A stretch of DNA of 64,000 nucleotides, taken from positions 1 through 64,000 of the forward strand of contig NZ_QWBW01000021.1 in the NCBI RefSeq assembly GCF_004117855.1, given 5' to 3'. The position numbers were made by a program, and so were the translations under genes. Shown piece after piece: positions 1-64,000 of the stretch (positions are counted from its first letter, which is position 1; every line of letters starts with the position of its first letter). This stretch comes from Modicisalibacter coralii (GTDB lineage Bacteria; Pseudomonadota; Gammaproteobacteria; Pseudomonadales; Halomonadaceae). The notes beneath the pieces are model-generated. The model was not told the origin of the DNA. It made no database searches and saw nothing but the letters and a program-made list of their open reading frames with translations.

Positions 1-1
1 C

Positions 2-859
2 TGGCGGGCGGCGCTGCTGCGCCAGTTGCACAGCGAGACCAAGCGCGCTTTGCGCCGCGGCCTGGAGAACCCCATCGACCGCGACGACTGGATCCGCGAG
101 ACCCGCACCGAGGCGCTCGCCCTGCTGCGCACCCTGGGCGCCGACGAGGCCGAGGTCGAGACACTCTGGGACACCCTCGGCGACGACTACTTCGTCCAGT
201 ACACGCCCAGCGAGATCGTCTGGCACACCCAGGGCATCCTCGCCCACGCCGGCTCGCCGCTGCCCATGATCCTGGTCAGTGCCCCCGCCGAGGACACCAG
301 CGAGGGCGGCACCAAGGTGTTCATCCACACCCGCTCGGTGGACGATCTGTTCGCCGCCACCGCCGCGGCGCTCGACCAGCTCGACCTGTCGATCCACGAC
401 GCGCGCATCGCCACCTCGAGCAACGACTGGACGCTCAACACCTTCATCGTCCTCGACGACGACGACGAACCGATCCGCGAACCCGCCCGGCTCGAGCGCA
501 TCCGTCACCATCTGATCGAGGAGCTCGACGATCCCGACGACTACCCGCAGATCGTCAGCCGCCACACGCCGCGCCAGCTCAAGCACTTCCGCGTGCCCAC
601 CCAGGTGCTGATCGAGCAGGACCCGGCCAACGCGCGTACCATGCTCGAGCTGATCGCCCCCGACCGCCCGGGGCTGCTGGCCCGCGTCGGACGGATCTTC
701 ATGGAGCAGCACATCGCCCTGTCGGCGGCCAAGATCGCCACCCTGGGCGAGCGCGTCGAGGACGTCTTCTTCATCACCGACAAGAACGGCGAGCCGCTCA
801 CCGACCCCGAACGCCAGACCCAGTTGCGCCAGCGCCTGTGCGAGACCCTCGACGTGTGA
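2..859 (+). CDS. glnD: GlnD, bifunctional uridylyltransferase/uridylyl-removing enzyme (C-terminal part)
   Basis: The reading frame is open from the left edge, so only the last 285 codons are present and the real start lies outside the window. GlnD senses glutamine and adds or removes UMP on PII proteins, controlling nitrogen assimilation in the cytoplasm. The segment begins in the conserved helical region (TKRALRRGLENPIDRD) and continues into two tandem ACT domains: the first near PMILVSAPAEDTSEGGTKVF, the second near LELIAPDRPGLLARVGRIF. These are the glutamine-sensing domains, and the protein ends right after the second, as is normal. In pseudomonads glnD is followed by dapC, as here. Family assignment is firm. 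Confidence 0.95.
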   Translation, partial: WRAALLRQLHSETKRALRRGLENPIDRDDWIRETRTEALALLRTLGADEAEVETLWDTLGDDYFVQYTPSEIVWHTQGILAHAGSPLPMILVSAPAEDTSEGGTKVFIHTRSVDDLFAATAAALDQLDLSIHDARIATSSNDWTLNTFIVLDDDDEPIREPARLERIRHHLIEELDDPDDYPQIVSRHTPRQLKHFRVPTQVLIEQDPANARTMLELIAPDRPGLLARVGRIFMEQHIALSAAKIATLGERVEDVFFITDKNGEPLTDPERQTQLRQRLCETLDV

Positions 860-863
860 CGCC

Positions 864-883
864 CCGGGCATGAACTTGCCCGG
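864..883 (+). terminator. Hairpin after glnD
   Basis: A perfect 7-bp inverted repeat (CCGGGCA / TGCCCGG, 6-nt loop) starts 5 bases after the glnD stop. No T-run follows, so it is a weak intrinsic terminator at best; it may instead protect the 3' end of the mRNA. Confidence 0.45.
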
Positions 884-926
884 ACAGGCGGCGAGTGCAG
901 CCAGGTCCCGGAAACATTCCCGGCAT

Positions 927-955
927 TTGAGGGGGCCCCACGGCTTCCCTATAAT
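927..955 (+). promoter_or_regulatory. Sigma-70-type promoter of dapC
   Basis: TTGAGG (927-932) and a perfect TATAAT (950-955) are separated by 17 bp. This is the best-matching housekeeping promoter in the window. It lies 66 bp upstream of the dapC start and would drive dapC, the ArsC-like gene and dapD. Confidence 0.7.
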
Positions 956-1021
956 CGAGGGCTTCGCGCCGCACGGCACTCATAACGACACGATGCCCGC
1001 TAGACGGGCCGCTGGCACCTC

Positions 1022-2221
1022 ATGAACCCCGATCTAGACGCCCTCAAGCCCTACCCCTTCGAGAAGCTCGCCGCGCTCAAGGCCGGGGTCCGCCCCGCCG
1101 ACCGATCGCCCATTGCGCTGACCATCGGCGAGCCGCAGCACGCCCCACCCGCCGCGGTGCTCGAGGCGCTCGCCCGCCACGAGGGCGACGTCGCCCGCTA
1201 CCCGGCCACCGCCGGCCTGCCCGAGCTGCGCGAGACCCTCGCCGGCTGGGCGACGCGGCGTTTCGGCCTCGCCCCGGGCAGCCTCGATCCGGCGCGCCAC
1301 GTGCTGCCGGTCAACGGCACCCGCGAGGCGATCTTCGCCTTCGTCCAGGCCGCCGTCGACCGCCGCCGCCCGGCAAAGGTGGCGATGCCCAACCCCTTCT
1401 ACCAGATCTACGAGGGCGCGGCGCTGCTCGCCGGCGGCGAGCCGCTGTATCTCGACTGCAACGCCGACAACGCCTTTCGTCCCGACCTCGACGCCGTGCC
1501 GGCCGAGGTCTGGCGCGAGGTCCAGGTGGCCTTCGTCTGCTCGCCGGGCAACCCCACCGGCGCGGTGACGCCGCTCGAGGAATTCGAGACCCTCATCCGT
1601 CTGGCCGACGAGCACGATTTCATCGTCGCCTCCGACGAGTGCTACTCGGAACTCTACCTCGACGAGGCCGCACCGCCACCGGGGCTGCTCGAGGCCTGCG
1701 CGCGGCTGGGACGCGACGACTATCGGCGCTGCATCGTCTTTCATTCGCTGTCCAAGCGCTCCAACCTGCCGGGGTTGCGCTCGGGTTTCGTCGCCGGCGA
1801 CGCCGCGCTGATCGAACCGTTCAAGCGCTTTCGCACCTACCACGGCTGCGCCATGCCGCTGCACGTGCAGAAGGCCTCGATCGTCGCCTGGAACGACGAG
1901 ATCCACGTGCGCGCCAATCGCGACGCCTACCGCGAGAAATTCGCCGCGGTGACCGAGATTCTCGCCCCGGTGATGGACTTCGCCGCGCCTCGGGCGAGCT
2001 TCTACCTGTGGCCGGCGGTGCCGGGCGGCGACGACGAGGCCTTCACCCGCGAGCTGTTCGCCGCGGAACACGTCAGCGTGCTGCCCGGGCGCTACATGTC
2101 CCGGGACGGCGCGAACGGCAACCCCGGCGCGGGGCGGGTGCGCCTGGCCCTGGTCGCCGAGGCCGCTGCCACCGCCGAGGCCGCGCGGCGCATCCGCGCC
2201 TTCATCGAACGCCGCTATTGA
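1022..2221 (+). CDS. dapC: DapC, succinyldiaminopimelate transaminase
   Basis: PLP-dependent class I/II aminotransferase of 399 residues. It converts N-succinyl-2-amino-6-oxopimelate to N-succinyl-LL-diaminopimelate with glutamate as amino donor, in the lysine/meso-DAP pathway. The fold-type I signature SLSKRSNLPGLRSGF is present with the PLP lysine at about residue 245, together with the cofactor-contact motifs CSPGNPTGA and SDECYSELY. The specific assignment rests on context: it lies between glnD and dapD, the usual place of dapC in Pseudomonas, and dapD and dapE follow. The stop is 13 bp before the ArsC-like gene, indicating cotranscription. A generic aminotransferase label would fit the sequence alone, but the neighbours make DapC very likely. 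Confidence 0.9.
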   Translation: MNPDLDALKPYPFEKLAALKAGVRPADRSPIALTIGEPQHAPPAAVLEALARHEGDVARYPATAGLPELRETLAGWATRRFGLAPGSLDPARHVLPVNGTREAIFAFVQAAVDRRRPAKVAMPNPFYQIYEGAALLAGGEPLYLDCNADNAFRPDLDAVPAEVWREVQVAFVCSPGNPTGAVTPLEEFETLIRLADEHDFIVASDECYSELYLDEAAPPPGLLEACARLGRDDYRRCIVFHSLSKRSNLPGLRSGFVAGDAALIEPFKRFRTYHGCAMPLHVQKASIVAWNDEIHVRANRDAYREKFAAVTEILAPVMDFAAPRASFYLWPAVPGGDDEAFTRELFAAEHVSVLPGRYMSRDGANGNPGAGRVRLALVAEAAATAEAARRIRAFIERRY

Positions 2222-2234
2222 ACGGAAATCGACC

Positions 2235-2582
2235 ATGAACACGCTCTACGGCATCAAGAGCTGCGACACCTGCCGCAAGGCGCGCAAGGCACTCGATGCC
2301 CGCGGCATCGCCTACCGCTATCACGACCTGCGCGAGGACGGCCTCGACGCCGGGACGCTGGCACGTTTCATCGACCTCACCGGCCTCGAGACGCTGCTCA
2401 ATACCCGCAGCACCACCTGGCGCGGGCTCGACGAGACCGAGCGCCAGGCCGCCCGGGACGACGCCGAGCGCGCCCGGGCGCTGATCCTGGCACACCCGAC
2501 GCTGCTCAAGCGCCCGCTGCTCGACACCGGCGAGACGCTGATCGTCGGCCGAGCGCGCGACGATTACGCCAGCCTGGACTGA
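2235..2582 (+). CDS. ArsC/Spx-family reductase (YffB-like)
   Basis: A 115-residue thioredoxin-fold protein of the ArsC/Spx family. It begins with YGIKSCDTCRKA, giving a CXXC pair at residues 10 and 13, and contains NTRSTTWRGLD and TLLKRPLL, hallmarks of the YffB subgroup. True arsenate reductases have a different active-site neighbourhood, so an arsenic role is not implied; YffB proteins are thought to use glutathione, but their substrate is unknown. The gene sits between dapC and dapD in the same direction with short gaps (13 and 37 bp), a conserved placement in related bacteria. That suggests a link to DAP synthesis, or simply operon inertia. Confidence 0.85.
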   Translation: MNTLYGIKSCDTCRKARKALDARGIAYRYHDLREDGLDAGTLARFIDLTGLETLLNTRSTTWRGLDETERQAARDDAERARALILAHPTLLKRPLLDTGETLIVGRARDDYASLD

Positions 2583-2619
2583 CCGCCCCTTTCCACTTCC
2601 CTTTTCAGGAGACCCCCAC

Positions 2620-3645
2620 ATGCTGAGTTTCGCCCTCGGGATCGGCAACCAGAACACCCAAGGCGACTGGCTGGACGTCTACTATCCGACGCCGCTGTTC
2701 GCCCCCGACGCCGCGCTGGTCGACGCCGCCCGCCAGGCGCTCGACGCCCCCGCCGGCAACGCCGCGGTGAGCTTTCTGCCCGAGCACTGCGACGCCCTGG
2801 CCGAGGCCCTGAAGGCCGCCGGCGACACCGAGCAGGCCGAACTCGCCGCGGCGCTGGCCGCCAGCCATCGTCCGCTGGTCGCCACCTTCCTCGAGGTCGA
2901 CCAGCCGCCGCAGAGCGTGCCCGAGGTCTATCTCAAGCTGCACCTGCTGTCGCACCGTCTGGTCAAGCCGCACGGCGTCGACCTCACCGGCATGTTCGGC
3001 CTGCTGCGCAATGTCGCCTGGACCAGCGAGGGCCCGATCGACGTCGAGGAACTGCCGGCCCGGCGCCTGCGCGCCCGCCTGGCGGGTCGCGCGCTGTCGG
3101 TGGACTGCGTCGACAAGTTTCCCAAGATGACCGACTACGTGGTGCCCAGGGGCGTGCGCATCGGCGATACCGCCCGCGTGCGCCTCGGCGCTCATCTCGG
3201 CGAGGGCACCACGGTGATGCACGAGGGCTTCGTCAACTTCAACGCCGGCACCGAAGGGCCGGGCATGGTCGAGGGGCGCATCTCCGCCGGGGTGATGGTC
3301 GGCAAGGGCTCCGACCTGGGCGGCGGCTGCTCGACCATGGGCACGCTCTCCGGCGGCGGCAACATGGTGATCAAGGTCGGCGAGGGCTGCCTGATCGGCG
3401 CCAACGCCGGGATCGGCATTCCGCTGGGCGATCGCTGCACCGTCGAGGCCGGGCTCTACGTCACCGCCGGCGCCAAGGTGGTGATGCTCGACGACCGCGG
3501 CCAGGAAGTGCGTACCGTGGCGGCACGCGAGCTGGCCAACCAGAGCGACCTGCTGCTGCGTCGCAATTCGCTCAACGGGCGTATCGAGTGCCTCACCAAC
3601 AAAAGCGCCATCGCGCTGAACGACGCGCTGCACGCCAACGATTGA
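2620..3645 (+). CDS. dapD: DapD, tetrahydrodipicolinate N-succinyltransferase
   Basis: Transfers succinyl from succinyl-CoA to tetrahydrodipicolinate, a committed step toward DAP and lysine. At 341 residues it belongs to the longer Pseudomonas-type DapD rather than the ~274-residue E. coli type. The C-terminal half holds hexapeptide repeats of a left-handed beta-helix (VRLGAHLGEGTTVMHEGFVN, GRISAGVMVGKGSDLGGGCS, GEGCLIGANAGIGIPLGDRC); the N-terminal part is the alpha-helical domain of this subtype. AGGAGA 9 bases upstream supports the start. A strong hairpin with a T-run follows the stop, so dapE downstream may be transcribed partly on its own. Confidence 0.95.
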   Translation: MLSFALGIGNQNTQGDWLDVYYPTPLFAPDAALVDAARQALDAPAGNAAVSFLPEHCDALAEALKAAGDTEQAELAAALAASHRPLVATFLEVDQPPQSVPEVYLKLHLLSHRLVKPHGVDLTGMFGLLRNVAWTSEGPIDVEELPARRLRARLAGRALSVDCVDKFPKMTDYVVPRGVRIGDTARVRLGAHLGEGTTVMHEGFVNFNAGTEGPGMVEGRISAGVMVGKGSDLGGGCSTMGTLSGGGNMVIKVGEGCLIGANAGIGIPLGDRCTVEAGLYVTAGAKVVMLDDRGQEVRTVAARELANQSDLLLRRNSLNGRIECLTNKSAIALNDALHAND

Positions 3646-3650
3646 CCCAC

Positions 3651-3679
3651 GGCGCCCGCCCCGCGGGCGCCCTGCTTTT
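3651..3679 (+). terminator. Intrinsic terminator after dapD
   Basis: A 9-bp perfect stem (GGCGCCCGC / GCGGGCGCC) with a 3-nt loop is followed closely by TTTT. It lies in the 51-bp gap between dapD and dapE and probably attenuates readthrough into dapE. Confidence 0.75.
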
Positions 3680-3696
3680 CAGCCTCAGGAACCTTC

Positions 3697-4863
3697 ATGT
3701 CTTCGTCCGATACCGACGTGTCCACGCCCGCCCATTCGCCGACCCTCGAGCTGGCCATCGCGCTGATGCGCCGCGCCTCGGTGACCCCCGACGACGCCGG
3801 CTGTCAGGACCTGATGATCGCGCGCCTCGAGCGGCTGGGCTTTCGCATCCAGCGGCTGCCGTTCGGCGACGTCGAGAACTTCTGGGCGGTGCGCGGCCAC
3901 CACGGCCCCGTGCTGGCCTTCGCCGGACACACCGACGTGGTGCCCAGCGGCCCCTCGTCGCAATGGCAGACCCCGCCGTTCGAGCCCTGCATCAACGATG
4001 ACGGCGAGTTGTGCGGCCGCGGCGCCGCCGACATGAAGGGCAGCCTGGCGGCGATGGTCACCGCCGTGGAACGCTTCGTCGCCGCCCACCCCGAGCATCC
4101 CGGGCGGCTGGCCTTCCTGATCACTTCCGACGAGGAAGGCCCGGCGGTCGACGGCACCCGCGCGGTGGTCGAGCACCTGCTCGAGACCCACGAGCGTCTC
4201 GACTACTGCATCGTCGGCGAACCCTCCTCCAGCGAGCGGCTCGGCGACACCCTCAAGAACGGCCGGCGCGGCTCGCTGGGCGGCGTGCTGCACGTCCACG
4301 GCGTGCAGGGCCATGTCGCCTATCCGCACATGGCGCGCAACCCGATCCACGAGGCGGCGCCGGCGCTCGACGCCCTGTGCCGCGAGCACTGGGACGACGG
4401 CAACACCTTCTTCCCGGCGACCAGTTTCCAGATCTCCAACGTGCGCGCCGGCACCGGGGCGACCAACGTGATTCCCGGCGAGCTGGAAGTGGTGTTCAAC
4501 TTCCGCTACTCGACCGAGGTCACCCACGAGGCACTGCGCCAGCGCACCGAGGCGCTCCTCGATGCCCACGGCCTCGACTACCGGCTAGACTGGACGCTCA
4601 ACGGCGAGCCCTTCCTCACCGACCGGGGGGAACTGATCGACGCCACCGTGGCCGGCGTCGAGGCCGTCACCGGCCGCCCGCCCGAGCTGTCCACCGCCGG
4701 CGGTACCTCGGACGGCCGCTTCATCGCACGGCTGGGCTGTCAGGTGGTCGAACTGGGTCCGCTCAACGCCACCATCCACAAGGTCGACGAGCGGGTCCGG
4801 GCGACGGATCTCGACGATCTGAGCCGCATCTACGAAGCGATCGTCACCCGCCTGCTCACCTGA
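3697..4863 (+). CDS. dapE: DapE, succinyl-diaminopimelate desuccinylase
   Basis: Di-zinc M20-family hydrolase of 388 residues that releases succinate from N-succinyl-LL-DAP. Metal ligands and catalytic residues are visible in order: FAGHTDV (His78, Asp80), GRGAADMKG (Asp112, bridging), TSDEEGPA (Glu145 as general base, Glu146). The conserved end, including [11 protein letters not shown] and the [13 protein letters not shown] histidine, is complete. Together with dapC and dapD it reconstitutes the succinylase branch. A short unknown gene follows 7 bp after the stop. Confidence 0.95.
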
Positions 4864-4870
4864 GGTTGCC

Positions 4871-5257
4871 ATGGAACGTTATCCCGACATCGAGATCTAC
4901 CTGGCCGAGGCGGACATCACCGCCCTCGACGAGTGGCTGGGCAGTCGCCTCGACGCGCCGCCGCTCCAGCGCCGCGGCAAGCGTCAATGGCGCAGCGACG
5001 GCCATTGCCAGGCACGCACGATCCCCGTCATGCTGGTCGAGAACGCCGCCGACGGCTACGCCAGCCTGTGGTTCGACAGTGACGCCACCCCCTGGCCGCG
5101 CGACATCGATTGCGCCCGCGACGCGGCCCGGGCGCTGGGCTGCGAGGTACGTTGCTCGCTGGGCGGCTGGCAGCCGGGCGACGACCCCGATCGTTTCTGG
5201 CAGGTCCGCGCCGACGGTCGGGAAGGCGCCATCACCTGGCCGGACTCGGGCCAGTAA
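4871..5257 (+). CDS. Protein of unknown function downstream of dapE
   Basis: A 128-residue cytoplasmic protein without signal peptide or membrane segments. I do not recognise the family. It is rich in acidic residues and tryptophan, with a basic patch (RRGKRQWRSDGHCQAR) near residue 37 and a second half containing FDSDATPWPRDIDCARDAA and GGWQPGDDPDRFWQVR. The start lies 7 bp after dapE with a GAGG just upstream, so the two are probably cotranslated. High-GC third positions match its neighbours, which supports a real, vertically inherited gene. The location gives no clear function; a lysine-pathway role is possible but unsupported. Confidence 0.7.
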   Translation: MERYPDIEIYLAEADITALDEWLGSRLDAPPLQRRGKRQWRSDGHCQARTIPVMLVENAADGYASLWFDSDATPWPRDIDCARDAARALGCEVRCSLGGWQPGDDPDRFWQVRADGREGAITWPDSGQ

Positions 5258-5305
5258 TTCAGACTGCCAGTCGAGCCTTCACACGCCACTCAGGGACGAA
5301 CGATC

Positions 5306-6244
5306 ATGGCGGAATCCAAACCGGTCATCTATGCCGCAATGGGCGGCAATCTGCTGATCGCGGTCACCAAGTTCGTGGCTGCGGCCTTCACCGGCAGTTC
5401 GGCGATGCTCTCCGAGGGCATCCATTCGGTGGTCGACACCGGCAACCAGGTCCTGCTGCTGCTGGGTCTGAAACGCGCCAGCCGACCGCCCAGCGAGCAG
5501 TTCCCCTTCGGCCACGGCAAGGAGGTCTACTTCTGGAGCTTCGTGGTCGCGCTGCTGATCTTCGCGGTGGGCGCCGGGGTCTCGCTGTACGAAGGCATAC
5601 GCCACGTGCTCCATCCCAAGCCGATGGAGTCGCCGCTGATCAACTACATCGTGCTGGGGTTGGGGATCCTCTTCGAGGGGGCCTCCTGGGCCTTCGCCCT
5701 CAACGAGTTCCGCAAGACCAAGGGCAAGTGGAGCTACGTCCAGGCGGTGCGCCGCGGCAAGGATCCGGCGATGTTCGTGGTGGTGTTCGAGGATTCCGCC
5801 GCCCTGCTCGGCCTGCTCGCCGCCCTGGCGGGCGTGTGGCTCAGCGAGTGGACGGGCAACCCGGTCTTCGACGGCATCGCCTCGATCGTCATCGGCCTGA
5901 TTCTCGGTGGCACGGCGATCTGGCTGGCGGTCGAGACCAAGGGGCTGCTGATCGGCGAGAGCGCCAATCGCTCGGTCGTCGAGGCGATTCGCCGGCTCGC
6001 CGGCGAGGCCGACGGCGTCGAGGCGGTCAACGAGGTGCTGACCATGCACATGGGGCCGGACTTCATCCTTGCCACGATCAGCATTCGCTTCGCCCGCGGC
6101 ACGCCCGCCGAACGCATCGAAGGCTCCATCGCCGAGCTCGATCGCCGCATCAAGGCCGAGGTCGACACCGTCAAGCGGGTGTTCGTCGAGGCCGAGGCCC
6201 GGGCCGGTGTGGACGAACGCCCCGACCATGGCGACAGCCAGTGA
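5306..6244 (+). CDS. Cation diffusion facilitator family transporter
   Basis: A 312-residue inner-membrane exporter of divalent cations of the CDF family, which exchange Zn2+, Fe2+ or similar ions for protons. The N-terminal membrane segment carries SSAMLSEGIHSVVDTGNQ, whose His and Asp form part of the intramembrane metal site, followed by the conserved PFGHGKEVYFWSF. Further hydrophobic segments run to about residue 215, and the remainder is a cytoplasmic domain (RRLAGEADGVEAVNEVLTMH). The last residues contain a His/Asp-rich tail (ERPDHGDSQ). AGGGA lies upstream of the start. Metal specificity cannot be read from the sequence. Confidence 0.9.
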   Translation: MAESKPVIYAAMGGNLLIAVTKFVAAAFTGSSAMLSEGIHSVVDTGNQVLLLLGLKRASRPPSEQFPFGHGKEVYFWSFVVALLIFAVGAGVSLYEGIRHVLHPKPMESPLINYIVLGLGILFEGASWAFALNEFRKTKGKWSYVQAVRRGKDPAMFVVVFEDSAALLGLLAALAGVWLSEWTGNPVFDGIASIVIGLILGGTAIWLAVETKGLLIGESANRSVVEAIRRLAGEADGVEAVNEVLTMHMGPDFILATISIRFARGTPAERIEGSIAELDRRIKAEVDTVKRVFVEAEARAGVDERPDHGDSQ

Positions 6245-6260
6245 ACCGGCGCCCAACGAC

Positions 6261-6286
6261 ATCGCCCCGGCCGAGGCCGGGGCGAT
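6261..6286. terminator. Bidirectional terminator hairpin
   Basis: An 11-bp perfect inverted repeat (ATCGCCCCGGC / GCCGGGGCGAT) with a CGAG tetraloop lies between the converging cation-efflux gene and the cold-shock-domain gene. Confidence 0.7.
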
Positions 6287-6313
6287 GGGGTCGATACGGG
6301 GCGATGCCCGGCG

Positions 6314-6778
6314 TCAGGTGATCACGGTGACGTCGTCGGCCTGGAGCCCGCGCTCGTTCTTGACGACGTGATAGCGCACCTTCTGGCCTTCGGCGAGGGT
6401 GCGGTGCCCCTTGCCGCGGATGGCCCGGAAGTGCACGAAGACGTCCTCGCCGTTGTCGCGGGTGATGAAGCCATACCCCTTGTTGACGTTGAACCACTTG
6501 ACCTCGCCCGTTTCACGGTCGTCGTTCTCGATCTCCGCCAGGTTGGCCAGTTGCGGGGTGAGAATGTTAACGGCGATCGTGGCGACCAGCAGGATCACGA
6601 ACACGGCGACCGAACTGGCCACGTAGACGCGCTCGATGCCATCGAGTGCCAGCGCCTCTTCGAGGGCACCGGTCAGGGCGCCATCGGCCAGCGAGGCAAA
6701 CAGGGCAATCAACAGCGGAGCGGGGGCGGCAAGCAGGAGACTGATGAGACTACAACGTAGCAATACCTTTCGATTCAT
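6314..6778 (-). CDS. Membrane-anchored cold-shock-domain protein
   Basis: A 154-residue protein in two parts. Residues 1 to about 75 hold two hydrophobic stretches ([20 protein letters not shown] and [20 protein letters not shown]), predicted to span the inner membrane. Residues about 90-154 are a complete cold-shock domain: [15 protein letters not shown] with RNP1, then DVFVHF as RNP2, and an intact C-terminus. A CspA-type nucleic-acid-binding domain is therefore tethered to the membrane, most likely facing the cytoplasm. Ordinary CspA proteins are about 70 residues and soluble. The gene stands alone and diverges from slyX. A role in RNA handling near the membrane is inference. Confidence 0.85.
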
Positions 6779-6861
6779 GGACCTCGGATTCTCTTGTTGT
6801 AACCGGAAACGGCCCGCGCACGACGGCGACGGGCGATATCACACACATTCAAGGTGTCGCG

Positions 6862-7137
6862 ATGAACGGCAACACACAGGGCAGCGATTCTAGCATGATC
6901 GAAAATGACGCGCTTACCCGCCTGGAAGCCAGGCTCGAGGGCATCGAGAGCCGCCTGGCCCATCAGGAAGACTGGCTGGATACGCTCGACCGGGCGGTGG
7001 CCGGTCAGGAGCGTCGGCTGGCCCAGCTCGAGCGGGTCAACGACCTGATGCAGCAACGCCTGCGCGAACAGCATCAGGCCCTGCAGGCCCTAGACTCCGG
7101 TCCCGAGGCAGCAGACGAGCGTCCGCCGCACTACTGA
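6862..7137 (+). CDS. slyX: SlyX family protein
   Basis: A 91-residue mostly helical, coiled-coil-forming protein. It shows the SlyX pattern LEARLEGIESRLAHQEDWLD and ends with the characteristic PPHY. SlyX is a widespread small gammaproteobacterial protein of unknown function. The first 11 residues are polar and outside the usual family length (about 72), so translation could instead start at the ATG at 6895; the upstream AAGGTG favours 6862 slightly. It faces away from the cold-shock-domain gene and converges on trxB. Confidence 0.88.
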   Translation: MNGNTQGSDSSMIENDALTRLEARLEGIESRLAHQEDWLDTLDRAVAGQERRLAQLERVNDLMQQRLREQHQALQALDSGPEAADERPPHY

Positions 7138-7178
7138 GCAGCTCCGGAAAGCGCGAGCATCGAACCACGAAAACGCCG

Positions 7179-7201
7179 ACGGCGCCCACGAGGGGCGCCG
7201 T
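7179..7201. terminator. Bidirectional terminator between slyX and trxB
   Basis: A 9-bp perfect stem (ACGGCGCCC / GGGCGCCGT) with a 5-nt loop between converging genes; only short T-runs flank it. Confidence 0.65.
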
Positions 7202-7233
7202 TGCGATGATCTAGCGGCGTGACCGACGGCCCT

Positions 7234-8974
<1,741 letters not shown>

Positions 8975-9030
8975 GTAACGCTCCTTGGAATGATGGGTAA
9001 GGGATCGTTGCGAGGAAAAATTTCAGTGAC

Positions 9031-9059
9031 AGACTAAGGTTGCCCCTCGATTCTGCCAA
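9031..9059 (-). promoter_or_regulatory. Candidate promoter of the peroxiredoxin gene
   Basis: On the minus strand TTGGCA (9059-9054) and TAGTCT (9036-9031) are separated by 17 bp, 57 bp before the start codon. The -35 is good and the -10 poor, which would suit an activator-dependent promoter such as an OxyR target, but I see no clear OxyR operator. Confidence 0.4.
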
Positions 9060-9135
9060 TTTGATAAGCCCAATGACCGGCATAGGGCCTGGCTATCGCG
9101 ACGTATTCATGACAGCCCGCGAAGACGAACGGTCG

Positions 9136-9345
9136 CTAGACGATGTCGTCGTCGCGGGCCACCGTCACCTGTTCGATCTCGTCCGCCAGGACGGACACCT
9201 CGACGCCGACCTGCATCGGTGCGCAACAGCGCGGGCAATCCTCCCAGGTGACGTGACTGCCCTGGCTTGCGTCGACCAGCAGATCGAAGGCGGCCCCGCA
9301 GTAGGGGCAGTGAGTCGGATAGGAGACCAGCATTTCTTCGTTCAT
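9136..9345 (-). CDS. Small CPXCG-motif zinc-ribbon protein
   Basis: A 69-residue cysteine-rich protein with two knuckles, HCPYCG near residue 13 and DCPRCCAPM near residue 36, followed by an acidic strand-rich tail. The four cysteines probably bind zinc. This matches the CPXCG-motif family of short bacterial proteins of unknown role. It stands alone upstream of acnA on the opposite strand. Confidence 0.8.
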   Translation of the reverse strand: MNEEMLVSYPTHCPYCGAAFDLLVDASQGSHVTWEDCPRCCAPMQVGVEVSVLADEIEQVTVARDDDIV

Positions 9346-9684
9346 GACCGACTCCGCGACCGGCCCGGCGACTGTTCACGATGTGGGGCCCGCCGGACGG
9401 GCTTTCAAGGGGCGCAGGACACACGATCACAGCGTAGCCGAATTTCCCGGCCGCGGCCCGCGCGGCCATTCGACATGGCCGCCGGTTGAATTCACCGCCT
9501 ATCATGTCCATGTCACAGGGCGTGATTACAATGGAAGTGTCGACAATCACCACCCTTGGCGTAGTATCGTAGCCAGTCCGGGAACCTGACGCTCGGGCAG
9601 CCAATGAAGACGGCCGCCGACAACCGACGAGAACGTCCGCCGCACCGCCCGAGCCACGCCCATGCAAGGCATAAGGAGGAGTCC
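9346..9684. other. Intergenic region upstream of acnA
   Basis: 339 bp between divergent genes. The stretch at 9480-9580 is AT-richer than its surroundings and holds the candidate acnA promoter at 9540-9567. AAGGAGGA (9673-9680) is a strong ribosome-binding site placed for the ATG at 9685. I see no further gene or repeat. Confidence 0.5.
9540..9567 (+). promoter_or_regulatory. Candidate acnA promoter
   Basis: TCGACA (9540-9545) and TAGTAT (9562-9567) with a 16-bp spacer, 117 bp upstream of the acnA start. Moderate match to a sigma-70 promoter. Confidence 0.35.
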
Positions 9685-12438
<2,754 letters not shown>

Positions 12439-12443
12439 GCCAA

Positions 12444-12463
12444 GGCCGGGGCACGCCCCGGCC
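12444..12463 (+). terminator. Hairpin after acnA
   Basis: An 8-bp perfect stem (GGCCGGGG / CCCCGGCC) with a CACG loop, directly after the stop. It probably works with the stronger terminator 20 bp further on. Confidence 0.5.
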
Positions 12464-12482
12464 GACACTCGCCCCCAACGCA

Positions 12483-12511
12483 AACGCCCTGCCTCGCTAG
12501 CAGGGCGTTTT
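12483..12511. terminator. Intrinsic terminator between acnA and malic enzyme
   Basis: A 10-bp perfect stem (AACGCCCTGC / GCAGGGCGTT) with a 7-nt loop ends in TTTT on the plus strand, and has a short T-run on the minus strand too. It probably serves both converging genes. A further small hairpin (CGCTTT / AAAGCG, 12529-12546) lies immediately after the malic enzyme stop. Confidence 0.8.
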
Positions 12512-12547
12512 CACGTCATGGCATGACCCGCTTTTTGGATAAAGCGC

Positions 12548-14224
12548 TCAGAACGCACGACGACGGTAGCGGCGATAGCGCGGATACCAGAAGTTGCGCT
12601 CGATCGCCTCCCACAACACCTCGTCGGAAGACGACAGCGCCACGCCCTCCCTCTGGGCCTGCTTGGCGACGTCGAAGGCGATCGACTTGCTGATCTCGCG
12701 GATGTCCCTGAGAGCGGGCAGCAGCGCCCCTTCGCCCTGCTGGACGATCGGCGCCCCGTCGGCCAGGGCGTTGGAGGCCGCCATCAGCATGCCGTCGGTG
12801 ACCCGCGAGGCGTTGGCGGCGACCACGCCCAGCCCCACCCCCGGGAAGATGTAGGCGTTGTTGCACTGCGCGATGGCTACCTCGCGATCGCCGATGGTCA
12901 CCGGCGGGAAGGGGCTCCCGGTGGAGACCAGCGCCTGACCGTCGGTCCATTCGAGGATGTCCTGCGGCGTCGCCTCGACCCGTGAGGTGGGGTTGGAGAG
13001 CGGCATCACCACGGGGTTGGGGCAATTCTCGTGGAGCGTGCGGATGATCGCCTCGCTGAACAGGCCCTTCTGCCCCGAGACACCGATCAGGATCGTCGGC
13101 CGGGCATTCTTGATCACGTCCATCAACTGCCGATCGGGCCAGTCTTCGAGTTCGGCGGGATCATGGGCGAGGCGCTGCTGGAAGTCGTAGAGCCCCTCCA
13201 TGTCCGTGGTCAGCAGGCCGTTGCGGTCGACCATGTAGACCCGCCGCCGGGCCTCGGCCTCGTCGAGCCCTTCGGCCTGCATGGCGACGATGATCTGCTC
13301 GGCGATGCCACAGCCCGCCGAGCCGGCGCCGACGAAGGCCACGCGCTGGTCGCCGAGCCTGGCGGAGCGCGACTTGCAGGCCGCCAGCAGCGTGCCCACG
13401 CACACCGCGGCAGTGCCCTGGATATCGTCGTTGAAGCAGCACAGCTCGTCACGATAGCGCTCGAGCAGCGGCATGGCGTTGGTCTGGGCGAAGTCCTCGA
13501 ACTGCACCAGGGCGTTCGGCCAGCGCCGCTTGACCGCCTCCATGAACATCGCGATGAAGTCGTCGTACTCCTCGCCGGTGACGCGTTCGTGGCGCCAGCC
13601 CATGTACATCGGGTCGTCGAGCAGTTGCTGGTTGTTGGTTCCCACGTCGAGCATGATCGGCAGGGTGTAGGCCGGGCTGATGCCGCCGCAGGCGGTATAC
13701 AGCGACAGCTTGCCGATGGGGATGCCCATGCCGCCGATGCCCTGGTCACCGAGTCCCAGGATACGCTCGCCGTCGGTGACCACGATCACCTTGACCCGGT
13801 CCTTGGTGGCACTACGCAGGATATCGTCCATGTGCTCGCGATCGGGATAGGCGACGAAGATCCCGCGATGGTTGCGATAGATGTTGGAGAACTCTTCACA
13901 CGCCTCGCCCACGGTCGGCGTATAGATGATCGGCAGCATCTCCTCGAGGTGCTCCTCGAGCAGGCGGAAGAACAGCGTCTCGTTGTCGTCCTGGATCGCG
14001 CGCAGGTAGATGTGCTTGTCGAGATCGGTGTTGCAGAGCCGATACTGGCGGTAGGCGCGCTCCGCCTGCTCCTCGATGGTCTCGACGTTCTGCGGCAGCA
14101 GCCCGATCAGGTTGAAATCGATACGCTCTTTCAGGGTGAAGGCGCTGCCCTTGTTGAGCAGCGGCATTTCCAGCAGGGAGGGGCCGGCGTAGGGCGTATA
14201 GAGGGGGCGCTTGGATTCGCTCAT
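12548..14224 (-). CDS. maeA: NAD-dependent malic enzyme (oxaloacetate-decarboxylating)
   Basis: A 558-residue enzyme oxidising malate to pyruvate and CO2. The length and motifs match the E. coli MaeA/SfcA group (565 residues): [32 protein letters not shown] with the metal/NAD region, [11 protein letters not shown], the Rossmann glycine motif [14 protein letters not shown], and ALSNPTS-type motif [11 protein letters not shown]. It does not carry the C-terminal phosphotransacetylase-like domain of MaeB. The start at [12 protein letters not shown] is preferred over a longer frame whose first 34 residues are not enzyme-like. Cofactor choice is inferred from subfamily. Confidence 0.93.
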
Positions 14225-14533
14225 GTCTCGACTCGAGGTTGGTGAAGGAAGGGCTGCCCCGTCTGCGGTGACGTTCGTTGCAAACTCACACGGGACGAGC
14301 ACCGGGCCTGACGGTAAAGATAACACGCACGAGCCGACCGGGCCGCCCCGAAGGCCCGACCGGCGCTCGATGCCGCCAGCGAGCCGGCTTCCTTCGCCCG
14401 TCTCGACGAGGCCACGGCGCCGGCTCCTGACGAGTGATAGGCTGGGGGATGGCTATGCAACCACCCGCTCATCCGCGCCAAGGCCGGCGAATCAGGCCCG
14501 CGCAACGACACCCGAGAAAAGGAGTACGAGGCC
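14225..14533. other. Divergent intergenic region
   Basis: 309 bp between malic enzyme and the S9 peptidase. It must hold promoters for both, but I cannot point to a convincing -35/-10 pair. GGAG at 14521-14524 is placed for the peptidase start. No gene is seen. Confidence 0.4.
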
Positions 14534-16564
14534 ATGCACTGGACGACGGCATCCGCCCCCCGGGCCATGAGCCCTGCTGACGGCGACGATACCGGTGGCG
14601 GCGACACGCCGCCGCCGCTGATCGAGCGCGAGCGGCTGTTCGGCAATCCCGCGCGGATCCAGGGGCGCTTGAGCCCGGACGGCCAGTGGCTGGCGTGGAT
14701 CGCTCCCCGCGAGGGCGTGCTCAACCTGTGGGTCGCCCCCGTCGACGATCCGGCACAGGCCCGGCCACTCACCGACGAACGCACGCGCCCCATCCTGCGC
14801 TACTTCTGGTCGCCGGACAGCCGGCAACTGCTCTACGTCAACGACACCGGCGGCGACGAGAACTTCCGGCTGTTCGGCGTGACGGTCGATGGCGGCGCGG
14901 AACGCCTGCTGACGCCGTTCGAGGGCATCCAGGTCCAGGTCATCGCCATCAGCCGTGAGGTGACCGGCCATATCCTGGTCGGCCTCAACCGCCGCGACCC
15001 GCGCTGGCACGATGTCTACCGACTCGATCTGGCGAGCGGCGGGCTCGAGCGGATACTGGAGAACGACGGCTACGCGGGCTTCATCGCCGACGAACGTCTG
15101 GCGCTGCGGCTGGCGATCAAGCCCCGCGAGGACGGTGGCCTGAGCTATCACCGCGTCGCCCGGGAGGGCATCGAGACCACCCCCTTCGCCGACATCGGCT
15201 TCGAGGACAGCGCCAACACCGGCCCGGTCGGCTTCACCCGCGATGGCGAGACCCTCTACTGGATCGACGGCCGGGGCCGCGACACCGCAGCGCTGACCGC
15301 CCAGGACTGGACCAGCGGCGAGATCCGGCTGCTCGCCCATTCGCCCAGGGCCGACATCACCGACCTGCTGCGCGATCCGCACAGCGGCAAGGTCCAGGCC
15401 TGGGCGGTGGACTACCTGCGCAACGCCTGGCACGCCCTGGACGGTGCCATCGCCGACGATCTTGCCTTTCTCGACCGCGAACTCAAGGGCGACATCGACG
15501 TCACCTCGCGCACCGACGACGATCGCCTGTGGACGGTGACCAACGACCCGGTCACCGCGCCACCCGCCGCCTGGCTCTACGATCGCGAGAAACGCCGGCT
15601 GACCCGCCTCTACGTCGGCCGCCCGGAACTCGAGGGCGTCGAGCTCGCTGGCATGACCCCGCTGGAGATCACCGCCCGCGACGGCAAGACGCTGGTCTCC
15701 TATCTCACCCTGCCCCGCGGCAGCGATGCCGAGGGCTTCAGCAAGCCCGCCTCGCCCCTGCCCATGGTGCTGCTGGTCCACGGCGGCCCCTGGGCCCGCG
15801 ACAGCTACGGCAGCGAGACCTTCCACCACTGGTTGGCCAACCGCGGCTATGCCGTGCTGTCGGTCAACTATCGCGGCTCGACCGGCTTCGGCAAGGCGTT
15901 CATCAGCGCCGGTGACGGCGAATGGGCGGCGGCGATGCACGACGACCTGCTCGACGCCGTCGACTGGGCGGTCGACGCCGGCGTCGCCGATCCCGAGCGC
16001 GTCGCCATCATGGGCGGCTCCTACGGCGGTTACGCCGCGCTGGTGGGGCTGACGTTCACCCCCGAGCGCTTCGCCTGCGGCGTGGACATCGTCGGCCCCT
16101 CCAACCTGCAGACCCTGCTGGCGAGCATGCCGGCCTACTGGGAGGCCGGCAAACGCCAGCTCTACCGGCGCATGGCCGACCCCGAGACCGAGGCCGGCCG
16201 CGCCTGGCTCGAGGCCCGGTCGCCGCTGTCCCGTGCCGACGCCATCCGCCGGCCGCTGCTGATCGGTCAGGGCGCCAACGACCCGCGGGTCAAGCAGGCG
16301 GAGAGCGACCAGATCGTCGCGGCGATGGAGGCCAACGGCATCCCGGTCACTTACGTGCTGTTCCCCGACGAGGGCCACGGCTTCGCTCGGCCGGTCAACG
16401 CCATCGCCTTCAACGCCGTGGTCGAGGCCTTCCTCCAGGGGTGCCTGGGCGGCCGCGCCGAGCCGATCGGCGAGGCCCTGGCCCCCTCCTCGATCGAGGT
16501 GCCCCACGGCGCCGAGTTCGCCCCGGAACTGGCCGAGGCGCTGGGGGTGCGCGGCGCCTCCTGA
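14534..16564 (+). CDS. S9-family serine peptidase (acylaminoacyl/dipeptidyl peptidase type)
   Basis: A 676-residue two-domain protein. The N-terminal part (to about residue 400) resembles a beta-propeller (repeats such as LSPDGQWLAWIAP and YFWSPDSRQLLYVNDT); the C-terminal part is an alpha/beta hydrolase. The catalytic triad is visible: Ser496 in GGSYGGYAAL, Asp583 in GANDPRV and His615 in DEGHGF. The oxyanion motif LLVHGGPWARD is present. There is no signal peptide, so it is probably cytoplasmic and cleaves short peptides. AAGGAG precedes the ATG by about 9 bases; a second in-frame ATG lies 11 codons later. It stands alone and its physiological substrate is unknown. Confidence 0.9.
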   Translation: MHWTTASAPRAMSPADGDDTGGGDTPPPLIERERLFGNPARIQGRLSPDGQWLAWIAPREGVLNLWVAPVDDPAQARPLTDERTRPILRYFWSPDSRQLLYVNDTGGDENFRLFGVTVDGGAERLLTPFEGIQVQVIAISREVTGHILVGLNRRDPRWHDVYRLDLASGGLERILENDGYAGFIADERLALRLAIKPREDGGLSYHRVAREGIETTPFADIGFEDSANTGPVGFTRDGETLYWIDGRGRDTAALTAQDWTSGEIRLLAHSPRADITDLLRDPHSGKVQAWAVDYLRNAWHALDGAIADDLAFLDRELKGDIDVTSRTDDDRLWTVTNDPVTAPPAAWLYDREKRRLTRLYVGRPELEGVELAGMTPLEITARDGKTLVSYLTLPRGSDAEGFSKPASPLPMVLLVHGGPWARDSYGSETFHHWLANRGYAVLSVNYRGSTGFGKAFISAGDGEWAAAMHDDLLDAVDWAVDAGVADPERVAIMGGSYGGYAALVGLTFTPERFACGVDIVGPSNLQTLLASMPAYWEAGKRQLYRRMADPETEAGRAWLEARSPLSRADAIRRPLLIGQGANDPRVKQAESDQIVAAMEANGIPVTYVLFPDEGHGFARPVNAIAFNAVVEAFLQGCLGGRAEPIGEALAPSSIEVPHGAEFAPELAEALGVRGAS

Positions 16565-16576
16565 CCCCCGGAAACG

Positions 16577-16604
16577 CCGACGCCCGGCCAGAGCCGGGCG
16601 TCGG
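16577..16604. terminator. Bidirectional terminator between the S9 peptidase and trpS
   Basis: A 12-bp perfect stem (CCGACGCCCGGC / GCCGGGCGTCGG) with a CAGA loop between converging genes. Confidence 0.7.
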
Positions 16605-16625
16605 GGAAAGCTTGGGAAGCGCCGA

Positions 16626-17639
16626 TCAGACGAAACGCCCCAGCCCCGCCGCGTGACGCAGCTTGTCCATCAGCGGCGCGGCTTCGGCGCGGGCCCGTTC
16701 GGCCCCCTTCTTGAGCACGTCCTCGATGTGGCCGGGATCCTCCATCAAGGCCTGGTAGCGCTCGCGCGGCTCGCGCAACTGGGCATTGAGGTACTCGAAC
16801 AGCTCGTTCTTGGCGTCACCCCAGCCGATCCCTTCGGCGTAGCGCTGACGCATCGCCGCGCTCTCCTCGGCGCTGGCGAAGGCCGCATAGATCTGGAACA
16901 GCGTGCTGTCGTCGGGGTCCTTGGGCTCGCCCGGCTCCAGGGAGTTGGTCTTGATCTTGCGCACCAGCTTGAGCAGCTTCTTCTCGGAAACGAACAACGG
17001 GATGGTGTTGTTGTAGCTCTTGGACATCTTGCGCCCGTCGAGCCCGCCGAGGACCTCGACCTTCTCGTCCACCGCCGCCTCGGGCAGCGTGAAGTACTGG
17101 CCCTTGTAGAGATGATTGAAACGCCCGGCCATGTCGCGGGCCATCTCGATGTGCTGGATCTGGTCGCGCCCCACCGGGACCTTGTTGGCGTTGAACATCA
17201 GGATGTCGGCGGCCATCAGTACCGGATAGCCGAACAGCCCCATGGTCACGCCGCGGTCGGGATCGGCGACCCCGGCCTCCTCGTTTTCCGCGACCGCCGC
17301 CTTGTAGGCATGCGCGCGGTTCATCAGGCCCTTGGCGCAGACGCAGGAGAGCATCCAGGTCAGTTCGGGGATCTCGGGGATGTCCGACTGGCGATAGAAG
17401 ATCGCATTGTCGGTGTCCAGCCCCAGCGCCAGCCAGGTGGCGGCGATCTCCAGGCGCGACTGCTGGATGCGCTTGGGATCCTGGCACTTGATCAGCGCGT
17501 GCAGGTCGGCGAGGAAGTAGAAGGACTGGACGTCGGGATTCTGGCTCTCGGCGATGGCCGGCTTGATGGCGCCGACGTAGTTGCCGAGGTGAGGGGTACC
17601 GGTGGTGGTGATGCCGGTGAGAACGCGGGTCTTTTCCAT
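16626..17639 (-). CDS. trpS: Tryptophanyl-tRNA synthetase
   Basis: A 337-residue class I aminoacyl-tRNA synthetase that charges tRNA-Trp. The HIGH-equivalent is [12 protein letters not shown] near residue 11 and the KMSKS loop is [10 protein letters not shown]. The length matches E. coli TrpS (334). The start at MEKTRVLTG is chosen because upstream codons of the longer frame are not synthetase-like. It is a single gene between converging S9 peptidase and the ald gene upstream. Confidence 0.96.
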
Positions 17640-17752
17640 GGGATAGGCGAATCGCTCAGTGCAAATGCGCCCAGTGTACAACGCCGCCGCCGGGCAAGGC
17701 GACTCGCCCACTGACGCCCCGGGGCCAGAGAGCGGCCCGCGGGGCGGGGCGA

Positions 17753-17784
17753 CGCTGACGGGCTCCCTCGCGGCCCCGTCAGCG
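17753..17784 (-). terminator. Hairpin after ald
   Basis: A 10-bp perfect stem (CGCTGACGGG / CCCGTCAGCG) with a 12-nt loop, 35 bp beyond the ald stop on the minus strand. No T-run. Confidence 0.5.
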
Positions 17785-17819
17785 GCGGCCCTGCCAGGCG
17801 GCAGTCGCCGTCCGGCGTA

Positions 17820-18938
17820 TTACTGGCCCAGCAGGCTGGCCGGGTCGACGCTCTCGAGGCCGAAGGCCTCGGCCACCGCCCGATAGGTCAGCTTGCCGTC
17901 GTGGACGTTGAGCCCGGGGAGGAAGTGCGGGTCGTCGGCCAGCGCCTGCTTCCAGCCCTTGTCGGCCAGGGCGATGACGAACGGCATGGTGGCGTTGGTC
18001 AGCGCCTGGGTCGAGGTGCGTGCCACCGCGCCGGGCATGTTGGCCACGCAGTAGTGCACCACGCCATCGACCACGTAGGTGGGCTCGGCGTGGGTGGTCG
18101 CCTTGCTGGTCTCGAAACAGCCGCCCTGGTCGATGGCGACATCGACCAGCACGCTGCCGGGCTGCATGTCGGCGAGCTGCTTGCGGGTGATCAGCTTGGG
18201 CGCCGCGGCACCCGGCACCAGCACCGCGCCGATGATCAGGTCCGACTCGCGGATCGCCGCCTCGAGCGCATCGGCGGTGGAGTAGACGGTGTGCAGCCGC
18301 CCCTGATAGCGATGATCGAGCGCCTCGAGCCGCGTCAGCGACTTGTCGAGCACGGTGACCTCGGCCCCCAGGCCCAGCGCCATGCGCGCGGCGTTCTCGC
18401 CGACCACGCCGCCGCCGATCACCGTGACCTTGGCGGGCGCCACGCCCGGCACCCCCGGCAGCAGCACCCCGGAACCGCCCTGCGCCTTCTCCAGGCTGTG
18501 GGCCCCGGCCTGCACCGCCATGCGCCCGGCGACCCGGCTCATCGGCGCCAGCAGCGGCAGGCCACCCTGGGCATCGGTGATGGTCTCGTAAGCGATGCAG
18601 GTCGCCCCGGCATCCAGCAGCCCCTTGGTCAGGGTCTCCTCGGCGGCCAGGTGCAGATAGGTGAACAGCGTATGGCCCGGCTTGAGGCGCGCGACCTCCT
18701 CGCTCTGCGGCTCCTTGACCTTGACGATCAGCTCGGCCGCCTCCCACAGAGCATCGACGTCGGATTCCAGTGTCGCGCCGACCGTCTCGTAGGCGCTGTC
18801 GGGAAAGCCCGAGCCCTCGCCGGCGCCGGTCTGGACCGTGACCCGATGGCCACGCTCGACCAGCTCGCGAACGCCGGTCGGGGTCAACGCGACACGATAC
18901 TCGTGGTTCTTGATCTCCTTGGGAACGCCGATGCGCAT
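17820..18938 (-). CDS. ald: Alanine dehydrogenase
   Basis: A 372-residue NAD-dependent enzyme that reversibly deaminates L-alanine to pyruvate and ammonia. It begins [20 protein letters not shown], the family signature, and contains the KVKEPQ region, the Rossmann motif [20 protein letters not shown] and the conserved [19 protein letters not shown] lies before the ATG. Ald genes are often controlled by an Lrp/AsnC regulator; none is adjacent. The upstream region is unusually AT-rich and holds a decayed amidase fragment. Confidence 0.95.
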
Positions 18939-18982
18939 GGTCTCTGTCCTCGATCGTTGATTGTCGTTGAAGGATCCAGCGG

Positions 18983-19012
18983 ATTACAGCACGGCAACAA
19001 TAAAGTCGTGAA
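18983..19012 (-). promoter_or_regulatory. Candidate ald promoter
   Basis: On the minus strand TTCACG (19012-19007) and TGTAAT (18988-18983) with an 18-bp spacer, 45 bp before the ald start. The region upstream (about 19000-19100) is markedly AT-rich, as often found around Lrp-controlled promoters. Confidence 0.4.
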
Positions 19013-19182
19013 CCAAGGAGATAAAAAGACCAAAAGTCTCTGTAACGCGCTTTTCAAACAAAAAGAAATACCGAAAAACCCAATCGAACAGGAAATCGAA
19101 CCACCCGTGACGATGCCGTCATTCGCCAACCGCTCGATCCCCGGGGCCTTCATCACCACCCAGGCCCCGGCTATGATGCGCC

Positions 19183-19470
19183 GACGCCATTGTCTCGCCG
19201 ACCGCGCCGCTCTACAGCTTTCCGGCGGAGTACGGCCACCCGTCCAACGACCCCGAATACCCCTTCGAGCACCTCGGCTTCACCCTGCCCTGGAACATGG
19301 GGGAGCAGCCGGCACTGTCGATCAATGGCGGCTTCAGTCACGATGGCCTGCCACTGGCGATCCAGTTGATCGGCCCGCGCTTCGAGGACCGCCGGGTGCT
19401 GCAACTGGCACACGCCTTCGAACGCTGGCGCGGGCCGATCGACCGCTGGCCATGCCCCCCGGGCCAGTGA
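19183..19470 (+). pseudogene. 3' remnant of an amidase-signature-family gene
   Basis: A 95-codon open stretch reads through to a stop at 19468 and encodes a recognisable amidase C-terminus: DAIVSPTAPLY, then FTLPWNMGEQPALSINGGF, HDGLPLAIQLIGPRFEDRRV and LQLAHAFERW. Full amidases of this family are about 450-500 residues, so most of the gene, including the Ser-Ser-Lys catalytic core, is missing. An in-frame TGA lies at 19174-19176 and upstream sequence no longer looks like amidase. It sits 35 bp before an intact small membrane protein and its SSS transporter, which suggests that an amidase-plus-transporter operon lost its first gene. Confidence 0.8.
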
Positions 19471-19505
19471 TCCCGCCATCCCCACCGACACAGGAGCCGA
19501 TCGAC

Positions 19506-19763
19506 ATGCATCGCCCCATACTCCCCACGACGGCCCGCGGCCGCCTGACGCTGACGCTGTTCCTGGTCGTCATCGCCGGCGGACTGTGGCCGGTGGTACT
19601 GATCGCCAACCAGGCCCGACTGGTGCTCGGCATCCCCGCCGTGGCGGCCTGGGCCTGCCTGCTCGTGCTCGCCTCCAGCGCGGTGATGCTGATCGGCAAC
19701 CGCCTGTCGCCGCTGCCCGAGGCGATCGTCCGGGCTCACGACACCGAGGAGGCCGAGCGATGA
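19506..19763 (+). CDS. Small two-helix membrane protein (DUF3311-like)
   Basis: An 85-residue protein with two hydrophobic segments (LTLTLFLVVIAGGLWPVVLI and AWACLLVLASSAVMLIGNRL). AGGAG lies 9 bases before the ATG, and its stop overlaps the ATG of the following SSS transporter (ATGA). Small partner proteins of this kind commonly precede sodium:solute symporters, as YhdT precedes PanF. It probably assists or stabilises the transporter. The exact Pfam family is my best judgement. Confidence 0.75.
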   Translation: MHRPILPTTARGRLTLTLFLVVIAGGLWPVVLIANQARLVLGIPAVAAWACLLVLASSAVMLIGNRLSPLPEAIVRAHDTEEAER

Positions 19764-21286
19764 ACAGCGTGCTGCCGCTGTCGATGACCCTGGCTTACGT
19801 GGCGATCGCCGTGGTGCTGGGGGTTCGCGCCCGCGCGGGCCAGCGCATGGACTCCCTCGAGCAATGGGGGGTGGCCGGGCGCAGCATGGGCCCGCTGGTC
19901 ATGTACCTGCTGATGGGCGCCGGCAGCATCAGCGCCTATACCTTCATGGGCGCGCCGGGCTGGGCGTGGAGCAAGGGCGTGCCGGTCTTCTACGTGGTGA
20001 TCTACCTGAGCTATCTGGCGCTGATCGCCTGGTACTGCGGGCCCCGGGTATGGGCCTTCGGCGCCCGGCTGGGCCACGTGACCCAGGCCCAGGCCGTCGC
20101 CGAGCGCTTCGAGAGTCCCCTGCTCGGCGCGCTCACCGCGCTGGTGATGTCGATCGGCGCGCTGGCCTACGCCATCCTGCAGACCATCGGCGCTGCCTAC
20201 ATCCTCGATGTCATGAGCGCGGGCCGCCTGCCGTTCGATCTCGACGTCTGGCTGGTGCTGGGCGCGATCGCGAGCTATCTGTTCATCAGCGGTCAGCGCG
20301 CCATCGGGGTCACCAATGCCTTCCAGGGCGGGCTGATGCTGGTGGTTGCCTGGGCGATCGGGCTGTGGGCGACCCACGACCTGACCGGACAATGGTGGTT
20401 CGGCGGCGTCTTCGAGCGCGTCCAGGCCAGCCATCCCGACTTCCTGACCCTGCCGGGCGGCCTCGGCGACATGAGCTTCGCCTTCTGGACATCGTCGATC
20501 ATCGTCTCGATGTTCTCCTTCCAGCAACCGGTCTGGCTGCAGTGGATGAGCGCCGACTCGGCCCGCAGCATTCGCCGCAGCGCCACCTGGCTGCCGACCT
20601 ACTATCTGGTGATCCTGCCGATGGTGGTGGTCGGCTTCATCGGTATCTTCACCCTGCCGAACCTGGCGCGTCCCGACACCGTGGCGCTGCAGCTCGCCTT
20701 CCAGCAGATGCCGCCGGTACTGGTCGGGCTGCTCGGCGCCGGCACGCTGGCGGCGGCGATGTCCTCCTGCGAGCCTTACATCCACGGCACCGCGCTGACC
20801 TGGACCCGCGACGTGATCCGCCCCCTGCTGGGGCTCTCCGAGCAGCGCACCGCCCAGCTCGCCCGCTACCTGATCTTCCCGATCATGCTGCTGATCGTGG
20901 GGCCGCTGGCCATGCGCGAGCCCGGCAACCTGATCATGATCCTGCTGGTCGGGCTGGGTTTCGCCGCGCAGATGCTGCCGGCCTTCATCGGTATCTTCCT
21001 GTGGCCTCGCGCCACCCGCAGCGGCGTGCTCTGCGGGCTGGCCGCCGGCTTCCTGGTGACCACGCTGTTCACCGTGGTGTGGCCGAATCCACTGGGCATT
21101 CACGCCGGGGCCTGGGGGCTGATGATCGACCTCCCTCTGTTCGTGGCGGTCTCGCTGCTCACCCGCCCCGCCAGCCGGGCGACCCTGGCCCGCTTTCTGC
21201 CGATCGTCGCCCCCGGCCGCCTGCCCGCCGGGCGCGAGGCCGGCCACGGGGCCCGTGCCAATCCGCTAGCGGAGCTGGATGGCTGA
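19760..21286 (+). CDS. Sodium:solute symporter family (SSS) transporter
   Basis: A 508-residue inner-membrane transporter with about 13 hydrophobic segments. The family motif region WGVAGRSMGPLVMYLLMGAG near residue 36 and the GRxxGxxxNAFQGG-like GQRAIGVTNAFQGG near residue 180 identify SSS. It should couple Na+ entry to solute uptake. The substrate is not readable from the sequence. The amidase remnant upstream suggests an amide- or amine-type compound, or its product, as the original substrate. It overlaps the small membrane protein gene by 4 bp. Confidence 0.88.
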   Translation: MNSVLPLSMTLAYVAIAVVLGVRARAGQRMDSLEQWGVAGRSMGPLVMYLLMGAGSISAYTFMGAPGWAWSKGVPVFYVVIYLSYLALIAWYCGPRVWAFGARLGHVTQAQAVAERFESPLLGALTALVMSIGALAYAILQTIGAAYILDVMSAGRLPFDLDVWLVLGAIASYLFISGQRAIGVTNAFQGGLMLVVAWAIGLWATHDLTGQWWFGGVFERVQASHPDFLTLPGGLGDMSFAFWTSSIIVSMFSFQQPVWLQWMSADSARSIRRSATWLPTYYLVILPMVVVGFIGIFTLPNLARPDTVALQLAFQQMPPVLVGLLGAGTLAAAMSSCEPYIHGTALTWTRDVIRPLLGLSEQRTAQLARYLIFPIMLLIVGPLAMREPGNLIMILLVGLGFAAQMLPAFIGIFLWPRATRSGVLCGLAAGFLVTTLFTVVWPNPLGIHAGAWGLMIDLPLFVAVSLLTRPASRATLARFLPIVAPGRLPAGREAGHGARANPLAELDG

Positions 21287-21304
21287 GCCCCATCCGGCCG
21301 GGGA

Positions 21305-21751
21305 TCAGTCCGGCGCCTCGGCGGCCAGGCAGGCGTCGCCGTAGGCCGCCACGAAACTCGGCGGCATGCGCCGCGCCCGGCCACTGGAAAGCTCGACACA
21401 GGCGAAGCGCGTGCGGGCACGCAGCAGCGTGACCCCGTCGGTCACGCGGATCAGTTGGAAGCGGCGGGTGAGGGTCAGGCGCCGGTCGCAGTCGACGATC
21501 CAGGTGGCGAGCCGCAACCGCTCGCCGACGTGCGCCGGCGCCAGGTAATCCAGCTCGTGGCGGTGCACCACCATGCCGCGGTCGAGGGTTCGATAGTCGT
21601 CGAGCGTCAGCCCGAGTCGCCGGGAATGCATCCAGCTGGCCTGCTCGATCCAGCGCAGATACTCGGCGTTGTTGACGTGGCCGTAATGGTCGATGGCCGA
21701 CTCGTCGACGACATGCTCGATGACGAACGGCGTCGGCAGATCCCAGTTCAT
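21305..21751 (-). CDS. Acyl-CoA thioesterase of the 4HBT/FadM hot-dog family
   Basis: A 148-residue hot-dog-fold hydrolase. The signature DHYGHVNNAEYLRWIEQA near residue 18 contains the catalytic Asp of the 4-hydroxybenzoyl-CoA thioesterase group. It releases free acid from an acyl-CoA; chain-length preference is unknown. The start at MNWDLPTPF is chosen because AGGAG lies 7 bases upstream, while the longer frame starts 11 codons earlier without one. It lies downstream of the DUF2007 gene on the same strand. Confidence 0.88.
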   Translation of the reverse strand: MNWDLPTPFVIEHVVDESAIDHYGHVNNAEYLRWIEQASWMHSRRLGLTLDDYRTLDRGMVVHRHELDYLAPAHVGERLRLATWIVDCDRRLTLTRRFQLIRVTDGVTLLRARTRFACVELSSGRARRMPPSFVAAYGDACLAAEAPD

Positions 21752-21802
21752 GCTCGGCTCCTGCACGGACTCTCGATATATCAAGGCGCTGCGGCGCGTC
21801 GC

Positions 21803-22129
21803 TCAATCACGCCGCAAGGTGCCGCAGCGCCAGCAGGTGTCGAAGACCCCGTCCAGGGCCTCGCCACACGCCGGACAGGCCCAGGCCTGGCGCGGCCGGG
21901 GCGGGCCATCGAGGGCCTCGTCGACCAGTGCCCGGGCCCGGGCATGATCGGCGGCGGCGACCCAGACGGCGGGTTCGCACTCGCCGGGCGGCAGCTCGCC
22001 GGCGGCGCCGCCGAGGATCATGTTGCGCAGCTCGCAGTCGATCCCCGCGCCGACGAGCACGTTGTAGACGTGGCTGACCCGCAGCGCATTGGTATCGGCG
22101 AAGACCCGCACGCAAGCCCCGGTCGTCAT
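21803..22129 (-). CDS. DUF2007 domain protein with C-terminal zinc ribbon
   Basis: A 108-residue protein. The N-terminal half (VRVFADTNALRVSHVYNVL, ELRNMILGGAAGELPP, AVWVAADHARA) matches the DUF2007 family of putative signal-transducing proteins, which resemble PII-like folds. The C-terminal part carries CPACG and CWRCG, a likely zinc ribbon. The function is unknown. It starts 4 bp after the rlmI stop on the same strand, so the two are probably cotranslated. Confidence 0.82.
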   Translation of the reverse strand: MTTGACVRVFADTNALRVSHVYNVLVGAGIDCELRNMILGGAAGELPPGECEPAVWVAAADHARARALVDEALDGPPRPRQAWACPACGEALDGVFDTCWRCGTLRRD

Positions 22130-22133
22130 GCCG

Positions 22134-23324
22134 TCAGTCGCGGAATACCCGCAGGCCCAGCGCCTTGAGATAGGCGGTCTCGGGGATCGACGGATGAACC
22201 GGGTGATCGGGCCCCTGGCCACCCTGATAGATCAACTGGCCGTGGCGGTCCTGGTGACGCACGGCGCCGCGCACGCAATCGATCAGCCGCTCGGTGGTCA
22301 TGTGCATGGAGCAGGAAGCGGAGAGCAGCAGCCCATCGCGCCCCAGCAGGCGCATCGCCTCGCGATTGAGCCGGGCGTAGGCGCGCTCGCCGTTGGGGAT
22401 GTCCTTGCGCCGCTTGATGAACGCCGGCGGATCGAGGATCACCACGTCGAACTGCTCGCCGTCGGCCTTGAGTGCCGCCATCGCCTCGAAGGCATCGGCC
22501 TCGCCGACCGCCACCCGCTCGGCGACGTCATTGAGCTCGGCGTTCGCGGCGACCCGTTCCAGCGCCTCGGCGGAACGGTCCACGCAGAGCACCTCGCTGG
22601 CCCCGTGGGCCGCCGCCTGGACGCCCCAGCCGCCGACGTAGCTGAACAGATCGAGGACTCGCTTGCCGGGCACCAGGGCATTGAGCCAGGCACGGTTGGC
22701 GCGGTGATCGAAGAACCAGCCGGTCTTCTGCCCGGCCAGCACCGGCGCCTCGAAGCGCACCCCGTTTTCCTCGAGCAGCACCGTCTCGGGCAGCTCGCCG
22801 TGGACGACCTCGACCTGGGCGTCGAGCTGCTCCAGACGGCGTCCCGAGGTATCGTTCTTGAAGACGATGGCCCGGGGCGAGAACACCTTGTCGAGAGCGG
22901 CGATCACCTCGTCGCCGATCCGCTCCATGCCCAGCGTATTGAGCTGGGCCACCAGCACGTCGTCGTAGCGGTCGACGACCAGGCCGGGCAGCAGGTCGCC
23001 CTCGCCATGCACCAGCCGATAGTAGGGCTTGTCGAACAGCCGCTCGCGCAGCGCCAGCGCCTGGTTGAAGCGATGCACCAGCAGCGAGCGGTCGAGGCGC
23101 ACGTTGACGTCGCGCGAGACGATACGCGCACAGATCAGCGAGTGCGGATTGACGTAGGCGATGCCCATGGGCTTGCCGCTGGCCGCCTCGATGATGGCCT
23201 GGCTGCCCGGCTCGACGCCCTTGAGGGGCGTCGCCTGGGTGTCGATCTCGTTGGAATAGAGCCACAGATGACCGGCCTTGAGGCGGCGATCGGCGTTCTT
23301 CTTCAGGCGCAGGCGTTCGGTCAC
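22134..23324 (-). CDS. rlmI: RlmI-family 23S rRNA (cytosine-5) methyltransferase
   Basis: A 396-residue SAM-dependent methyltransferase, the same length as E. coli RlmI, which methylates C1962 of 23S rRNA. Residues 1 to about 80 form a PUA RNA-binding domain (LKAGHLWLYSNEID); the catalytic domain has the SAM-binding motif VLDLFSYVGGWGVQAA, the motif DPPAFIKRRKD and the catalytic-type Cys in SASCSMHM. Start ATG at 23324 fits the family N-terminus. Substrate specificity is by family similarity. Confidence 0.9.
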   Translation of the reverse strand: MTERLRLKKNADRRLKAGHLWLYSNEIDTQATPLKGVEPGSQAIIEAASGKPMGIAYVNPHSLICARIVSRDVNVRLDRSLLVHRFNQALALRERLFDKPYYRLVHGEGDLLPGLVVDRYDDVLVAQLNTLGMERIGDEVIAALDKVFSPRAIVFKNDTSGRRLEQLDAQVEVVHGELPETVLLEENGVRFEAPVLAGQKTGWFFDHRANRAWLNALVPGKRVLDLFSYVGGWGVQAAAHGASEVLCVDRSAEALERVAANAELNDVAERVAVGEADAFEAMAALKADGEQFDVVILDPPAFIKRRKDIPNGERAYARLNREAMRLLGRDGLLLSASCSMHMTTERLIDCVRGAVRHQDRHGQLIYQGGQGPDHPVHPSIPETAYLKALGLRVFRD

Positions 23325-23423
23325 GGGAACTCCGGTTCAGGTCATCACTAATGAAGGCATTTTAACGCGCTTGCAGACCACCGAGAAAAGTCCGCAGGTT
23401 CTCATGCGCGGAGAAACGCTGAA

Positions 23424-23525
23424 CAAATCGCCGAGCAGTGTAAAGCGCAAGGCGCACGGAGCACAGAAACCGGAGCCTATGAGTTATAGGTGAGGATTTC
23501 GAGCACCGCGCAACGCAGCGATTTG
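23424..23525 (-). repeat. Intergenic palindromic element, copy A (3' of mutM)
   Basis: Outer arms CAAATCGC (23424-23431) and GCGATTTG (23518-23525) enclose a central hairpin CCTAT-GAGTT-ATAGG (23476-23490), followed by TGAGGATTT. It shares its architecture with copies at 25205, 50179 and 51895. It lies 25 bp beyond the mutM stop. Its central stem has a different sequence from the other copies but still pairs perfectly. Confidence 0.7.
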
Positions 23526-23550
23526 CCTGCGCAGGCATTTGCGTTGTTAC

Positions 23551-24366
23551 TCAGGTCTGGCAGCGTGGGCAGAACACGCTCGCCCGCTGCCCCAGGGTGA
23601 TCTGGCGCAGCTCGCCGCCGCAGCGCCGGCAAGGCTCGCCGGCCCGGCCGTAGACGTTGAGTCGCTGGGAGAAATAGCCCGGCTCGCCGACACCGCTGAC
23701 GAAATCGCGCAGCGTGGTGCCGCCCTGACTGATCGCCGCGGCGAGCACCTCGCGGACCGCCTCGGCCAGCCGGTCGTAGCGCTCGCGGCCGATGCGCCCG
23801 GCGGCGCGACGCGGGTCGATGCCGGCCAGGAACAGCGCCTCGGCGGCGTAGATGTTGCCCACACCGACCACCACGGCGTTGTCCATCAGAAACGGCTTGA
23901 CCGCCAGACGCCGTCCCCGCGACAGCCGGTACAGCCGCTCGCCGTCGAAATCCGGCGACAACGGCTCCGGCCCCAGCCTGGCCAGGCGCGGATCGCTGGC
24001 GACGTCGCCGGCCAGCCAGTCGACGAAGCCGAAGCGGCGCGGATCGTGATAGCGCAGGATGGCGCCGTCATCGACCACCAGGTCGACGTGGTCGTGTTTC
24101 TTCGGCGGGTCGCCGACCCGGGCGATGCGCAGGCTGCCCGACATGCCCAGATGCCAGAGCAGCGTGCGCTCGCCGGTGGGCACGATCAGGTACTTGGCGC
24201 GACGGCGCAGCTCGCCGATCCGCCGCCCGATCAGGTGATCCTCGAAATCCACCGGCACCGGCGTGCGCAGGCGCCGCTCGCGGACGATCACCTCACGGAT
24301 CTCGCCGCCCTCTAGGTAGGGGGCGACGCCGCGGCGGGTGGTCTCGACTTCGGGCAACTCGGGCAT
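23551..24366 (-). CDS. mutM: Formamidopyrimidine-DNA glycosylase
   Basis: A 271-residue DNA repair enzyme that removes 8-oxoguanine and nicks the DNA. The N-terminal [12 protein letters not shown] carries the catalytic proline and glutamate; K in the conserved LxxHxGMSG region ([11 protein letters not shown]) is followed by the C-terminal zinc finger CRRCGG...FCPRCQT, which is intact. The start is set at MPELPEV because the initiator Met must be removed to expose Pro; the longer frame adds five residues. It follows rpmB-rpmG, as in E. coli, but behind a strong terminator. Confidence 0.96.
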
Positions 24367-24421
24367 GCAGGACTCCGACACGAGCGAGGAGAGAGCGAAT
24401 CACACGGGACGAGCAGAGACG

Positions 24422-24443
24422 AAAAAACCCGGCCAGGCCGGGT
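24422..24443 (-). terminator. Intrinsic terminator after rpmB-rpmG
   Basis: On the minus strand a 7-bp stem ACCCGGC / GCCGGGT with a 3-nt loop is followed by six T residues. It lies 120 bp beyond rpmG and upstream of mutM. Confidence 0.85.
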
Positions 24444-24495
24444 CTTTCTCGGCAGGCGACACGCCTGCGGTGGAAGCATCAAGCCCCGAAGCCAT

Positions 24496-24554
24496 CGATA
24501 AATCGACGGGCCACGCCACGCCCAGGGGCGATCGGCGGGTACCGTCATTTATCG
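24496..24554. repeat. Long imperfect inverted repeat after rpmG
   Basis: CGATAAATCGACGG (24496-24509) is mirrored by CCGTCATTTATCG (24542-24554), differing by a single missing base, around a 32-nt GC-rich centre. The right arm ends 8 bp from the rpmG stop. It precedes the true terminator. Confidence 0.6.
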
Positions 24555-24562
24555 ACGCATCG

Positions 24563-24718
24563 TTACTTGATCTTGGCTTCCTTGTACATCACGTGCTTGC
24601 GGACCACCGGATCGTACTTCTTGAATTCGAGCTTGTCCGGGGTGTTCCGCTTGTTCTTGTTGGTGGTGTAGAAGTGGCCGGTACCGGCGCTGGACACCAA
24701 CTTGATCTTGTCACGCAT
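24563..24718 (-). CDS. rpmG: 50S ribosomal protein L33
   Basis: A 51-residue ribosomal protein ([19 protein letters not shown]..., ending [10 protein letters not shown]). It lacks the two CXXC zinc pairs, so it is the zinc-independent form, as in E. coli. It follows rpmB by 28 bp in the conserved rpmB-rpmG pair. Confidence 0.96.
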
Positions 24719-24746
24719 GATCGCTACTCCCTAATGTAAGAACGCC

Positions 24747-24983
24747 TTAGATGCGCTCACCGCGCTTGCGAATGTCTGACAGCACCTCTTCGATGCCCTT
24801 CTTGTCGATGATCCGCATACCCTTGGAGGAGACGCGCAGCTTGACGAAGCGCTTCTCGGACTCCACCCAGAAACGGTGGGTGTGCAGATTGGGCACGAAA
24901 CGACGGCGCGTCTTGCGCTGGGAGTGGGATACGTTGTTACCAGTCACCGGACGCTTGCCGGTAACCTGACATACTTTGGACAT
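24747..24983 (-). CDS. rpmB: 50S ribosomal protein L28
   Basis: A 78-residue ribosomal protein with the family start [20 protein letters not shown] and the conserved [20 protein letters not shown]. No zinc-binding cysteine set is present. Start ATG at 24983 is preceded by GAGG. It is transcribed with rpmG from the promoter at 25100-25128. Confidence 0.97.
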
Positions 24984-25099
24984 GAGAGCCTCCAACCGCT
25001 GGGCGAGTTGTTCAAAACCTGTCGGGCAAACCGGGAAGAGAGAATGGCAGGTAACCGCCTTCCGCCCCTTAATTAACCCAAGGAAGTCAAAGGGCGTAC

Positions 25100-25128
25100 T
25101 TTATACCAGAAGCCGTCCGTTGCGGCAA
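25100..25128 (-). promoter_or_regulatory. Promoter of rpmB-rpmG
   Basis: On the minus strand TTGCCG (25128-25123) and TATAAA (25105-25100) with a 17-bp spacer, about 117 bp before rpmB. A good sigma-70 match, as expected for ribosomal protein genes. Confidence 0.65.
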
Positions 25129-25204
25129 GCTACATTCGCAGGAGGCGCCACGGCAAATCATGCGCCAAGAGCCGGATAGGCCACCCTACATGACCAGAGC
25201 CTCT

Positions 25205-25327
25205 CGAAAAGTCGGCGAGCGAAGGTCAGGCAAGGCAAAAATCAGCGAAAAAGCGGAGTTTACGAGCTGTAAATGAGCATTTTGAGCTGATTTTTAACGC
25301 CGCATGACCGAGCGCAGCCACTTTTCG
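25205..25327 (-). repeat. Intergenic palindromic element, copy B (3' of radC)
   Basis: The clearest copy. Outer arms CGAAAAGT (25205-25212) / ACTTTTCG (25320-25327); inner arms AAAAATCAG (25237-25245) / CTGATTTTT (25287-25295); central hairpin TTTAC-GAGCT-GTAAA (25259-25273), then TGAGCATTTTGAG. The right end is 3 bp from the radC stop. Same architecture as copies A, C and D. Confidence 0.8.
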
Positions 25328-25330
25328 GGC

Positions 25331-26005
25331 CTACAACCAGCCCCGTTCGGCGAACGACACCACCTCGCCGTCGCCGACCACGAAATGGTCGAGCACGCGG
25401 ATCTCGAACAGCGCCAGCGCCTCCTTGAGTCGCTCGGTGATGCGGCGGTCGGCGTCGCTGGGCTCGGCCACGCCGGACGGATGGTTGTGCGCGAAGATGA
25501 TCGCGCCGGCCCCCAGTTCCAGGGCGCGCCGGGCGACCTCGCGCGGGTAGACCGAGGCGCCGTCCAGCGTACCGCGGAACAGCGACTCGAAGCGAATCAC
25601 CCGGTGCTGGGTATCCAGAAACAGCGCGGCGAACTCCTCGTGGCCGAGATGGCGCAACTGCGAGGCGAGATAGGCCCGCACCAGCGACGGCGAGGTCAAG
25701 GCGCCGCCGCGCTCGAGCTGACTGGCAAGATGGCGCCGCGAGAGCTCGAGCACCGCCTGCAACTGGACGTACTTGGCCTCGCCCAGGCCGTGCTCGGCAC
25801 AGAAGCGCTCGCGGTCGGCCTCGAGCAGCGGCCGCAGGCCGCCGAAGGCGCCCAGCAGATCACGTGCCAGATCCACGGCCGAACGCCCCTTGACGCCGAC
25901 CCGCAGGAAGATCGCCAGCAGCTCGGCGTCGCTGAGCGCCTGCGGCCCCAGCCCCAGCAGCTTCTCGCGGGGGCGCTCGCCCTCGGGCCAGTCGCGAATC
26001 CCCAT
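25331..26005 (-). CDS. radC: RadC / JAMM-domain protein
   Basis: A 224-residue protein with an N-terminal helix-hairpin-helix region ([20 protein letters not shown]) and a C-terminal JAMM metalloprotease-like domain (FAHNHPSG followed by S...D, with His-x-His and Asp ligands). The name RadC is historical; a DNA-repair role is not established. In E. coli and P. aeruginosa radC is directly divergent from coaBC; here about 10 kb separate them. Confidence 0.93.
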
Positions 26006-26020
26006 CCCGGCCGCGCCGCT

Positions 26021-26893
26021 TCAGGGCGTCCCGGTGGGCTGCCAGGGCTCGAGCGCCGCCTTGCGCGCCTTGTCCTTCTGCGCGGGAGACAGGCCCCAGT
26101 CGCCGCCGTAGATCGCGCCTTCCCAGGCGCCGTAGGCGGGGTTGGGCAGCAGGATGAAGTGCCGTCCGAAGCGGGCCTGGCGCGCTGTGGCCAGAGCGCG
26201 GCGCTCGGCGGGGTCGTCGCTGTCGAACTGGCTTTCGAAATCGGACAGGTTGTCGCCCATGTAGAGCGCCACGCGATGATCGGCGAGGACCGCGTCACGG
26301 CGCGGCTGCTTGTCGGAGGTGTCGGTGCGCAGCATCAGGTGATCGTCGTCCGCCTGGGGAAAGCCCAGCGCCTCGAGGTTGTCGCGGGTCGCCTCGAGGG
26401 CGTCGGCGTCGCGGTTAGTGATGTAGTAGATATCGACGCCCTGCTCGTCGGCATAGGTCAGGAAGTCGAGCGCGCCGGGCATCGCCTTGGCCTGGCGGTC
26501 TTCCATCCAGCGATGCCAGCGTTCGCTGTCGTAGGCGGCATCGCGTCCCACCAGGTAGGCCTCGAAGGCACTGTTGTCGATCACCGTCTCGTCACAGTCC
26601 ACCACCACCGCCAGCGGACGATTGCCGTCGTCCTCGTCGAGGATCGCATCGAGCCGGTCGCGGGCGACGTTGAAGGCCTGATAGCTGAGCGCCCGATATT
26701 CCGCGGCGCTCTGCATCCAGGCGGTGGCCATCACCAGTTGCTCATTGAGATCGCGCTGGGAGTAGGCCGGGTTCGACGTCGGTGTGGCCGACTGGCTGGC
26801 GCAACCGGTCAGCAGCAGGCCCGTCAGGGCCAGGCCGGCCAGTTGCCGGGAGCGGGACAGGTGACGCGACGGGCGAAGCAGTGGCAATGACAT
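26021..26893 (-). CDS. Lipoprotein acid phosphatase of the e(P4)/5'-nucleotidase HAD family
   Basis: A 290-residue lipoprotein. Lipobox LLLTGC places the lipidated Cys at residue 31, and no Asp follows it, so outer-membrane sorting is likely. The class-C HAD signature DCDETVIDN (nucleophile Asp99, Asp101) and ITNRDADALEATRDNLEALG are present, with the downstream acidic motif YMGDNLSDF. P4-type enzymes remove phosphate from nucleotides such as NMN outside the inner membrane. The start at 26893 is chosen for AAGGG upstream; 26914 is a poorer alternative. A 15-copy heptamer array lies about 35 bp upstream of the start. Confidence 0.9.
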   Translation of the reverse strand: MSLPLLRPSRHLSRSRQLAGLALTGLLLTGCASQSATPTSNPAYSQRDLNEQLVMATAWMQSAAEYRALSYQAFNVARDRLDAILDEDDGNRPLAVVVDCDETVIDNSAFEAYLVGRDAAYDSERWHRWMEDRQAKAMPGALDFLTYADEQGVDIYYITNRDADALEATRDNLEALGFPQADDDHLMLRTDTSDKQPRRDAVLADHRVALYMGDNLSDFESQFDSDDPAERRALATARQARFGRHFILLPNPAYGAWEGAIYGGDWGLSPAQKDKARKAALEPWQPTGTP

Positions 26894-26928
26894 GGACAGA
26901 CCCTTGGTTGGCATTGGCGATCACGGCG

Positions 26929-27037
26929 GCTCGTAGCTCGTAGCTCGTAGCTCGTAGCTCGTAGCTCGTAGCTCGTAGCTCGTAGCTCGTAGCTCGTAGC
27001 TCGTAGCTCGTAGCTCGTAGCTCGTAGCTCGTAGCTC
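26929..27037. repeat. Tandem heptamer array, 15 x GCTCGTA
   Basis: Fifteen perfect head-to-tail copies of GCTCGTA (26929-27033) plus a partial GCTC. It lies between the start of the acid phosphatase gene and the divergent GntR regulator. Such perfect short arrays change copy number by slippage. It is outside any coding frame, so it would act on promoter spacing or the leader of the phosphatase mRNA. Confidence 0.97.
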
Positions 27038-27127
27038 AGTCTATCAGCGAACCTGAATACACGCCCGCCCGGTCACCCCGGCAACCCGGTCGCTCGACCA
27101 AAGTTGCATCGCAAGCTGTTCTGACCC

Positions 27128-27143
27128 GACTACCATACTAGTC
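27128..27143 (+). promoter_or_regulatory. Candidate GntR operator
   Basis: GACTA-N6-TAGTC, a 5-bp inverted repeat 28 bp upstream of the GntR regulator start. Size and position fit an autoregulatory site of an FCD-type GntR protein. Not verified by a second copy: I found no similar sequence before dctP. Confidence 0.4.
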
Positions 27144-27171
27144 ATACAACGAATCGAGGCAGGGGTTTAAC

Positions 27172-27888
27172 ATGACGCCATCGCTGATCGCACTCTGGGA
27201 GGAACAGCCCGAGGGCAACGTTCGCCAGCGCCTCCATGCGGTCCTGCGCCAGTCGATCATCCGCATGACGCTGGCCCCGGGTCAGGCGCTGTCGGAGAAG
27301 GAGATCGCCGAGACCTTCGCGGTCAGCCGCCAGCCGGTTCGCGAGGCCTTCATCCGGCTCTCGGAGGCCGGGCTCGTGGAGGTGCGCCCGCAGCGCGGCA
27401 CCTACGTCGTGCCCATCTCGCAGGCGGCCGTCATGGAGGCCCGCTTCGTGCGCGAGGCGATCGAGATCGCCGTGGCCCGCGACGCCGCCGACCAGGGACT
27501 CGATTCGGCAGTCCACGACGAACTGCACGAGCTCATCGCGCGTCAGCAGCGCTGCGTCGAGCCCCAGGATCACGACCGCTTCTACCGGCTCGACGAAGCC
27601 TTCCACCGCACCCTGGCGCTGGGCACCGGCCACGATGCCGCCTGGCGGGTGACCCAGGAGGTCAAGGCACAACTCGACCGGGTGCGCTACCTGAGCGTGC
27701 CGGACGCCACCCCCATCACCAAGCTGATCGACCAGCACACCCGCATCCTCGACGCCATCGTCGCGCGTGACGCCGACGCCGCCGAACGTGCCGTGACGGA
27801 ACACTTGCGCGAGATCCTCAGTTCGCTACCGACACTGGTCGAGCGCTTTCCCGAACTGTTCGAGGCCGCCGCACCCAATCGCCGATGA
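27172..27888 (+). CDS. GntR-family regulator (FCD subfamily) of the uronate operon
   Basis: A 238-residue transcription factor. The winged helix-turn-helix is at about residues 25-80 (LSEKEIAETFAVSRQPVREA, then GLVEVRPQRGTYVVP), followed by an all-helical FCD effector domain (RFVREAIEIAVARDAADQG, FHRTLALGTGHDAAW, LIDQHTRILDAI). It is the first gene of a same-strand run of uronate genes, so it probably represses them in the absence of fructuronate or glucuronate, as UxuR and ExuR do. The effector is inferred from context. Confidence 0.9.
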   Translation: MTPSLIALWEEQPEGNVRQRLHAVLRQSIIRMTLAPGQALSEKEIAETFAVSRQPVREAFIRLSEAGLVEVRPQRGTYVVPISQAAVMEARFVREAIEIAVARDAADQGLDSAVHDELHELIARQQRCVEPQDHDRFYRLDEAFHRTLALGTGHDAAWRVTQEVKAQLDRVRYLSVPDATPITKLIDQHTRILDAIVARDADAAERAVTEHLREILSSLPTLVERFPELFEAAAPNRR

Positions 27889-27927
27889 CTGGCGCTTTCG
27901 GGAAATAGCCTGTGAACGTTCCCCATG

Positions 27928-27942
27928 GCCGCATCCTGCGGC
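27928..27942 (+). terminator. Small hairpin between the regulator and dctP
   Basis: GCCGCA / TGCGGC with a 3-nt loop, followed by TCCCTT. Possibly an attenuator separating regulator and transporter expression. Confidence 0.35.
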
Positions 27943-27981
27943 TCCCTTAAACAACCACAACAGACACGCCAGGAGGCTTCC

Positions 27982-28944
27982 ATGAAATTCGTGCCCCTAT
28001 TACCGGCACTGGCCCTAGCTTTTACTAGCCAGTTCGCGCTGGCCGACTATGAACTCAACTTGTCATCTGCGCTCAGCAGCCAGGACCCCATGGTCCAGGC
28101 AATGGAGCACGCCAAACAGCGTATCGAGAAGCGCAGCGACGGCGAGCTTACCGTCAACGTCTTTCCCAACAGCCAACTGGGCTCCGGCGAGGATGTCGTC
28201 GAACAGATCCGCAGCGGGGCCAACATCGGCATCCTCATCGATGCTGGCCGACTCTCCGAGTACCAGCCGGAACTCGGCATCCTGAGCGCCCCCTATCTGG
28301 TCGATGACTACAACCAGTACAAGACAATCACCCAGTCGACGCTTTATCAGAAGTGGGTCGACGAATTGGCCGCCAACAGCGGCCTCCGCCTGCTCGACTA
28401 CAACTGGTTCCAGGGCTCGCGCGAGATGCTGACCCAGAAACCGATCAACAAGCCGGCAGATCTCGAGGGAGTGCGTATCCGCACCATCAATTCGCCGATC
28501 TGGCTGAAGACCATCGAGGCGATGGGTGCCACACCTACCCCACTACCCTGGTCGGAAGTCTATTCGGCGCTGCAACTCGGCTCGATCGACGGTGCCGAGG
28601 CCCAACTGACCGCGGCCGATGGCCAGCGCCTGCAGGAAGTGATCAGCAACGTGGCGCTGACGCATCACATCCAACTGATGACCGGCATCGCCACCTCGGA
28701 CCAGTGGTATCAGTCGCTGCCCGAGGAGCTGCGCACCATTCTCGACGAAGAACTCGAGAAGGCCGGTGACGAGGCCAGCAAAGCGACGGTCGACGCCCTC
28801 GACGACGTGCGCCAAAAGATGGAGAGCGAAGGTGTCACTTTCAACGACATCGACACACAACCATTCCGCGAGCGTGTCAAGGCCGTCTACGAGGAACTCG
28901 GCTACGACCAGTACCGTGATCAGTTGCTCCAAGGCGCGCAGTAA
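27982..28944 (+). CDS. TRAP transporter substrate-binding protein (DctP type), probably for hexuronate
   Basis: A 320-residue periplasmic protein with a Sec signal peptide (cleavage likely after FALA, residue 20). Typical DctP features include MEHAKQRIEKRSDGELTVNV, QIRSGANIGI, and the carboxylate-binding arginine region GVRIRTINSPIWLK. It delivers a sugar acid to the DctQM permease that follows. AGGAGG at 27971 sets the start. Uronate specificity is inferred from uxaC and the other catabolic genes downstream. The gene uses more A/T-ending codons than the housekeeping genes around the operon. Confidence 0.88.
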   Translation: MKFVPLLPALALAFTSQFALADYELNLSSALSSQDPMVQAMEHAKQRIEKRSDGELTVNVFPNSQLGSGEDVVEQIRSGANIGILIDAGRLSEYQPELGILSAPYLVDDYNQYKTITQSTLYQKWVDELAANSGLRLLDYNWFQGSREMLTQKPINKPADLEGVRIRTINSPIWLKTIEAMGATPTPLPWSEVYSALQLGSIDGAEAQLTAADGQRLQEVISNVALTHHIQLMTGIATSDQWYQSLPEELRTILDEELEKAGDEASKATVDALDDVRQKMESEGVTFNDIDTQPFRERVKAVYEELGYDQYRDQLLQGAQ

Positions 28945-29018
28945 CTTCCTCGGCGGGTCGGCCTTGCCGCCCCGCCCACGTTCTTCTTCGACGAGTCATC
29001 GGCTCAAGGATTATGCAT

Positions 29019-29507
29019 ATGTGGCGCTGGTTCGACACGCTGGAGGAGTCTCTCGCCATCCTGTTGCTGGGCTGCACGTCGCTGGCCATCTTCGCCAGCG
29101 CCTCGATGCGGGCGATCGGGCACCCTTTCGCCGGCGGTGCAGAACTGTCCCAGTTCCTGTTCATCTGGACGGCCGTGCTGGGAGCCGACATTACCCTGCG
29201 ACATGGTGGTCAGGTGCGTATTGATGCACTGACCGAACGCCTACCACGACGTCTCAATAGAGTGCTGACTGCCCTATCTCTCACATTGATGATTGGGCTG
29301 CTCGTCTTACTGGCTTATTACGGTTTCCCGCTGGCACTGTCGAACTGGCAACGACCGCTAGGTATTGCTGGGCTGAGTTACGGCTATGTCACCCTGGCGC
29401 TGCCCGTCGGCGCGATCCTGATGCTGATATCGCTACTGCGCGCACTGGTCGCCCGGGGTCTCGACGGCTTGTTCGAAAGCGGCGACGCCGTGGAGGAAAC
29501 GCTATGA
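29019..29507 (+). CDS. TRAP transporter small membrane subunit (DctQ)
   Basis: A 162-residue protein with four hydrophobic segments (AILLLGCTSLAIFAS; FLFIWTAVLGADITLRH; LTLMIGLLVLLAYYGF; VTLALPVGAILMLISLL). The motif WTAVLGADITLRHGGQVRID is typical of DctQ. The ATG at 29019 is preferred over 29013 because AAGGA lies 8 bases upstream of it and only 2 bases before 29013. Its stop overlaps the dctM start. Confidence 0.9.
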   Translation: MWRWFDTLEESLAILLLGCTSLAIFASASMRAIGHPFAGGAELSQFLFIWTAVLGADITLRHGGQVRIDALTERLPRRLNRVLTALSLTLMIGLLVLLAYYGFPLALSNWQRPLGIAGLSYGYVTLALPVGAILMLISLLRALVARGLDGLFESGDAVEETL

Positions 29508-30793
29508 CCACTGCCCTGCTGCTTTGCCTGGGACTGCTGCTGATGGCCATCGGCATGCCGGTCGCCTTCGCCATCGGTATTGCCGGTTTCAGTTTCTTCC
29601 TGTTGCCGGATACCTTTCTGCCGACCAACATCGGCGTGCAGCGCATCGTCTCGGCCTCGCAGTCGTTTCCCTTGCTCGCCGTACCGTTGTTCATCTTCAT
29701 CGGCCACCTGATGAACGCCAGCGGCATCACGCCACGCCTGCTGCGTCTGTCGACTCTCTTGGCCGGCTGGATGAGCGGCGGCCTGGCCCAGGCCAGCCTG
29801 GTGCTCAGCACCCTGATGGGTGGCGTGTCCGGATCGGCAGTGGCCGACGCCGCCATGCAGGCCCGGGTTCTCGGCAAGGGCATGGTTCAGGAAGGGTATA
29901 CGCCGGGCTTCTCCGGCGCAGTGCTAGCGATCGGCGGCCTGATCACCGCGACCATCCCCCCCAGCATCGGCCTGATTCTCTACGGCTACCTCGGCGAGGT
30001 CTCGATCGGCCGGCTGTTCATCGCCGGCGTGGTACCGGGGATGCTGTTGATGGTGTCGCTGATGATCACCACCTGGTTGGTCGCCAAACGCCGCGGCTAC
30101 ACCCCGGTGCGCGACAACCTGCCCAGGCTCGGCGAAGTGCTCAGTGCGGCACGCAGCAGCATCTGGGCGCTGCTCTTCCCGCTGTGGCTGCTGGTGGGGA
30201 TTCGCTACGGCCTGTTCACACCCTCAGAGGCCGGTGCGTTCGCGGTGGTCTACGCGCTGATCGTCGGCTGCTTCATCCACCGCGAGATGGGCCTGACTGA
30301 GGTGCTCGAGGCGATGCGCGCCAGCGTGCGCGACATCGGCATGATCATGCTGATCATCATGTTCTCGGGCATCATCGGCTACGTGGTCTCCTTCGAGCGC
30401 GTGCCGCAGACGCTCGCGCAGTTCACCCTCGGGCTGTTCGCCGACAAGACCACACTGTTGCTCACCCTGGCCGTTCTGCTGGTGCTGCTAGGCATGCTGC
30501 TAGAAGCCACCGTAGTAGTGATGCTGCTGGCACCGATCCTAGTGCCCGTGGTCAAGGCTGCCGGCATCGACCCAGTACACTTCGGTCTGCTGATGATGAC
30601 GCTGGTGACCTTCGGAGGCATGACGCCCCCGGTAGGCATCTCGATGTACACCGTGTGCGGTATCCTGCGCTGCCCCTTCACCACCTACAGTCGCGAGTTG
30701 CTGCCCTTCGCCCTGGCCGTCTTCGTCGTGGTGCTGGGCATCATATTCTTCCCCAATATCGTGCTTTTCCTGCCCAACTATCTGATGGGATGA
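29504..30793 (+). CDS. TRAP transporter large membrane subunit (DctM)
   Basis: A 429-residue inner-membrane protein with about 12 hydrophobic segments, including the DctM motifs LFIFIGHLMNASGI, ATIPPSIGLILYGYLG and GGMTPPVGISMYTVCGI. It forms the Na+-driven channel with DctQ. It starts with ATGA overlap to dctQ and ends 4 bp before uxaC, so the transporter and the first catabolic enzyme are tightly linked. Confidence 0.93.
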   Translation: MTTALLLCLGLLLMAIGMPVAFAIGIAGFSFFLLPDTFLPTNIGVQRIVSASQSFPLLAVPLFIFIGHLMNASGITPRLLRLSTLLAGWMSGGLAQASLVLSTLMGGVSGSAVADAAMQARVLGKGMVQEGYTPGFSGAVLAIGGLITATIPPSIGLILYGYLGEVSIGRLFIAGVVPGMLLMVSLMITTWLVAKRRGYTPVRDNLPRLGEVLSAARSSIWALLFPLWLLVGIRYGLFTPSEAGAFAVVYALIVGCFIHREMGLTEVLEAMRASVRDIGMIMLIIMFSGIIGYVVSFERVPQTLAQFTLGLFADKTTLLLTLAVLLVLLGMLLEATVVVMLLAPILVPVVKAAGIDPVHFGLLMMTLVTFGGMTPPVGISMYTVCGILRCPFTTYSRELLPFALAVFVVVLGIIFFPNIVLFLPNYLMG

Positions 30794-30797
30794 CGCC

Positions 30798-32222
30798 ATG
30801 ACCCGCTTCAACGACAAGATCGACTTCATGGGGCCCAACTTCCTGCTGGAGAGCGAGGTCTCGCGGCGGCTCTATCACGAGCATGCCGCAACCATGCCGA
30901 TCTGCGACTACCATTCGCACCTCAGCCCCGAGGAGATCGCTAGCAATCGGCGCTTTGACGACTTGACCGAACTCTGGCTCAAAGGCGACCACTATAAATG
31001 GCGCGCGATGCGCTGCGCCGGCATCGATGAACGACGAATCACCGGCGACGTATCTTCTCGTGAGCGCTTCCAGGCCTGGGCCGAAACCGTTCCCGATTGT
31101 CTAGGGAACCCGCTATACCACTGGACGCACCTAGAGCTGCGCCACCCGCTGGGTATCGAGAACACCCTTTTGTCTCCTGCTACCGCCGAGGAGATATGGA
31201 CACGAAGCCAAGAGCGTCTGGCGCACCCCGAACTGCATGCACAAGGCATACTCGATAGTTTTGATGTGCGCACCATTTGTACCACCGACGACCCTTGCGA
31301 CAGCCTCGACCTGCATCGCCGCCATGCAGCAAGCGACGCCAATGTACAGATGCTTCCCACTTTCCGCCCCGACAACGTGCTCAAGATCGAGCAGGATGGG
31401 TTCCTCGACTATCTCGACAAGCTTTCCGCAGCCAGCGGAATAATGATTCATCGCTTCGATGATTTGCTGGCAGCACTCCATCAGCGCCTCGAGCACTTTG
31501 CCGCGGCCGGCTGCTGCCTCTCGGATCACAGTCTGGAAAAGCCCGCGTTCGTGGTCCCGCCGTCGACAGCCACTCTCGATCGGCTACTCGAGCGCCGACG
31601 TGCCGGGCAACGTCTCGACGCCGAGGAATGCGCCGGTTACACCACCGCCGTACTACTTTGGCTGGGCCGTGAGTACGCCCGCCGTGGCTGGGTAATGCAA
31701 CTGCACCTGGGTGCGGCACGCAGCGTTAGTCAGCGCGGACTGGACGAGATCGGCGCCAACAGCGGTTTCGATGCCATCGGCGACGCCACTTATGGCGAAC
31801 CCCTGGCAGCGTTGCTCGATACACTCGACCGTAACCGCAACCTACCGCGCACGGTGATGTACAACCTCAATCCGCGCGACAACGAGATGCTCGCCAGCCT
31901 GGCCGGCAGTTTCCAGAGCGACGGTATTCCCGGCAAGGTGCAGTTCGGGGCCGCTTGGTGGTTCAACGACCAGCGCGACGGCATCGAGCGCCAATTGACC
32001 ACCCAGATGCAGTTCAGCCTGTTGCGTCACTTCGTCGGCATGCTCACCGATTCGCGCAGTTTGTTGTCCTTCTCGCGTCACGACTACTTCCGGCGCATCT
32101 TCTGCAATTTGCTTGGGCGGCAAATGACAAGCGGTGAGTTACCCAACGACCTGGATCGTATCGGCGAGCTCGTGCGAGCGGTTTGCTACGACAACGTCCA
32201 GCGTTATCTCTTCACACGCTGA
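30798..32222 (+). CDS. uxaC: Glucuronate/uronate isomerase
   Basis: A 474-residue amidohydrolase-superfamily enzyme converting D-glucuronate to D-fructuronate (and D-galacturonate to tagaturonate). The metal-binding HSHLSPEE near residue 39 and [20 protein letters not shown] and [19 protein letters not shown] are typical of UxaC. It follows dctM by 4 bp. The stretch 31.1-31.5 kb uses codons such as TTT, ATA and AGT more than the flanking genes. An alternative start at the Met of MGPNFLL is possible. Confidence 0.95.
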
Positions 32223-32268
32223 GCTTCAACGGAACACACCGCTTCGCTCACAAACCATTGGATATTTC

Positions 32269-33480
32269 ATGGAAATCCGCGACGCCTACACCATCGTCAC
32301 CTGCCCCGGGCGCAACTTCGTGACGCTCAAGATCGTCACCGATTCCGGCACCTACGGCATCGGCGATGCCACCCTGAACGGCCGCGAGATGGCGGTGGCC
32401 GCCTACCTCGACGAGCACGTCGTACCGGCGTTGATCGGCCGCGACGCCAGCCGCATCGAGGACACCTGGCAATACCTCTACCGCGGCGCCTACTGGCGGC
32501 GCGGCCCGGTGACCATGACCGCCATCGCCGCCGTCGACATGGCATTGTGGGACATCAAGGCCAAGGCCGCAGGCATGCCGCTCTATCAACTGCTCGGCGG
32601 CAGGAGCCGCGAGCGGGTGATGACCTACGCCCACTGCACCGGCCAGACGATCGACGACTGTCTCGCGGAGGTCGCCCGTCATGTCGAACTCGGCTATCGG
32701 GCGGTACGCGTCCAGGCCGGGGTACCAGGCATCGAGACCATCTACGGGGTCGCCAAGAAGCCCGGCGAGCGCTACGAGCCGGCCGACTCGGCGCTGCCCG
32801 CCGAGCACGTCTGGAGCACCGAGAAGTACCTCAACCACGTGCCCAGGCTGTTCGCCGCGGTGCGCGAGCGCTTCGGCGACGACCTTCACGTGCTGCACGA
32901 CGTCCACCACCGCTTGACACCGATCGAGGCGGCGCGGCTGGGCAAGGCGGTCGAGCCTTACCACCTGTTCTGGCTGGAGGACTGCGTGCCGGCCGAGAAC
33001 CAGGAGAGCCTGCGGCTGATCCGCGAGCACACTACCACCCCACTCGCGATCGGCGAGGTGTTCAACTCGATCCACGACTGCCGCGAGATGATCCAGAACC
33101 AGTGGATCGACTACATCCGCATGCCGCTCACCCACGGCGGCGGCATTACCGCGATGCGTCGCGTCGCCGATCTGGCGTCGCTGTATCACGTGCGCACCGG
33201 CTTCCACGGGCCGACGGATCTCTCCCCAGTATGCCTGGGCGCGGCGATCCACTTCGATACCTGGGTGCCCAACTTCGGCATTCAGGAGCACATGCCGCAC
33301 ACCGACGAGACCGACGCGGTGTTCACCCACGACTACCGCTTCGAGGACGGCCACTTCCTGGTCGGCGAATCCCCGGGGCACGGCGTCGACATCGACGAGG
33401 AACTCGCCGCCAAGTACCCCTACGAACGCGCCAGCCTGCCGGTCAACCGTCTGGAAGACGGCACGCTCTGGCACTGGTGA
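32269..33480 (+). CDS. manD: D-mannonate dehydratase of the enolase superfamily (ManD)
   Basis: A 403-residue enolase-superfamily enzyme that dehydrates D-mannonate to 2-keto-3-deoxygluconate. Metal ligands are Asp211 (LHDVHH), Glu237 (WLEDCVP) and Glu263 (IGEVFNS); His213 and His313 ([10 protein letters not shown]) and Tyr159 correspond to the acid/base residues of characterised ManD enzymes. The end WHW is typical. The start is at [10 protein letters not shown]. It shares no ancestry with UxuA, which is encoded two genes downstream and has the same activity. Genes of the RspA/ManD group can have low activity; the intact residues favour a genuine dehydratase. Confidence 0.9.
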
Positions 33481-33503
33481 CCACGTCGCGACAGAGCCAA
33501 CCT

Positions 33504-34961
33504 ATGGAAACCCATGTGGTAGACAGCCGCCATTCATGCTCCGGAACAGGCATCGTCCACCTCGGTCTGGGCGCCTTTCATCGCGCCCACCAGGCGATCT
33601 ACGTCGAGCGCAACCTGACCCGCCACGGCGGCGGCGACTGGGGCATCGTCAGCGCCAACATCCGCTCCAACCGCCGGCTCGTCGAGCTGATGCGCCAGCG
33701 CGACCAGCGCTACCACGTCGCCGAGTACACCGACCGCGAGCACGTCACGCTGCGCGAGGTCGCCGCGATCGGCGAGACGCTCTACGCCGGCCCCGACGGC
33801 GACGACCTCGAGACGCTGCTGACGCGCATGAGCGAGCCGGGCGTGCGCATCGTCACCCTGACCGTCACCGAGAAGGGCTACCACCTGAGTCCCGCCGACG
33901 GCCGCCTGCTCGTCGAGGCCCCGACGATCGCCCACGACATCGCCGCGCCCGATGCGCCGCACAGCGCGCCGGGCATGCTCGTCGAGGCGCTGGCCCGGCG
34001 CCATGCCGCCGGCACCCCGCCCTTCACGGTGCTCAGCTGCGACAACATGCCGGATAACGGCAAGCGCGTTCGCCGCGCGGTGATCGAGCTGGCGCGCCAG
34101 CGTGACGACCAACTCGCCGAGTGGATCGCCGAGTCCGTCGCCTTTCCCTGCAGCATGGTCGATCGCATCGTCCCGGCGATGACCGACGACGATTTCGCGC
34201 GCCTCGAAACCTTGGGTGTCGACGATCCGGCGGCAGTAGTCTGCGAGGCCTTCAGCCAGTGGGTGATCGAGGACGATTTTCCCCAGGGCCGCCCCGACTG
34301 GGAGCACGACGGCGTGCAGATGGTCGCCGATGTCGCTCCCTTCGAGACCATGAAACTACGCATGCTCAACGGCAGTCACTCGCTGCTCGCCTACCTGGGT
34401 GCGCTGGCGGGCATCGAGACCGTCAGCGACGCCGTGGCCCGGCGCGAATTCGTCGCCCTCCTCGACCGCTACATGGGTAACGAGGCTGCGCCGACGCTGA
34501 CCATGCCGGCGGGCACCGACCTCGACGCCTACGCGGCGAGCCTGCTCGCGCGCTTCGCCAACGACAGCCTGCGCCATCGGCTGCAACAGATCGCCATGGA
34601 CGGCTCGCAGAAGCTGCCCCAGCGCTGGCTCGCCGGCGCCCGGACCCGGCTCGATGCCGGCGGCGACATCACCTGCACGGCGCTCGGCGTGGCGGCGTGG
34701 ATCCGTTACACCGCGGGCAGCGACCTGGCGGGCGCAAGCCATCCGGTCGACGACCCGCTGGCCGGGACCTTCGCCACGCTGCACGCCGAACACAGTGAAC
34801 CGGCCGCGCTGGTCGCGGCCTTCCTCGCTCTCGACGCCATCTTCCCGCGCGAGCTGGCCGATGACGCGCGCTTTTCCGGCGCGGTGCTCGACGCCTACCG
34901 CACGCTGACCGAGCGCGGCGCCGAGGCGGCCCTGGCCGCTCTCGACGCCCCGACACGATAG
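33504..34961 (+). CDS. uxuB: Fructuronate reductase (mannitol dehydrogenase family)
   Basis: A 485-residue NADH-dependent enzyme reducing D-fructuronate to D-mannonate. The family motifs are clear: IVHLGLGAFHRAHQA at the N-terminus, LSCDNMPDNG, FPCSMVDRIVPAM with the catalytic region, and MKLRMLNGSHSLLAYLG. The start is set at METHVVDS, 23 bp after manD; the frame is open further upstream only as a shadow of manD. No clear ribosome-binding site is seen. Mannonate, tagaturonate and mannitol enzymes of this family are hard to tell apart, but flanking mannonate dehydratases make UxuB the best call. Confidence 0.9.
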   Translation: METHVVDSRHSCSGTGIVHLGLGAFHRAHQAIYVERNLTRHGGGDWGIVSANIRSNRRLVELMRQRDQRYHVAEYTDREHVTLREVAAIGETLYAGPDGDDLETLLTRMSEPGVRIVTLTVTEKGYHLSPADGRLLVEAPTIAHDIAAPDAPHSAPGMLVEALARRHAAGTPPFTVLSCDNMPDNGKRVRRAVIELARQRDDQLAEWIAESVAFPCSMVDRIVPAMTDDDFARLETLGVDDPAAVVCEAFSQWVIEDDFPQGRPDWEHDGVQMVADVAPFETMKLRMLNGSHSLLAYLGALAGIETVSDAVARREFVALLDRYMGNEAAPTLTMPAGTDLDAYAASLLARFANDSLRHRLQQIAMDGSQKLPQRWLAGARTRLDAGGDITCTALGVAAWIRYTAGSDLAGASHPVDDPLAGTFATLHAEHSEPAALVAAFLALDAIFPRELADDARFSGAVLDAYRTLTERGAEAALAALDAPTR

Positions 34962-34970
34962 GAGACGATC

Positions 34971-36143
34971 ATGGAACACACCTGGCGCTGGTTCGGGCCC
35001 GACGATCCGATCACCCTCGACGACATCCGCCAGACCGGGGCCACCGGCATCGTCACCGCGCTGCACGAGATCCCCAACGGCGAGACCTGGCCGCGCGAGG
35101 CGATCGCCGAGAGAAAGCGCCTGATCGAGGACGCGGGCCTGACCTGGTCGGTGGTCGAGAGCGTGCCGGTTCACGAGGCCATCAAGAAGGCCAGCGGTGC
35201 CTGGGATACCTACATCGCCAACTACCAGCAGACGCTGCGCAACCTCGCGGCCTGCGGCATCGACGTGGTCTGCTACAACTTCATGCCGGTGCTCGACTGG
35301 ACACGCACCGACCTCGCCTGGCCGCTGCCCACCGGTGGCACGGCGCTGCGCTTCGATCAGACCGCCTTCGCCGCCTTCGACCTCTATCTGCTCGAACGCC
35401 CCGGCGCCGAGGCCGACTACGACGCCACCGAGCGCGATACCGCCCGGCGCTATCTCGACACCCTCGACGACGGTGCTCGCCAGCGGCTGATCGACACCGT
35501 CATCGCCGGGCTGCCCGGGGCCGAGGAACACTATACCCTGGCGCGGTTTCGCGAGGTCATCGCCGGCTACGCCGAGATCAACGCCGAGCGCCTGCGCACC
35601 AATCTGGGCGCCTTCCTGCGGGCCGTGGTGCCGGTGGCCGAGGAGGTCGGCATCCGCCTGGCAATCCACCCCGATGACCCGCCCCGGCCGCTGCTGGGCC
35701 TGCCGCGGGTGGTCTCGACGCCCGACGACGTCCAGTGGCTCCTCGATGCCGCGCCCAGCCCGGCCAACGGGCTGACCTTCTGCACCGGCTCCTACGGGGT
35801 CAGCGCGGCGACCGACCTGGTGGCGATGGGCGAGCGCTTCGCCGAACGCATCTATTTCGCGCACCTGCGCGCCACCCAGCGCGAGGCCGATCCCCGGAGC
35901 TTCCACGAGGCGGCCCATCTCGACGGCGACGTGGACATGGTCGGCGTGGTCAAGGCGCTGGTCGACGAGGAGCGACGCCGCGAACGCGACGGTGGGCCGC
36001 GGCTACCCCTGCGCCCCGACCACGGCCACCATCTGCTCGACGACCTGAGCCGCGAGACCCGCCCCGGTTATCCGCTGATCGGCCGGCTCAAGGGGCTCGC
36101 CGAGCTGCGCGGCGTGGAGGCGGCGGTACGCCGTCTGGGCTGA
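34971..36143 (+). CDS. uxuA: Mannonate dehydratase UxuA
   Basis: A 390-residue TIM-barrel enzyme of the xylose-isomerase-like superfamily that dehydrates D-mannonate to 2-keto-3-deoxygluconate. It begins [16 protein letters not shown], and carries [35 protein letters not shown] and [12 protein letters not shown], all UxuA hallmarks including metal-binding His and Asp residues. AGGAG lies 6 bases upstream. It ends the uronate operon. KdgK and Eda, needed for the last steps, are not in the window. Confidence 0.95.
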
Positions 36144-36211
36144 CGCCGCGGTTACCCAAAACACGACGCAAAATGGTAGAGTTGGCGATTATTTCCCCGG
36201 GGTGAATGGCC

Positions 36212-37564
36212 ATGTCCCGCCGCGTCTCCTTGTCCGGAAAACGCATCCTGCTCGGCGTCAGCGCCGGTATCGCCGCCTACAAGAGCGCCGTGCTCGCCCG
36301 CCTGCTCAAGAAGGCGGGCGCCGACGTTCGGGTGGTGATGACCGAGGGCGCCCAGGCCTTCATCGCGCCGATGACCTTCCAGGCGCTGACCGGTGAGGCG
36401 GTGCGCACCTCGCTGCTCGATCCCGAGGCGGAAGCCGGCATGGGCCACATCGAGCTGGCCCGCTGGGCCGAGCTGGTGCTGATCGCCCCGGCCACCGCCG
36501 ATCTGATGGCCCGTCTCGCCCATGGCCACGCCGACGACCTGCTCACCACCCTGTGTCTGGCCACCGGCGCCGAATGCCTGATGGCGCCGGCGATGAACCA
36601 GGCAATGTGGGCGCACCCGGCGACCCGCGACAACGCCCGCCGCCTCGAAGGCTACGGCTGGCGGCTGCTGGGCCCCGACAGCGGCGACCAGGCCTGTGGC
36701 GATGTCGGCGCCGGGCGCATGCTCGAGCCCGAAGCGATCGTCGAACGGCTCCTGGCGGCGCCCGACGACGCGCCTGGCATGGCGCCCGATGCCGCGCCTG
36801 TCACGGCGCCCGATGCCGCGCCCCCCGACCCGGTATCCGGCGGTGCCGACGCGGCCGGGCTGACCCTGACGATCACCGCCGGCCCGACCCGCGAGGCGAT
36901 CGATCCGGTGCGTTATCTCTCGAACCACAGTTCGGGCAAGATGGGCTATGCCCTGGCCGCCGCCGCCGCGGCGCGCGGCGCGCGGGTACGCCTGATCAGC
37001 GGGCCGGTATCGTTGCCAACCCCGCCCGGCGTCGAGCGCATCGATGTCGTCTCGGCCGAGGAGATGCTCGCCGCCGCCCGCGAGGCCGTCGTCGACAGCG
37101 ATGTCTTCATCGGCTGCGCGGCGGTCTCCGACTACCGGGTCGCGCGTGCCGCCGAGCACAAGATCAAGAAGGTCGACAACCAAGACGCGCCGACCCTGAC
37201 GCTGGTCGAGAATCCCGACATCATCGCCACCATCGCCGCCGAGGCCACGCGGCCCTTCGTGGTCGGCTTCGCCGCCGAGACCCGGGATCTGGAGGCCTAT
37301 GCCCGCGACAAGCTCGCACGCAAGAACCTCGACATGATCGTCGCCAACGATGTCTCGCGCGCCGGACTGGGCTTCGGCTCGGATCGCAACGCCGCGCTGG
37401 TGCTGTGGCGCAATGACGCTCGCGAGCCGGGCCGCCTGGAGCTGCCGGCGCAAACCAAGCAGGATCTCGCCGCGGCGGTGATCGAACAGGTGCTGGTGCG
37501 CTTTCGCGCCCGCGCCACCCAATCTTCCACCTCTCCCGATCCGTCCCGACAGGACTCCCGATGA
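36212..37564 (+). CDS. coaBC: CoaBC, phosphopantothenoylcysteine synthetase/decarboxylase
   Basis: A 450-residue bifunctional coenzyme A biosynthesis enzyme. The N-terminal flavin-dependent decarboxylase ([33 protein letters not shown], and the catalytic Cys in [13 protein letters not shown]) is joined to the C-terminal synthetase ([33 protein letters not shown]). The linker is extended and Ala/Pro/Asp-rich, built from three 24-bp repeats. GGGG 9 bases upstream favours the second ATG (36212) over the one at 36206. The stop overlaps the dut start. Confidence 0.95.
36757..36828 (+). repeat. Three 24-bp tandem repeats in the CoaBC linker
   Basis: Units begin at 36757, 36781 and 36805, each with GGCGCCCGAYGMCGCGCC. 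They encode [16 protein letters not shown] and APDAAPPD, an 8-residue flexible linker repeat. Being a multiple of three, copy changes would keep the frame. Confidence 0.85.
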
Positions 37565-38049
37565 ACGACACCTCGCCCCCGGCGATCGACGCCACCCGGC
37601 CCAAGCTGGCCGTGAAGATTCTCGACGAACGCGTCCACGCCCATCCGCTGCCGCACTATGCCACCACCGGCAGCGCCGGCATGGACCTGCGCGCGCTGCT
37701 CGACGAACCGCTGACGCTGGCCCCCGGCGACAGCGAGCTGGTGCGCACCGGCCTGGCCGTGCACATCGCCGACCCGGGGCTCGCCGGCATGGTGCTGCCG
37801 CGCTCGGGCCTGGGCCACAAGCACGGCATCGTGCTGGGCAATCTGGTCGGACTGATCGATTCCGACTACCAGGGCGAGCTGATGATCTCGGTCTGGAACC
37901 GCGGTCGCGAGCCCTTCGTCCTCGAACCCGGCGAGCGTCTGGCCCAGTTCGTGCTCGTTCCCGTGGTGCAGGCCGACGTCGACGTCGTCGACGATTTCGC
38001 CGCCAGTCAGCGCGGCGAAGGCGGCTTCGGCCACTCGGGCCGGCACTGA
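37561..38049 (+). CDS. dut: dUTP diphosphatase
   Basis: A 162-residue homotrimeric dUTPase that hydrolyses dUTP to dUMP and keeps uracil out of DNA. All five motifs are visible: [29 protein letters not shown] with the catalytic Asp, [11 protein letters not shown], and the C-terminal [11 protein letters not shown] arm. It overlaps coaBC by 4 bp (ATGA), as in many gammaproteobacteria. Confidence 0.97.
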
Positions 38050-38146
38050 CACGTCGCAGTGTCGCCGGCACTGCCCGACTAGACTGGGTGGTTAGGTAGC
38101 CAGATAGCCACCCCCACCGCTTCATCCCATGACCAAGGAGGGACCC

Positions 38147-39529
38147 ATGAGCGAGATAACCCCGTCCATCTTCCGCGCCTACGATATCCGCGGCACCGTC
38201 GACGACACCCTCACCGAGGCCAGTGTCGAACTGATCGGCCGGGCGATCGGCAGCGAGGCCGCCGCGCGCGGCGAATCCACGGTGATCGTCGCCCGCGACG
38301 GGCGGCATTCCGGGCCGCGCCTGCAGGCCGCGCTGATGAAGGGGCTGACCGCCGCCGGCCGCGACGTGATCGACATCGGCATGGTGCCCACCCCGGTGCT
38401 CTACTTCGCCACCAACACCCTCGAGGGCACCCGTTCCGGGGTGGTGGTCACCGGCAGCCACAACCCCCCCGACTACAACGGCTTCAAGATCGTGCTGGGC
38501 GGCGAGACGCTGTCCGGCGATGCGATCACCGCGCTCTACCAGCGCATCGCCGACGACGATTTCGCCACGGGCGACGGCCAGGTCAGCGAACAGGACGTTC
38601 GCGATGCCTACCTGGATCGTATCGTCGGCGACGTGACCCTCGAAGGGCCGATCAAGGCAGTGGTCGACTGCGGCAACGGCGTGGCCGGCGAGCTGGGACC
38701 CAAGCTCATCGAGCGCCTCGGCGCCGAGACCGTGACGCTGTTCGACGAGATCGACGGCGACTTCCCCAATCACCATCCCGACCCGGGCAAGCTCGAGAAC
38801 CTCCAGGACGTGATCCGCACCGTCAAGGAAACCCACGCCGACATCGGCCTGGCCTTCGATGGCGACGGCGACCGTCTCGGCGTGGTCACGCCCAAGGGCG
38901 AGGTGATCTATCCCGACCGGCTGATGATGGCCTTCGCCGAGGACATGCTCGAGCGCAACCCGGGCGCCAAGGTGATCTTCGACGTCAAGTGCACCGGCAA
39001 TCTCGCCAAGGTGATCGACGACGCCGGCGGCGAGCCGGAGATGTGGCGCACCGGCCATTCGCTGATCAAGGCGCGCATGAAGGAGACCGGCGCCCAGCTG
39101 GCCGGCGAGATGAGCGGCCATATCTTCTTCAAGGAGCGTTGGTACGGTTTCGACGACGGCCTCTACGGTGCCGCGCGGCTGCTGGAGATCCTCGCCAAGC
39201 AGCAGGACGACGCCGATACCTTCTTCGCGCGCTTCCCGCAGGATCTCGGCACCCCCGAACTCAACGTCAAGGTCACCGACGACAACAAGTTCGCCATCGT
39301 CGACAAGCTGGCCCGCGAGGGCGACTTCGGCGACGAGGGCGTCAAGACCACCCTCGACGGCATCCGCGTCGACTACCCCGACGGCTGGGGCCTGTGCCGC
39401 GCCTCCAACACCACCCCGGTGCTGGTACTGCGCTTCGAGGGCAAGACCCAGGAGGCCCTCGAACGCGTCCAGGGGCGCTTCCGCGATGCCCTGAAGCAGG
39501 TCGCCCCCGACGCCGAACTGCCTTTCTAG
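38147..39529 (+). CDS. algC: Phosphomannomutase/phosphoglucomutase
   Basis: A 460-residue alpha-D-phosphohexomutase that interconverts hexose 1- and 6-phosphates for polysaccharide and LPS precursors. The phosphoserine loop TGSHNPPDYNG, the metal loop DGDGDRLG, the sugar-binding loop GEMSGHIFF and the phosphate-binding RASNTTP are all present. AAGGAGGG upstream sets the start at MSEITPSIF rather than an in-frame ATG six codons earlier. The position between dut and argB matches P. aeruginosa algC. Confidence 0.95.
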   Translation: MSEITPSIFRAYDIRGTVDDTLTEASVELIGRAIGSEAAARGESTVIVARDGRHSGPRLQAALMKGLTAAGRDVIDIGMVPTPVLYFATNTLEGTRSGVVVTGSHNPPDYNGFKIVLGGETLSGDAITALYQRIADDDFATGDGQVSEQDVRDAYLDRIVGDVTLEGPIKAVVDCGNGVAGELGPKLIERLGAETVTLFDEIDGDFPNHHPDPGKLENLQDVIRTVKETHADIGLAFDGDGDRLGVVTPKGEVIYPDRLMMAFAEDMLERNPGAKVIFDVKCTGNLAKVIDDAGGEPEMWRTGHSLIKARMKETGAQLAGEMSGHIFFKERWYGFDDGLYGAARLLEILAKQQDDADTFFARFPQDLGTPELNVKVTDDNKFAIVDKLAREGDFGDEGVKTTLDGIRVDYPDGWGLCRASNTTPVLVLRFEGKTQEALERVQGRFRDALKQVAPDAELPF

Positions 39530-39541
39530 GCGCTCACCGGT

Positions 39542-39561
39542 CGCCGGCTTTCGGGCCGGCG
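39542..39561 (+). terminator. Hairpin between algC and argB
   Basis: CGCCGGC / GCCGGCG, 7-bp stem with a 6-nt loop, 12 bp after the algC stop; no T-run. Confidence 0.4.
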
Positions 39562-39577
39562 CCCCGTTTCAGACTGA

Positions 39578-40504
<927 letters not shown>

Positions 40505-40560
40505 GCGTCGCGCCGATCGGCGTCGCCGATCCGCCAATGATTAGATTAATGCGTAAAAAG

Positions 40561-40587
40561 CCTGACTCCGGTTTGCCCCGGAGCAGG
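40561..40587 (+). terminator. Terminator hairpin after argB
   Basis: CCTG-A-CTCCGG / CCGGAG-CAGG, a 10-bp stem with one bulged A and a 6-nt loop, between argB and slmA. Confidence 0.55.
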
Positions 40588-40631
40588 CCCGCCAGTACGA
40601 TTGGCAAAAAACCAAACTATTAGAAGAACTC

Positions 40632-41249
40632 ATGACGCAGGCAACCACCAAGCAAAGTCGCCGGGAGCAGATCCTCCAGGCGCTGGCGCTGATGCTCGAG
40701 GAGGACAGTGGCAAGCGCATCACCACGGCGTCGCTGGCCCGTCAGGTCGGTGTCTCCGAGGCGGCGCTGTATCGCCACTTCCCCAGCAAGGCGCGCATGT
40801 TCGAAGGTCTCATCGAGTTCATCGAGGCCTCGCTGTTCGAGCGCATCCGCCGGATACTCGACGAAACGCCCGAGGCGCTGCCCCGCTGTCGGCACATCCT
40901 GATGCTGCTGCTGGGCTTCGCGGAAAAGAACCCCGGTCTGTGCCGGCTGCTCAACGGCGACGCCCTGACCGGCGAGACCGCGCGGCTGCGCGTGCGCATG
41001 GGGCAGCTCTTCGAGCGTCTCGAGACCCAGCTCAAGCAGGTATTGCGCGAGGCCGAGCTCCACGAGGGGCTGCGCCCGACGCTGCCGGTCTCCTCGGCCG
41101 CCAACCTGCTGCTGGCCTACGCCGAGGGACGCATCGGTCAGTACGTGCGCAGCGACTTCCGGCGCCGCCCCACCGACAACTGGGAAGAGCACTGGCAGCG
41201 GCTGTCGCACGAGCTGATGATCCCCGTGCCCCAGGCCAGCCGGGCCTGA
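40632..41249 (+). CDS. slmA: Nucleoid occlusion factor SlmA
   Basis: A 205-residue TetR-family DNA-binding protein that, when bound to its sites on the chromosome, disrupts FtsZ assembly over the nucleoid. The helix-turn-helix [20 protein letters not shown] is near residue 33, followed by [16 protein letters not shown] and the conserved [14 protein letters not shown]. The position after coaBC-dut-algC-argB agrees with SlmA in related bacteria. An AT-rich stretch precedes the start. Confidence 0.93.
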
Positions 41250-41269
41250 GCGAACCGCACGCCCACGAA

Positions 41270-41294
41270 AATGCCCGGCTCATGGCCGGGCATT
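41270..41294. terminator. Bidirectional terminator between slmA and rpoH
   Basis: AATGCCCGGC / GCCGGGCATT, a 10-bp stem with a 5-nt loop. On the minus strand it is followed by TTTT, giving a good terminator for rpoH. Confidence 0.8.
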
Positions 41295-41331
41295 CGTCGT
41301 CGGGCAACCGGAGAATCGGGACGCGTCGGGG

Positions 41332-42198
41332 TCAGGCGACCAGCGACTCGCCGAGCTGCTGACGGATCTTCTTCATGGCGTTCTTCTCGAGCTGGCGAAT
41401 CCGCTCGGCGGAGACACCGTAGACATCGGCCAGCTCGTGCAGGGTGGCCTTGCTCTCGGCCAGCCAGCGGCGCTGGAGGATGTCCTGGGAGCGTTCGTCG
41501 AGGCTGGCCAGCGCATCCTGGAGGCGACGGGTGGAATCCGCCTCCCAGTCGCTGTCCTCGAGCTGGGTCGCCGGATCGTAGCTGGCATCGTCGAGATAGT
41601 GGGCCGGCGCCTGATAGCCCTGGTCCTCTTCCTCGCTGGGCGAGGCGTCGAAGCCGGCATCGAAGGCGGACAGTCGCCCTTCCATCTCGCGCACCACCTC
41701 GGGCTTGACGTCGAGGTCCTTGGCGATGGCATCGACCTCGTCGGTGTTCAGCCAGGCGAGGCGCTTCTTGGCGCTGCGCAGGTTGAAGAACAGCTTGCGC
41801 TGGGCCTTGGTGGTGGCGACCTTGACGATCCGCCAGTTGCGCAGCACGTATTCGTGAATCTCGGCCTTGATCCAGTGCACGGCAAACGACACCAGGCGCA
41901 CGCCCTGGTTGGGGTCGAAGCGCTTGACCGCCTTCATCAGGCCGACGTTACCCTCCTGGATGAGGTCGGCCTGCGGCAGCCCGTAACCGGAATAGCTGCG
42001 GGCGATGTGGACCACGAAACGCAGATGGGCCATGACCAGACGACGCGCCGCCTCGAGATCGTTCTCGTCGTGCAGACGGAAGGCGAGTTCGCGCTCTTCG
42101 TCGGCGGTCAGGACCGGAATCCCGTTGACTGCCTGAATGTAGCCGTTCAGGTCATGGCCGGGTGACAGATGGCCAATAGGCTGAAGACTGGTGCTCAT
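41332..42198 (-). CDS. rpoH: RNA polymerase heat-shock sigma factor RpoH
   Basis: A 288-residue sigma-70-family factor (sigma-32) that directs transcription of heat-shock genes. It starts MSTSLQPIG, close to P. aeruginosa RpoH, with GGAG 9 bases upstream. Region 2 ([31 protein letters not shown]), the RpoH box [15 protein letters not shown] and region 4 ([20 protein letters not shown]) are all intact. It lies downstream of ftsX with a 165-bp structured leader between them, suggesting its own promoter and perhaps translational control. Confidence 0.96.
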
Positions 42199-42236
42199 GC
42201 AGGATGTCTCCATGTTGCCCTTGAAAGGGGAGCCTC

Positions 42237-42271
42237 CCGGGCTCTCCCGGAATCGGTTAGTGACCTAACCG
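42237..42271 (-). promoter_or_regulatory. Structured leader of rpoH
   Basis: In the minus-strand transcript two hairpins lie in sequence: CGGTTAG-GTCA-CTAACCG (42271-42254) and CCGGG-AGAG-CCCGG (42250-42237), followed by a GGGA/TCCC pairing that competes with the second. They lie 39-73 bases before the start codon. Regulatory action is inference. Confidence 0.4.
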
Positions 42272-42363
42272 TCTTGTCCCGTACCTCGGACACTAAGCGT
42301 AGAGAGAAGTTCAACTTTCGTGCAAGCCTCTCGCGGCCGGGGAAGCATCTTGTTGATCTAGCG

Positions 42364-43347
42364 CTAGCGCGGACGGGTTTCGGCGAGATGCCGGTGCACG
42401 GCAACCCAACCGCCCAGCCAGCCCAATAGTGTACTCGAAACCAGCAGCACTGCCGAGCCCCCGACCCCCAGATGGGGCAGACTGAACTGGGCCCCGTAGC
42501 TCGCCGCCAGGGCGCGTATCGGCCCGGCCAGCCACTGTCCGCCGACGGCCAGCAGCAGCCAGGCCACCACCCCGCCGCCCAGCCCGTACCAGGCACCGCT
42601 GTAGAGGAAGGGGCGCCGCACGAAGGCATGGGTCGCGCCGATCAGCGTCACCACCTCGATCTCGCGACGCCGGCTCTCCACCGACAGGCGAATGGTGTTG
42701 CCGACCACCAGCAGCGCTCCCAGACCGAACAGCACGCCCAGCGCCAGCGTCAGGCGCCGGCCGAGTTCCGCCAGACGCCGCAGACGCTCCAGCCAGGCCA
42801 GATCGACGCGCACCTCGTCGACGCCGTCGACAGCGTCGAGTTGCTCGCCGAGATCGCGCACCGCCGCCGGCGCGGTATCGGTCGGCGTGATCACCACGCT
42901 GGCCGGCAGGGGGTTGTCGTCGAGTTCGGCCAGGGCATCGTCGAGCCCCAGCGCCTGCTGGAATTCCGCCATGCCCTCGGCGGCGGTGATCAGCCGCGCG
43001 CCGGCGACCTCGGGATGCTGGCGCAGGGTATCGGCGATCGTCATGGCCTGGCGTTCGCTCACCGCGGGCGCCAGATAGACCGTCAGCGTGGCGCTCTCCT
43101 GCAGCCGCTGGCCCACCCCGCTGGCGCCGGACAGCGCCAGCCACAGGCCGGTGGGCAGGATCAGCGCGATGCCGATGGCGAGCATCGTCAGCAGGCTGGC
43201 GACCGGCTGGCGAAGCAGGCGCCGGGCACTGTCGCCGAGCATGGCGCGGTGATGACGCAACCAGGCACGCGCGCGGCTGTCGAGCCCGGTACGCTGGCTG
43301 CGTGCCCCGCGGCGCCGCGCCCCCTGGGGCGTGGGTGGCGGGCTCAT
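42364..43347 (-). CDS. ftsX: Cell division protein FtsX
   Basis: A 327-residue inner-membrane protein of the FtsEX complex, which regulates septal peptidoglycan hydrolysis. It has a long basic N-terminal tail, a first membrane segment (SLLTMLAIGIALILPTGLWL), a periplasmic domain and three C-terminal membrane segments (LTLALGVLFGLGALLVV; GLGGGVVAWLLLAVGG; VLLVSSTLLGWLGGWVA). The EVVTLIGATHAFVRRPFLY loop is the FtsE contact region. The start overlaps the ftsE stop (ATGA). Confidence 0.94.
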   Translation of the reverse strand: MSPPPTPQGARRRGARSQRTGLDSRARAWLRHHRAMLGDSARRLLRQPVASLLTMLAIGIALILPTGLWLALSGASGVGQRLQESATLTVYLAPAVSERQAMTIADTLRQHPEVAGARLITAAEGMAEFQQALGLDDALAELDDNPLPASVVITPTDTAPAAVRDLGEQLDAVDGVDEVRVDLAWLERLRRLAELGRRLTLALGVLFGLGALLVVGNTIRLSVESRRREIEVVTLIGATHAFVRRPFLYSGAWYGLGGGVVAWLLLAVGGQWLAGPIRALAASYGAQFSLPHLGVGGSAVLLVSSTLLGWLGGWVAVHRHLAETRPR

Positions 43348-44027
43348 GGCGCTCCTCCGTCGCTGACCTGTTCGTCGCTGACCAGCCGCCCCTCGCGCAA
43401 GCGCAGCACCCGATGGCGCAATCGCGCGATCAGCGCCAGGTCGTGACTGGCGATCATCACCGTGGTGCCGATGCGGTTGAACTCCTCGAACAGCCGCATG
43501 ATGTCGGCGGACAACTGCGGATCGAGGTTGCCGGTGGGCTCGTCGGCGAGCAGCAGCGGCGGCTTGTTGACCACCGCCCGGGCGATCCCCACGCGCTGCT
43601 GCTCGCCGCTGGAAAGCTCGACGGGCAGCGCCCGCTCGCGATGGAGCAGGCCCACCTTGTCGAGCGCGGCGCGCACCCGGCGAGCGGCCTCGCGGGGCTC
43701 GAAGCCCTGGATCTCCAGCGGCAGGGCGACGTTGGCGAAGACGTCGCGATCGAAGAGCAACTGGTGGTCCTGGAAGACCACGCCGATCTGGCGGCGGTAA
43801 TAGGGCACCTGGCTGATGTGCAACCGGTCGATGTCGTAGCCGGCGATCAGCAGCCGCCCCCGCGACGGCCGCTCCAGGCGCATGATCAGGCGCAGCAGCG
43901 AACTCTTGCCGGCGCCGGAGTGGCCGGTGAGAAACAGCATCTCGCCGCGCTCGACCCGGAAGTCGATGTCGGCCAGCGCCTCGAAACGTCCGCCGTAGCG
44001 TTTGCCGACGTGCTCGAAGGCGATCAT
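43344..44027 (-). CDS. ftsE: Cell division ATP-binding protein FtsE
   Basis: A 227-residue ABC ATPase, partner of FtsX. Walker A GHSGAGKSS (Lys41), signature LSSGEQQRVGIARA, Walker B LLLADEPTGNLD and the switch His in ASHDLAL are present. It lies 4 bp after ftsY and overlaps ftsX. Confidence 0.96.
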   Translation of the reverse strand: MIAFEHVGKRYGGRFEALADIDFRVERGEMLFLTGHSGAGKSSLLRLIMRLERPSRGRLLIAGYDIDRLHISQVPYYRRQIGVVFQDHQLLFDRDVFANVALPLEIQGFEPREAARRVRAALDKVGLLHRERALPVELSSGEQQRVGIARAVVNKPPLLLADEPTGNLDPQLSADIMRLFEEFNRIGTTVMIASHDLALIARLRHRVLRLREGRLVSDEQVSDGGAP

Positions 44028-44031
44028 GCGC

Positions 44032-45414
44032 TCACGATTCCGCCGACGCGTCGCGATCGAACAGCGCCGTCACGAAGTCCTCGGCGGCGAAGGGCCGCAG
44101 ATCGTCGAGCGTCTCGCCGACGCCGATGAAGCGGATCGGCGTCGCCAGCTGCTTGGCCAGCGCGAAGATGATCCCGCCCTTGGCGGTGCCGTCGAGCTTG
44201 GTCAGGGTAATGCCGGTGACCGGGATCGCCTCGTTGAAGGTCTGCGCCTGGGACAGCGCGTTCTGGCCGGTGCCGGCATCGAGCACCAGCATCACTTCGT
44301 GCGGGGCCTGCGCATCGAGCTTGGCCATCACCCGCTGGACCTTCTTGAGCTCCTCCATCAGATGGCTCTTGTTGTGCAGCCGTCCGGCGGTATCGGCGAT
44401 CAGCACGTCGACGCCGCGCGCCTTGGCGGCGGCCAGGGCATCGTAGATCACCGAGGCGCTGTCGGCGCCGGTGTGCTGGGCGATCACCGGCACCCGGTTG
44501 CGCTCGCCCCATACCTTGAGCTGTTCCACCGCCGCGGCGCGGAAGGTGTCGCCGGCGGCGAGCATCACGCTGCGCCCCTCGTTCTGGAAACGCTGGGTCA
44601 GCTTGCCGATGGTGGTGGTCTTGCCCACGCCGTTGACGCCGACCATCAGGATCACGAACGGCCCTTCGCCCTTGGGCGGCAGGGCGAGCGGCGTGGTCAC
44701 CGGCGCGAGCAGGGTGGTCAACTCCTCCTGCAACGCCTGGAACAGCGCCTGCGGGTCCTTGAGTTCCTTGCGCGAGACGCGCTCGGTGAGGTTGTCGATG
44801 ATCTCGGTGGTGGCCTCGATGCCCACGTCGGCCATCAGCAACTGGGTCTCGAGGTCCTCCATCAGGTCGTCGTCGATCTGCTTCTTGCCCAGAAATAGAT
44901 CGGCGAGGCCCTCGGTGAGATTGGCGCGGGTCTTGCCGAGCCCGGCACGGATGCGCGCCAGCCAGCCCTTCTTCTCGCCGCGCGGCTTGTCGCGACCGGC
45001 GGTGGCATGATCGGCCTCGGGCGCGTCGTCGTCGTTGGCCTGCGCGGGTTCGCTGACCTCGACGGACTCGACGGTTTCGGTTTCGGTTTCGCGCCCGGGG
45101 GCCTCGGCGTCATCCGGCGCCGCCGGGTCGCCAGGCGCGACGGCCGGCGTCTCGTCGAGTGCGCTGCGCGCCTCGCCGGTGGCGACATCACCGTCGAGGG
45201 CCTCACGGGCCGCGGTCTGCTCGAGCGTGTCAGGGGAATAGGCGGCCGCCGGCTCACGCTGCGGGTCGACCTCGTGAACCGGCGCCTCGGCCGCGTCGGA
45301 CTCGCCGCGTTCGGCGGCCTCCTCGACCTCGGTCTCGTCGACCGAGGCCTCCCGCGCGTCGTCACGCGCCGCGGGGTCCTGCTGTGTCTTCTTGCGCTTG
45401 AAAAAACCGAACAT
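44032..45414 (-). CDS. ftsY: Signal recognition particle receptor FtsY
   Basis: A 460-residue GTPase that docks SRP-ribosome complexes at the membrane. After MFGFFKRKK comes a long acidic A domain (about 130 residues of Asp/Glu/Ala-rich repeats), then the NG domain with GVNGVGKTTTIGKL, DTAGRLHNKSHLMEEL and TKLDGTAKGG. The strongly acidic A domain would suit a salt-tolerant organism but is also seen in others. The start MFGFFKRKK is the family N-terminus; a longer frame adds 15 unrelated residues. It is first in ftsY-ftsE-ftsX. Confidence 0.96.
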   Translation of the reverse strand: MFGFFKRKKTQQDPAARDDAREASVDETEVEEAAERGESDAAEAPVHEVDPQREPAAAYSPDTLEQTAAREALDGDVATGEARSALDETPAVAPGDPAAPDDAEAPGRETETETVESVEVSEPAQANDDDAPEADHATAGRDKPRGEKKGWLARIRAGLGKTRANLTEGLADLFLGKKQIDDDLMEDLETQLLMADVGIEATTEIIDNLTERVSRKELKDPQALFQALQEELTTLLAPVTTPLALPPKGEGPFVILMVGVNGVGKTTTIGKLTQRFQNEGRSVMLAAGDTFRAAAVEQLKVWGERNRVPVIAQHTGADSASVIYDALAAAKARGVDVLIADTAGRLHNKSHLMEELKKVQRVMAKLDAQAPHEVMLVLDAGTGQNALSQAQTFNEAIPVTGITLTKLDGTAKGGIIFALAKQLATPIRFIGVGETLDDLRPFAAEDFVTALFDRDASAES

Positions 45415-45504
45415 GGGCAGTCTTGACCGGGAAGGAAAACGATGCCGGTATCCTAACACCGCCCGCTACCACTGTGGACACGGCGCGCGTACAATCCGCC
45501 GACC

Positions 45505-46134
45505 ATGAGTCGTCATCGTTCCCGCAAGCCCGCGCCGCGGCGCACCGACCGGGCCACGTCGCCGCGCGGCGGCAAGCTGCGCATCATCGGCGGGCGCTTC
45601 AAGCGTCGCCTGTTGAGCGTGCCCGACAGTCCCGGGTTACGCCCCACCCCCGACCGCGTCCGCGAAACGCTGTTCAACTGGCTGGCCTTCGAGCTCGCCG
45701 GGCGGCGCGTGCTGGATCTCTACGCCGGTACCGGTGCGCTGGGTCTCGAGGCCCTGTCACGCGGTGCGGCGCAGGCGGTGTTCGTCGAGGCGCAGCCGGC
45801 GGTGGCCCGCGCCCTGGAAGCCAACGTGGTCACGCTGGGGGTCGAGGCCCGCGTGGTGGGCGGCGACACGCAAGCCTATCTCGCCGGCCCGGCGACCCCC
45901 TTCGAGCTGGTCTTCCTCGACCCGCCGTTTCGCCAGGGGTATCTGGAACCGACCTGTGCGGCCCTGGAAAGCGGCGGCTGGCTGGCCGCCGGGGCCTGGG
46001 TCTACGTCGAGCACGAGAGCGAGCTCGAACCGAACCTGCCGGGGGCCTGGTCGCTGCACCGCGAGGTACGCGCCGGCGACACCCGCGGCCGGCTCTATCA
46101 CCGCCTGGCGTCGCCGCCGGGCGACGCTTGCTGA
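45505..46134 (+). CDS. rsmD: 16S rRNA (guanine966-N2)-methyltransferase
   Basis: A 209-residue SAM-dependent methyltransferase acting on G966 of 16S rRNA in the assembled small subunit. RIIGGRFKRRLLSVPDS and LRPTPDRVRETLFNWL are typical of RsmD, followed by the SAM motif VLDLYAGTGALGLEALSRGA and the catalytic motif DPPF. It diverges from ftsY, the conserved arrangement. A TACAAT at 45490-45495 may be its -10, but no matching -35 is seen. Confidence 0.94.
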   Translation: MSRHRSRKPAPRRTDRATSPRGGKLRIIGGRFKRRLLSVPDSPGLRPTPDRVRETLFNWLAFELAGRRVLDLYAGTGALGLEALSRGAAQAVFVEAQPAVARALEANVVTLGVEARVVGGDTQAYLAGPATPFELVFLDPPFRQGYLEPTCAALESGGWLAAGAWVYVEHESELEPNLPGAWSLHREVRAGDTRGRLYHRLASPPGDAC

Positions 46135-46205
46135 GCCTCGTGCCACGGCGTACGCTGGCCCCTGTCAAGGCCCCAGACACTGCAAGCAGCGACCAGGAGA
46201 AACGC

Positions 46206-46409
46206 ATGAGCAGCGAACTTTTCAACCAGCTCGAACAGAAGGTCACCAACGCCGTCGAGTCGCTCGAGATGCTCAAGATGGAAGCCGAGGAACTGCGCGA
46301 GGAGAACGCCCGCCTCAAGCAGGAGCACGACGAGTGGGAGCGGCGCCTGAGCGCCCTGCTGGAAAAGTTCCGCGAACTCGAGAGCAACGAGACCGCCAGC
46401 CTTTCCTGA
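46206..46409 (+). CDS. zapB: Cell division protein ZapB-like coiled-coil protein
   Basis: A 67-residue protein that is one continuous heptad-rich helix (SELFNQLEQKVTNAVESLEM, LREENARLKQEHDEWERRL). Length and pattern match the ZapB/DUF904 family, which associates with FtsZ through ZapA at the division ring. AGGAG lies 6 bases before the ATG. Coiled coils are easily mistaken for one another, but the small size and start SSELFNQLEQKV support the call. Confidence 0.82.
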   Translation: MSSELFNQLEQKVTNAVESLEMLKMEAEELREENARLKQEHDEWERRLSALLEKFRELESNETASLS

Positions 46410-46490
46410 TCCGCCCCGGCCCGCGTTTTCCCGTCTTGCGAGCGTCGCCCGCCGCGGCGCTCGACCTCCCTGCCCCTGCCGACGCCTGCC

Positions 46491-46958
46491 TCAGCCCGCG
46501 GTGGGTGAGAGCGCACGCGACATCAGCACCGCCGCCTCGCTACCGCCGTCCGGCAGCGGGTAATAGCCACGGCGACGCCCATCGACCCCAAAGCCCAGTG
46601 CCGCGTACAGGCTCCGCGCCGCCAGGTTGGATTCGCGCACCTCGAGCAACAGCCGTTCGCTGCCCCAGCCCGCGGCCCGCGCGAGCACACGCTCGAGCAA
46701 CCTGCTGGCGATACCGCGACGGCGCGCCGCCGGGGCGACGGTGATCGCCTGGAGTTCGGCATCGAACGGCAGGCGGGAGAGGGCCGCATACCCGATCAGC
46801 GTCTGCGCGTCGTCCACCACCCCCCAGAGTTCGTAGCCGGGATCCGCTAGCGCCGCGGCGAGCGTCGCCTCGCGCCACGGGTGGGGTTGCCCAGCGCTTT
46901 CCAACGCGACCAGTGCCGCCAGGTCGTCGGGCGTCAGGCGTCTCAGGGCGTCGCTCAT
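46491..46958 (-). CDS. rimI: Ribosomal protein S18-alanine N-acetyltransferase RimI
   Basis: A 155-residue GNAT acetyltransferase. The acetyl-CoA motif VAPAARRRGIASRLLERVL and the downstream LLLEVRESNLAARSLYAALG, GRRRGYYP are those of RimI, which acetylates the N-terminus of S18. Its start overlaps the stop of the upstream gene (ATGA), which I call holD; holD-rimI is the E. coli order. Confidence 0.92.
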   Translation of the reverse strand: MSDALRRLTPDDLAALVALESAGQPHPWREATLAAALADPGYELWGVVDDAQTLIGYAALSRLPFDAELQAITVAPAARRRGIASRLLERVLARAAGWGSERLLLEVRESNLAARSLYAALGFGVDGRRRGYYPLPDGGSEAAVLMSRALSPTAG

Positions 46959-47815
46959 GCGTCACTCGCCGGCTCGGCGCCGGGGTGATGCCAGGCGTCT
47001 CGCCACTCGGCGAGCTGTGGCCAGAGATCGCGCTTGGCGCTGGCCGAGCGGCTCAGCTCGGCCAGCGACACGCTCTGCCAGATCGGAAGGCCCAGCAGGC
47101 CGCTGCGATCGTCCGCCAGGTCGAGCACCCGCGCGAGCGTCTCGTCGGCGCCGAACAGCAGCACCCGCTCAGGGTTCCAGCCACGCCGGCGACGGCCCTC
47201 GATGAAGGCACGCAGGCCATTGCGGGCCTCCTCCAGTGGCGCTTCGGCGGGAATGTCCGGCATCAGTGGCCAGCGGAAGTGCTGAAAGTCGGGGGGGCCG
47301 GCCAGTTCGATGCCGCCGGCCCGCAACAGGTTGGCGAAAAGCGTCAGTGCCTGGCCGTCGGGCGCGGCCTCGCCCGGCTGCACGACCAGCCAGCGGCCAT
47401 CGAGCGCGGCGACCTGCAGGGTGAAGCGCAGCGGCTCCTGCCGCGAGGGCTCGGCGGAAGGCGCCGCCGTGGCGACGGGCGCTTCCCGGGTGTCGGGGGC
47501 GTGCGAGGTGTCGTCGGCCGGGGTCTCGCCGAGCAGGGCCCGGGCGCGCTTGACCGGCGCCCGGGCAGGCCGCGGCGGCGCCGTTTCGGCGGGGGCCGGG
47601 TCGGAAGCCGGCGTCGCCGGCGCGTCGAGCAGGGCATGCAGGCGCTGGGCGGGCGGCGTCTGCGGCTCGGCCGCCGGGGCTTGCCAGTCGCACTCGGGGG
47701 TTTCCAGGGCGTTGGGCAGCCGGTAGCGGCTGACCCAGGGCGTCAGCCCCATGGCCTCGAGGTACTGGGCGCGCTGCGGTTCGCCCAGCGCGCGCGAGCC
47801 GGCGTCAGCGGCCAC
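46955..47815 (-). CDS. holD: Probable DNA polymerase III psi subunit (HolD)
   Basis: A 286-residue protein, assigned from its ends and position. The N-terminus (QRAQYLEAMGLTPWVSRYRL) resembles the chi-binding start of E. coli HolD (WQLQQLGITQWSLRRPGAL). The C-terminus (SVSLAELSRSASAKRDLWPQ) resembles its SPALTDLRANPTARAALWQQ. Between them is a Pro/Ala-rich insertion of about 110 residues, so it is twice the E. coli length (137); a long psi is known in P. aeruginosa. It directly precedes rimI with an ATGA overlap, as holD does in E. coli. The likely start is a GTG at 47815 with GAGG just upstream, overlapping the bolA end; the first ATG is at 47752. Psi links chi to the clamp loader. Confidence 0.72.
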   Translation of the reverse strand: MAADAGSRALGEPQRAQYLEAMGLTPWVSRYRLPNALETPECDWQAPAAEPQTPPAQRLHALLDAPATPASDPAPAETAPPRPARAPVKRARALLGETPADDTSHAPDTREAPVATAAPSAEPSRQEPLRFTLQVAALDGRWLVVQPGEAAPDGQALTLFANLLRAGGIELAGPPDFQHFRWPLMPDIPAEAPLEEARNGLRAFIEGRRRRGWNPERVLLFGADETLARVLDLADDRSGLLGLPIWQSVSLAELSRSASAKRDLWPQLAEWRDAWHHPGAEPASDA

Positions 47816-48116
47816 CGCCACCTCGGCAGTTGGGCGAATCGGGACGCGCGTTGCCGCGGGCCTCCCACTCCGCCGGCGTGTAGAGATGCAGCGCCAGGGC
47901 GTGGACGGGGCCGGAAAGCTCCTCGGCCAGCGCGGCATAGATCTGCTGATGGCGCTTCACCGGCATCAGCCCCTCGAAACGCGACGACACCAGCGTCACC
48001 TTGAAGTGCGTCTCGGAATCGGGTGGCACATGGTGCATGTGACTCTCGTTCTCGACGACCAGATGCACGGGTTCGAGTTCGCGTAGCTTGTCTTCGATGC
48101 GTGCCTGAACACTCAT
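47805..48116 (-). CDS. bolA: BolA family protein
   Basis: A 103-residue protein with the BolA fold: VQARIEDKLRELEPVHLVVE, then the conserved ESHMHHVPPDSETHFKVTLV and VKRHQQIYAALAEELSGPVHALAL. BolA proteins partner with monothiol glutaredoxins in iron-sulfur trafficking and affect cell shape. The C-terminal 20 residues after YTPAEWEARG are Gly/Arg-rich and extend beyond the core. GGAGG sits before the ATG. Its stop overlaps the start of the putative holD. Confidence 0.92.
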   Translation of the reverse strand: MSVQARIEDKLRELEPVHLVVENESHMHHVPPDSETHFKVTLVSSRFEGLMPVKRHQQIYAALAEELSGPVHALALHLYTPAEWEARGNARPDSPNCRGGGGR

Positions 48117-48190
48117 GGAGATTCCTCCTGAATCGATGGCGATCATTGTAACGTCTCGCGCCCACCGGCGATAAGCGACGACCGGACGTA

Positions 48191-49567
48191 TCAGTTACGG
48201 CGTGCCAGCGGAATCCGCCATAGACTCAGCCCCAGGCCCAGGGCGACGCTGGCCACCCCCAGCCACAGCGCCAGGGTCAGGGAGCCGAACGACAGCGCCA
48301 GGACCAGCCCCACCAGCGCGGTACCCACCGCCTGACCGAAGGTGCGCACCGAGGCCAGCACACCCGAGGCGTTGGCGCTGTAGGCCATCGGCACGCTGCC
48401 GATCATCTCGCGGTTGTTGGGGGCCTGGAAGATGCCGTAGCCGATGCCGCACAGCGCCACCCGCCAGACGATGTCGCCGGTCGCGGCGGCCTCGCCCAGC
48501 AGCGCCAGCGACAGCATCCCCAGCAGGAACAGCGCCAGCCCCAGCGAGGAGATCGCCGTGGGGTTGAAGCGATCCGCCAGGCGCCCGGCGAAGGGCCCGG
48601 TAACCATCAGCGCCAGCGGCCAGGGGGTGAAGAGGACCGCCGAGGCGATCGGGCTGAGCCCCATCACGGTCTGGAACAAAAACGGCAGGCCGACGAACGA
48701 GGCCCCCTGGGCGATGAACGCCAGCATCGAGATCATCGCCGCCACGCTGAAGCGCACCTCGCGGAACATCACCAGCGGCACCAACGGGGTGACGGCCCGC
48801 CGCTGGCGCCAGACGAAGGCGACCAGGCAGACCACACTCAACGCCAGCGGCGCCAGGGCACCGAGGCGCAGACCGCCATGGCCCAGCTTGTCGAGGGCGA
48901 ACACGAAGCTCGACACCATCGCCGCCGACAGCAGCGCCCCGGGCCAGTCGAAGCGCCCCGCTTCGGCGGCCTCCCGCGGCAACGCCTTGAGCGCCAGCAG
49001 GAAGGCGGCAATGCCGATCGGCACGTTGATGGCGAACAACCAGGGCCAACTGGCCAGATAGAGGATACCGCCACCCAGCGACGGACCGAAGGCGATGCCG
49101 AACGCCACCACCAGAGCACCGACGCCGATCGCCGAGCCGAGCAGCCGCGCGGGGAAGATCACCCGGTACATCGACGGACCGATGGAGAGCATCGCCGCCG
49201 CGCCCAGCCCCTGCACCACGCGCGACCCCACCAGCCAGGCGAAATCCCGCGACAGCGCGCAGGCCAGCGAGGCCAGGGTGAACACCGCCAGCCCGCCGAT
49301 GTACAGCCGGTGACGCCCGACGAGCCGGCTCAGGGCGGCGAAGGCCAGCAGCGACGAGGCGCTGACCAGCTGGTAGACATTGGTGATCCACACCGCGCGG
49401 GAGCCGCTGATGTCGAGCTCGCGGGCCAGCGTGGGCAGGGCGATGTTGACGATGCCGCCGTCGAAGACCGCCATCAGCGTGCCCAGCACCATGACCAGCA
49501 GCGCCCAGCGCCGCTGAGGGCCGGGCAACCCGTCATCGCCGGGCCGGGTCTCGAACAGGCGGCGCAT
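48191..49567 (-). CDS. MFS drug-resistance-type exporter (DHA2 family)
   Basis: A 458-residue major facilitator with about 13-14 hydrophobic segments. The start region VLGTLMAVFDGGIVNIALPT and AVWITNVYQLVSASSLLAF match the EmrB/QacA (DHA2) proton antiporters, as does GPSLGGGILYLASWPWLFAI (motif C region). A membrane-fusion partner gene is absent, so it probably works in the inner membrane alone. The ATG at 49567 is preferred over a GTG two codons upstream. Substrates cannot be read from the sequence. Confidence 0.87.
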   Translation of the reverse strand: MRRLFETRPGDDGLPGPQRRWALLVMVLGTLMAVFDGGIVNIALPTLARELDISGSRAVWITNVYQLVSASSLLAFAALSRLVGRHRLYIGGLAVFTLASLACALSRDFAWLVGSRVVQGLGAAAMLSIGPSMYRVIFPARLLGSAIGVGALVVAFGIAFGPSLGGGILYLASWPWLFAINVPIGIAAFLLALKALPREAAEAGRFDWPGALLSAAMVSSFVFALDKLGHGGLRLGALAPLALSVVCLVAFVWRQRRAVTPLVPLVMFREVRFSVAAMISMLAFIAQGASFVGLPFLFQTVMGLSPIASAVLFTPWPLALMVTGPFAGRLADRFNPTAISSLGLALFLLGMLSLALLGEAAATGDIVWRVALCGIGYGIFQAPNNREMIGSVPMAYSANASGVLASVRTFGQAVGTALVGLVLALSFGSLTLALWLGVASVALGLGLSLWRIPLARRN

Positions 49568-49651
49568 CAGCACGCCGGGCGAATCCGACGACCGTCAGCG
49601 CACGAAGGGGGTAGAAAGGCGTGGGGGTGTCGCGAACCACTCACCGATGCA

Positions 49652-50038
49652 TCAGTCCTCGTCGGTTTCCATCAGCAGTTCGTCGTCGATGTCGGAGATC
49701 TCGATCGGCTCCTCGTCCTCGAGATCCAAAGCCAGATAGCTGTGCTCGACGTTGAGAAAGCGCTCGAAGAGCGGCCAGTCCAGGGTCTGCGGCCACTGCC
49801 GCGTGTCTTCCTCCCAGGCCCGCAGCTCGTTCTCGAGGATGTCCATGTAGCGCTCGCGCACGTAGGCCTGGAGCGCTTCCGGGGTATCCATCTCGGGAAT
49901 CAGGTACACCGTGCTCTCGCGGTCGACATCGTCGAGCGTCAGGTCGTCCTCGCCGACGGTCGGCTCCAGCGAGTTGACCCAGTCCACGAACGCCTGGGTG
50001 GGCTTGACGCTCAGCGCGGAGCGGTTGAGCAGTTTCAT
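49652..50038 (-). CDS. Acidic conserved protein of unknown function
   Basis: A 128-residue soluble protein, strongly acidic, ending in a run of Asp and Glu (LEDEEPIEISDIDDELLMET). The middle is aromatic-rich (WEEDTRQWPQTLDWPLFERF). GAGGAGA lies before the ATG. I recall similar short proteins in pseudomonads but cannot give a function. It is flanked by the MFS exporter downstream and lysS upstream, with a palindromic element between it and lysS. Confidence 0.75.
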   Translation of the reverse strand: MKLLNRSALSVKPTQAFVDWVNSLEPTVGEDDLTLDDVDRESTVYLIPEMDTPEALQAYVRERYMDILENELRAWEEDTRQWPQTLDWPLFERFLNVEHSYLALDLEDEEPIEISDIDDELLMETDED

Positions 50039-50178
50039 CGGGACTCTCCTCGAAGGTGCCGCGACGGATGTGCCGCGCCAGTAAAACGCCGATCATTATG
50101 GGCGTTCGGCGCGCCCCTTACCAATACTTCCCGAGCGAGCCGCCTCGGGCGGGAGCGAGCGACCCGCCGGACATCGCA

Positions 50179-50272
50179 GAAGGCGGCGAGCTAGCGCCAG
50201 GGCGCACGGGGAGTCGCTGGCGGAATGTACGAGGTTGTACATGAGCAAAGCGAATCCCCGCGCCGCGCCTTC
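50179..50272 (-). repeat. Intergenic palindromic element, copy C (3' of lysS)
   Basis: Outer arms GAAGGCGGCG (50179-50188) / CGCCGCGCCTTC (50261-50272), inner arms CGGGGAGTCGCT / AGCGAATCCCCG (11 of 12 pair), central hairpin TGTAC-GAGGTT-GTACA (50226-50241), then TGAGCAAAG. The right arm runs into the lysS stop codon (50271-50273). Confidence 0.75.
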
Positions 50273-51821
50273 AGTCCGCGGCGGGGCGCATGGCCGGGAA
50301 CAGCAGCACGTCGCGGATCGAGGCGCTGTCGGTGAGCAGCATCACCAGCCGGTCGATGCCGATGCCCTCGCCCGCGGTGGGCGGCAGGCCGTGCTCGAGC
50401 GCACGAATGTAGTCGGCATCGTAATACATCGCCTCGAGATCGCCGGCGTCCTTCTCGGCGGCCTGGGCGGCGAAACGCTCGGCCTGATCCTCGGCGTCGT
50501 TGAGCTCCGAGAAGCCGTTGGCGATCTCGCGCCCGCCGACGAAGAACTCGAAGCGGTCGGTGACGAAGGGATCGCTATCCTTGCGCCGTGCCAGCGGGCT
50601 GACCTCGGTCGGGTAGTCGGTGATGAAGGTCGGCTCCTGAAGACGGTGTTCGACGGTCTTCTCGAAGATCTCGATCTGCACCTTGCCCAGCCCCCAGCCA
50701 TCCTTGACGTCGATGTCCAGGCGTTCGGCGATCTGGCGGGCGGCGGACTCGTCGGCCAGTGCCTCGGCGCGGATCTCGGGGTTGTACTCGAGAATGGCGT
50801 CGAACACGCTCAGCCGGCGCAACCGCTGGCCGAAATCGTACTCGACGCTCTCCAGCACCTCGCCCTCGGCATCGCGCACGGTGTTGGTCACGGTGGTGGT
50901 GCCGAGCACGCGCTGGGTGACCTCGCGCAGCATGGCCTCGGTGAGGTCCATCAGGTCATGGTAGTCCGCGTAGGCCTGGTAGAACTCGATCATGGTGAAC
51001 TCGGGGTTGTGCCGCGTCGACAGCCCCTCGTTGCGGAAGTTGCGGTTGATCTCGAAGACCCGCTCGAAGCCGCCCACCACCAGCCGCTTGAGATAGAGCT
51101 CGGGGGCGATGCGCAGGTACATGTCGATGTCCAGCGCATTGTGGTGGGTGATGAACGGCCGGGCCGTGGCGCCGCCAGGGATCGGCTGCAGCATCGGCGT
51201 CTCGACCTCCATGAAGCCGTGATCCTCGAAGAACCGGCGCATGGCGCTGATCACCCGGGCGCGGGTCTCGAACACCCGCCGCGAGTCGGCGTTCATGATC
51301 AGGTCGACGTAGCGCTGGCGATAGCGCGATTCCTGGTCGGTGAGGCCATGGAACTTGTCGGGCAGCGGCCGCAGGCTCTTGGTCAGCAGCCGGGCATCGT
51401 CCATCTTGACGTACAGGTCGCCCTTGCCGGACTTGTGGACCGGGCCGCGCCCGGCGACGATGTCGCCGATGTCCCAGCCCTTGACGTCGTCGAGCACCTC
51501 GGCCGGCAGCCCTTTCTTGTCGACGTAGAGCTGGATCTGCCCGGAGACGTCCTGGATGACGATGAAGGGCCCGCGCTTGCGCATGATCCGCCCGGCCACC
51601 GCGGCCTGGCGATCCAGCGCCTCGAGTGCCTCCTTGTCCTTCTCGCCCAGTTCCGCCTGCAGCTCGGCGGCGGCGCTGTCGCGCCGGAAATCGTTGGGGA
51701 AGACACTCGTGCCGCGCTCGGCGGCCTGCTCGCGGCGCGCCGCCAGCTTGGCGCGCCGCTCCGCGATCAGGCGGTTCTCGTCCTGGCCCTCGACGGCCGC
51801 TTGGTTGTCCTGGTTCGCCAT
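50271..51821 (-). CDS. lysS: Lysyl-tRNA synthetase (class II)
   Basis: A 516-residue class II aminoacyl-tRNA synthetase that charges tRNA-Lys. The N-terminal OB-fold anticodon-binding domain ([20 protein letters not shown]) is followed by motif 1 ([20 protein letters not shown]), motif 2 ([20 protein letters not shown]) and motif 3 ([13 protein letters not shown]). It lies 185 bp downstream of prfB on the same strand, the usual prfB-lysS pair, with palindromic element D between them. Confidence 0.97.
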
Positions 51822-51894
51822 GGTTATGCCTGTCTATGGAAGGTCGCTATCGATTGTGGCGCGATGAAGGTGCCACCCAGGTCGAGACGCGTCA

Positions 51895-52009
51895 TGAGCG
51901 ACGACGAGGCAAGGCGCGGCGATGCGAATCAGCGCAGTGGACGCGGTTGTCCATGAGCATGATGAGCAGCGCCGCAACACCGCCTCGTCGAGCGCAATAG
52001 CGTCGCTCA
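51895..52009 (-). repeat. Intergenic palindromic element, copy D (3' of prfB)
   Basis: Outer arms TGAGCGACG (51895-51903) / CGTCGCTCA (52001-52009), a second pair CGACGAGGC (51902-51910) / GCCTCGTCG (51982-51990), central hairpin TGGAC-GCGGTT-GTCCA (51938-51953), then TGAGCATGA. The right arm contains the prfB stop codon (52007-52009). Confidence 0.78.
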
Positions 52010-53105
52010 AAGGCCTTGTTTGAGGCTGGCTACAATGAACTGATCCAGATCCCCGTCCAGCACCTTCTCGCAGTTGCTGGTCTGCACCCCGGTCCGCAGG
52101 TCCTTGATGCGCTGGTCGTCGAGCACGTAGGAGCGGATCTGGCTACCCCAGCCGATGTCGGCCTTGCTCTCCTCCGCCTCCTGCTTGGCGGCGTTGCGCT
52201 TCTGCATCTCCAGTTCCCACAGCTTCGCCTTGAGCTGCTTCATGGCGAAGTCGCGGTTGGCGTGCTGACTGCGCTGACTCTGACACGACACCACGATGCC
52301 CGACGGCTCGTGGGTGATGCGCACCGCGGAATCGGTGGTGTTGACGTGCTGGCCGCCGGCGCCGCTGGAACGGTAGGTGTCGACGCGCAGGTCGGCCGGA
52401 TTGATCTCGACCTCGAAGCTGTCGTCGATCTCCGGCGACAGGAACACCGAGGCGAACGAGGTGTGACGACGCCCGCCGGAATCGAACGGACTCTTGCGCA
52501 CCAGTCGGTGCACACCGGTCTCGGTGCGCAGCCAGCCGAAGGCGTACTCGCCCTGCACGTGAATGGTCGCCGACTTGATGCCCGCCACCTCACCGCCGGA
52601 CAGCTCGGTGATCTCGGCCTTGAAGCCGTGATGCTCGGCCCAGCGCAGGTACATGCGCAGCAGCATGTTGGCCCAGTCCTGGGCCTCGGTACCGCCGGAA
52701 CCGGCCTGGATGTCGAGATAGGCGTTGTTCTCGTCCATCTCGCCGGAGAACATGCGCCGGAACTCGAGCTTCTCCAGCGCCGTCTCGAGCTGACCGAGCT
52801 CCCGGTTGACCTCGTCGACGGTGGCGTCGTCCTCTTCCATCACCGCCAGCTCGAGCAGCTCGCGATTGTCGGCGAGCCCCTTGTCGAGCTCGTCGATGGT
52901 GGCGACGATCTGCTCGAGACTGGCCCGCTCCTTGCCGAGCTTCTGGGCGTAGTCGGGATCATTCCAGACGTCGGGGTTCTCGAGCTCGCGGGTGACCTCT
53001 TCTAGCCGATCCTTCTTCTCGGCATAGTCAAAGATACCCCCTCAGGACGTCTGTCCGCTCGGACAGGTCCTTGATGAGATGGTTGATCGGATTGATCTCT
53101 TGCAT
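52007..53105 (-). CDS. prfB: Peptide chain release factor 2, with programmed +1 frameshift
   Basis: RF2 terminates translation at UGA and UAA. The first 25 codons ([20 protein letters not shown]...) run from ATG at 53105 to an in-frame TGA at 53030-53028, and the rest continues in the +1 frame to 52007, giving 365 residues, the same as E. coli. The specificity motif SPF ([14 protein letters not shown]) and the catalytic GGQ ([12 protein letters not shown]) are intact. A conceptual join is needed: the second frame alone looks like a shorter gene starting late. It precedes lysS. Confidence 0.96.
53028..53042 (-). promoter_or_regulatory. prfB programmed frameshift site
   Basis: On the minus strand AGGGGG (internal Shine-Dalgarno-like, 53042-53037), three bases, then CTTTGA (53033-53028). 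This is the classic autoregulatory slip: low RF2 leaves UGA unread and the ribosome shifts +1 at CUU. Confidence 0.95.
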
Positions 53106-53390
53106 GGTGATCCTTCTCGACGTGCGAAAGCCGCGTGAAGACGTCGCCGGCCACGCCGGGCGCGGCGATCAAGGGCCGACATTGTAGCCAAACCGCCGTG
53201 AGGCGTCATCCTGCCCCGCGGAGACGGCGGGTCCCCGCGGCGTGGCGCGTCGGCCGGCAAAGGGGAATAACGCAGCCCAGACGCGCCCCCGACGCGCCTG
53301 GCGACGACCCGCCTCGCGACAGGGCCTGTGTCGCCTTCGCGGATACGCTAAGGTTGAGGGCATCGACGCTCATCCAAGGAAACCGCATCC

Positions 53391-54965
53391 ATGTCACCGA
53401 CTCGTCTTGCCACCGCGCTCGCCGTCGCGGCCAGTATGACCTCGCTCTCGCTCCAGGCCCAGACACTCAACATCGGCATCTCCGGCTCGCCCAGCTCGCT
53501 GAGCCCGGCCCGGGTCACCGGCGGCGTCTGGGAGGAAGACGTGCTGCGCGATATCTTCGAGGGCCTGGTGGCGATCGACGCCGACGGCCGGATGATTCCG
53601 GGCATGGCCAGCGACTGGGAGATCTCCGACGACGGCACCGTCTATACCTTTCACCTGCGCGACGCCGAGTGGTCCGACGGCGAGCCGGTCACCGCCGACG
53701 ATTTCGTGTTCGCCTTTCGCCATCAGCTCGACCCGGCGACCGCCTCGAACTACGCCCACCGCCTCTATCCGCTGGTCAATGCCCGCGCCATCAACAGCGG
53801 GGACAAGCCGCTCGACGCCCTGGGTGCCGAGTCGCTGGACGACGGCCGGACGTTGCGCCTGACGCTGGCAGAGCCCGCCGCCTACTTCTTCAAGACCCTG
53901 GTGCTGCCGTTCGGCTACCCGCTGCCCGAGCACGCCGTCGAGCGCTACGGCGATGCCTGGAGCAAACCGGCCAACATCGTCGTCAACGGCGCCTTCAAGC
54001 CGGTCGACTGGGTGTCCAATAGCACCCTCGAGACCGTCAAGAACCCCCGCTACCACGACGCCGACGCGGTCACTCTGGACGGCGTCGACTTCCACCCCAT
54101 GGAGGACAAGCAGGCCGGCATCCAGCGCTTCCGCGCCGGCGAGCTCGACATCCTGCGCGACTACCCGGCGGCGCGCTACCCCTGGCTCGAGGAGAACCTG
54201 CCCGAAGCCACCCACCTGGCGCCCTCGCTGGGCACCTACTATTACGTCTTCAATCTCGCCGACGACTCTCCGGTGGCCGACCCGCGCATCCGTGAGGCCC
54301 TGAGCCTGGCGATCCGCCGCGAGGTGATCGCCGACCAGTTGCTCGAGGGAGCCGTGGAGCCCGCCTACGCCCTGGTGCCGACCGGTACCGACCACTACCA
54401 GCCGCAGCCGCAGCCCGGCCTGCAGCAGCCCATCGACGAGCGTCAGGCGCGCGCCCGGCAGTTGATGAAGGAGGCCGGCTACGACCCCGATCATCCCCTG
54501 CACCTCACGCTGCGCTACAACAGCGGCGACGAGCACCGTCAGATCGCCGTGGCGATCGCCGCGATGTGGAAACCGCTGGGGGTCGAGGCCGAACTCCGCC
54601 ACACCGAAGCCAGCGTGCACTACGAGGACCTGATGGCCGGCGACTTCCAGGTCGCCCGCGCGGCCTGGATCTCCAGCTACGACGACGCCCAGAACTTCCT
54701 GCAGTTGCTCTCGGCCGAAAGCAACAACTACGGCGACTATCAGAACGACCAGTACGACGCCCTGATGGCCGAGTCCGACGTCACCCAGGACGCCGACGAG
54801 CGCGAAGCGTTGATGGAACACGCCGAGCGCATCGGTCTGGCCGACTACCCGCTGACACCGATCTACGTCTATACCTCGCGCAACCTGGTCGACCCGGCAC
54901 TCGACGGCTGGCACGACAACGCCCTGAACATGCACCCCTCCCGCTGGGTCCATATCGGCGACTGA
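53391..54965 (+). CDS. Peptide ABC transporter binding protein (OppA type), paralogue 1
   Basis: A 524-residue periplasmic solute-binding protein of cluster C (SBP_bac_5). The signal peptide ends near LSLQAQ (about residue 23), with no lipobox. Core motifs: DWEISDDGTVYTFHLRDAEW near residue 75, NGAFKPVDW, FRAGELDILRDYP and NLADDSPVADPRIREALSLA. It binds oligopeptides for import by the permease encoded downstream. A hairpin follows the stop. It is the first of three consecutive paralogues; peptide specificity of each is unknown. Confidence 0.9.
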   Translation: MSPTRLATALAVAASMTSLSLQAQTLNIGISGSPSSLSPARVTGGVWEEDVLRDIFEGLVAIDADGRMIPGMASDWEISDDGTVYTFHLRDAEWSDGEPVTADDFVFAFRHQLDPATASNYAHRLYPLVNARAINSGDKPLDALGAESLDDGRTLRLTLAEPAAYFFKTLVLPFGYPLPEHAVERYGDAWSKPANIVVNGAFKPVDWVSNSTLETVKNPRYHDADAVTLDGVDFHPMEDKQAGIQRFRAGELDILRDYPAARYPWLEENLPEATHLAPSLGTYYYVFNLADDSPVADPRIREALSLAIRREVIADQLLEGAVEPAYALVPTGTDHYQPQPQPGLQQPIDERQARARQLMKEAGYDPDHPLHLTLRYNSGDEHRQIAVAIAAMWKPLGVEAELRHTEASVHYEDLMAGDFQVARAAWISSYDDAQNFLQLLSAESNNYGDYQNDQYDALMAESDVTQDADEREALMEHAERIGLADYPLTPIYVYTSRNLVDPALDGWHDNALNMHPSRWVHIGD

Positions 54966-54987
54966 CCGACATGTGAATTTTCTCACA

Positions 54988-55015
54988 ATCGCCCCGCCTG
55001 GCTGCGCGGGGCGAT
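54988..55015 (+). terminator. Terminator hairpin after the first OppA paralogue
   Basis: ATCGCCCCGC / GCGGGGCGAT, a 10-bp stem with an 8-nt loop, 22 bp after the stop. The 215 bp beyond, up to the second paralogue, contain no gene I can support. Confidence 0.6.
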
Positions 55016-55229
55016 CGGTCCTTGCCATGGCGCTATGCGATTTTTGAAACACTCATGCAAAATTCCAAATGGACTCCCCGATTCGGGTGAGCGATGGTCT
55101 GATGAATCACGGGTTCGCGAGCCTGCTAAGCATAAGCCAAGGCGACGCCCGGGGGCCGGTTGTCCCCCGTCGCGGCGTCTGCCCGGCCTGCGAACGTCAT
55201 CGGGACAACAACAACACCCGGGAATTCCA

Positions 55230-56816
55230 ATGCGTCTGAAACGTCATACCCTGATCGCCGCCATCGCCCTATCCTCCGCCACGCTGGCCGGGCCGCTACA
55301 GGCCCAGACCCTCAACATCGGGGTCATGGGTGAACTCGCCTCCTTCGATACCTCACAGGTCTCGGGTGGGGTCTGGGAATCGCAGATCCTCATGGACGTC
55401 TACGAAGGGCTGCTCAAGGAGAACCCCAAGGGTGAGGTCCTGCCCGGCATGGCCACCGACTGGGAGATCTCCGACGACGGCAAGACCTACACCTTCCACC
55501 TGCGCGACGATGCCAAGTGGTCCGACGGCGAGCCGGTCACCGCCGAGGACTTCGTGTTCGGCTGGCAGCATCTGCTCGATCCCAAGAGCGCCTCGAAATA
55601 CGCTTACCTGCTCTACCCGATCGAGAACGCCGAAGCCATCAACACCGGTGACAAGCCCCTCGATGCCATCGGCGCAGAATCGCTGGACGACGGCAAGACA
55701 CTCAAGGTCACACTCGAGTCACCAACGCCGTTCTTCCTGCAATTACTCACCCACTACACCGCCTACCCATTGCCAAAGCACGCCGTCGAGGCGTATGGCA
55801 AGCAGTGGGTCAAGGTGGACAATATCGTCACCAACGGGGCCTTCAAGCCGGTCGAGTGGGTCTCGCAGTCACGCATCAGCGTCGAGAAGAATCCCGAGTA
55901 CTATGACGCCGCCGACGTTTCCCTCGACGGCGTCAACTACTTCAACGCCGAGGACCGCAACGCCGCCATCTCGCGCTTCCGCGCCGGCGAACTGGACATC
56001 ATTCGTGACTATCCCTCGAGCCGTTATCAATGGCTCAAGGACAATCTACCCGACGCTACCCATCTGAGCCCGATGCTGGGCTCCTATTACTACGTGCTCA
56101 ACAACCGCGAGGGTCGCCCAACGGCGGACGAGCGCGTCCGGGAAGCGCTCAACCTGGTGGTCCGTCGCAAGGTGCTTTCCGAACAGATCATGGCCGGCAG
56201 CTTCAAGGATGCCTACTCGCTGGTGCCGCCCGGCACCAGCCATTACGACGTCCAGCATATGGACGGCGTCGATGGCGACTATCAGGAGCGCCTGGCCAAG
56301 GCCAAGCAACTGATCAAGGAAGCCGGCTACGGCCCCGACAAGCCGCTGCACCTGCAGCTGCGATACAATACCAGCGACGAGCACAAGAAGATCGCCATCG
56401 CCCTGGCGGCGATGTGGAAACCCCTCGGTGTCGAAATCGAGATGACCAATGCCGAGGCCACCGTCCATTATCAGACCATTCAGCAAGGCGACTTCGACAT
56501 CGCCCGCGCCGGCTGGATCGCCGACTACAACGACGCCGAGAACTTCCTGACCCTGCTGCGCAGCGGTGTCGGCAACAACTATGGTGCCTACTCCAACCCC
56601 GAGTACGACAAGCTGCTCGATCAGGCCGCTAACACGCAGGATCTCGACAAGCGTCAACAGCTTCTTCAGAAGGCCGAAAACGTGGCACTGGACGATTACG
56701 CCCTGGCCCCGTTGCTGTTCTACGTCACCCGCAACCTGGTCAATCCCGCGCTCGAAGGCTGGCAGGACAACGCCGAGGACGATCACCCCTCGCGCTGGGT
56801 GTCGTTCACGGAGTGA
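55230..56816 (+). CDS. Peptide ABC transporter binding protein (OppA type), paralogue 2
   Basis: A 528-residue periplasmic binding protein; signal peptide cleaved near PLQAQ (about residue 26). It is clearly similar to the first paralogue (DWEISDDGKTYTFHLRDDAK, NGAFKPVEW, FRAGELDIIRDYPSSRYQWL) but uses more Lys and more A/T-ending codons. The upstream gap of 264 bp with a terminator suggests its own promoter, though I find no clear one. A strong GC hairpin separates it from the third paralogue. Confidence 0.9.
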   Translation: MRLKRHTLIAAIALSSATLAGPLQAQTLNIGVMGELASFDTSQVSGGVWESQILMDVYEGLLKENPKGEVLPGMATDWEISDDGKTYTFHLRDDAKWSDGEPVTAEDFVFGWQHLLDPKSASKYAYLLYPIENAEAINTGDKPLDAIGAESLDDGKTLKVTLESPTPFFLQLLTHYTAYPLPKHAVEAYGKQWVKVDNIVTNGAFKPVEWVSQSRISVEKNPEYYDAADVSLDGVNYFNAEDRNAAISRFRAGELDIIRDYPSSRYQWLKDNLPDATHLSPMLGSYYYVLNNREGRPTADERVREALNLVVRRKVLSEQIMAGSFKDAYSLVPPGTSHYDVQHMDGVDGDYQERLAKAKQLIKEAGYGPDKPLHLQLRYNTSDEHKKIAIALAAMWKPLGVEIEMTNAEATVHYQTIQQGDFDIARAGWIADYNDAENFLTLLRSGVGNNYGAYSNPEYDKLLDQAANTQDLDKRQQLLQKAENVALDDYALAPLLFYVTRNLVNPALEGWQDNAEDDHPSRWVSFTE

Positions 56817-56826
56817 GCCGCTGTCT

Positions 56827-56854
56827 CCCCGGCCCGGCGACGTCCGGGCCGGGG
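56827..56854 (+). terminator. Intercistronic hairpin between OppA paralogues 2 and 3
   Basis: CCCCGGCCCGG / CCGGGCCGGGG, an 11-bp all-G/C stem with a 6-nt loop, 10 bp after the stop, without T-run. It probably stabilises or partly terminates the message, giving more binding protein than permease. Confidence 0.6.
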
Positions 56855-56881
56855 TCGTCGTCCTCGAGTGGGAAACCGACC

Positions 56882-58465
56882 ATGTCCTTTCGCCGCCTGA
56901 TTCCCGCGCTACTGCTGGCCGGCACTGCCGCCGCCATGGCGAGCGGTGCGCCGGCCGCCACCCTGGCCATCGGCAATGGCGCCGAGCCCGGCACCCTGGA
57001 CCCGCAGAAGACCAGCGGCGCCTGGGAGACGCGCATCACCCGGTCGCTGTTCGACCGCCTGATCGATTATGACGTGGACGGCAGCCTGGTGCCCGGGCTC
57101 GCCGAGTCGTGGCGGATCAGCGACGACGGTACCGTCTACACCTTTCACCTGCGCGACGCCCGGTGGTCCGACGGCGAGCCGATCACCGCCAGCGATGCCG
57201 TGTTCGCGCTGCGCCGCCTGCTCGCGCCGGCCACCGCCAATCACAACGCCAACCTCTACTACGCGATCCACAATGCCCGGGCGGTGAACACCGGCAAGGC
57301 CGAACCGGCGACGCTCGGCGTCTCGGCGCCCGACGACCGTACCCTGGTCGTCCACCTCGACCAGCCCGCCGCCTATTTCCTCCAGGCCCTGGCGATGAGC
57401 GAGGCGGCACCACTGCCCGAGCACCTGATCGAACGCGCCGGCACGGGCTGGACCGAGCCGGGCACCCTGGTGTCGAGCGGGGCCTTCACCCTCGAGGCGT
57501 GGCGACCGCAGGCCTTCGTGCGCGTGGCGAGGAATCCGCGTTTCTACGCCGCCGACAGCGTGGCCCTCGACGGCGCGACCTTCTATCCGATCGACGACGC
57601 CGGGGCGGCGCTCAACCGCTTTCGCAGCGGCGAACTCGACATCGCCTACTCCGGGGTGCCGGCGGCGCGATTCGACTGGGTGAAGCAGCACCTCGGCGAC
57701 GCCCTGCGCGTCGGCCCGCTGGTCGCCGAGTACTTCTACATGTTCAACCTGCGCGACGGCCAGCCCCTCGCCGACCCGCGCGTCCGCGAGGCGCTCAATC
57801 TCGCCGTGCGCCGCGACGTGATCACCCGGCAACTGCTGGGCATGGGCCAGCGCAGCAGCTACTGGTACGTGCCGCGCGCCACCGCCGGCGGCACCCGGGG
57901 CCGCATGGCCTTCGCCGAGGAATCGCCGGAGGCGCGCCTGCAACGCGCCCAGGCCCTGATGCGCGAGGCCGGCTACGGTCCCGAGCATCCGTTGCCGCTG
58001 ACCCTGCGCTACAACACCCTCGAGGATCACAAGAAGATCGCCGTGGCGGTGGCGGCGATGTGGAAGCCGCTGGGTGTCGAGGTCGACCTGATCAACAGCG
58101 AGGCCGCGGTGCACTACGCGGCGGTCGCCGCCGGCGACTTCCAGGTCGCGCGTTACGGCATGGTCGCCACCGTCGACGACCCCTATGACTTCCTCAACGC
58201 CTATGCCGACGGCGGCAGCGCCGCACGCAGCAGCGGCTATCACGACGCCGACTACGACGCCCTGGTCGAGCGCAGCACGCAGACGCTCGACCCGGCGGCC
58301 CGAGCCCGGCTGATGACCCGGGCCGAGCAGCGCCTGCTCGACGACTACGCCCTGCTGCCGCTCTACGATTACGTCAGTGCCCACCTGGTGGCCCCCGGCA
58401 TCACGGGCTGGCAGTCGACACCGACCGACGTTCACCCGCTTCGTTACATCCAGATCGAGGACTGA
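56882..58465 (+). CDS. Peptide ABC transporter binding protein (OppA type), paralogue 3
   Basis: A 527-residue periplasmic binding protein with a signal peptide ending near APAA. It has the canonical OppA ligand-loop start NGAEPGTLDPQKTSGAWE, where paralogues 1 and 2 have diverged. SWRISDDGTVYTFHLRDARW and SSGAFTLEAW follow. Its stop is 72 bp before the first permease gene, so it is the copy most tightly tied to the transporter. The start at MSFRRLIP is chosen because the longer frame lacks a signal-like N-terminus. Confidence 0.9.
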   Translation: MSFRRLIPALLLAGTAAAMASGAPAATLAIGNGAEPGTLDPQKTSGAWETRITRSLFDRLIDYDVDGSLVPGLAESWRISDDGTVYTFHLRDARWSDGEPITASDAVFALRRLLAPATANHNANLYYAIHNARAVNTGKAEPATLGVSAPDDRTLVVHLDQPAAYFLQALAMSEAAPLPEHLIERAGTGWTEPGTLVSSGAFTLEAWRPQAFVRVARNPRFYAADSVALDGATFYPIDDAGAALNRFRSGELDIAYSGVPAARFDWVKQHLGDALRVGPLVAEYFYMFNLRDGQPLADPRVREALNLAVRRDVITRQLLGMGQRSSYWYVPRATAGGTRGRMAFAEESPEARLQRAQALMREAGYGPEHPLPLTLRYNTLEDHKKIAVAVAAMWKPLGVEVDLINSEAAVHYAAVAAGDFQVARYGMVATVDDPYDFLNAYADGGSAARSSGYHDADYDALVERSTQTLDPAARARLMTRAEQRLLDDYALLPLYDYVSAHLVAPGITGWQSTPTDVHPLRYIQIED

Positions 58466-58537
58466 TCCCGTGCTTTATCGACTCCTCCCAGCGACCGATG
58501 TCGGGCGCCCTCGTCATGGCGCGCCAGGGAGCCCGAC

Positions 58538-59461
58538 ATGCTGAGCTACACGCTGAAGCGCCTGCTGCAGGCGATTCCCACGCTGCTGATCGTGATCACC
58601 ATCTCGTTCTTTCTGATGCGCATCGCGCCGGGCGGTCCCTTCGACGGCGAGCGTCAGCTGCCGCCGGAGATCGAGGCCAACCTCGAGGCGGCCTATCACC
58701 TCGACGAGCCGCTGCCCATGCAGTATCTGCGCTACATGGGCAACCTGCTCCAGGGGGACTTCGGCCCGTCGTTCAAGTACAAGGACTTCTCGGTCAGCGA
58801 GCTGATCCTGCAGGGCTTCCCGGTGAGCCTGGAGATCGGCGGCCTGGCGATCCTGCTGGCCCTGCTGCTGGGCCTGCCGCTGGGCGTCATCGCTGCGATC
58901 CGGCGCAACTCGGCGATCGACTATGCGGTGATGGGCACCGCGCTGGCGGGCATCGCCATCCCCAACTTCGTCATCGCCCCGATACTCGCCCTGGTGTTCG
59001 GCGTGCTGCTCGCCTGGCTGCCCGCCGGCGGCTGGAACGGCGGCGCATGGCCCAATCTGGTGCTGCCGGTGATCGCCCTGTCGATTCAGCAGATCGCCTA
59101 CATCGCCCGCATGATGCGCGCCAGCATGATCGAGGTGCTGGGCAGCCACTACATCCGCACCGCTCGCGCCAAGGGGCTTTCCGAGTCGCAGGTGATCCTG
59201 CGCCATGCCATCCGCCCGGCGCTGCTGCCGGTCACCTCCTATCTGGGCCCGGCGATCGCCGGCATCATCACCGGCTCGGTGGTGATCGAACAGATCTTCG
59301 GTATTCCCGGCATCGGCCGCTACTTCGTCCAGGGCGCGCTCAACCGCGACTACACCCTGGTGATGGGCACGGTGGTGTTTTACGGCGCGCTGATCGTGCT
59401 CATGAACCTGCTCGTCGATCTGGCCTACTCGGCGCTCGACCCGCAAATCCGTTACGACTGA
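58538..59461 (+). CDS. Peptide ABC transporter permease (OppB type)
   Basis: A 307-residue inner-membrane permease with six hydrophobic segments. The family start MLSYTLKRLLQAIPTLLIVI and the EAA loop IRTARAKGLSESQVILRHAI, which contacts the ATPase, are present. AGGGA precedes the ATG. It forms the channel with the OppC-type protein 16 bp downstream. Confidence 0.94.
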   Translation: MLSYTLKRLLQAIPTLLIVITISFFLMRIAPGGPFDGERQLPPEIEANLEAAYHLDEPLPMQYLRYMGNLLQGDFGPSFKYKDFSVSELILQGFPVSLEIGGLAILLALLLGLPLGVIAAIRRNSAIDYAVMGTALAGIAIPNFVIAPILALVFGVLLAWLPAGGWNGGAWPNLVLPVIALSIQQIAYIARMMRASMIEVLGSHYIRTARAKGLSESQVILRHAIRPALLPVTSYLGPAIAGIITGSVVIEQIFGIPGIGRYFVQGALNRDYTLVMGTVVFYGALIVLMNLLVDLAYSALDPQIRYD

Positions 59462-59477
59462 CCGGCGAGGAACGACG

Positions 59478-60434
59478 ATGACCACGGATACCACGCCCTA
59501 CAGCGGGCCCCGAATGCCGGCCGGCGGGACGCCGCCCGGCGGACCCAACCCGCCCGCCGAACCCGATCCCGAGGCCGGCGCGGTGGCCGGCGAGAGCCTG
59601 ACCCGCGACGCCTGGCGGCGACTCAAGCAGAACCGCGCGGCGATGGTCAGCCTGATACTGCTGATCGTGATCGCCACGGTCTGCGTGCTGGGGCCCCTGG
59701 TCCTGCCCTGGGGGCTCGCCGAAGTCGACTGGAATGCCTTCACCGCCCCGCCGAGCCTCGAGGGCGGCCACTTCCTGGGCACCGACGCCAACGGCCGCGA
59801 CCTGCTCACGCGAACCCTCTACGGCGGCCGCGTATCGCTGTCGGTGGCGCTGGTGGCGAGCTTCGTCAGCCTGGTGATCGGCGTGCTCTACGGCGCCATC
59901 TCCGGTTACGTCGGCGGCCGCCTGGACAACCTCATGATGCGCTTCGTCGACATCATGTACTCGCTGCCCTTCATGTTCCTGGTGATCCTGCTGATGGTGG
60001 TGTTCGGCCGCAACATCTTCCTGATCTATGCCGCCATCGGCGCGGTGGAATGGCTCGACATGGCGCGCATCGTGCGCGGCCAGACGCTCTCGCTCAAGCG
60101 CCGCGAGTTCGTCGAGGCCGCCCATGCGCTGGGCGTCAAGGACAGCAAGATCGTCACCCGCCACCTGATCCCCAACGCCATCGGTCCGGTGATCGTCTAT
60201 GTCACCCTCACCGTGCCCAAGGTGATACTGCTCGAAAGCTTCCTGTCGTTCCTGGGACTCGGCGTGCAGGAGCCGCTGACCAGCTGGGGCGTGCTGATAT
60301 CGGAAGGCACCGACACCATGCAGGGCGCGCCCTGGATGCTGCTGGTGCCGTCGATCTTCCTCGCCGTGACGCTGTTCTGTCTCAACTTCCTGGGCGACGG
60401 GCTGAGAGACGCCCTCGACCCGAAAACGCGCTGA
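59478..60434 (+). CDS. Peptide ABC transporter permease (OppC type)
   Basis: A 318-residue permease. A Pro/Gly-rich N-terminal tail of about 40 residues precedes the first membrane segment (RAAMVSLILLIVIATVCVLG). HFLGTDANGRDLLTRTLYGG is the OppC/DppC hallmark, and the EAA loop is RREFVEAAHALGVKDSKIVT. It ends 7 bp before the ATPase gene. Confidence 0.94.
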   Translation: MTTDTTPYSGPRMPAGGTPPGGPNPPAEPDPEAGAVAGESLTRDAWRRLKQNRAAMVSLILLIVIATVCVLGPLVLPWGLAEVDWNAFTAPPSLEGGHFLGTDANGRDLLTRTLYGGRVSLSVALVASFVSLVIGVLYGAISGYVGGRLDNLMMRFVDIMYSLPFMFLVILLMVVFGRNIFLIYAAIGAVEWLDMARIVRGQTLSLKRREFVEAAHALGVKDSKIVTRHLIPNAIGPVIVYVTLTVPKVILLESFLSFLGLGVQEPLTSWGVLISEGTDTMQGAPWMLLVPSIFLAVTLFCLNFLGDGLRDALDPKTR

Positions 60435-60441
60435 GGTTCCC

Positions 60442-62040
60442 GTGGCTGACAAACTTCTCGAAATCGACAACCTGAGCGTCGACTTCCAGTTGCCCACCGG
60501 CAGCGTCTCGGCGGTCAAGGGCGTGAGCTTCGACATCCGTCCCGGCGAGACGCTGGCACTGGTCGGCGAGTCGGGGTCCGGCAAGTCGGTCTCCTCGACC
60601 GCCGCCATGCGCCTGCTCCCCGAGCTGGCAACGACCTCCGGGGCCATCCGCTTCAAGGGCGAGGACCTGCTCCAGGCCACGCCGCGCCGCATGCGCCGGA
60701 TTCGCGGCAATGCCATCTCGATGATCTTTCAGGAGCCGATGACCTCGCTGAACCCCCTGCATCGCATCGGCGCGCAGATCGCCGAGGTGCTTGCCCGCCA
60801 CAAGGGGACCAAGGGTCGCGCGGCGCGCGGCAAGGTGATCGAACTGCTCGAACAGGTGGGCATTCCCGAGCCGGCCCGGCGCATCGACAGCTATCCCTAC
60901 GAACTCTCCGGCGGCCAGCGCCAGCGCGTGATGATCGCCATGGCGCTGGCCTGCGAGCCCGAACTGCTGATCGCCGACGAACCCACCACCGCCCTCGACG
61001 TGACCGTCCAGGCGCAGATCCTCGCCCTGCTCAAGGACCTTCAGGCACGCTACGGCATGGCGATCCTGTTCATCACCCACGACCTTAGCGTGGTGCGCCA
61101 CTTCGCCGACCGGGTGTGCGTGATGCGCCGCGGCGAGCTGCTCGAGAGCGGCGAGACCGCCGAGGTGTTCGCCAATCCCTGCCACGACTACACGCGCATG
61201 CTGATCGATGCCGATCCGCACGGCCACAAGGAGCCGGTCGCCGACGACGTGCCGGTACTGCTCGAGGCCCGCGACGTGCGCGTGCGCTTCCCCATCAAGA
61301 AGCGCCTGTTCCGCGACAGCGAGTACTTCGAGGCGGTACGCGGCATCGACCTGACCCTGCGCCGCGGCCAGACCGTCGGTGTGGTCGGCGAATCCGGCTC
61401 CGGCAAGTCGACGCTCGGCCGCGCGCTGCTGCGTCTGCTGGATTCGCAAGGCGATATCCGCTTCGACGAGACCGACCTCGCCAGACTCGATACCGGCGGC
61501 ATGCGCCCGCTGCGCGCGAAGATGCAGGTGGTCTTCCAGGATCCGTACGGCTCGCTGTCGCCGCGCATGACGGTGGGCGAGGTGATCAGCGAGGGGCTGC
61601 GCGTCCACCACCCCGAGTTCAATCGGCACCAGCGCGAAGCGCAGGTGATCGAGGCGCTGAAGGAAGTCGCGCTCGACCCGGCGATGCGCAACCGCTACCC
61701 CCACGAGTTCTCCGGCGGGCAGCGCCAGCGCATCGCCATCGCCCGCGCCCTGGTGCTCAAGCCGCAGTTCCTGCTGCTCGACGAGCCCACCTCGGCGCTC
61801 GACCGATCGGTGCAGGTCACGGTGATCGACCTGCTGCGCGACCTGCAACGCCGGCACGACCTCACCTACCTGTTCATCAGCCACGACCTGTCGGTGGTCA
61901 GGGCGCTGGCCGACACCGTACTGGTCATGAAGGAAGGCCGCGTCGTCGAACGCGGCCCCACCGAGGCGATCTTCGCCGATCCGCAGGAAGCCTATACCCG
62001 GGAGTTGATGCGCGCCGCCTTCATCGACGCCGCCGCCTGA
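60442..62040 (+). CDS. Fused peptide ABC transporter ATPase (OppD-OppF type)
   Basis: A 532-residue protein with two complete ABC domains. Domain 1: Walker [13 protein letters not shown] (about residue 42), signature [14 protein letters not shown], Walker [13 protein letters not shown]. Domain 2: Walker [13 protein letters not shown] (about residue 315), signature [14 protein letters not shown], Walker [12 protein letters not shown]. It is a single-chain equivalent of OppD plus OppF, as in YejF or GsiA. Translation starts at a GTG with GAGG upstream. It is the last gene of the transporter run. Confidence 0.95.
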
Positions 62041-62043
62041 ACG

Positions 62044-62073
62044 CGAGAACCCGGCCGGGCGGCCGGGTTCTCG
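62044..62073. terminator. Bidirectional terminator between the ABC transporter and the FadL homologue
   Basis: A 13-bp perfect stem (CGAGAACCCGGCC / GGCCGGGTTCTCG) with a GGGC loop between converging genes, the longest perfect stem in the window. Confidence 0.8.
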
Positions 62074-62088
62074 TGGGAGGCGAGACGC

Positions 62089-63360
62089 TCAGAAGCGGTA
62101 GGTCAGCTGCGCGCCGAACCCCTGCGCCGAGTTCTCGTAATCGGCCCGATAACTGCCGCTGGTCGGGGCCGTCTCGTCGACCGGGGCGGTGTCCTCGTCG
62201 AGATAGGTATAGGCGACATCGATGGTCAGATCCGGCGTCGGTGTCCAGCCTGCCCCCAGCGAGTAGATCATGCGATCGCTCGAGGGCACGCGGACCGTGC
62301 GTACCGAATCGCGGATCGGTGACTCGTCGTAGGCCACCCCGGCGCGCACCACCCAGGACGGCGTGAGCTGGTAGGCCGTGCCCACGGCATACTGCCAGGC
62401 ATCCTCGTAATCCTGGGTCTCGACCCGCGTGCCCAGCGGGCTGTCGTTCTCGATCACCAGCTCGTCGAAACTGCTCCACTTGACCAGCGCCGCCCCGGCC
62501 ATCACCGTCCAGCGGTCGTTGACCTCATGGGTCACCGAGAAGTCGATGGTCTCGGGCAGCGTGATGTCCAGCGAAGCATCGTAGCTGGCGTCGGGCAGCG
62601 GACCGGCGCCGCCGGCGTAGATGTTGTCGGTATCGAGATGCCCCTCCAGGCCGTAATCGACGTCGGAGCGATAGGTCACACCGAGGGTGGTGGTCTCCAG
62701 CGGCTTGTACATCATGCCGAAGGTGAAGCCGTAGGCGTCGTCGTCACCCTTGACCTTGACGTGGCCATCGCCGAAGGGACCGCCGTAGGTCGCCCGCTCC
62801 AGTTCCCCCTCGATATGGTTGTAGGTGATGCCGAAGCCGGCCGAGAACTGGTCGCTGAACTTGATCGACAGCGTCGGCTGCACCGTCACCACCTCGACAT
62901 CGCTGTAATTGCCGAAATAGCGCCCCTCGAAGTCGTCCTCGTAGTCGGTGATCACCCCGAACGGCGCATAGACGCCGAGGCCGAAGTGCAGATGGTCGTT
63001 GATCGGCTGCACGAAGTACCCGAAGGGAATCGTCTTGCCGGGGACCATGTCACCCTCGTTGGAGGCCGGCGAGATCGGCGTCCCCAGCGCCGTGGTGCCA
63101 CTGGCATCGTCGATGTCGCTGTCCACGTCGAGATAGGTCGCGCCGCCGGTCACCTGGGCCCGCTCGAGAAACGACATCCCGGCCGGGTTGCCGAACACGA
63201 TCGAGGCATCGGTGACGTTGGAGGTCCGCCCGGCGAAGGCCGAGCCCTGCGCGCTGACGCTCTGCTCGTTCAGCTGGAAGCCCCCTGCCAGGGCCTGGCC
63301 CGACAGCACCGTCGAGGCGGCGGCGATGGCGAGGGCGAGCTTGTTGATCTTGTTGTCCAT
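62089..63360 (-). CDS. FadL-family outer membrane transport protein
   Basis: A 423-residue outer-membrane beta-barrel with a Sec signal peptide (cleavage near GQALA, residue 25). The mature N-terminus GGFQLNEQSVSAQGSAFAGR and ASIVFGNPAGMSFL match the hatch region of FadL, which lets long-chain fatty acids cross the outer membrane. It ends in YRF, the expected barrel C-terminal Phe. The start at MDNKINKLA is set by the signal peptide. A PsrA-type box lies about 100 bp upstream, supporting a fatty-acid role. Relatives also carry aromatic hydrocarbons. Confidence 0.9.
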   Translation of the reverse strand: MDNKINKLALAIAAASTVLSGQALAGGFQLNEQSVSAQGSAFAGRTSNVTDASIVFGNPAGMSFLERAQVTGGATYLDVDSDIDDASGTTALGTPISPASNEGDMVPGKTIPFGYFVQPINDHLHFGLGVYAPFGVITDYEDDFEGRYFGNYSDVEVVTVQPTLSIKFSDQFSAGFGITYNHIEGELERATYGGPFGDGHVKVKGDDDAYGFTFGMMYKPLETTTLGVTYRSDVDYGLEGHLDTDNIYAGGAGPLPDASYDASLDITLPETIDFSVTHEVNDRWTVMAGAALVKWSSFDELVIENDSPLGTRVETQDYEDAWQYAVGTAYQLTPSWVVRAGVAYDESPIRDSVRTVRVPSSDRMIYSLGAGWTPTPDLTIDVAYTYLDEDTAPVDETAPTSGSYRADYENSAQGFGAQLTYRF

Positions 63361-63433
63361 AATGGTTCCCGTTGCAAACTGGCGTGATGATCGTCTTGCC
63401 CCGGCGGGCAATGAGGCTCTTCCTCGTTTTGGC

Positions 63434-63448
63434 TGATCGGTCAGATCA
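63434..63448 (-). promoter_or_regulatory. Perfect palindrome upstream of the FadL homologue
   Basis: TGATC-GGTCA-GATCA (5-bp arms). It lies directly downstream of a TTGACT (63454-63449, minus strand) that could be a -35, so a bound protein would block the promoter. Faint resemblance to FadR sites is not enough to name the regulator. Confidence 0.4.
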
Positions 63449-63457
63449 AGTCAAGAA

Positions 63458-63471
63458 CAAACGTCCGTTTC
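63458..63471 (-). promoter_or_regulatory. PsrA-type box upstream of the FadL homologue
   Basis: CAAAC-GTCC-GTTTC matches the PsrA consensus (G/C)AAAC-N2-4-GTTT(G/C) exactly on both strands. PsrA is the TetR-family fatty-acid sensor that controls beta-oxidation genes in pseudomonads. The site is 98 bp before the start codon and just upstream of a TTGACT. Confidence 0.6.
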
Positions 63472-63553
63472 AATCCTCGTTGGCTCTCCCCCATTAGTCG
63501 AAGGGCCCTGCAGGCCGCAGTCAGCGGGCATCCTGCGGTCGCCAGCTCTTGCC

Positions 63554-63585
63554 TTGACCTTTGGGTAACACCCAGGTTTTACACT
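63554..63585 (+). promoter_or_regulatory. MerR-type promoter with 20-bp spacer
   Basis: TTGACC (63554-63559) and TACACT (63580-63585) with a 20-bp spacer containing the dyad TGGGT-AAC-ACCCA. The overlong spacer with a central dyad is typical of promoters activated by MerR-family proteins. It lies 28 bp before the MerR gene itself, implying autoregulation. Confidence 0.65.
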
Positions 63586-63613
63586 GAAGTTGGATCGGAC
63601 GGAGGGCACATCG

Positions 63614-64000
63614 ATGAAAGTGGGCGAACTAGCCAGGACCGCCGGCGTCACGGCGGAAACCGTACGTCATTACACGCGCGAAGGGTTGCTGCGACCGCAG
63701 CGCGATCCCGGCAACGGCTACCAGCTCTTCGATCAGGCGTCGCTCAACCGACTGCGTTTCATCCAGCGGGCGCGCACGCTCGGCTTCAGCCTCAAGGAGA
63801 TCGGCGAGATCCTCGATCATGCCGACCACGGCGACTCGCCCTGCCCGATGGTCCGCGATCTGCTCGCCACCCGGCTGCCCGAGATTCGCCAGCGCATCGT
63901 CGAGCTCGAGCGCCTGGCCGCGCGAATGGAGAGTGCCCTGAACAACTGGTCCGAGATGCCCGACGGCGCCCCCGATGGCCACACCATCTGCCGCCTGATC
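63614..64000 (+). CDS. MerR-family transcriptional regulator (heavy-metal type, incomplete)
   Basis: The first 129 residues; the gene runs off the right edge. The N-terminal winged helix (MKVGELARTAGVTAETVRHY, then GNGYQLFDQASLNRLRFIQR) and the helix LGFSLKEIGEIL are typical of MerR. A Cys in SPCPMVRDLL near residue 75-80 and another in TICRLI near the end, after a dimerisation helix, fit the metal-binding Cys positions of CadR/PbrR/ZntR-type sensors. The remaining metal-site residues may lie beyond the window, so the ion cannot be named. Confidence 0.88.
   Translation, partial: MKVGELARTAGVTAETVRHYTREGLLRPQRDPGNGYQLFDQASLNRLRFIQRARTLGFSLKEIGEILDHADHGDSPCPMVRDLLATRLPEIRQRIVELERLAARMESALNNWSEMPDGAPDGHTICRLI

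Follow-up and report, generated by a model that had tools for sequence, protein, structure and literature searches.

A stretch of 64,000 nucleotides from Modicisalibacter coralii (contig NZ_QWBW01000021.1, positions 1 to 64,000; hereafter the window) contains four intergenic palindromes whose central hairpins vary in sequence and stay paired, raising the question of what these elements are and what maintains their fold. The original prediction attributed the paired changes to selection or a copying mechanism, and considered a REP-like mobile repeat, an mRNA 3' element or a protein-binding site. All four palindromes lie where it had placed them, with the core on the + strand in each (Table 1), and their central stems were correctly read as CCTAT/ATAGG, TTTAC/GTAAA, TGTAC/GTACA and TGGAC/GTCCA, each followed by TGAG(C/G)A. 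A strict core pattern matched four times in the window, against an average of 0.017 matches, and never more than 1, in 60 dinucleotide shuffles of the window. The explanation that we favour, at slightly better than even odds (roughly 0.55), is that the four are non-autonomous, palindromic MITE-like copies of about 140 bp with a conserved DNA hairpin and IS5-type mobilisation, and that at least two of these palindromes date back far enough for related genomes to share them.

Table 1. Palindromic elements and adjoining genes in the window. Scores are those of R1, a covariance model that was built on the four window copies and spans the 40 positions of the core; genes are named from Pfam domains.
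Feature	Position	Strand	Remarks
element 1	23410..23550	+	~141 bp; putative subfamily C type; ends by eye against subfamily C copies
element 1 core	23464-23502; central hairpin from 23472	+	R1 score 52.8 bits
element 2	25198..25332	+	putative subfamily A2 type; ends by eye; R1 score 55.2 bits
element 2 core	25247-25285; central hairpin from 25255	+	
element 3	50179..50272	+	downstream of lysS; R1 score 54.1 bits
element 3 core	50214-50253; central hairpin from 50222	+	
element 4	51895..52009	+	between prfB and lysS; R1 score 55.9 bits
element 4 core	51926-51965; central hairpin from 51934	+	
mutM	23551-24381	-	
radC	25331-26005	-	
lysS	50271-51821	-	
prfB	52007-52843	-	

Element 1 abuts the mutM stop codon, and element 2 has radC on one side and, on the other, ribosomal-protein genes, which we take to be rpmG and rpmB. 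By our reading of their ends, element 1 would belong to type C and element 2 to type A2 of the subfamilies described below; inspection by eye recognised no terminal repeats in element 3 and no target duplications in the window copies. Other repeats in the window include the heptamer GTAGCTC, present as fifteen perfect tandem units at 26933-27037; in one relative (G281), GTAGCTC units occupy the lysS-prfB gap, where the palindrome is missing. Positions 53391-58465 hold three tandem paralogous genes with repeated blocks 64-79% alike, and the two of the trio that were scanned encode family 5 solute-binding proteins (SBP_bac_5).

From the outside inwards, a copy comprises a terminal repeat, a GAGCG block (in the subfamilies of this genome), often (A/G)AGGC, a 10-nt arm, mostly GA, a 4-bp stem, a 2-bp step (GC or CC), GGAG or GCAG, and the 5-bp stem with its loop. 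The right half runs back through the stem partners, with TGA after the 5-bp stem, a bulged A after the 2-bp step and GA after the 4-bp stem, to the arm partner and, often, AAC(G/A). In element 2 the core reads GA-AAAA-GC-GGAG-TTTAC-loop-GTAAA-TGA-GC-A-TTTT-GA, preceded by AAGGC and a 10-nt arm and followed by the arm partner and AACG. Its bulges, being asymmetric, make the hairpin directional. The central hairpin with its trailing TGAG(C/G)A was thus recognised correctly, the conserved part being wider than first described; a loop close to GAGSTT is not a family-wide feature, loops being variable and 4-6 nt long.

Four copies had been counted originally; a search of the genome (4.44 Mb, 74 contigs) with R1 found many more, with 70 matches at E up to 10 and 64 at ≥28 bits, four of the latter being the training set. 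Distinct ends define subfamilies A (GCTCTGTCTGAAAA...), A2 (GTTTGTACGAAAAG...), B (GAGGGTGTTTACAAA...; 17 copies, 13 of them 141 bp) and C (GGAAGCGCTGAATAAAT...; 18 copies), and the unit measures 137-142 bp, to which nested hairpins add some 15-16 bp each. The family is carried by all 14 genomes of the genus; class-wide, R1 matched at E up to 0.001 in 93 of 274 genomes, this one among them, belonging to 81 of 222 genera, with 1 to at least 24 copies per matching genome (24 being the scoring cap). When one sequence was taken from each of 29 genomes, the core was the same and the ends were many and different, examples being CTAG|CAGGCTGTTGAAAAA, TTAA|GGAACCTCTGATTTA, CTAG|AAGCCATCTCAAAAC and TTTA|GGGTGCCTCTATAAA.

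An exact-pattern scan of named genomes returned at least 119 stretches. Those among the matches listed come from many Pseudomonas, from Salinicola, Halomonas, Xanthomonas, Chromobacterium and Chlorobium ferrooxidans, and from metagenome-assembled genomes (MAGs) labelled Nitrosomonadales, Mariprofundales, Alistipes, Rikenellaceae, Tannerella, Chitinophaga, Deferribacteraceae and Desulfobacula. The matches listed thus extend to Bacteroidota, Chlorobi and other phyla, many of them in metagenome bins; outside Gammaproteobacteria the records are mostly MAGs, which may be mis-binned, Chlorobium ferrooxidans DSM 13031 being an exception. Together with 50 elements from this genome and genus and 59 from the class, 118 from the named genomes (among the matches listed) form a set of 227 unique elements, selected by a pattern that requires complete pairing of the central stem. 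Because the exact pattern fixes GGAG and TGAG(C/G)A by construction, these motifs prove nothing in the named set, and it is the features outside the pattern that count: among the matches listed, the second stem was paired at 3 or 4 of its 4 positions in 114/118 elements (6/118 with shuffled flanks), and (A/G)AGGC and AAC(G/A) were both present in 63/118 (1/118 shuffled), pattern matches with such outside features reaching other phyla. The same two motifs were both present in 35/50 elements of the own genus and 34/59 of the class. Two query elements matched 8 and 16 of 72,556 plasmid records, respectively, and the exact pattern matched nine stretches in IMG/VR; one query element found none in 20,395 E. 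coli records, and two queries gave no match in phages. The distribution of the family is patchy but very wide.

The palindromes also contain smaller insertions. A tiny hairpin of 15-17 nt (e.g. CCGGGCTGGCGNNCCAG; variants TCGGACTCGCGCNCGAG and GACGCCGCGTCCCGG) is inserted at unpaired GA, on the right side between TTTTGA and G and on the left side between GCGGA and G, and the right-hand site is used in Pseudomonas too. Of the 28 exact copies of CCGGGCTGGCGNNCCAG in the genome, 25 (by eye) lie in palindromes or their remnants; the remaining three are in tRNA operons, where they lie in tRNA-Gly 3' gene halves that occur as repeats (L078, ~1400-1550, and L098/L099, ~1480-1940; contigs C7 and C74), where the site is the T-loop, directly after TTCGA and again a GA beside a stem, sometimes with two hairpins in tandem. 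Loci with the tiny hairpin are L072-L099, L013, L020-L023, L037-L041, L046, L051, L052, L057 and L065 in this genome, and elsewhere L294 (genus), L100 (order), L395, L402, L450 and L458 (Pseudomonas) and L468. In the palindrome at L072 (contig C2) the whole core, from the left GA site to the right one, has given way to a single tiny hairpin, as though a deletion had joined two inserts. In Pseudomonas, parts of the palindrome are taken up by other repeated pieces (L386, L387, L399, L398, L455, L456, L435), for example a ACTCGTTNCACTC... block following the stem and, within the left arm, a ...CGATGGCGGCCCCGC... block. Several small sequences seem to use the palindromes as landing sites.

The compensation first seen in the four central stems recurs among other copies of the family. 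In an alignment of 28 copies (five from this genome, 23 from other genomes), 21 of the 25 pairs changed on both sides, and 130 cells were compensated, against 49.1 (sd 5.6) in shuffles (0/500) and at most 51 in slid structures. Neither of the outcomes named beforehand as refuting the original prediction, a genome without further copies or an alignment lacking compensatory changes, was obtained. Core helices 3 and 4 were paired at 98.8% and 100%, and outer helices 1 and 2 at 64.3% and 70.7%, lower in part because the subfamilies differ in register. Among 57 unique cores, derived from 121 found with the model by skipping two with fewer than 9/11 pairs and collapsing duplicates, stem cells were Watson-Crick in 605 of 627 cases, with 10 G-T and 2 A-C. 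Eight positions were kept in 55 or 56 of these 57 cores, namely the first G and the A of GGAG, TGA, the bulged A and the 3' GA; the second G of GGAG (45, otherwise C) and the two bases of the 5' GA (40 and 53) were looser. The stems thus co-vary while the inner unpaired residues (GGAG/TGA and the bulged A) are the most conserved. The outer GA/GA was held in 27/50 own and genus elements, 45/59 of the class and, among the matches listed, 66/118 of the named set. The hairpin foot was GGAG in 42, GCAG in 16, GGAA in 5 and another sequence in 1 of the 64 own copies; the corresponding 177, 42 and 8 in the 227 elements come from a set that cannot test the foot, which its pattern fixes. The base before TGAG(C/G)A was always A or G in the 227 elements (ATG 207, GTG 20) and in 56/57 of the model-found cores, though every pair type occurs at some other positions of the stems.

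Orthologous copies at lysS-prfB, where selection can be separated from templated arm copying using natural sequence data, bear most directly on what maintains the fold. The element is present there in 10 of the 14 genus genomes (9/13 relatives, plus this genome) and absent from four. Across these ten copies, mean pairwise identity was 0.964 for 11 motif columns that are unpaired, 0.757 for the core stems and 0.519 for the arms of 10 bp. The arms were Watson-Crick in 94/100 cells, with no G-T and up to four pair types per position, and the core stems in 103/110 cells, with 5 G-T and 1 A-C. Whole 10-bp arms have been rewritten on both sides between orthologs with the loops unchanged, and nothing else argues as strongly that the fold is kept, together with particular unpaired bases in it.

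Arm copying alone, that is, quasipalindrome correction through template switching at replication forks with no selection on the fold, would account for much of this, including the few G-T pairs in core stems (10/627), their absence from the orthologous arms (0/100), the arm position at which each of the four pair types occurs and the rewriting of whole arms between orthologs. It also predicts, however, that unpaired residues should drift or become paired, and the inner ones are the most conserved (55-56/57; identity 0.964); five G-T pairs in the orthologous core stems likewise count against it, so that as a complete explanation it appears doubtful. It may hold for the outer loop, since the outer GA/GA is base-paired in 24/118 elements of the named set, among the matches listed. 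Arm copying alone fails to explain the frozen unpaired bases, and selection on pairing alone does not easily explain the scarce intermediates in the arms. Because frozen unpaired residues need selection, and scarce G-T intermediates, above all in the arms, suggest coupled change, we think that selection and a copying mechanism were the right pair to name and that both contribute.

Selection might instead act on a DNA site for a host protein (a nucleoid protein, a topoisomerase or a hairpin-binding factor), domesticated at some loci, e.g. lysS-prfB. Such a site would be consistent with the retention of element 4 at the orthologous place in 10/14 genus genomes with its unpaired residues frozen, and with a hairpin made directional by asymmetric bulges. 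It is nonetheless missing from lysS-prfB in 4/14 genomes, and the copy at the radC site is clear only in this genome and in G279, decayed in G275, and absent or a remnant in the others; absence in relatives at both sites indicates that the element is dispensable at each locus, and a host-protein site as the primary explanation is unlikely, although the protein-binding site originally proposed stays a candidate, as DNA. Two of the radC-site remnants, in relatives G277 and G283 (L264, L265), read ...TGAGCG(AGCG)CAG and look like deletions between GAGCG direct repeats.

The ends of the elements point to mobility. Terminal inverted repeats of 15 nt, matching at 13 or more positions, were found in 23/50 own and genus elements, 37/58 of the class (one of the 227 elements having been dropped for flanks too short) and, among the matches listed, 69/118 of the named set, against 3, 8 and 2 with swapped flanks. 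Inverted repeat and duplication of at least 3 bp occurred together in 17/50, 18/58 and, among the matches listed, 38/118 (3, 3 and 1 with right flanks swapped). Counting against mobility, many copies lacked a duplication of that length (33/50, 40/58 and 80/118, the last again among the matches listed). Duplications are 3 bp in subfamily B (TCA, TGA, TAA, CGA and TAT among them), several coinciding with the stop codon of the adjoining gene, which ends 51 bases from the core, and 4 bp in subfamily C (CTAA, TTAG, CTGG and TTCG among them). The copies, mostly intergenic, are short (137-142 bp without nested inserts) and non-coding, their frame not being kept open; terminal inverted repeats, target-site duplications and multi-copy dispersal, as in MITEs, complete the picture. 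High copy number, inverted repeats, short duplications and no coding signal are hallmarks of mobile elements. At the two orthologous sites the element is present in some genomes and absent from others, absences that may be deletions; for a young B copy (L033), compared in 14 genomes for an empty site, the right flank was not syntenic.

As for the mobilising enzyme, ISPsy19, of the IS5 family, has ends GAGGGTGTAGACAAAAT and a 3-nt duplication, according to the portion of the source available (PMC3189936), and the subfamily B ends (GAGGGTGTTTACAAA, 3-bp duplication) match these closely. Since this resemblance is joined by CTAG/YTAA duplications matching those given for MITEPsy1 in the same portion of that source, mobilisation by IS5-type transposases is likely. 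An autonomous insertion sequence with matching ends was found neither in this genome (end pattern, PF01609) nor, by eye, in six regions of genome G122, and two query transposases searched against 286 core-bearing loci gave a single match (E 3e-9), 5.5 kb from the core.

The suggestion of a REP-like mobile repeat holds for the mobile repeat, given the inverted repeats and short duplications, and fails for REP in the strict sense. A single-strand element of the REP/RAYT or IS200 type, with a Y1 transposase to move it, would share the high-copy, mostly intergenic hairpins with a foot tetranucleotide (GGAG in 42/64 own copies), but inverted repeats with DDE-type target duplications are at odds with it, the Y1 transposase domain (PF01797) had no match in this genome in a search whose control was positive in 5/14 genomes, and T was never the second foot base. 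That base was G or C in 57/57 unique cores, and a GTAG REP was rejected; the whole single-strand alternative is extremely improbable.

An RNA element, whether a 3'-UTR structure, an RNase target, a terminator or a small RNA, would find support in the RNA-fold z-scores of the four window copies (-2.08, -6.05, -2.36 and -4.46), in the mostly intergenic placement, with 17/64 copies between convergent genes, in a terminator-like match within element 1 at 23524-23537, and in core mismatches that lean towards G-T (10 vs 2 A-C). The 5 G-T and 1 A-C in 110 cells of the orthologous core stems would likewise fit RNA, or single-stranded DNA of the GA strand. RNA stems tolerate G-U on the functional strand. 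Over core and arms together, however, mismatches were 32 G-T vs 25 A-C (p = 0.43), and in the outer arms alone 22 vs 23 (arms with at least 7/10 pairs; cut-offs of 5, 6 and 8 gave 30:30, 25:25 and 19:11). Copies between co-directional genes were evenly divided, 16 on the same strand and 16 on the opposite one, the other own copies lying between convergent (17) or divergent (11) genes, in predicted ORFs (3) or with a gene called on one side only (1), in a count that excluded matches below 25 bits and used gene calls from a simple codon model. Terminator-like sites in two regions of the window numbered 2 vs 1.9 expected and 1 vs 1.1 expected in shuffles. At gathering scores, Rfam 15 returned no family in the window; the 201 bases around element 2 gave one chance-level match (E 4.2) outside the element, and two plasmid copies gave none. 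With no coding signal either, an RNA element is quite improbable, and the mRNA 3' element originally proposed is left unsupported by the 16:16 orientation and the lack of G-T preference among arm mismatches.

The absence of a transcribed-strand bias and the equal numbers of G-T and A-C in the arms favour DNA over RNA, equal numbers being as expected for constraint or copying on double-stranded or either-strand DNA, and we infer that the core works as folded DNA. DNA-fold z-scores ranged from -4.95 to -6.76 over both strands of two window copies, and in each of three elements the GA strand had a DNA folding energy ~3 kcal/mol more favourable than that of the complementary strand. Two further candidates were rejected. 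For a small peptide, GGAG...(A/G)TG resembles a ribosome site with a start codon, but the frame from the conserved RTG is not kept open (open over 57 bases in 120/227 elements, vs 75 and 136 in the other two frames). For replication-strand bias, the core lay, by eye, on the strand opposite the G-rich one in ~20/28 copies in G286 (one copy excluded), 21/30 in G284, 29/54 in G175 and 6/12 in G122, so that GC-skew orientation is biased in the first two genomes, of one genus, and not in the others.

One imperfect hairpin core is thus common to several different kinds of terminal repeats. If the palindromes are MITE-like copies, IS5-type DDE transposases would recognise the terminal repeats and move the elements in trans. 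The interior of the core, with G-A pairs, the bulged A and a 3-nt AAC bulge in place, might make a long palindrome tolerable during replication, its imperfections probably being hard to cut for hairpin nucleases such as SbcCD; the core could alternatively offer a grip to a candidate host protein. In a hairpin, either arm can serve as template for its partner, so that arms and terminal repeats could change symmetrically in a single event; a lineage would thereby be able to adapt to a different transposase with the core fixed. More tentatively, the family may possibly be a cross-phylum DNA module that parasitises transposition systems, with a fixed core, ends swapped by arm copying and a landing site for the 15-17-nt hairpin; the core would then be recognised by a conserved host factor or shaped against hairpin nucleases, and the tiny hairpin would prefer the G-A loops of the palindrome for insertion.

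Several known systems resemble these palindromes in part. MITEPsy1 of Pseudomonas syringae, for which transposition was shown in vivo, is likewise short and non-coding, with terminal inverted repeats and the 4-nt CTAG/YTAA duplication found in several subfamilies here; it measures 100 nt and has other ends, compared by description and not by sequence, and the available portion of that paper describes no conserved interior shared across MITEs with different ends (PMC3189936). The likeness to ISPsy19, as far as that portion goes, is confined to the ends, the palindromes having no transposase. REP/BIME/REPIN sequences and TIRtrons are also intergenic, high-copy hairpins with an asymmetric foot, judging from the accessible parts of their descriptions (PMC3733652, PMC6006769); they differ from the present elements, which are ~140 bp long, without a GTAG tag, with DDE-type duplications and without a Y1 transposase in the own genome. 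R178 of P. fluorescens, 101 bp long and present in all three strains, has an internal inverted repeat and intergenic placement, as here (PMC2718517), and may in part be the same family, judged from the available description and not from a consensus. QMITE1 and QMITE2 of Coxiella, another gammaproteobacterium, are palindromic MITEs too, and differ, in the part of the source available, by 7-11-nt duplications and a GTAG REP (QMITE2) or by a length of 300-400 bp and transcription (QMITE1) (PMC5896051). The literature searched, comprising the main texts of papers free of subscription, held no recognisable description of this core.

Integron attC sites offer a structural parallel, being imperfect, strand-asymmetric DNA hairpins with extrahelical bases and a box pair RYYYAAC / GTTRRRY. 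The palindromes share the imperfect asymmetric hairpin and differ in having inverted repeats and duplications instead of cassettes; as candidates for attC itself they were rejected, the box pair occurring in 0/227 elements (shuffled mean 1.18). MITEs are usually regarded as leftovers of insertion sequences, in which the ends are important and the interiors are not. Here, unlike in that view, the ends differ and the DNA fold of the interior is conserved across genera, even at individual unpaired bases. If true, this would mean that selection acts on the secondary structure of chromosomal DNA and that there is a route by which a non-autonomous element can change its transposase.
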